Shown here: positions 1 through 32,529 of the stretch, one piece after another
How positions within the stretch are numbered: the first letter of the stretch is position 1
Layout: the number at the start of each line of letters is the position of its first letter
NCBI GenBank assembly: GCA_003670865.1
Contig: QWQJ01000002.1
Location: forward strand, 1 to 32,529
Reading direction: 5' to 3'
Origin: Planctomycetota bacterium
Lineage (GTDB): Bacteria > Planctomycetota > Planctomycetia > Pirellulales > UBA1268
DNA length: 32,529 bases
The notes under the pieces: generated by a model
Databases searched by the model: none
Told to the model about the DNA's origin: nothing
What the model saw: only the letters and a program-made list of their open reading frames with translations
Position numbers and translations under genes: made by a program

Positions 1-133
1 CCTCTACGAAATTCTCCAGGTGCTGAGTCTCACCCTATTCGAGAAAACGCCTCTTTTTCAGGCACTTCAGGCCGAAATCGACGCATCTAAGCAAGACGCG
101 GATCGTAACCAATGGAAATTGTTCGAATCATAA
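1..133 (+). mobile_element. C-terminal fragment of an IS4-like family transposase, truncated by the window edge
   Basis: Frame 2..133 reads LYEILQVLSLTLFEKTPLFQALQAEIDASKQDADRNQWKLFES*. The LYxILQxLSxxxFEKTPL...NQxxLF ending is typical of IS4-like transposase C-termini. Confidence 0.62.
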
Positions 134-353
134 CCGGACAGCAGTGTAAAACTACATAAAATATTTTAGTTTGTGGTGTATAGTGATAAGGGCAAGGGAA
201 CCGCCTCAAGACTTGAGTGAATTAGCCGTGAAACCGATTGTCCAGTCAATTATCTCTCCTGGATCAGGCAGATCGCCCGGGAATAACGCTCTTTCTGAAC
301 AGCGTTCTGCTCATCCTCATACACGCACGACGGACGGTCATTTCCCGGATGAC

Positions 354-1292
354 ATGGGGCTCTTGGATGGTTGCCGCAACAGACTCATGCGATTTGTGCA
401 AGAGATGCAATCGCCTGACCAGCGAACTCCATGGATTGTGATTGCATCGCTCGTGTCAATGCTTATCTATAGCTATTGGCCCGGACTCCTCAACGCTCAA
501 TCAAGCTGGAACAATCCGCAATACTCTCATGGCTGGATTGTACCCCTCTTTTCACTCGCACTTCTCTTTTGGTGGCGTAAGCCAATCGATACCGTGGAAA
601 CATCGGCAAGACTAGCTGGTGTGGGAATCCTGCTCGGTAGTTTTGCACTCCGCTTGCTAATGGCTCGCTACCGAATTGTCACCATTGATATGTACACATT
701 TGTGCCTTCGCTGGTAGGAGTTTTTCTCTTGGCGGGCGGATGGGGCATGTTTCGATGGTCATGGGCTCCTATCTGCTTTCTTATTTTTATGTACCCACTT
801 CCCGACGAGGCAACTCGCTACCTGCTTGGCCCCATGCAGACGCTGGCCACAATCGTGAGCACGTATGCGCTTCAGACCATTGGGCTGGATGCTTATCGGG
901 AGGGAAATCAAATCGTTTTGGGAGAAATGCACCTTGGTGTGGTGGACGCCTGCAGCGGGCTGCGAATGTTGACTATTTTCATTGCCCTTTCTGTCGGCAT
1001 CGTTCTCGTCGGCAACCGCGAGTGGTGGGAGAACCTTGTCATAGTCTTGAGCGCGATCCCCATTGCGTTGATTGTCAACTCCATCCGCATCACCGTCACC
1101 GGCCTGCTTTACCAAGTGGCCAGTTCAGAAATCGCCGAGATGGTTTTTCATGATTTAGCTGGGTGGGTCATGATGCCGATGGCCCTGGGAATGCTTTTTT
1201 TAGAGCAGTATCTTTTGATGCACCTGTTCATCCCGGAAGATCAAGGTGTGCAAGCACTTACGGTAAGGAACAAAAGCGGTGCCGCTCGCTAG
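354..1292 (+). CDS. Exosortase (multi-pass membrane cysteine protease/transpeptidase)
   Basis: Hydrophobic multi-TM ORF with the exosortase signature residues Cys (VVDACSGLRML), Arg (VNSIRITVTG) and His (FHDLAGWVMMP). ATG at 354 preferred over the TTG-initiated extension from 171. Confidence 0.9.
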   Translation: MGLLDGCRNRLMRFVQEMQSPDQRTPWIVIASLVSMLIYSYWPGLLNAQSSWNNPQYSHGWIVPLFSLALLFWWRKPIDTVETSARLAGVGILLGSFALRLLMARYRIVTIDMYTFVPSLVGVFLLAGGWGMFRWSWAPICFLIFMYPLPDEATRYLLGPMQTLATIVSTYALQTIGLDAYREGNQIVLGEMHLGVVDACSGLRMLTIFIALSVGIVLVGNREWWENLVIVLSAIPIALIVNSIRITVTGLLYQVASSEIAEMVFHDLAGWVMMPMALGMLFLEQYLLMHLFIPEDQGVQALTVRNKSGAAR

Positions 1293-1481
1293 AATCGTTT
1301 CAATCGGCCCCGCCAACGCCCCCGTGATAGCAGAGAACTCGGGAATCATGAAAAACTACTGACGAAGCTCAATAAATAGGGTAAAATTCGGCTGAATCCG
1401 GCGGCTTTCGACCAACTCTTTTTCTCAAACCACCTTTGGCTGACCAACACTGACTCAGTTCATTACATTCGATTGTTTTCC

Positions 1482-3725
1482 ATGAATAGCAGTCCAAACC
1501 CAAACACCGACGCAAATGCTGCCAGTGCCTCGTTTGAGACGCCACACAACGCCCTGAGCGTCCGTCATTCTGGGGTTCTTCAAAGCCCGCAACCGCAACT
1601 GCTGCCGCCCTCGTACACAGAAGACCGGGATTCGCTTGCCGGGGGAATTGATTACCGACGGGCGTGGCATGCTTTTCGCCGCCGCTGGCTGCCTGCTGTT
1701 GTCCTCGGGATGACCTTGGCAGTCTTAGCAGCCGTTGGTGCTTGGTTTTTTCTGCCTAAGGGATATGAGGCTGTTGCGTGGCTACGAGTGCGCGACAAGT
1801 CTGGAATGCTCAGCGGTGGAGGCCGTGATGCGGCAGAATACGAGGCCTATCGAAAAACTCAGGTGCAGTTGATCAAAAGCCCTTTTGTTTTGACAGCGGC
1901 CTTGCGGCGGCCAAGCATCAGTGACCTAGGCATGCTGAGAGATGAAATCGATCCGGTGAGTTGGCTTGCTCGCAATGTTCAAGTCACTGCTCCTATGGAA
2001 TCGGAGGTTGTCCAGGTGCGGCTGCGAGGTGAAAACGCTACTGATGTAACCAAAATTACAAATGCCGTGACGGCTGCCTACTTAGAGGACATTGTCAACA
2101 AGGATCGCGCTGAACGACTGGCACGACGCAGTGCACTGGAAAAAAAATATAAGGAAAACATGGTCGAAATGCGGTCCCGCCGCGAGACATTTAACGCACT
2201 CGCACGCACCTTGGGTGCGAGAGATAGCTCTGAGGTGGCGACACAACGCAGCCTCTTGCTCGACCACCTCGGCTCACTGCGATCCCAGATCACCCAGTCG
2301 CAGCGGGATCTTGTTGCCATTGATTCTGAACTGGCCGTCCTCGATGCCAAGGCTCGTGGCGATATATCCGAAGAAGAATCTGTGCCCGAGGAAATCGTTG
2401 CTGCCATGCTGGCCAGAGATCCGCAAATAATTGAAATGAAAGCTCGGCTTTCCGGGCTCGAGGAAGCCATTGCGTACCAATCACAGCGCAGTGCCAGAGG
2501 TGACAACGAACCAGCCGTCAAACGCATGCGAATCCAGCAAGAGGATGCTATCCGCCGGATTCAATCGCGTAGTCTGGAATTACGCCCGCAGATCATGTCG
2601 CAGCTAAGCTTGGAAGGCGTAGGCCGACGGCCGGGGCAGACGTTGGAGAGCCCGCTGGTGCTTAAAATGCGAAGAAACATGCTCGCCAATTCCCTCCAAG
2701 ACGCCTCTAAAGATTTTGAGAAAATTGCCAAGGAAGCAACTGAACTCGGTCAGGCCAATGCTGATCTTGAGGCTCGCAAGGGGGAAATCGAGCAATTGCA
2801 GCGTGTCACTGACCAGATTGGTATGCAGCTAGAAAGTACAGCGATTGATTTAACGATGCCCAATCGTGTTACTTTGATCGAAGAAGCGAGTGTTCCCGAA
2901 GGCAATGATCGATTATTCCGCACAGTGCTGGCGTTGATGGCCGGTTGCGTCGGCCTAGTTTTGGGTGGTGGAACGCCTGTTTTGTTTGAGTACATCCGCG
3001 ATCGCTTGAGCACAGGCGAAGAAGTCTCACAACGCATCGGCGTGCGAATGATTGGCACGCTGCCATGGAGCAGACTTTCCAAGCAGGCCAACGAAGGACT
3101 GATGGCTGAATGCGTGGATGGCATTCGCACGCTGATCATTCAAGCCGGCCGCGAAGCACCTCGAGTTATTCTTGTCACCAGTGCGGTGGAGCATGAGGGC
3201 AAGACCACGCTGGCATCACAACTTGCTGCGAGTTTAGCCCGTTCGAATAAGCGTACTCTTCTCCTTGACGGAGATCTCCGTCATCCCAATGTGCACATTG
3301 CTCTTGAACTTGATCTGGGCAAAGGCTTACCAGAACTTTTGCGCGGCGAAATCAGTAGCGACGAAGCGATCCAGCCGACAGGTATCGAAGGATTATTTGC
3401 TGTGACTGGTGGAGCGTGCGACTATGCAGCAGTGACAGCCCTCTCTCGGCCTGAAGCCGCCAATATCATCAAGCATTTTCGAGATTCATTTGACCATGTT
3501 GTCATCGACGCTGGTCCGGTACTCGCTTTCTCTGACTCGCTCCTTTTGGGTCAACAAAGCGATGTCGCCATAGTCGCTACCATGCGAGATTCCAGTCGCG
3601 TGCCGTTGGTGATTTCCGCAGTTGAAAAATTGCGGTCGGTGGGCATTCGAGTCTTGGGGGCGGTCGTCAATGGTGTGTCCGATTCAACACCCCGCCGCAT
3701 GTATGCTTCGCCACTGCCCCGATAG
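1482..3725 (+). CDS. Wzz-type chain-length determinant fused to BY-kinase-like ATPase (exopolysaccharide autokinase)
   Basis: N-terminal TM plus Wzz region, long coiled coil, second TM, then a CpsD-like P-loop domain: VTSAVEHEGKTTLASQLA (Walker A), TLLLDGDLRHP (A'), HVVIDAGPV (B). ATG at 1482. Confidence 0.88.
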   Translation: MNSSPNPNTDANAASASFETPHNALSVRHSGVLQSPQPQLLPPSYTEDRDSLAGGIDYRRAWHAFRRRWLPAVVLGMTLAVLAAVGAWFFLPKGYEAVAWLRVRDKSGMLSGGGRDAAEYEAYRKTQVQLIKSPFVLTAALRRPSISDLGMLRDEIDPVSWLARNVQVTAPMESEVVQVRLRGENATDVTKITNAVTAAYLEDIVNKDRAERLARRSALEKKYKENMVEMRSRRETFNALARTLGARDSSEVATQRSLLLDHLGSLRSQITQSQRDLVAIDSELAVLDAKARGDISEEESVPEEIVAAMLARDPQIIEMKARLSGLEEAIAYQSQRSARGDNEPAVKRMRIQQEDAIRRIQSRSLELRPQIMSQLSLEGVGRRPGQTLESPLVLKMRRNMLANSLQDASKDFEKIAKEATELGQANADLEARKGEIEQLQRVTDQIGMQLESTAIDLTMPNRVTLIEEASVPEGNDRLFRTVLALMAGCVGLVLGGGTPVLFEYIRDRLSTGEEVSQRIGVRMIGTLPWSRLSKQANEGLMAECVDGIRTLIIQAGREAPRVILVTSAVEHEGKTTLASQLAASLARSNKRTLLLDGDLRHPNVHIALELDLGKGLPELLRGEISSDEAIQPTGIEGLFAVTGGACDYAAVTALSRPEAANIIKHFRDSFDHVVIDAGPVLAFSDSLLLGQQSDVAIVATMRDSSRVPLVISAVEKLRSVGIRVLGAVVNGVSDSTPRRMYASPLPR

Positions 3726-3784
3726 CGACTCCGACTCCAGCGGATATTGCGCCTCCAAAAACATTTGAGTATTCTCCCGTTACC

Positions 3785-5607
<1,823 letters not shown>

Positions 5608-5621
5608 GTCCAGAAAACCTT

Positions 5622-6575
5622 ATGACCGATCTTTCTGGAAAGCGCATTGTCGTTACGGGTGGGGCGGGGTTCTTGGGGCGTGTTGTCTGCCGGTTGCTTC
5701 TAGCGCGGGGCGTGTCAGTTACAAATCTTTTCGTACCGCGACAACGCGAGTTTGATTTGACTCTCGAAGCCGATGTCGAACGAATGTACGACATTGCACG
5801 ACCCGATATTGTGATCCACTTGGCAGCGGAGGTCGGTGGGATCGGAGCCAATATGGCGCAACCAGGCCGCTTCTTTTTTGCCAACATGGCAATGGGACTG
5901 CACTTAATTGAGCACGCCCGGCGACGCAGCTTGGAGAAGTTTATCCACACCGGAACCGTGTGTGCCTATCCCAAGCACTGTCCCGTACCCTTTCAGGAGG
6001 AGGCTCTTTGGAATGGGTATCCGGAGGAAACCAATGCTCCTTATGGCGTAGCCAAGAAAGCACTTTTTGTCATGCTTGACGGCTATCGCCGACAGTATGG
6101 ACTCAAAAGTGCGGTGGTGGTGCCGGTGAACCTTTACGGTCCCGGCGACAACTTTAACCCCGAATCCAGCCATGTGATTCCCGCACTCATTCGTAAATGT
6201 GTAGAGGCGTCGCTCGCCGGTGCAACTGAAGTTGTCTGCTGGGGCACAGGCAAAGCCACTCGAGAGTTTCTGTATGTCGATGATGCGGCAGAAGCGATTG
6301 TGCGCGCAAGCGAAATCATGGAGGAACCGCTGCCAATAAATCTTGGCGGAGGTGTGGAGATTTCAATCCGTGATCTGATGGTTAAAATAGCCCTAGCCTG
6401 CGACTACTCCGGCCACATTGTCTGGGACGCATCGAAGCCCGATGGACAACCGCGTCGCTCACTCGACATCACTCGCGCGCGTGCGCTCTTGGGATGGGAG
6501 CCGCAGCAAAACTTTGAAACCGGTCTGGCCCGCACCGTGAAGTGGTGGCTCGAGCACGTGCGCGAGTCACGCTAA
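5622..6575 (+). CDS. fcl: GDP-L-fucose synthase (GDP-4-keto-6-deoxymannose epimerase/reductase)
   Basis: VTGGAGFLG, VIHLAAEVGGIGANMAQPGRFFFANMAMGLHLIEHAR, YGVAKKALFVM and NLYGPGDNFNPESSHVIPALIRK are family hallmarks; directly follows gmd. Confidence 0.94.
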   Translation: MTDLSGKRIVVTGGAGFLGRVVCRLLLARGVSVTNLFVPRQREFDLTLEADVERMYDIARPDIVIHLAAEVGGIGANMAQPGRFFFANMAMGLHLIEHARRRSLEKFIHTGTVCAYPKHCPVPFQEEALWNGYPEETNAPYGVAKKALFVMLDGYRRQYGLKSAVVVPVNLYGPGDNFNPESSHVIPALIRKCVEASLAGATEVVCWGTGKATREFLYVDDAAEAIVRASEIMEEPLPINLGGGVEISIRDLMVKIALACDYSGHIVWDASKPDGQPRRSLDITRARALLGWEPQQNFETGLARTVKWWLEHVRESR

Positions 6576-6711
6576 TTTCCCTCGTCATTCAGCCGGAACT
6601 CACCGTTCTTCCGGACGCTTTGGGAAGATGGCTCCTTTTTTTGCCCTGTGCGTTTCTGTTTGCACCGCTGCAATCGGCTACTCTTTCCGCCGTTGCCGCG
6701 AGTCATCCATG

Positions 6712-9204
6712 CTAGGACACTGGCTCAATCGCGCCGTGTCCTAGAATAAATTTGCGACTGCTAGCTGGGTTGTCAAAGATCACTGTGCCGATGCAACGCG
6801 GGCCCGTGCCACTGAGCCCCGCAATGATTCCTTCACCGTATTCGACGTGACGCACTCGCTGTCCCATCTCGAAAGAACGCTTGGGCACAACGCCCCCCCC
6901 TGGGCGACGGCTGAGCTGGGCTGCTGTTTCGAAGTTGGCTGCTGGGGATTGCTGAATCCGCTGACTGGGCGCTATCAGCGTTTCTTCTGCACCCTCTTCG
7001 AGTTCCAGTACGAGTCCATCCGGCCGTAGCACGTTTTTCTCGCCGCCTTTTTTTTGCTTTTGATAGCCGTCGTGGTCTTCGTTCTGATCCGCCCGCTGGA
7101 AGTAATCAGCGGCGTCACCATCTAGATCAAAGCCGCTCGGCAGTCGCCCCGAGGCTGGTAATTCCATCCCTACAGTGACCGTTTCCGAACCAGTCATCTC
7201 GGAAAGAAAGAGACTCGGAGCAGATATCCTTCTCACGCCGCGGTAATCTCGCATACGGGCACAGCTGGCATGCACCGCCTGTTTACCACGGGTGATGCCC
7301 ACAAAAACAAGTCGCCGCTCCTCCTCCATCTGCTCCGGCTGCCCCACGCTGCGTTCGTGCGGCAGGATGCCGTCCTCCATTGCCAACAAATAGACAACCG
7401 AAAATTCAAGGCCTTTTGCTGCGTGAAATGTCATCAGGGAGACTCGTTCGCTTAAGGCGTCCCAGGCGTCGGTATCGGCAACCAGCGCCGTCGTTTCGAG
7501 AAATGCTCCCAGTGCGTCCTCGCTTGCTCCTGAGCCAGGCAGGCCGGGCGTGAATGTGTTGTCTAGTTGCCTAGCGGCCGTGATGAGTTCCTCCACATTG
7601 GCCAGTCGGTCTTCGCCATTTTCGTCTTCATCGCCGGACAGCATCTTTCGGTAACCAGTTTTTTCGAGAACCGCTTCTAAGAGCGTCGCCACCCGAGCCA
7701 GAGGACCCGTTGCTGTTTCCCCAAGAAGAGCGTGAAGTCTGGCAAAACCCACCAGTGATGCGGCAGCCCGTTTGGAAACGCCAGGAATGCGTGTTGCTTG
7801 CGCCGCAGCTTCCAGCCTGGTGAGCTTGTGATCGTGGGCCCACGAACCCAGAGTGTCGAGCGACTGCTTGCCAATACCACGGGGAGGTACATTCACGACT
7901 CGCAGCATTGCTTCGTCGTCCTGCGGATTTTTAAGGAGCCGTAACCAAGCGACGATGTCGCGAATCTCGCGACGCTTAAAAAACTCTAGGCCCCGGACGA
8001 GTTGATAGGGCACGCCACGACTGCGGAGCGATACTTCGAGAACTCGAGAGAGGGCGTTGGTGCGAAAGAGGATTGCAAAATCACAGGGGCTGCGTTTTCC
8101 ACTGGCGATTGCCCGAGCGATTTCATCGGCAATGCGATTCGCTTCATCGTGACTCGTTGTGTCGAGCACAATGCGGACACGGTCTCCGGGAGCGGCCGCC
8201 GTGATCAGCCGCTTAGGCTTGCGATGAGAATTGTGCGCAATCAGACGATCGGCCGTGCCGAGAATATTGGCTGTGCTGCGGTAGTTGTGTTCCAGCGTGA
8301 CAACCTTGGCAGTAGGGTAGTCGCGTTCAAACTCCAGTATGTTGCGAATGCTTGCACCGCGCCACCCGTAGATGGACTGATCGGGATCGCCCGTCACAGC
8401 TAGATTGGGGTGATCGATCGAAAGGCCACGCACAATGCAATATTGCACGGCATTGGTGTCTTGATACTCGTCCACCAGAATCCAGCGGTGTCGCGCGTCG
8501 AGCATCGCCCGGAGATCGGGTTGTTCGGTGAGCAGATGGGCAATGTGAACAAGCAGGTCATCAAAGTCGACAGAATTGGTTTCCAGCAGCATCCGCTGGT
8601 AGGCAGGCCAAAGGCGTTGCGCCACCTCATCGGCAGGCCACCCCCAGCGGGGCACGAAGGATTCAGGGGTTAAAAAATCGTTTTTGGCACGACTGATCAC
8701 GCTGGCCAGCCGATCAATCGGCGTGTGGGTGAGCGAGAGACCGATCTGCTTGGCTGCTCGCTTCATCAGTGCGCGAGAGTCATCAGAATCCAGAATCGAA
8801 TAGTCGCTCGAGAGCCCAACCAGCCGGGCATACTGCCGGAGCAGGCGCGCGGAAAAGCGGTGAAATGTGCTCATTTCGACCGGCTGTGTACCGACGAGTT
8901 CTCCCACGCGGCGGCGCATCTCGTCGGCAGCCTTATTCGTGAAGGAAAGCGCGACAATCTGGGTTGCCGGCACTCCTTGGGCAATCAAATGGGCAATTCG
9001 GTAGGCGACTACGCGGGTTTTCCCACTCCCTGGGCCTGCTAGCACCAGCAGCGGGCCTTCAACATGACTCGCCGCAAGTCGCTGTGCTTCGTTCAGCGAG
9101 TCCAAAGAGAGTGCTAGCACTTCATTTCTACCGATGGAAAAGAGTTTGTGACGTTGGAAAACAGCTCGCATCCGCGGGGGCTCAATAAAAATCTTGCCTG
9201 GCAC
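6712..9204 (-). CDS. UvrD/Rep/PcrA-family ATP-dependent DNA helicase
   Basis: LNEAQRLAASHVEGPLLVLAGPGSGKTRVV, VDEYQDTNAVQY, TGDPDQSIYGWRGASIRNIL, MTFHAAKGLEFSVVYL, and C-terminal GQRVRHVEYGEGIIAGLSG (PcrA-type Tudor-like tail). Exact start uncertain. Confidence 0.94.
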   Translation of the reverse strand: MPGKIFIEPPRMRAVFQRHKLFSIGRNEVLALSLDSLNEAQRLAASHVEGPLLVLAGPGSGKTRVVAYRIAHLIAQGVPATQIVALSFTNKAADEMRRRVGELVGTQPVEMSTFHRFSARLLRQYARLVGLSSDYSILDSDDSRALMKRAAKQIGLSLTHTPIDRLASVISRAKNDFLTPESFVPRWGWPADEVAQRLWPAYQRMLLETNSVDFDDLLVHIAHLLTEQPDLRAMLDARHRWILVDEYQDTNAVQYCIVRGLSIDHPNLAVTGDPDQSIYGWRGASIRNILEFERDYPTAKVVTLEHNYRSTANILGTADRLIAHNSHRKPKRLITAAAPGDRVRIVLDTTSHDEANRIADEIARAIASGKRSPCDFAILFRTNALSRVLEVSLRSRGVPYQLVRGLEFFKRREIRDIVAWLRLLKNPQDDEAMLRVVNVPPRGIGKQSLDTLGSWAHDHKLTRLEAAAQATRIPGVSKRAAASLVGFARLHALLGETATGPLARVATLLEAVLEKTGYRKMLSGDEDENGEDRLANVEELITAARQLDNTFTPGLPGSGASEDALGAFLETTALVADTDAWDALSERVSLMTFHAAKGLEFSVVYLLAMEDGILPHERSVGQPEQMEEERRLVFVGITRGKQAVHASCARMRDYRGVRRISAPSLFLSEMTGSETVTVGMELPASGRLPSGFDLDGDAADYFQRADQNEDHDGYQKQKKGGEKNVLRPDGLVLELEEGAEETLIAPSQRIQQSPAANFETAAQLSRRPGGGVVPKRSFEMGQRVRHVEYGEGIIAGLSGTGPRCIGTVIFDNPASSRKFILGHGAIEPVS

Positions 9205-9239
9205 ACAAGAGGATGGGTAGTCGAATTGGAACTGTTTCG

Positions 9240-9247
9240 ATTATATT
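9240..9247. promoter_or_regulatory. Overlapping divergent -10 candidates (TATAAT on -, TATATT on +)
   Basis: ATTATATT in the gap between divergent genes. No convincing -35 on either strand. Confidence 0.35.
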
Positions 9248-9322
9248 CGTCTTTGGTCAGGATCGGGCATGGTAGCCCGACAGTTGCCGAAAATCCGCTT
9301 TCACTTGCACGGGAGGGACCCC

Positions 9323-9646
9323 ATGCCCCGAATTCCATTCAAGAATCTTACGCAGTCCGACGAAATGGCCGAAAAGCTAGAAATGAGCACGGCTGAAATT
9401 GGACTCTCTGTTCGCACGACTAATTGTCTTGAGGAAAAGGGAATCTTCACGGTTCACGATCTTCTTAATTGCACGCGAGCAGATTTACTCTCTATTTCAA
9501 ACTTTGGTGAAAAAACGCTCGAAGAGGTTTATCGGTCGCTTGAGAAAATTGGCTTCTATCGCGCAGCCCACACCTCCGGACCAAAATCGTCGCACATCGC
9601 TAATCCGGATTCGACAAAACAACGGGAAACCGTTGGGCAGATATAA
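9323..9646 (+). CDS. Stand-alone RNA polymerase alpha C-terminal-domain-like protein (~107 aa)
   Basis: IGLSVRTTNCLEEKGIFTVHDLLNCTRADLLSISNFGEKTLEEVYRSLEKIGF matches the alpha-CTD pattern (E. coli: [48 protein letters not shown]). ATG 9323 preceded by GGGAGGGA. No alpha-NTD is encoded. Confidence 0.85.
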   Translation: MPRIPFKNLTQSDEMAEKLEMSTAEIGLSVRTTNCLEEKGIFTVHDLLNCTRADLLSISNFGEKTLEEVYRSLEKIGFYRAAHTSGPKSSHIANPDSTKQRETVGQI

Positions 9647-9712
9647 GCTGGTTACAAGTCGACTATTCTGCGGCTGGCCGTTTGCCACCAAAGCGGCTGC
9701 CGCAGAAACACT

Positions 9713-11101
9713 GTGGCAGGTGGCCAAGGGAGACAGATTGTGAGGCTGCCGCGATTTTTTGGCAAAAAGCGCGGCCACAGACGCACCGGTTCGCAAGCGT
9801 GGGGCTCCTTTGGTGAAGGGCTCTTTTATTGTGTTTTGCTGGTTGCTGGCTTGGGCTTTGCCGGTCTTTTACTCTCTGGTGCCGCCGCGCCCGAATGGCG
9901 AGTCAACCATGAGTTCCTTGAGACGCCGTGCACGATTATCGGAAAGGGACTTGCGCGATACGCATCCCAAGAAGCCGATTCAGCAGGATCGTTCACCAAC
10001 AAATGGCAGCCATGCTTACGTCTGCGTTATCGAGTGGCCGGCGCCTTGCACGAATCGTGGAGTACGGCCTTGCCACGCAGTTCGCGTGCCGATCGGCCGA
10101 CAGCGATCGCGCAACTCGCCGCTTGGAGGCTGAATGATGAACTCACATGCTGGTACGACCCTGCCGATCCAAACAGCGTCGTGCTGGAGCGTGGCTATAA
10201 CTGGTGGCTGTGGTTGTTGATGCTCTTGCTGCCCGGAGCGCTCATCGTCTTCGGTGGATCGGGCTTAGTGCAGGCGATTCGTGTCTGGGGGAAATCCGAG
10301 GAGCATCGCGCCGCCTCCGCGGGCCTGCCGGAGATGCTTGATCCAATGGATCACTCCCCATCCGAGGCACCGGACCATCCGGGTGTTCCGATCTGTGACG
10401 ACCTTATCAATTCGCCAGGCACGATCCTGCGTTATCGACTGCCGATAGAAAGCCCGGAGAGTTGGACTCTCTTGGGGCTGGGTCTGTTTGCCATGCTCTG
10501 GAACGCCGTTGTTATTGTGCTGGCGGTGGGGGCAGGTCTTGATCTACTCGGCGGCACAATAGACTGGCTGCTCTTTGCCCTGCTGGTCCCATTTGTAGTC
10601 GTGGGAATTGCCAGCGTGTGTGTCTTTCTCAGGGGCCTTATTTTGGCAACGGCCGTTGGAACCACCCAGCTTGAAATTTCAGCGCACCCGCTTCGGCCCG
10701 GAGAGCAGTATGACGTTTTACTTGGACAGGGTGGCTCGGGCACGTTTCGCACACTGACAATGACCTTAGAATTGGTCGAACAGGCGACATTTCGACAGGG
10801 CACTGACACGCGAACGGAGCAGGTAGTGGTGTGGAAGGAGCAGGTGAACGCGTGGCACGATATTCACTTGGTTCCCAACGCTCGGTTCGAATCGCGAGTC
10901 AGGATCTTCATTCCGCACGATGCGATGCACTCGTTTACGTCAGAACACAACGCCGTGAATTGGAGGATTGTTGTGCATGGCTCGCCGGAGCGGTGGCCCG
11001 CATTCAGCAGGATTTTTCCTCTGATTGTCTTTCCCTCACAGATCGCTCCACTGGCATCGAAGGAACGGTCACATCGATCAAGACAAGAAGGTGTCTTATG
11101 A
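9713..11101 (+). CDS. DUF3592-like membrane protein
   Basis: TM segments plus TPCTIIGKG...LRLRYRVAG...ELTCWYDPADPNSVVLERG (DUF3592-like). The C-terminal region is beta-rich. Confidence 0.75.
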   Translation: MAGGQGRQIVRLPRFFGKKRGHRRTGSQAWGSFGEGLFYCVLLVAGLGFAGLLLSGAAAPEWRVNHEFLETPCTIIGKGLARYASQEADSAGSFTNKWQPCLRLRYRVAGALHESWSTALPRSSRADRPTAIAQLAAWRLNDELTCWYDPADPNSVVLERGYNWWLWLLMLLLPGALIVFGGSGLVQAIRVWGKSEEHRAASAGLPEMLDPMDHSPSEAPDHPGVPICDDLINSPGTILRYRLPIESPESWTLLGLGLFAMLWNAVVIVLAVGAGLDLLGGTIDWLLFALLVPFVVVGIASVCVFLRGLILATAVGTTQLEISAHPLRPGEQYDVLLGQGGSGTFRTLTMTLELVEQATFRQGTDTRTEQVVVWKEQVNAWHDIHLVPNARFESRVRIFIPHDAMHSFTSEHNAVNWRIVVHGSPERWPAFSRIFPLIVFPSQIAPLASKERSHRSRQEGVL

Positions 11102-11544
11102 GTCAGTCCAACCAAGCTCTTGTGGGCTCTCCTACTGTATCGGTGCATTTCGATCACTCGCATCGGCTCTATGAGCCACAGGCAAGGCTTACCGTTCGCT
11201 ACAGCATCGATGGTATCGCGGATGACGAACGAGTCCGTGCTGTCGAACTTTCTGTGCTTTGGTATACCGAAGGCAAGGGTGAAGAAGATTTGGGTGTGCA
11301 TTTTTTCGAACGCATGACTGACCGAGAGCGATTACCTCCAGCTGTTACCGTAGGATCTTTTGTCTCGTCCTTACCGCTTAGCCCACTTTCGTACGAAGGA
11401 TTGATTGTGAAGGTGCGTTGGTGTGTTCGCGTACGGCTTTTTTTTACCGACGGCCGGGACTTTGTCTCGGAGCACGTTTTTGAACTCGGAGAGATTCCAC
11501 CCGCCCAAACGAAGCCTGACGGGCCTGCCATAGTATCGGTATGA
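11098..11544 (+). CDS. Conserved-looking hypothetical protein, predicted all-beta (possibly arrestin-like) fold
   Basis: ATG at 11098 overlaps the upstream stop (ATGA). Contains PLSYEGLIVKVRWCVRVRLFFTDGRDFVSEHVFELGEIP. Confidence 0.65.
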   Translation: MSQSNQALVGSPTVSVHFDHSHRLYEPQARLTVRYSIDGIADDERVRAVELSVLWYTEGKGEEDLGVHFFERMTDRERLPPAVTVGSFVSSLPLSPLSYEGLIVKVRWCVRVRLFFTDGRDFVSEHVFELGEIPPAQTKPDGPAIVSV

Positions 11545-12227
11545 AGACTTTCACTCACACGCCACAGACTTCATCAGTTTTGCCGGAAACGGCTCCGCGG
11601 GCCTTTGGCAAGATCCCCGTCAATCCTTTTTCCACCCGATTGACCCGACCCGGTCAAATTGCCTCGCTGAATTGTGGCGGTCATTTCCTCAATCCAAACG
11701 ATCTTATCGACCGGCTGCAATTTTTAGGGGGAACTGCCGTCATTCAAGGTCCGCACGGCAGCGGCAAAACCACGCTGTTAATGCACCTGTCGCATGAACT
11801 GGCTAGTCGCGGTGATTTGGTGGCTTGTGTGCGATTGCGATCCTCTCGTGATGCCTTGGTTGTGTTTCGATCGATTATTCGATCCCGTCCCGGGACAACA
11901 CTATGCCTTGATAGCTGGGAACAGGCTGGCTTCATGCTTCGGAAAATCATCTGGTTGGCAGTCACTGTGCGCCGTTGCGGCCTGCTCGTCACGTGCCACC
12001 GCCCAACCACCATGCCTGTGCTGATGCAATGCCAGACAAGCCCACTCCTTCTCAAGCGTATTGTCGAACAACTGCCTAACCACGAGCAGAGACGATCCTC
12101 ACTCATTCACGAAGCAGATATTCAGGACGCCTTTTTAAAGTGTGGCGGCAACATTCGAGAGTCGCTCTACGATCTCTACGATCGTTTTGAACAGCGAGTC
12201 CGGCTGCACCCACACACACGGACGTAA
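11541..12227 (+). CDS. P-loop ATPase of unknown function
   Basis: ATG at 11541 overlaps the upstream stop (ATGA). Walker A GPHGSGKTT, candidate Walker B TLCLDSWE. Confidence 0.75.
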   Translation: MKTFTHTPQTSSVLPETAPRAFGKIPVNPFSTRLTRPGQIASLNCGGHFLNPNDLIDRLQFLGGTAVIQGPHGSGKTTLLMHLSHELASRGDLVACVRLRSSRDALVVFRSIIRSRPGTTLCLDSWEQAGFMLRKIIWLAVTVRRCGLLVTCHRPTTMPVLMQCQTSPLLLKRIVEQLPNHEQRRSSLIHEADIQDAFLKCGGNIRESLYDLYDRFEQRVRLHPHTRT

Positions 12228-12441
12228 GCCCGTTTGTCTGACTCAACGGAGTGCTCGAGCAGGACCAGAGACGGTTTTCAGCATCATTCAGGTGCCGGAT
12301 ATGACGGTCGAGCCTGCTGTGTCGGTCGTGCCGACATCAAATCAGAAATTCATGATTGAGAAAGATGTTTTTTTCGCAACCGCTCAAAGATGCAACCTAG
12401 GCTAGAAAGGTTCATGATAAACCTGTGTTGAGGAGTGAGTG

Positions 12442-13557
12442 ATGAAGACGCGAAAACTTCTGCTTGTGGTGTTATTGGCGAGTGGTGCAACTTCCGTGCG
12501 GCCGACTTCTTGTCAGGCACAGTGTTGCTTAAACGATCTCTTTGCCGGTTGTAGTTCGTGCTTTCGCAAAGCACCACAGCCGTTTGCCGCGGCTCCAATC
12601 ATGGCACCGCCCATGATGCCGGCTCCCATCATGGCACCAATTCCCGCTGTTCCGCAGCCGGTTGTCGTGCCTGTGCAACAGGTCAGCTATGTGCCAGAGA
12701 CAACCTACCGTACGCAGTATGAGTGCGTGCCGGTGACATCCTACAAGCCTTCCAGTGAAATCGATCCCTGCACGGGTTGCCCACGAGAATGTTCAGAACA
12801 GGTGACCAATTACGTACAGCGGGCTGTGAATGTGCCCTTCACGCAGTATCGCGCCGTCTACTCAACGAAATATGTGCAGATGCAGCCTGGCTACAACGCC
12901 GCTGCCCCTGGCGCACCTATTGTTGGTCCTGGTTCGGCGGGAGTAGCGGCGAGTCCATTTGCAGCGCCGGTGCAGTCCTCTCCACAGGCTTGGGGGGCCG
13001 CCGGAGCCGATGTTCCACAGCAACTCATTCCTGGCCAGCAGGCCATTGCCGCTCCAGCACTTCCGCCAGCCGGCATGCCTCAGCAGACATTTCAGCAACA
13101 GATCGTGCCGCAAAGTGGCACATACGCTACTCCGGTGCCAGCCAACCAACCGCAGCCCACGCTACCCCCAGCCCTCGCTCCCGCGCCATCGCTAAAGCCA
13201 ATCCCCGAACTACCACGGACCGTACCGAGTGGCAATGCAAGTGCGGCTGGATCGGCATCCCTTGCCAAACCATTTCCATCAGTTTCTCCTGCCCCCTCGG
13301 TGCCACTGCAGCCAGTTCCGTCAGGGGTTCAATCGCCGACTGGCGAATCGGGCGGCAACACCATGCCGATCCTTCCCGGCGCAGGCCCAGGCACATCGAC
13401 GGGGGCTTTTCCAAAACTGCTGGAGCCGACCGGCCACACAACATCGTGGCAGCCAGCTCGCTCATTCGACCAAAGCCCAACTCGCATAGCAATCACGCCG
13501 GTATCGTATCCTTCTGCGTACCCTACCGCAGCCCTCCCCACCCGCGGGCAACAGTAG
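12442..13557 (+). CDS. Secreted Pro/Ala-rich low-complexity protein with a Cys-containing N-terminal domain
   Basis: Signal peptide MKTRKLLLVVLLASGATSVRPTSCQAQ, APIMAP repeats, VPETTYRTQYECVPVTSYKPSSEIDPCTGCPRECSEQ, long P/A/Q-rich tail. GAGGAG upstream. Confidence 0.75.
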   Translation: MKTRKLLLVVLLASGATSVRPTSCQAQCCLNDLFAGCSSCFRKAPQPFAAAPIMAPPMMPAPIMAPIPAVPQPVVVPVQQVSYVPETTYRTQYECVPVTSYKPSSEIDPCTGCPRECSEQVTNYVQRAVNVPFTQYRAVYSTKYVQMQPGYNAAAPGAPIVGPGSAGVAASPFAAPVQSSPQAWGAAGADVPQQLIPGQQAIAAPALPPAGMPQQTFQQQIVPQSGTYATPVPANQPQPTLPPALAPAPSLKPIPELPRTVPSGNASAAGSASLAKPFPSVSPAPSVPLQPVPSGVQSPTGESGGNTMPILPGAGPGTSTGAFPKLLEPTGHTTSWQPARSFDQSPTRIAITPVSYPSAYPTAALPTRGQQ

Positions 13558-13682
13558 CCCTACGTTTCTTGAGTCTGTGAATCACTCGACAATCTGCCCC
13601 GGCATGCGTGCTGACTTGTGCCGGCTTCGCACTCCGCTGAAACTATTGGGATTCGCGATGAGTCCCGTACGCAGAGGATTGT

Positions 13683-15485
13683 GTGACAAACGCCGATATA
13701 GCCGCTATATTTACGCAGATCGCCGACATCCTTGAGTATCAAGGGGAGGGCATCTTTCGAGTGCGTGCTTATCGCACAGCAGCCCACGCCATCGGCAGCA
13801 TGGTCGAGTCATTGGCTGACATTCAGGCCGATGTAAATCGGTTTTTGACTGATATCGAAGGGATTGGCACCGATCTCGCAGCCAAGATCAAAGTCCTGCT
13901 CGCCACGGGCACGCTGCCACTTCTCGAAGAATTGCAGGCAGCGGTTCCCGCTTATGTATTTGAACTGATGCGCGTGCCGGGGTTGGGGCCCAAAAAGGTG
14001 AAGCTCTTAGTGGAGGAATTAGGGGTTGCCTCGCTTGACGATTTGGAACGTGCCTGCCAAACCGGTAAAGTTCAACTCCTCAAAGGCTTTGGCAGCAAGA
14101 CACAAGCGAAAATAGTAGCGAACATCGCCTTTGCCAAAAATCCAGCGCACTCGCGGCTGCTTTGGTCTGAGGCCGACGCCATCGTACAGCAACTCCTCAC
14201 GTACCTCAGCACCTGTTCAGAGGTGCTACAAATCAGTGGTGCAGGAAGTTGGCGCCGAGGACAAGAGACTGTTGGGGACATCGATATTCTTGTTGACAGC
14301 AACAACGCGCAGACCGTCATGAACCATCTGCACTCATGGCCTGAGACAACCACTGTGTTACTCAGTGGTGATACAAAAACCAGTGTGCGAGGCCCACGTG
14401 GGATGCAGATTGATCTGCGTGTGGTGAAAACCGAATCATTTGGGGCTGCGATGCAGTATTTCACCGGCTCCAAGGAACACAATGTGCGATTGCGTTCACG
14501 GGCCCGCGAATATGGGCTTACGATCAATGAGTATGGGGTCTACCGACTGACCAACCATGAGGATGGCGAATCGTCTGAAGTGGCGATTGACCCCAGCAAG
14601 AACTGCAGCCTTGCCGGCCGAACCGAGGCAGATCTCTACGCAGCAGTTGGGTTGCCATGGATTCCGCCAGAACTCCGTGAAGGGAGAGGCGAGATCCTCC
14701 TAGCACACAATGGCCAACTGCCACACCTCGTTGAACTAGCAGACATCTGCGGTGATCTCCACATGCACACGACCGCAACCGATGGTGAGAACACCCTGGA
14801 AGAAATGCTGCGATGTGCAAGACAACGCGGCCTGAATTACATCGCAATCACCGATCATGGACAACGCGTAACCATGGCACATGGACTCAACGCCCAGCGG
14901 CTACTCGATCAGTGGGGCGAGATTGACCGTTTGAATGAGTCTTTGGCGGTTGAAAATGACTCTCCGCTCGTTATTCTGAAGGGGATCGAAGTCGACATGC
15001 TGGAGAAGGGTGGGCTCGATCTGCCCGACGAAGTGCTGGAGCAGGCTGACTGGGTGGTAGCGAGTCTGCACTACGGACAGAGCCAACCGCGACAACAGAT
15101 CACGGCAAGAATCATTGAGGCGATTGAAAATCGATTTGTCAGCGTGATCGGCCATCCGACTGGTCGACTGATCAATCGTCGACCCGCCTACGATGTTGAT
15201 ATTGAGGCTGTCATTGAAGCCGCCGCTCGCACGGGCACTTTCCTTGAAATTAATGCCAATCCGTGGAGGCTGGATTTGAATGAATACCATGCCTTTGCTG
15301 CGAAACAGGCCGGTGTCAAAATAGTGATCTCCACCGATGCGCATTCGACACATGGTTTTGAGGTTATGCGTTGCGGGATCTTGCAGGCCCGTCGAGCGGG
15401 CCTTGAAGCAAAAGACATCGTCAACACCCGTTCGCTGAACGGCCTGAGACAGCTTCTTCAAGACAGGCCCAAAGCAAAAGCCTAA
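13683..15485 (+). CDS. polX: DNA polymerase/3'-5' exonuclease PolX (X-family polymerase plus PHP domain)
   Basis: HhH motifs (VPGLGPKKVKLL), nucleotidyltransferase GAGSWRRGQETVGDIDILVDS, PHP domain DLHMHTTATDGENTLEEML...AITDHGQ. GTG start. Confidence 0.93.
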   Translation: MTNADIAAIFTQIADILEYQGEGIFRVRAYRTAAHAIGSMVESLADIQADVNRFLTDIEGIGTDLAAKIKVLLATGTLPLLEELQAAVPAYVFELMRVPGLGPKKVKLLVEELGVASLDDLERACQTGKVQLLKGFGSKTQAKIVANIAFAKNPAHSRLLWSEADAIVQQLLTYLSTCSEVLQISGAGSWRRGQETVGDIDILVDSNNAQTVMNHLHSWPETTTVLLSGDTKTSVRGPRGMQIDLRVVKTESFGAAMQYFTGSKEHNVRLRSRAREYGLTINEYGVYRLTNHEDGESSEVAIDPSKNCSLAGRTEADLYAAVGLPWIPPELREGRGEILLAHNGQLPHLVELADICGDLHMHTTATDGENTLEEMLRCARQRGLNYIAITDHGQRVTMAHGLNAQRLLDQWGEIDRLNESLAVENDSPLVILKGIEVDMLEKGGLDLPDEVLEQADWVVASLHYGQSQPRQQITARIIEAIENRFVSVIGHPTGRLINRRPAYDVDIEAVIEAAARTGTFLEINANPWRLDLNEYHAFAAKQAGVKIVISTDAHSTHGFEVMRCGILQARRAGLEAKDIVNTRSLNGLRQLLQDRPKAKA

Positions 15486-15545
15486 AGCGTCCAGAACCTT
15501 TCAACAGCTACAAGACCGACTCTGGCGGTTGTGAGCGTTGACTGA

Positions 15546-15568
15546 TAAAGCGAGGGTGAGTCGCTTTA
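15546..15568. terminator. Hairpin between convergent polX and FGE genes
   Basis: Perfect inverted repeat TAAAGCGA-GGGTGAG-TCGCTTTA. Its right arm contains the - strand stop codon of the FGE gene. Confidence 0.45.
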
Positions 15569-16705
15569 CTGAGGAGTCACTGTGCTTGGCTTCACACAGC
15601 GGAAGCCGATGTGATTGCATCCGGATGAGATCTCACCTTTGCCTCGCGTGCCCACGATATAACGGGCACAGTATTGCTCGGAGCACAGGAAAGAACCGCC
15701 GCGGAGGACGCGTTTAGACTGCTCCGGCTCCTGTGGATCGAAGCTCTCGCGTGGGCCTTTGGGATTGCGTATCAGGCGGCCGCCGGACCTCACTTCGGTC
15801 GCATAGCTATCGGGTCTGTACCAGTCGCAACACCACTCCCAGACGTTGCCAGAGACATCAAAAAGACCATATCCATTGGCTGGAAATGATGCCACCGGCG
15901 ACACTCCTTCATAGCCGTCTTCACCGGTATTCTCGGTGGGAAAAGATCCCTGCCATGTATTGGCCAGCCAGCGACCGGCCGGGCGAAAATCATTGCCCCA
16001 CGGATAAAGCGATCCTGAAAGTCCCCCCCTAGCGGCACATTCCCATTCTGCTTCCGTCGGCAATCGCTTGCCGGCCCACATCGCAAATGCCTCGGCATCC
16101 TCATAGGCGATGTGGACAACAGGATCATTATCATGTTTTTCAATGGAACTGTCGGGGCCGGTTGGATGACGCCAATTGACGCCGGGGAGATAATTCCACC
16201 AGCGATAATGATCCTCAAGGGAGATTTTTTCTGCCGGTGGCGCAAAAACAATGGAGCCAGCTAACAGATTCTCTGGTGCTGCCCCCGGAAAGTCTTCTGC
16301 CTTCGGCTTCCGTTCAGCAACCGTGACGTAGTTGGTTTCTTTCACAAAAATGGCGAACTGTGCGTTGGTCACTTCAGTCTTGTCGATCCAGAAGCTATCC
16401 AGACTTACAGTATGGATTGGTCGAGCGTCGTTCATAGGATCGGGGCCGCCAAACGGTTTGCTTCGAGGGTCTGCACAGCCCATCAAAAATTCACCGCCGG
16501 CTATCCACGCCATGCCTGCTGGAGCTTGCTCCGTGGGCTGCGGGATTTGGACGTGGGTAGCTGTGAACACTGCGGCAGATCGCTCGGGAGGCGATTGAAA
16601 AACCATTGCCAGACGGATCAAACCCCACACGCCCAAAGCAGCACCGATCCCAATTAGGATCTGCCAGATAAGTGAACTGGACGGTTGATGAACAGGCGCC
16701 TTCAT
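15566..16705 (-). CDS. Formylglycine-generating enzyme (SUMF1 family), N-terminally membrane-anchored
   Basis: MAWIAGGEFLMGCADP, DSFWIDKTEVTNAQFAIFVKET, RLPTEAEWECAARGG, DVSGNVWEWCCDWY, RVLRGGSFLCSEQYCARYIVGTRG...NHIGFRC. One N-terminal TM. Confidence 0.92.
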   Translation of the reverse strand: MKAPVHQPSSSLIWQILIGIGAALGVWGLIRLAMVFQSPPERSAAVFTATHVQIPQPTEQAPAGMAWIAGGEFLMGCADPRSKPFGGPDPMNDARPIHTVSLDSFWIDKTEVTNAQFAIFVKETNYVTVAERKPKAEDFPGAAPENLLAGSIVFAPPAEKISLEDHYRWWNYLPGVNWRHPTGPDSSIEKHDNDPVVHIAYEDAEAFAMWAGKRLPTEAEWECAARGGLSGSLYPWGNDFRPAGRWLANTWQGSFPTENTGEDGYEGVSPVASFPANGYGLFDVSGNVWEWCCDWYRPDSYATEVRSGGRLIRNPKGPRESFDPQEPEQSKRVLRGGSFLCSEQYCARYIVGTRGKGEISSGCNHIGFRCVKPSTVTPQ

Positions 16706-16732
16706 AAAAGACTTAGAATTCTTACGCTAAAC

Positions 16733-17704
16733 CTATGCCGAACGGCACTGAAGCATGAGTCCGAGGCGGCGCTGTAGCTTGAGGCGACGCTTTGGGGTCC
16801 ACCATTTTAAAAACTCTTTACGCGAGTGATGAGCGAGCAACAATTCTTCATGGCAGAGTTGGGCAAGAAATTCACGGTTGGCTAAGGCACCAGTATTTTC
16901 CGACAATCGCTTAAAACGACCCGCGGCTGCGCAATGGTCAGTGAAGTCTCCCAGCATTTTTTGCAACTGCTCGAGGGATTCGTAGCAGCGGGTACGCACT
17001 TTGATTGGAAACACCGTGGCGAAAATTTCCATCGCGTAGCGAAGCTGCTTGCCTTCAATGCGCAGTTGGTGAATCTCATTGCTGTCATCAATCGATTGAT
17101 CAGCAATTTTGAAAAACTGCTTAACCATCGGCTTGAAGTTTTGTTGGGCATAGCGACCACAGCTAGGTTTTTTTCCGCCTGAAGAAAGGCTCTCAAGAAG
17201 TTTCTCCATGCGACCAAGCCAGTCGTCTCCAAGCAGTGCTTCGTACTGCTCTCGGATCGGCTGCCTTGAGACATCCCGCTGCTTTGAGAGCATCGCCACG
17301 AGCCGGCTGCGAGCCTTGCTGCCGTCAGTCCGACACGACAGGGTGCCATGAGCCACCAGCCTATTGGTGGCAACAGGTGCTGTGCCGGCCAAGTGGTCAG
17401 TAAGCACATCCAGATCACGGGCTTCTCCGGCTGCACGACGAATGCGATGGAGTTGTTTTCTAAACCATGATCTCTGCTTGCGTGGTAGAAGGGCATGAAA
17501 AGCTTTCATGGCAACAAGGGCTCGTCTGGTTGCCACGCGGAGAGAATGCACGCGACCGGGATCAGATGCGTTGTCGCAGTAGGCAGCTTTGAGACCAGAC
17601 CAGACAGCTTCCAGGCGTTTACGAAGAGTCTTTGCGGCCACTCGCGCAACTGGGGTGTGTGCAGTATCAATGACGGCCCATTGCCCTGAAATTGCCATGC
17701 TCAT
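16733..17704 (-). CDS. CHAD domain-containing protein
   Basis: VHSLRVATRRALVAMKAFHALLP, IRRAAGEARDLDVLTDHL and HQLRIEGKQLRYAMEIFA are CHAD hallmarks. ATG at 17704 preferred over the longer ORF. Confidence 0.88.
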   Translation of the reverse strand: MSMAISGQWAVIDTAHTPVARVAAKTLRKRLEAVWSGLKAAYCDNASDPGRVHSLRVATRRALVAMKAFHALLPRKQRSWFRKQLHRIRRAAGEARDLDVLTDHLAGTAPVATNRLVAHGTLSCRTDGSKARSRLVAMLSKQRDVSRQPIREQYEALLGDDWLGRMEKLLESLSSGGKKPSCGRYAQQNFKPMVKQFFKIADQSIDDSNEIHQLRIEGKQLRYAMEIFATVFPIKVRTRCYESLEQLQKMLGDFTDHCAAAGRFKRLSENTGALANREFLAQLCHEELLLAHHSRKEFLKWWTPKRRLKLQRRLGLMLQCRSA

Positions 17705-17896
17705 TATTCTCGGCGGGCCTTTATCGACAACGCTTGAACATTCGCAAAGCGTGCACCATTCAAGAGTCCGTTTGGGAACCCTATTTTCTCTCGCTGTTAC
17801 CCTTGAGTCTACTCTCCATCGATTCGTGGATTCCAGACTCCGCAAGAAAATCGGCAGTAACAATCTAATTCGCACTCACGCGCGGCGATCGGGCAC

Positions 17897-18820
17897 CTAC
17901 TGGAGACCGAGTTTGTTGGCCGCTGGTCCGGCAGGTACTTTCTTCAGCGACGATTCGGCCTTGGTCACAGTCACCTTAGAAGCAAAAATAGTGCCGGCGC
18001 CCATCGCCCCCTCACCACTCCAAAGCCGCCCCGTCACTTCAATGGCATCTCCCGAACCAACAAGTTCAAGCTGCGATGCATCAAGAGTGGCAACGGCATC
18101 CTTGCCCAACTGCAGCGAGACTCGCTGAATTTTTCCCGTGTTGATTTGGAGCACAAGCAGGGTGCCCCGAGCCTGAACCACTTGGCCAATAATCGTACCA
18201 ATTCGATCCGCCAGAACCTCGTCGGGCTTGAAATCGGCTGAAGGCGTGACGATGTCAACTGCCTGTATCGACTCTTTACCTTTTCCATGGGTATCCACAG
18301 TGGTGACCACACGAATAACCATACCCGGCCTGAGGAGCGTTGCTGGGATGCGGCCACTGACAGTCAGTTGCGAAACGCCTGCCGGATGGAGCATTGCAAC
18401 CCACGCAGGGGAGGATTGATCAAAAGCTTCCTCGGCAGAAAAGGCAACGATTCCTCCGGCGATTGAGCCAATAGATCCGCGTACGGTCCCTTGAAAATTT
18501 TCCTCCGGGAGATTATCGATGATGAACTTATTTCTTTCGACAGGCACCGTGATTGCCTTGTTGGTACCTCGGCAGGCGCCGAGATTCCAGAGCCGTTCGT
18601 AGCTCTTTTGGATCGTCGCTGATTTGTAGAACACTCCCCACTGAATTGTTCCGTCGACTGCCAAGGGCGCAGGATGTTCTTGGGTATCGGAGTATGGGTT
18701 GTAGGCCTCCGTTTGCGCTTGTGCACGGTATCCGCCGGAAACGCTGACGCTCAGGGCAATTGCTAGCATCAAAAGAAAAGAAGGCTTAAGCAGCAGGCAG
18801 GGGCTTTGCATAGGGATCAT
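17897..18820 (-). CDS. Exported hypothetical protein
   Basis: Signal-peptide-like start MIPMQSPCLLLKPSFLLMLAIALSVSVSGGYRAQAQ followed by a beta-rich sequence. No family recognised. Confidence 0.65.
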   Translation of the reverse strand: MIPMQSPCLLLKPSFLLMLAIALSVSVSGGYRAQAQTEAYNPYSDTQEHPAPLAVDGTIQWGVFYKSATIQKSYERLWNLGACRGTNKAITVPVERNKFIIDNLPEENFQGTVRGSIGSIAGGIVAFSAEEAFDQSSPAWVAMLHPAGVSQLTVSGRIPATLLRPGMVIRVVTTVDTHGKGKESIQAVDIVTPSADFKPDEVLADRIGTIIGQVVQARGTLLVLQINTGKIQRVSLQLGKDAVATLDASQLELVGSGDAIEVTGRLWSGEGAMGAGTIFASKVTVTKAESSLKKVPAGPAANKLGLQ

Positions 18821-19014
18821 TTCTGACACTGTCGCTGAAGAAAACAGCGGGCATGCGGCACACGTGCTTGCATGAGGCACCCGGTGGATCACGCGACTCT
18901 ATTAAGAGTAATTCGGCGCATGAACCACTTCCACAGTGGCCGTGGTGGGATCATGACGAAAATGGCGTCTACCGTCGGCGGCAGAACTGTTTTAATCAGA
19001 TTTTTCGCTAGGAA

Positions 19015-22000
19015 TTACAGCCCGTCGAGCGAAAGCGGGGATTCTTCAAGCATGGCGACCGACGCTCCGTGATCGACAGATAGTTTTAAGTCGTCACCTA
19101 ACGGATTCGACTCCAACAAAGGAAACTGGCGGGTCAAGACCGTTTCTCGGTCAAGCCGAAGTGATTCCAGCGCCTCAGGACGAACGCGAACTTCGGACGA
19201 CTGGTAGGTCTTAAAACCTGTGCCAGCCGGGATAAGATGTCCGAGAATCACATTCTCTTTCAGCCCCACGAGGTTATCCACCTTACCCGCGAGGGCTGCT
19301 TCAGTCAGCACTTTTGTGGTTTCCTGAAAGCTGGCTGCAGAAATAAAACTCGTACTCTGAACGCTCGCCTTGGTGATTCCAAGAAGTTGCGTGCTGGCCG
19401 TTGCGGGCTTTGATTTTGCGCCCTTGGCAGGGGTGCCACCGAGAGTCTCAATTTGTACGTTCGTCTGTAAGAGCACTTCCTTCGGCACAATGCTCCCAGC
19501 AACAAACTCACTGTCGCCCTTCTCTGTGATCCGAAGACATCCAGCCACGCTGTCATTTGCCTGGCGGAATTCAAACTTATCCATCACGCTGCCCGGCAAT
19601 AAGGTAGTATCCCCAACAGTCTCAATCTTCACCTTTCGCAGCATCTGGGAAACAATGAGTTCGATATGTTTGTCGTCGATATCAACTCGCTGGCTACGAT
19701 AGACATTTTGAATTTCGCGGACAAGATAACGCTGCACTTCTTCTTCGCCTGAGATGCGGAGAATGTCATGAGGCACAAGCGGACCATCAACCAGTGCTTC
19801 CCCGCTTTTGACATAATCACCGGCATGCACTCGCAGATGCTTTCCGTGAGTGACAAGATGCTCATGCTCAATGCCGCTCTCGCTCTTGACAACAATCGTC
19901 CGCTTGCCTCGACGCTTTTCGCCAAGAAGTTCCACGATGCCGTCGATTTCCGCCATGACAGCGGGGTCTTTTGGCTTACGGGCCTCAAAGATTTCCGTGA
20001 CACGAGGCAGCCCACCAGTGATGTCTTGCGTACCAGAAACTTCACGAGGCGTCTTGGCCAGCACATGGCCAGCCTTGACGATTTCTCCCTGATTCACTTC
20101 GATGTAGGCTTTTTCTGGTAGATAATAAAAGTCAAGAATTTTGCCCGACTCATCCTCTAAAACGACCTGCGGGTGGTACACGCCCTTGTGCTCCATAATC
20201 ATGCGCCGCACGTGACCGCTGGGGTCTTTTTCAATCCGGAGCGTTTCGCCTTCGACCACATCCTCGTATCGAACTTTGCCCGAGACTTCAGCCAGAATCG
20301 GAATCGAATGCGGATCCCATTGAACAAGCACTTGGCCAGTCTTAACCTCTTCGTTGTCTTGAACCTTCAGAATGGCACCAGCGGGAATATCAAACTTCTC
20401 CAGTTCACGGCCCTTTGGATCGATCACGGAGATTTCGCCATTTCTCGCCAGCACAATCGACTCACCTTGCTCTGTTTTGACAGTGCGTAGGCGAGTGAAT
20501 TTTACTGTGCCAGCCTTCTTTGCCTTACTCTCGTTGTCTTCGATGGCCCGCTGACCGACGCCGCCGATATGAAATGTCCGCATGGTCAACTGAGTGCCAG
20601 GTTCACCGATGCTCTGGGCAGCAATGATCCCCACGGCCATGCCTTCTTCGACCATTGATCGCGTTGAAAGATCCATGCCGTAGCAGAGGCGACAAACGCC
20701 GAGTGGTGCTTCGCATGTCAGCGGGCTGCGCACTTGAATTTTTTCAAGCCCGAGTTCTTCGATTTGGCGACCAATAGTCGGTGTGATGAGTTCGTCTTCG
20801 TGTACAACCACCTCATCAGTGATCGGGTTGACAATATTTGCCCGACTCACACGCCCACGAATGCTATCTGCAAGGCTGACTTCGACCTTTTCGCCACGGT
20901 AAATAACCATCTTGGTAATACCCTGCGTGGTGCCGCAGTCGTGCATGGTCACAACCACATTTTGCGCAACATCGCAGAGTTTGCGGGTGAGATAGCCCGA
21001 GTCAGCGGTCTTGAGAGCGGTGTCGGCTAAGCCCTTACGAGCACCGTGGGTCGAACTAAAATACTCCAATACCGTCAAGCCTTCGCGGAAGTTGGCTTTG
21101 ATGGGTGTCTCGATGATCTTGCCGGATGGTTTCGCCATCAGACCACGCATGCCAGCTAGTTGGCGAATTTGCTCCACACCGCCTCGGGCGCCGGAGTGGG
21201 CCATTAAATAGATCGGATTTACGTAACCCGCGCGTCGAGTCTCTCGAGCATCGGTGTCTTGTGTCAGTTCCTCCATCATGTCTTTGGTGATCTGTTCCCG
21301 AGCATGCGTCCACGCGTCGAGAACCTGATTGTACCGCTCGCCGTCAGTGATCACGCCGCGCTGATAGAGCTTCATGATTTTTGAGACACCCTTTTCAGCC
21401 TCACCAATAATTTTTGATTTACTGGCTGGCGTGATCAGGTCATCGGTTGCAAAAGAAAGTCCGCTCTTGGTGCTCCAACTGAAACCAGTACGGTTCATGT
21501 CGTCCAAGAGATCAATCGTCTTGCGTCGGCCGAGAGCTTGGTAGCAATCTGAGATAACGCGAGCCAATTCACTTGAACGCATTGGAATATTGTAAAAGAG
21601 CATTCCTTCTGGCAATACAGAATTAAACAGAACACGACCAACGGTGGTTTCAATTCGAGCCCCCGGTTCGCCCAGCAATTCTCCCTCAATCTTCAGACGG
21701 CGATTGGGGGGCAGTTTTAGCTTGATGGTGGCGTGCGTATCCACTTTTCCCAGTGAGTGTGCCAACTGCACCTCGTTGGCATCCTTAAATACCATCCCCT
21801 CGCCCTTGCGACCAGGGAGCGCCATTGTTAGATAATAACAACCCATCACCACATCCTGCGAAGGACTAATAATGGGCGCTCCATTGGCTGGGCTAAAGAT
21901 ATTATTGGTGCTCAGCATCAATGTGTGGGCTTCAACCTGTGCTTCGATTGAAAGCGGCAGGTGCACCGCCATCTGATCGCCGTCAAAGTCAGCATTGAAA

Positions 22001-23361
22001 CCTTTGCAGACAAGCGGATGGAGCTTGATGGCATTTCCTTCAACAAGCAAAGGTTCAAAAGCCTGAATGCCCATACGGTGGAGCGTGGGGGCTCGATTGA
22101 GCAAAACCGGATGGTTACGAATCACTTCTTCCAGGATGTCCCAGACTTCGGCATCCTTGCGCTCAAGCATTTTCTTAGCGCTCTTAATCGTGTCGGCATG
22201 GCCTAGATCCTTGAGGCGACGAATAATAAACGGCTGATACAGTTCCAAAGCGATTTTCTTAGGCAAACCGCACTGATGAAGACGGAGCGTTGGTCCAACG
22301 ACGATTACACTACGCGCGGAGTAATCGACACGCTTGCCAAGGAGATTCTCTCGAAATCGCCCCTGCTTGCCCTTGATCATGTCAGTCAGGCTCTTCAGCG
22401 GACGATTACTGGAAGCCAGTACGGGTCGCTTGCAGCGGTTGTTGTCGAAGAGTGCGTCGACCGACTGCTGCAGCATCCGTTTTTCATTGCGGATTATCAC
22501 TTCGGGCGCATTGAGATCAACGAGTTTTTTCAGCCGATTATTACGGTTGATGATCCGGCGGTAGAGATCGTTTAGGTCGCTCGTTGCGAAATTGCCTGAG
22601 TCGAGCATGACAAGCGGGCGAAGATCAGGAGGAATCACTGGAATCACATCCAGCACCATCCACTCCGGTTTGTTCTCGCTGTCGCGAATGGCTTCAACAA
22701 TTTTCAGCCGATTGACAAGATCTTTCTTCTTTTGCTTAGAGCCTGTTGTATGGAGTTCCTCTCGCAAATCCTTGGAAAGCTGAACGAGATCTAAGCCCAG
22801 GAGCAATTTACGGACCGCTTCGGCGCCCATTTCGGCCTCAAAGCCCGTTTCGCCATAGGTGGCACGGGCTGCACGAAACTCATCTTCAGACAATAAACTT
22901 TGCTTCTTGAGCGGCGTGTCTTTAGGATCAAGCACAACGTAGTCTTGAAAATAAACGACCTTCTCAAGGCTGGACGTTTTCATTTCGAGCAAAGCGCCCA
23001 ACCGACTCGGCATTGCCTTAAAGAACCAGATGTGCACGATTGGGGCGGCCAATTCAATGTGGCCCATGCGCTTTCGCCGAACGCGGCTATGCGTCACCTT
23101 CACACCGCAGCGATCGCAGACCATGCCCTTGTATTTCATGCCGCGATACTTACCGCAGGAGCATTCCCAGTCTTTCTCCGGGCCAAAAATCTTTTCGCAC
23201 ATCAAACCGTCTTTTTCAGGGCGGTAGGTACGATAATTAATGGTTTCGGGTTTTTTTACCTCACCAAACGACCAGCTTCGAATGTCGTGCGGCCGCGCCA
23301 GCGTGATTTTAACGGCGGAATAGTCATTGACGCGATCGTAGGTTGATTCACCGATGCTCAC
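19015..23361 (-). CDS. rpoC: DNA-directed RNA polymerase subunit beta'
   Basis: [34 protein letters not shown], zinc motif [23 protein letters not shown] start at 23361 preceded by AAGGAG. Confidence 0.99.
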
Positions 23362-23442
23362 GCGAAATCTCCTTGTAAAAAACAGGGCCGGGGCCAACTT
23401 GCCGATAGATGAAAATAGTATGGGTAACGCTAAATAAAATCT

Positions 23443-23471
23443 AAAAAAACGGACTAAGAGTTTCTCAGCCG
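23443..23471 (-). terminator. Intrinsic-terminator-like hairpin plus U-tract between rpoB and rpoC
   Basis: - strand: CGGCTGAGA-AAC-TCTTAG(T)CCG followed immediately by TTTTTTT. Nine-pair stem with one bulged T and one G-U. Confidence 0.55.
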
Positions 23472-23474
23472 CTC

Positions 23475-26400
23475 CTAGATGCGACGCTTTTCTAATTGCA
23501 TATTGAGGGCCAAACCACGAATTTCATTGGTAAGAACATCAAAGCTAGCCGGTGTTCCGGCCTCCAGCGTGTTCTCTCCCTTCACCATGCTCTCGTAAAT
23601 CTTTGTCCGCCCTTCGACGTCATCGCTTTTGACCGTGAGCAATTCTTGGAGCGTGTAGGCCGCACCATAAGCCTCTAACGCCCAGACTTCCATTTCACCA
23701 AATCTCTGTCCACCAAAACGAGCTTTACCACCGAGCGGTTGCTGCGTGATCAGCGAGTAAGGACCGGTCGAACGGGCATGTACCTTGTCATCGACAAGGT
23801 GATGCAACTTAAGCATGTAGATGTATCCGACAGTTGTTTCCTGCTCGAGTTGCTCGCCAGTGCGGCCGTCAAAGAGTTGGGCTTTTCCATGACTGGGCAA
23901 TCCCGCCACCTTAAGCACCGCATTGATATCTTCCTCGCTGGCCCCATCAAAAACGGGCGTAATCGCTTGGAATCCCAGTAGCTTGCCTGCCCAGCCCAGA
24001 TGGGTCTCGAGAATCTGACCAACGTTCATCCGACTCGGTACGCCTAGCGGGTTTAACAGAATTTGTACTGGAGTGCCGTCGGCAAGAAAGGGCATGTCTT
24101 CCTTAGGAAGGATTTTAGCGATCACTCCCTTATTACCGTGACGACCGGCCATCTTGTCGCCGACAGAAATAGCCCGCTTTGCGGCGATATAAACCTTCAC
24201 CATCTGCAGCACGCCAGGACGCAACTCGTCGCCCCGCTTCATGCTATTGAGTCGCCGTTCACGGGCGTCGATTGCTTCGTCAACCACAGGCCACATTGTC
24301 TTAAAGAGTTTATCGACATCGCTTTTTCGCTGGGGAGAACGAATATCAAGAGACTCCAGATCAAAGGTTGCTGCCCGTTCGGCCACAACTTTGTGATCTT
24401 GATCCCGCACCAGCGCCCCACCGTCAATAGCCGTCAGAGGCTTTTGCAAGACTTTTTCAATCTCTGAGACCATCGCGCCGAACGTCTCGGCTACCCGCAG
24501 GTTTCCTTCGTTCTCGGCGTCTTTCAGTGACTTTTCGAACTCACGTCGTTCGTCTTCCGACAGACTCATACGCCGTGAAAACTTTTCGGTGGCCGTAACG
24601 ATCCCCTCCACCCCGGAAGGGACTTCGAGTGAATCATTTTTGACATCCTCACCGGCACGTCCAAAGATCGCGTGCAGTAGTTTTTCCTCCGGAGTCAGTT
24701 CGGTCTTGCTCTTGGGCGAGACCTTGCCAACGAGAATGTCTCCGGGCCGCACATAGGTGCCGATGCGGACAATTCCGCTTTCGTCCAAGTTGTGCAGCGC
24801 CCGTTCGCCGACATTGGGAATGTCGCGTGTGAATTCTTCGCGGCCCAGTTTGGTGTCGCGGATTTCGATGTCGTATTCCTCAATGTGAATTGAGGTGTAG
24901 ACATCATTCTCAACCAACTCCTCGCTGATGATAATGGCATCCTCGAAATTAAAACCGTCCCAGGCCATGAACCCAACGAGCACATTGCGACCAAGCGCTA
25001 ACTCGCCTTTGAAGGTAGCAGCACCGTCTGCTAAGACCTCGCCCTTTTCAACTTTTTGACCGAGCGCTACGATCGGCTTTTGGTTCTGGCAAGTGCGCTC
25101 ATTTAAGCCGACATACTTGCGGAGTTTGTACACATCGGTGCCATTGACCTCAATCGTTTCAGCATCGACATACGTCACAGCTCCCTTGCGTTCGGCCCGG
25201 ACAAGCAAACCCGAATTTACGGCCACGTCTCGCTCCATGCCGGTGGCTACGATCGGGGGTTCCGCAATCAACAGCGGCACAGCCTGTCGCTGCATGTTGG
25301 AACCCATCAAAGCGCGATTAGCGTCGTCGTGCTCAAGGAATGGAATCAGGCCAGCCGAAACACCAACCATCTGACTCGGCGCAACGTCGATGTACTGAAT
25401 CTTGTCGGCCGGCACGAGCACGAAGTCGCCCCTCCAGCGGGCGATGATTGACTCGCCTTCGATTTTTCCATTCACAACGGGAGCATCGGCCGGTGCAAGA
25501 TATGCGTCCTGCTCTTCATCAGCGCGAAGCCATGCAACGTCCTCGGTGAGCTTGCAATTCTTGACCTTGCGATAGGGAGTGACCAAAAATCCGTACGAGT
25601 CAACTCCGGAATAAATCGCTAAACTTGATATAAGACCGATGTTAGTGCCTTCGGGCGTTTCAATCGGACAAATTCTCCCGTAGTGGGAAATGTGCACATC
25701 ACGCACCTCAAAGCCCGCTCTTTTGCGATTCAAACCTCCCGGACCGAGGGCGGACAAGCGACGCTCGTGAGCGAGCATCGAGAGCGGATTGGTCTGATCG
25801 ACAACCTGAGAGAGTTCACCACGGCCAAAGAAATAATCGATGGCAGCAGAAATACTCTTGGGGTTAATCAGCGTACGAGGAGACATCTCTGTGACGTCCT
25901 TAAGACTCATTCGCTCCTGCACGGTGCGACGCAATTTAAGAAAACCCTTACGGAGTTCGTCGCCGGCCAGTTCGTCAATCGTCCGTAAACGACGATTGCC
26001 GAGATGATCAATATCGTCCACCTCAACGGCGCCCTCGCCCTCACTCAGCTCGAGCATGTATTGAATCGCTGCAATTAAATCGTCGGCACGAAGCGTCATT
26101 TCTGTCTCGGGCACAGAAAGCTTGAGCTTGCGATTGATGCGAAAACGACCGACGCGGCCCAAACGGTAGCGATTTGTGTCTTTAAATTTTTCGTCAAAAA
26201 GAGTCCTCGCCTTATCGAGAGCCGCTGGATTGCCTGGACGCAGTCGCTGATAGATCCGCACAAGCGCATCCTCATGGCTGGGAGCGACATTTGTGCGTCG
26301 CTTCGACTCATCGGCATCCTCGCGAAGGCTATTCATGATCAAAGGAACCTTCTGCTCCGCCATCAGATCGACGGCTTTTAAGCCAGAGGTGCAGATAAGC

Positions 26401-27215
26401 TCAGCTTTGTCGTGCGTAATTTTGCAACCCGCATCAACAATGATCTCGCCTGCCCGGTCAGAACCCTTCGGATAGACAATGTCATCGACCGCAATCTTGC
26501 CTTCGATCTTGGGAACGCTCCGCGGACCGACGACTTTCTCCACCGTATTTTTATAAAAAAGCTTTAGGATGTCTGAATCGCGAGCATACTTAGGATCCAT
26601 GGCCCGCAGCAGGGTGAGGGCAGAGAACTTACCGCTTTGATCGATGCGTACCTGAAGCGTATCTTTCTTGGAAATATTAAACTCAATCCAGCTGCCTCGC
26701 TCCGGAATGATTCGGCAGTTATGTGTTTTGCGATCGGCCGACTCGGTGTTTGCCACAAAGTCAATACCGGGCGATCGATGAAGTTGGCTGACGACCACGC
26801 GCTCTGCGCCATTGATGATAAACTCGCCACCGCCCAGCATGATCGGAATATCGCCCAGATAAACTTCTTCTTCGATCGGCTGTTCACGGGTCAATCGGAG
26901 TAAAACTCGCAATGGACGGCCATACGTCAAACGCAACTGACGGCACTCGTCTGGATCATATCGCGGCTTGCCTAGGCTGTAACTGATGTATTCAATCTTG
27001 ACCGTTTTGTCGTAGCTTTCGATCGGAAATATTTCGCGCAGCACGCCCTCAATCCCATGATCCTTGCGCTTGGCAGGGGGCACGCCGTACTGCAAAAACG
27101 CGTCATAGGATCGCGTCTGAATTTCTGTCAGATCCGGTATCGCGTGATTAGCCCGGCGGCTTCCAAAGTGTCGAACTTCAGTCGGCTGCAATCGACGAAT
27201 AGCGGGAGTTGCCAT
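23475..27215 (-). CDS. rpoB: DNA-directed RNA polymerase subunit beta
   Basis: [99 protein letters not shown] at 27215. Confidence 0.99.
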
Positions 27216-27392
27216 TGAGAGAAGACTCCTAGGGTAGGTCTGCGCGGGAGTTACGACAGTCGAACCGTAAAAAAGCGTCCGCAATTCAGGAAAAACAGTT
27301 CCTCAATCACGTAACCACAAAAAAGCGGTGACGACACAACACAAAATGGAACTAGAAACAGGCGGGCAGACAAATTGTCCGGAGCAGCAAAA

Positions 27393-27401
27393 ACTATACC
27401 A
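27393..27401 (-). promoter_or_regulatory. Candidate extended -10 promoter upstream of rpoB
   Basis: - strand TGGTATAGT (TGnTATAAT-like) in the 240-bp rplL-rpoB gap. -35 region weak. Confidence 0.35.
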
Positions 27402-27455
27402 AATAGACGACAGGAAAAAAGAGCCCATCATTCATTTGCGTATTTTCGTCGTTTT

Positions 27456-27866
27456 TTACTTGATCGAGACAGTTGCCTTGGATTCTTCCAGTTCTTTTTT
27501 CAGCTTCTCGGCGTCGGCTTTGGAAATGCCTTCTTTGACCTTGGCAGGCGCGCTTTCGACCAGATCCTTGGCCTCTTTGAGACCAAGCCCAGTTGCGGCA
27601 CGCACGACCTTGATCACGCCAATTTTGTTGTCGCCGAAGCTTTCCAGTACGACATCAAACTCTGTTTTCTCAACGGCGGCTTCGGCAGCAACACCACCGG
27701 CAGGTGCGGCCATCATCACCGCGCCGCCAGCAGCTGGCTTAATGCCGTGAACTTCGTCGAGATAGTCGGAAAGTTCCTTAGCAGCCTTGAGCGTTAAGCC
27801 AACGATCTTATCGCCGAGATCCTTGGTACCAGCAGAGAATTCACGAGTCGCTTCAGCCGTTGTCAT
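27456..27866 (-). CDS. rplL: Ribosomal protein bL12 (L7/L12)
   Basis: [63 protein letters not shown]. Confidence 0.98.
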
Positions 27867-27894
27867 CGATCAGGATCCTTTTCGTTCAGAGGAG

Positions 27895-27935
27895 AGCCGG
27901 TTTACGAAGCAACGAAAGATTGCTACAAACCGGCT
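27895..27935 (-). promoter_or_regulatory. Compound RNA hairpin upstream of rplL
   Basis: Perfect outer arms AGCCGGTTT/AAACCGGCT (27895-27903, 27927-27935) with perfect inner arms AGCAA/TTGCT (27908-27912, 27920-27924). Confidence 0.6.
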
Positions 27936-28071
27936 GATGTGAGGAGTAAGTGTTTAAAGCCGCCGAATTTGGTTTCAATAAATGAAGGACTACAGTCTTA
28001 CCACGAACTTTGGCTGTGTGAAGCCCCTTCAAAAAAACACAAAGCCAGTATAAAAAATGCTTGCTGCAGCG

Positions 28072-28662
28072 TCACGCAACGGGGGATTCTGCCGGAAGGG
28101 CATCTACGACTGCCGTTTCGCCATTGGCTGGGATGGCATTTTTCTCCAGCTCTTTCACACGAGACGCAATCTGCCCTGCCAGAAGACCCCCAACCGAACC
28201 GATTTGGCCCGCCAGGACCGATGCCACAGAAATGATTTGGCCTGAGATAATCGAAAGCTGTTCAGTGCGGGTGGGCCACTTTGCAACCGTCTTCATTTCG
28301 ACGGCCTCTAAGCGAGAGCCATCGAGAGCACCACCCCGAAACTCAAGGCTTTCAAAGCCCTTGAGTGCGGTCAGGCGGTCAAGTTCTTTGACTAAGTCAA
28401 CGACATCCTCGCCGCCCCACGCAATTGCCAGCATACCCTCCGTCTTTTCAAAGGCTGGTGCCAGTGGGGTGCTGAGGGTCGCTCTTCGTGCAAGGCTATT
28501 TTTCACCATCGTGAGATGGATTTTTTTCTTTCGCAACGCCTGTCGCAACTGAGTTGTTTTCTGCGCGTTGAGGGTGCCAAGGCTGACAACCACTAGGTCG
28601 CCAACATCGCTTAGGCGAGACTTCAGATCATCGACCAGCATGTTTTTTACAGTTTTGCTCAT
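28072..28662 (-). CDS. rplJ: Ribosomal protein uL10
   Basis: L10 N-terminal domain (VKNMLVDDLKSRLSDVGDLVVVSLGTLNAQKTTQLRQALRKKKIHLTMVKNSLARRA) and cluster context rplA-rplJ-rplL. Confidence 0.96.
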   Translation of the reverse strand: MSKTVKNMLVDDLKSRLSDVGDLVVVSLGTLNAQKTTQLRQALRKKKIHLTMVKNSLARRATLSTPLAPAFEKTEGMLAIAWGGEDVVDLVKELDRLTALKGFESLEFRGGALDGSRLEAVEMKTVAKWPTRTEQLSIISGQIISVASVLAGQIGSVGGLLAGQIASRVKELEKNAIPANGETAVVDALPAESPVA

Positions 28663-28737
28663 GGAAATTTGGCTCTGCGGGGATTGCTATCTGCGGTGAT
28701 GGGGCTCGTAAATATTTGGCGATCTTCGACTATAGCT

Positions 28738-29418
28738 CTAAGCAGCAACCATGACACCGGGGGTCATGGTTGCCGAGATCGAAATGCTTTTGACAAATTG
28801 ACCTCGAACGCTGCCCGGCTGTAGGGAAAGAATATGGTCGATGAAGGCCCGGATGTTGTCGACGAGTTTGGCTGAATCGAAGCTGGCTTTGCCAACAACG
28901 GCATGCACGATGCCTGTTGGGTCATTGCGGAACTCAACTTTGCCCGCCTTGTATTCGCTCACGGTCCTTGCAATATCGGCTGTGACGGTGCCTGCCCGAG
29001 GACTCGGCATCAGTCCGCGTGGGCCAAGCACTTTTCCAAGCGGCCCAACTAAACCCATCATATCGGGGGCAGCGATACAGACATCGAAGTCCGTCCAGCC
29101 TTCCTTGATTTTTTTAGCCAACTCATCGGCTCCAACCTCTTCTGCGCCAGCAGCCCGAGCATCATCGGCAAGATTGCCCTTCGCAAAAACAACAACGCGT
29201 TTTGACTTACCAATGCCATGCGGCAAGACCAACGATCCACGCACGATCTGGTCGGCTTGCTTGGGGTCAATGCCCAGTCGCATGTGAATCTCGACCGACT
29301 GGTCGAATTTGGCTGGGGGAAAATTCTTCAGCAGTGCCACGGCATCAGCCAGCGGTACAGGAGCTTCAGAAGTTGGTTTCTTGGCGAGCATCGCCCGCAT
29401 GCGTTTGGTCAGAGCCAC
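28738..29418 (-). CDS. rplA: Ribosomal protein uL1
   Basis: [73 protein letters not shown]. Confidence 0.98.
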
Positions 29419-29475
29419 GGTTAAAAATCCTGATATCAGTGAGTGAAAGGAACTTTTTTTGAACGACGAAACAAA

Positions 29476-29901
29476 CTAGCCTTCAACCGTCAGACCCATG
29501 CTGCGAGCTGTGCCTTCAATCATGCGACGGGCATGGTCGCCGTCGCGGGCATTCAGGTCTGCGGCTTTGAGTCGAACGACCTCATCAAGCTGGGCCTTCG
29601 TAACCTTGCCAACCTTATCTTTGTTGGGCACTCCGGATCCTTTGGCAAGACCAGCAGCCTTTTTCAGCAGCGCCGCAGCTGGAGGGCTCTTCGTGACAAA
29701 GTCAAATGAACGATCGTTGTAGACGGTGACAACAACCGGAATCGGCATCCCGGCGGCCTCGCGAGTGCGATCGTTGAACTGCTGAACAAACTGGCCTAGG
29801 TTGATGCCGTAGCGGCCCAACGAAGTGCCGACTGGGGGGGCGGGAGTCGCCTGACCGCCGGGAACCTGGAATTTTGCCTGACCAACCATCTGCTTTGCCA
29901 T
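29476..29901 (-). CDS. rplK: Ribosomal protein uL11
   Basis: [75 protein letters not shown]. Confidence 0.98.
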
Positions 29902-30024
29902 GGTTACACCCTTTTGTCTTAACTTGTCTTGAACTTTTTTTTCGATGCAAACTGCTTGATATCAAAGGAATCAGCGAAGACGTGACCACATCACTTGGCC
30001 CAGACGTTTCGCGAAAACGCTTTA

Positions 30025-30834
30025 CTAAACTGTCTCGATCTGCCAATACTCAATATCGACGGGAGTGGAACGGCCGAAAATACTGAGCATCACTGTTACG
30101 CGACCGTTGGCTTCGTCGATCTGCTCCACTTCGCCCTCAAAGTTTTCAAATGTACCTTCGGTAATTTTGACGCGATCACCCTTCTTAAACTTGATCTTTA
30201 ACCTAGGCGAATCCTCCGCCTTGACTTGTGTCTTGTTAAGCAACTTGGCGACATCTGCCTGAAGCATCGGGCTGGGACGGCCGGCCGAGCCGGTAAAGTC
30301 GCCGATGCCTCCAGTTTCTCGCACGAGGTACCACGTATCATCATTCAAAACCATGCTCACCAAGATGTAGCCGGGGTAGAGTTTTTTGGAAACAACCCGC
30401 TTCTTACCCGCCTTAAACTCTGTGACTTGTTCTTTCGGCACAATCACTTCACCAAAGTGCCTGCCTAAGCCCTGCAACGAAATACGTCGCATCAGAGTCT
30501 CACGAATTGAATCTTCACGATTGCTTTGCACCTTCAGGATGTACCACTGCTTCTCCGCCGCCGGCTTGCCTTCATCGTCGTCGCCATCAACGGAAACAGG
30601 CTTGGCTCTTTCACTGCCATCAAACGGATCAGCAAGCTCTGCTGGAGTGCCGTCGTCGTCGTTGAGATCTTCCCCGACAGCAGGGGCCTCCTGCTGGGCC
30701 GCTGCGTGCGATGCAGAAACACCCTGAACAGGTGCCTGAACTTCGGCCAGCGGGCTCGCAAGAGCGCTGTCCTCAATGACATTACCAATGGCTTGGTTGG
30801 GGTCTTTTTTTTGATCGTCTGTGGAATCGTTCAT
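30025..30834 (-). CDS. nusG: Transcription termination/antitermination protein NusG with a long acidic N-terminal extension
   Basis: KQWYILKVQSNREDSIRETL (NGN) and FKKGDRVKITEGTFENFEGEVEQIDEANGRVTVMLSIFGRSTPVDIEY (KOW). ATG at 30834. Confidence 0.97.
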   Translation of the reverse strand: MNDSTDDQKKDPNQAIGNVIEDSALASPLAEVQAPVQGVSASHAAAQQEAPAVGEDLNDDDGTPAELADPFDGSERAKPVSVDGDDDEGKPAAEKQWYILKVQSNREDSIRETLMRRISLQGLGRHFGEVIVPKEQVTEFKAGKKRVVSKKLYPGYILVSMVLNDDTWYLVRETGGIGDFTGSAGRPSPMLQADVAKLLNKTQVKAEDSPRLKIKFKKGDRVKITEGTFENFEGEVEQIDEANGRVTVMLSIFGRSTPVDIEYWQIETV

Positions 30835-30866
30835 AGAGGGCTCAGTATCCGAATGACTCAACGGTT

Positions 30867-31349
30867 TCAACCAATACTCTGGATGGCACGCAATACAAAC
30901 CACCAAAAGAGATCGTATCCAGCAAGAATTGCCGCAAGGGCAAAAATAAGAAAAATAATGACGGCCGAACTGCGAACGACCTCGTCACCCGTAGGCCAAG
31001 AAACCTTGGTCATCTCCGTCTCAACAGCAATGAGAAAATCGGCGAATCGTTGCATGTTGACAAAGCGAAAGATGATCCACAGCCCAAATGCCAAGAGCAA
31101 CCCCGGCACCAGAAACCGCACAATACCGATGTCTACCACGGGCACAACTGGCGAAAGAGACGTTCCACTGGCCAGCCACAGCGGCAGGAGTTGTCCCATC
31201 CTCCAGACACCAACTACCAGGGTGACTGCCAGCGCAGCAAACGTTGTTTGCCTTGCAACGCGACCTTGGTTTGGCTTGTAGACCGAGAAACTCAGGAGTT
31301 CTTTCCAGAGATTTCCATCGGTCGTTCGGCGTTCGTGGGTTTCAGCCAT
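30867..31349 (-). CDS. secE: Preprotein translocase subunit SecE
   Basis: FLIAVETEMTKVSWPTGDEVVRSS motif followed by a TM, two additional upstream TMs, immediately upstream of nusG. Confidence 0.93.
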   Translation of the reverse strand: MAETHERRTTDGNLWKELLSFSVYKPNQGRVARQTTFAALAVTLVVGVWRMGQLLPLWLASGTSLSPVVPVVDIGIVRFLVPGLLLAFGLWIIFRFVNMQRFADFLIAVETEMTKVSWPTGDEVVRSSAVIIFLIFALAAILAGYDLFWWFVLRAIQSIG

Positions 31350-31412
31350 AAATCTCTTTTGCTACTCAGCTTTTTCTTTTGGTCGTCTTTTTCGATCAGC
31401 TAACTTTGAAGG

Positions 31413-31485
31413 CAGGGGCGGCGGGAATCGAACTCGCAACCTCTGGTTTTGGAGACCAGCGCTCTGCCAGTTGAGCTACGCCCCT
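31413..31485 (-). tRNA. tRNA-Trp (anticodon CCA)
   Basis: AGGGGCGTAGCTCAACTGGCAGAGCGCTGGTCTCCAAAACCAGAGGTTGCGAGTTCGATTCCCGCCGCCCCTG folds as a cloverleaf. Anticodon loop CTCCAAA, discriminator G, 3' CCA not fully encoded (GCCT). Confidence 0.96.
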
Positions 31486-31493
31486 GTAGTTAT

Positions 31494-31517
31494 GGGGCCC
31501 CTTTAGGCAGGGGCCCC
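31494..31517 (-). repeat. Strong GC hairpin between tuf and tRNA-Trp
   Basis: GGGGCCCC-TTTAGGCA-GGGGCCCC on the + strand; self-complementary arms, 8-nt loop. Confidence 0.6.
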
Positions 31518-31578
31518 GCAACCAAACATCTTTCGTATCTTCTTTGTGAGTGCTTTTTTCGGAATACAACAATTAATC

Positions 31579-32529
31579 TCAGTCGAGAATCTTCGTGACA
31601 ACGCCTGAACCGACGGTTTTGCCGCCTTCTCGAATGGCAAAACGGACACCATTATCCATAGCAATCGGCACCATCAACTCCACCTCCATCTTGACGTTGT
31701 CGCCAGGCGTCACCATGTCGACTCCGCCGAGCAACTGGGTCGAGCCCGTCACGTCGGTCGTACGAAAGTAAAACTGCGGACGATACCCCGCGAAGAACGG
31801 CGTGTGTCGGCCACCTTCCTCTTTGGAGAGAATGTAGACCTCGCACTCAAACTTTTTGTGGGGCTTGATTGAGCCCGGTTTGGCTAAAACTTGACCACGT
31901 TCAATGCCATCGCGGGCAACTCCACGCAGCAAGCAACCAACATTGTCGCCGGCTTGTCCGCTATCGAGCACCTTCTTAAACATTTCCACGCCGGTGCATG
32001 TTGTCTTCTCAGACTTTTCATGGAGGCCGACGATTTCGACTTCGTCACCAACCTTGACGATTCCTCGCTCGATTCGGCCAGTTGCTACCGTACCGCGACC
32101 CTCGATTGAAAAAACGTCCTCGATGGCCATCAAGAACGGCTTGTCGAGCTCACGAACTGGTTCTTTGATGTATTCATCGACAGCAGCCAACAAGTCGCCG
32201 ATGCACTTATTCTTTTCCGCATCCTTAGGGCTATCGTATGCGGGCTTACCGGCTCCACGAATGATCGGTACATCGTCACCAGGAAAGCCATACTTCGTCA
32301 GCAGTTCGCGAATTTCCATCTCGACTAAATCAAGGAGTTCCGCATCATCCACAAGATCGACCTTGTTAAGAAAGACGACCAAAGACGGCACACCCACCTG
32401 CCGCGCGAGCAGAATATGCTCGCGCGTCTGGGGCATTGGCCCGTCGGCTGCGCTCACGACCAAGATGGCACCGTCCATCTGGGCGGCACCAGTGATCATG
32501 TTCTTGATGTAGTCGGCATGCCCTGGGCA
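31579..32529 (-). CDS. tuf: Elongation factor Tu, 5' part beyond the window edge
   Basis: [53 protein letters not shown] and [24 protein letters not shown]. Frame open through the window end (translation reads back into ...QGMPHADYIK). Confidence 0.98.

Follow-up and report, generated by a model that had tools for sequence, protein, structure and literature searches.

Introduction

Arrestin adaptors are best known from eukaryotic cells. In a survey of the arrestin clan, Spo0M was the only prokaryotic family found (PMC2515105). The same survey looked for single-domain arrestins as the possible ancestral, unduplicated form, and reported that single-domain proteins were not the sole form in any kingdom or species (PMC2515105). 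A literature search, with most subscription papers outside its coverage, returned no earlier description of the three-gene unit analysed here and no use of the phrase 'bacterial arrestin'. In the literature searched, DUF3592 was mentioned only in an unrelated context.

The DNA analysed here, referred to as the window, is a stretch of 32,529 nucleotides from a bacterium of the order Pirellulales (contig QWQJ01000002.1; source assembly 2.29 Mb, 81% complete). Among named records, the nearest relatives are planctomycete assemblies from metagenomes, which carry the labels Planctomycetaceae, Planctomycetia or Pirellulales. An earlier note on this DNA proposed that three overlapping genes, here termed P1, P2 and P3, encode an uncharacterised machine comprising a DUF3592 membrane protein, a beta-rich partner and an ATPase. 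From the analysis of these genes and their relatives (genomes and loci carry G and L numbers), it appears that bacteria possess arrestin adaptors in a membrane-anchored form made of two parts.

Gene Layout of the Locus

The three open reading frames and both ATGA overlaps were present at the positions given in the earlier note (Table 1), with the exception of the P1 start. The P1 frame opens at 9713, which had been taken as the beginning of the gene. The likely start is GTG 9740, as an SD-like AAGGGAGA (9726-9733) lies 6 nt ahead of this codon and most P1 relatives start at V/M-R-L-P-R-F-F, which corresponds to it. Given their recurrence in relatives, the overlaps are not due to chance. The P2/P3 overlap recurs less often than the P1/P2 overlap, and the coupling of P2 to P3 therefore looks looser. 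Promoter and terminator scans gave a signal no higher than the shuffled level. A search of NCBIfam yielded no informative name.

Table 1. Features of the three-gene locus, in window coordinates.
Feature	Position	Strand	Description and basis
P1	9740..11101	+	Four-TM membrane protein, DUF3592 and C-terminal arrestin-like domain (predicted); ORF opens 9713
P1 TM helix 1	9794..9886	+	AlphaFold helix 28-67; strongly positive N-terminus before it (KKRGHRRTG)
P1 DUF3592 beta domain, predicted extracytoplasmic, between TM1 and TM2	9887..10198	+	Pfam and model
P1 TM helix 2	10199..10285	+	Model helix 164-191
P1 TM helices 3 and 4, short loop between	10454..10657	+	Model helices 248-279 and 285-315
P1C, arrestin-like domain, predicted cytoplasmic	10658..11038	+	Conserved QGTDTRTE and IPxxAMHSFxSxHNxVxW; Foldseek and model
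P1/P2 stop/start overlap, ATGA	11098..11101	+	Sequence; exact 4-nt overlap in 36/45 order loci with all three genes and 63/78 named loci
P2	11098..11544	+	Putatively one arrestin-like lobe; WxTxGxG and LPxSPLSYxGxIVKIxWCVRVR conserved
P2/P3 stop/start overlap, ATGA	11541..11544	+	Sequence; exact 4-nt overlap in 18/45 order loci and 38/72 named loci
P3	11541..12227	+	Small predicted AAA+/STAND-type NTPase
P3 NPF motif (NPFsTRxxRPG tail)	11622..11630	+	Invariant in 59 sequences
P3 Walker A, GPHGSGKT	11748..11771	+	H72, G73, G75 and K76 invariant, G70 in >=90% (59 sequences)
P3 Walker B, LCLDSWEQ (wider order: DGYEQL)	11901..11924	+	D124 invariant; E127 in >=90%
P3 Arg206, in GN(L/I)RExLFxLYD	12156..12158	+	Invariant; helix 205-222; sensor-2-like position in C-terminal helix, putative role

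Conservation, Synteny and Loss

The 59 genomes of the order yielded P1 and P3 in 54 cases each and P2 in 51, mostly as single copies; these locus counts rest on draft assemblies and, as the genomes are related to each other, do not equal independent events. Loci carrying all three genes are always contiguous, in one gene order and on one strand. The proposal of a multi-gene system thus agrees with the distribution of the genes, which occur together in approximately 20 families within Pirellulales and also in other planctomycete classes. The named loci number 80, with that of Blastopirellula marina DSM 3645 (L190) among them, and P1 adjoins P2 in 78 of the 80. P3 lies apart from P1-P2 in at least four genomes (G032, G039, G048 and G057), the contigs of which place it elsewhere. 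An exceptional arrangement was present in G043, with P1 and P3 on opposite strands of one contig and P2 on a different contig. The operon is well supported.

Within one genus, four genomes (G013, G021, G027 and G034) contain none of the three genes; the sole match, in G027, is weak and of a generic ATPase kind. At the empty site, the genes encoding the RNA polymerase alpha-CTD-like and proline-rich proteins described below are separated by a few hundred bases, with UvrD and PolX on either side, and no trace of P1-P3 was identified there. This co-loss means that the P1-P3 block, no more and no less, was cleanly deleted at least once. The unit is also absent from the single-contig genome G040, except for a weak P1-like match. 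G017 was not counted as a further loss: the unit is absent, but the flanking region is missing too.

Divergent second copies were observed in two genomes. G036 carries a second P1-P2-P3 set with a short P1 (L093:6685-8461), and G043 carries a second P1-P2 pair (L102:6649-8176), the P2 of which is closer to the Pfam arrestin models. L153 had the appearance of a P1-P2 fusion by tblastn and was rejected, as stops lie between P1 and P2.

Several neighbouring genes were noted. A small stand-alone protein upstream of the operon (9323-9646, +) consists almost entirely of an RNA polymerase alpha C-terminal domain (PF03118, 2.2e-19), and a gene of this kind is kept upstream in many relatives. Downstream, 12439-13557 (+) encodes a secreted proline-rich protein with a conserved YVPxTxYRxx region and no Pfam match. 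The proline-rich gene adjoins P3 in many genomes, including two (G039 and G057) in which P3 lies apart from P1-P2. A frequent close neighbour on the upstream side of P1 is a PQQ-type beta-propeller gene, in most cases oriented divergently (L184:2083-3894, -; also 21 further loci of the order). Further along the window, a CHAD-domain protein (16733-17875, -; PF05235, 1.1e-32) lies beside an FGE-sulfatase-type protein (15566-16705). The recurrent neighbours (UvrD, alpha-CTD-like, PolX, proline-rich secreted and PQQ-type propeller proteins) did not suggest a pathway.

Distribution in the Phylum

P2 was found in 28 of 244 genomes from across the phylum, and in 27 of these 28, P1 or P1C sequence adjoined it or was part of the same open reading frame. 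In 20 phylum loci read in detail, P3 was adjacent to P1-P2 in 14. P1-P2 occur without an adjoining P3 in one family of the class (L255 and L261). The search of plasmids identified no P1 relative.

Two types of fusion were present. P1 is followed by P2 in one open reading frame in L117 (617 aa) and L247 (738 aa). In L242, L243, L244 (two copies), L245, L246 and L248, P2 is joined through two TM helices to P1C. In L243 and L245 a P3 homologue lies just upstream; its overlap with the beginning of the fused gene is 14 nt in L243 and 8 nt in L245. The fused two-lobe proteins of L244 (1345-2865 and 2960-4594) and L245 (3960-5900) bear an extra C-terminal domain. A P2 homologue in L257 (4905-5498, -) has an N-terminal leader (MPTYKYEAMDAEGREAKGQLEAAS...) that looks similar to the N-terminus of type II secretion platform proteins; Pfam, consulted for a known secretion domain, gave no match for the leader.

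Membrane Part and Predicted Topology of P1

The assignment of the first gene as a DUF3592 membrane protein held: residues 86-162 of P1 match PF12158 with 35.5 bits, above the curated cut-off of 25.3. The AlphaFold model has a mean pLDDT of 86 and contains four TM helices. Residues 1-30 include eight Lys/Arg and no Asp/Glu, and on account of this strong positive charge before TM1 the N-terminus is predicted to be cytoplasmic. The charged N-terminus, taken with the four helices, predicts that both ends of P1 are cytoplasmic and that DUF3592 is outside. P1C would then lie on the same side of the membrane as P2 and P3.

Several P1 relatives (L065, L070, L072, L076, L081, L083, L084 and others) lack residues ~60-147, which correspond to the DUF3592 domain, and keep the TM helices and the arrestin domain. 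As read from these sequences, the absence is a modular loss. The N-terminal arrangement of P1, a beta domain between two TM helices (9887-10285), is structurally similar to the beta subunits of BK channels (CaKB; ~1e-7). However, the Pfam CaKB match of P1 is weak (E 0.021) and the rmsd is high, and the likeness is probably one of fold only. The DUF3592 family (PF12158) shares only the outside domain with P1, and the arrestin-like C-terminus falls outside that family.

Arrestin-Like Lobe of P1 and Putative Lobe of P2

The C-terminal segment of P1, described in the earlier note as beta-rich, is real and models as an arrestin fold, with a pLDDT of ~95 (mostly 90-98). The best Foldseek matches in the PDB were the N-lobe of ARRDC3 (1.5e-8), B. 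subtilis Spo0M (5cl2; 7.2e-8), TXNIP and the beta-arrestins, with VPS26C and Rgp1 among the lower matches. The arrestin fold of the P1C model is well supported.

P2 alone had no Pfam family match. Its relatives matched Arrestin_N in 20/58 cases (best 2.9e-5) and Arrestin_C in 16/58, and three of them showed weak Vps26 matches. Searched against the PDB, a P2 profile reached E 0.0025 with two divergent paralogues included; with the paralogues left out, every match was an arrestin, at a best E of only 0.4. As the latter match is weak, the assignment of P2 rests on the route through the fused proteins. These single-chain Planctomycetota proteins reached Pfam E values as low as 7.8e-18 for Arrestin_N and 9.2e-13 for Arrestin_C. 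For Spo0M the value was 4e-11, and only L242 was above the cut-off. P2 matched the N-lobe of the fused proteins (E 4.9e-16) and P1C the C-lobe (E 1.6e-19), and the N-lobe and C-lobe matched each other (E 1.7e-5). The direct profile comparison of P1C with P2 showed no match, and the link between them is seen only via the fused relatives. By these profile matches, both lobes of the single-chain arrestin-like proteins have homologues in the window, the N-lobe in P2 and the C-lobe in P1C, and P2 is a putative arrestin-like lobe.

The beta-rich regions thus did not prove to be unrelated folds, P1C having the arrestin fold and both P1C and P2 being, by these comparisons, related to arrestin lobes. 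P2 had been suggested to carry an arrestin- or Spo0M-like pattern similar to that of P1. The beta-rich stretch of P2 is real, and the arrestin part of the suggestion is supported by homology to the fused N-lobe; neither P1 nor P2 of the window matches the Spo0M family (PF07070). A conserved WYTEGKGEED loop in P2 follows a strand aligned with KVLW of TXNIP. This would place the loop roughly at the position of the arrestin finger loop, as a candidate contact with P1 or with a client.

P3 NTPase

The motif GPHGSGKTT, from which P3 had been called a small ATPase, is present, and in the AlphaFold model (228 aa, pLDDT 91.7) the P-loop domain is compact and carries a helical lid. The nearest Foldseek matches were RFC, ORC and Hda-like AAA+ folds (E ~1e-5). 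Pfam matches of P3 to AAA and STAND families were weak, and included AAA_22 and AAA_16. Across the P3 family, NACHT was matched in 31/33 and nSTAND5 in 26/33 at E up to 0.1, with the window P3 below both cut-offs. The elements that characterise AAA+ proteins (P-loop core, helical lid, Walker A and Walker B) were all found in P3, which models as a compact AAA+/STAND-type NTPase. The NTPase motifs are intact: with Lys76, Asp124 and Arg206 invariant and Glu127 present in >=90% of 59 sequences, P3 is likely to be an active NTPase. There were no added repeat or effector domains in the 228 aa model, which comprises only the NTPase and its lid.

Proposed Mechanism and Alternative Explanations

We favour the explanation that P1-P3 form one membrane-associated complex in which a split arrestin is switched by an ATPase, and consider this close to an even call, falling slightly on the doubtful side. 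P1 would span the inner membrane four times, with DUF3592 outside the cytoplasm and the P1C lobe inside. P2, made as a free second lobe by coupled translation, would pair with P1C to give a two-lobed clasp at the inner membrane face. The clasp may bind the cytoplasmic part of a client, either a membrane protein or the helices of P1 itself, as arrestins and Vps26 do. P3 would dock on the clasp, and the binding or hydrolysis of ATP could move the clasp from one binding state to another, perhaps according to what P1 detects on the outer side. As the DUF3592 domain is missing from several P1 relatives, outside sensing would not be universal. P3 may likewise not be obligatory, since P1-P2 lack an adjoining P3 in L255 and L261 and P3 is unlinked in G032, G039, G048 and G057. 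The wider proposal, that a sensory membrane protein with one arrestin lobe, a free second lobe and, as the driving part, a dedicated AAA+/STAND ATPase constitute an undescribed bacterial machine, inherited from the ancestor of Pirellulales and found in several planctomycete classes, is put forward tentatively and with somewhat more doubt than belief.

The same unlinked and missing P3 genes could mean that P1 and P2 are an arrestin-like adaptor and that P3 is a neighbour which shares their transcript and has a separate job. P3 stays by the proline-rich gene in two of the four unlinked cases (G039 and G057), is the most divergent of the three proteins, and has the less conserved overlap, all of which would fit. 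However, P3 adjoins P1-P2 in other classes too, and in L243 and L245 it overlaps the start of the P2-P1C fusion despite the rearranged architecture; a separate job for P3 is considered unlikely. It is more unlikely still that P3 is an assembly ATPase of the GspA/ExeA kind in a unit that builds a secretion or pilus apparatus, and we give this very little weight. The N-terminal NPF motif, the weak AAA_22/AAA_16 matches and the leader of the L257 P2, with its presumed resemblance to type II secretion platform proteins, point in this direction, but P3 has no peptidoglycan-binding or membrane part and ends after the lid, no secretion genes recur beside the unit, and the leader is not recognised by Pfam.

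Two further explanations start from the structural matches of P1C. If the unit were a regulator of the cell envelope or division akin to Spo0M, P1-P2 would dock on division or envelope-synthesis proteins. Many Planctomycetota are not known to carry FtsZ, the window proteins have no Spo0M family match, and Spo0M is a single chain without a DUF3592 or ATPase partner. These points make such a role rather improbable, against the similarity of P1C to the B. subtilis Spo0M structure (E 7e-8), the Pfam Spo0M match of a fused relative (4e-11) and the co-precipitation of Spo0M with FtsZ and ZapA (PMC5325327). The lower P1C matches to VPS26C and Rgp1, and the weak Pfam Vps26 matches of three P2 relatives, could indicate that the unit serves in vesicle sorting or as a kind of coat, in analogy to retromer/Vps26, to bend or sort the inner membrane. 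Elaborate inner membranes are a feature of Planctomycetota and would suit such a system. However, no Vps35- or Vps29-like gene recurs at the loci, P1C matches alpha-arrestins and Spo0M better, and there was no sign of polymerisation; we therefore regard it as very unlikely.

Comparison with Known Systems

The unit resembles the alpha-arrestins (ARRDC3, TXNIP) and beta-arrestins in the fold of P1C, in the Arrestin_N/C similarity of the P2 relatives and in a total of two lobes. It differs from them in that the lobes lie on two proteins, one of which is membrane-anchored, and in the coupling to an ATPase. The tandem lobes of arrestins form a single chain, whereas in the window they are encoded by separate genes and are fused only in some relatives; the PPxY motif of alpha-arrestins was absent from P1, P2 and P3. 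P1C matches the crystal structure of Spo0M (PF07070; 5cl2), but Spo0M is one chain and has no DUF3592 or AAA+ partner. As neither the tandem-lobe chain nor a Spo0M family match was found in the window, the unit is placed in neither the arrestin nor the Spo0M family, and at most, by analogy, it may work as an arrestin adaptor. Vps26 and VPS26C are similar in fold to P1C, and three P2 relatives have weak Pfam matches to Vps26; the window system, in contrast, is split and membrane-anchored, and no Vps35 or Vps29 equivalents were identified among its recurrent neighbours. P3 shares its modelled fold, Walker A and B and the sensor-2-like Arg with AAA+/STAND NTPases (RFC, ORC, Hda, NACHT), yet is minimal, being without DNA-binding, repeat or effector domains.

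With single lobes on coupled genes and fused versions in related bacteria, the order in which arrestin lobes were split, fused and duplicated is now testable. The results provide a first hypothesis for DUF3592-bearing proteins and point to a putative complex, conserved and so far undescribed, in bacteria of a phylum noted for the unusual nature of its membranes. If the wider proposal is true, the unit would amount to an arrestin system of prokaryotes that ATP drives through its cycle, and no known arrestin, retromer or Spo0M system would be like it.
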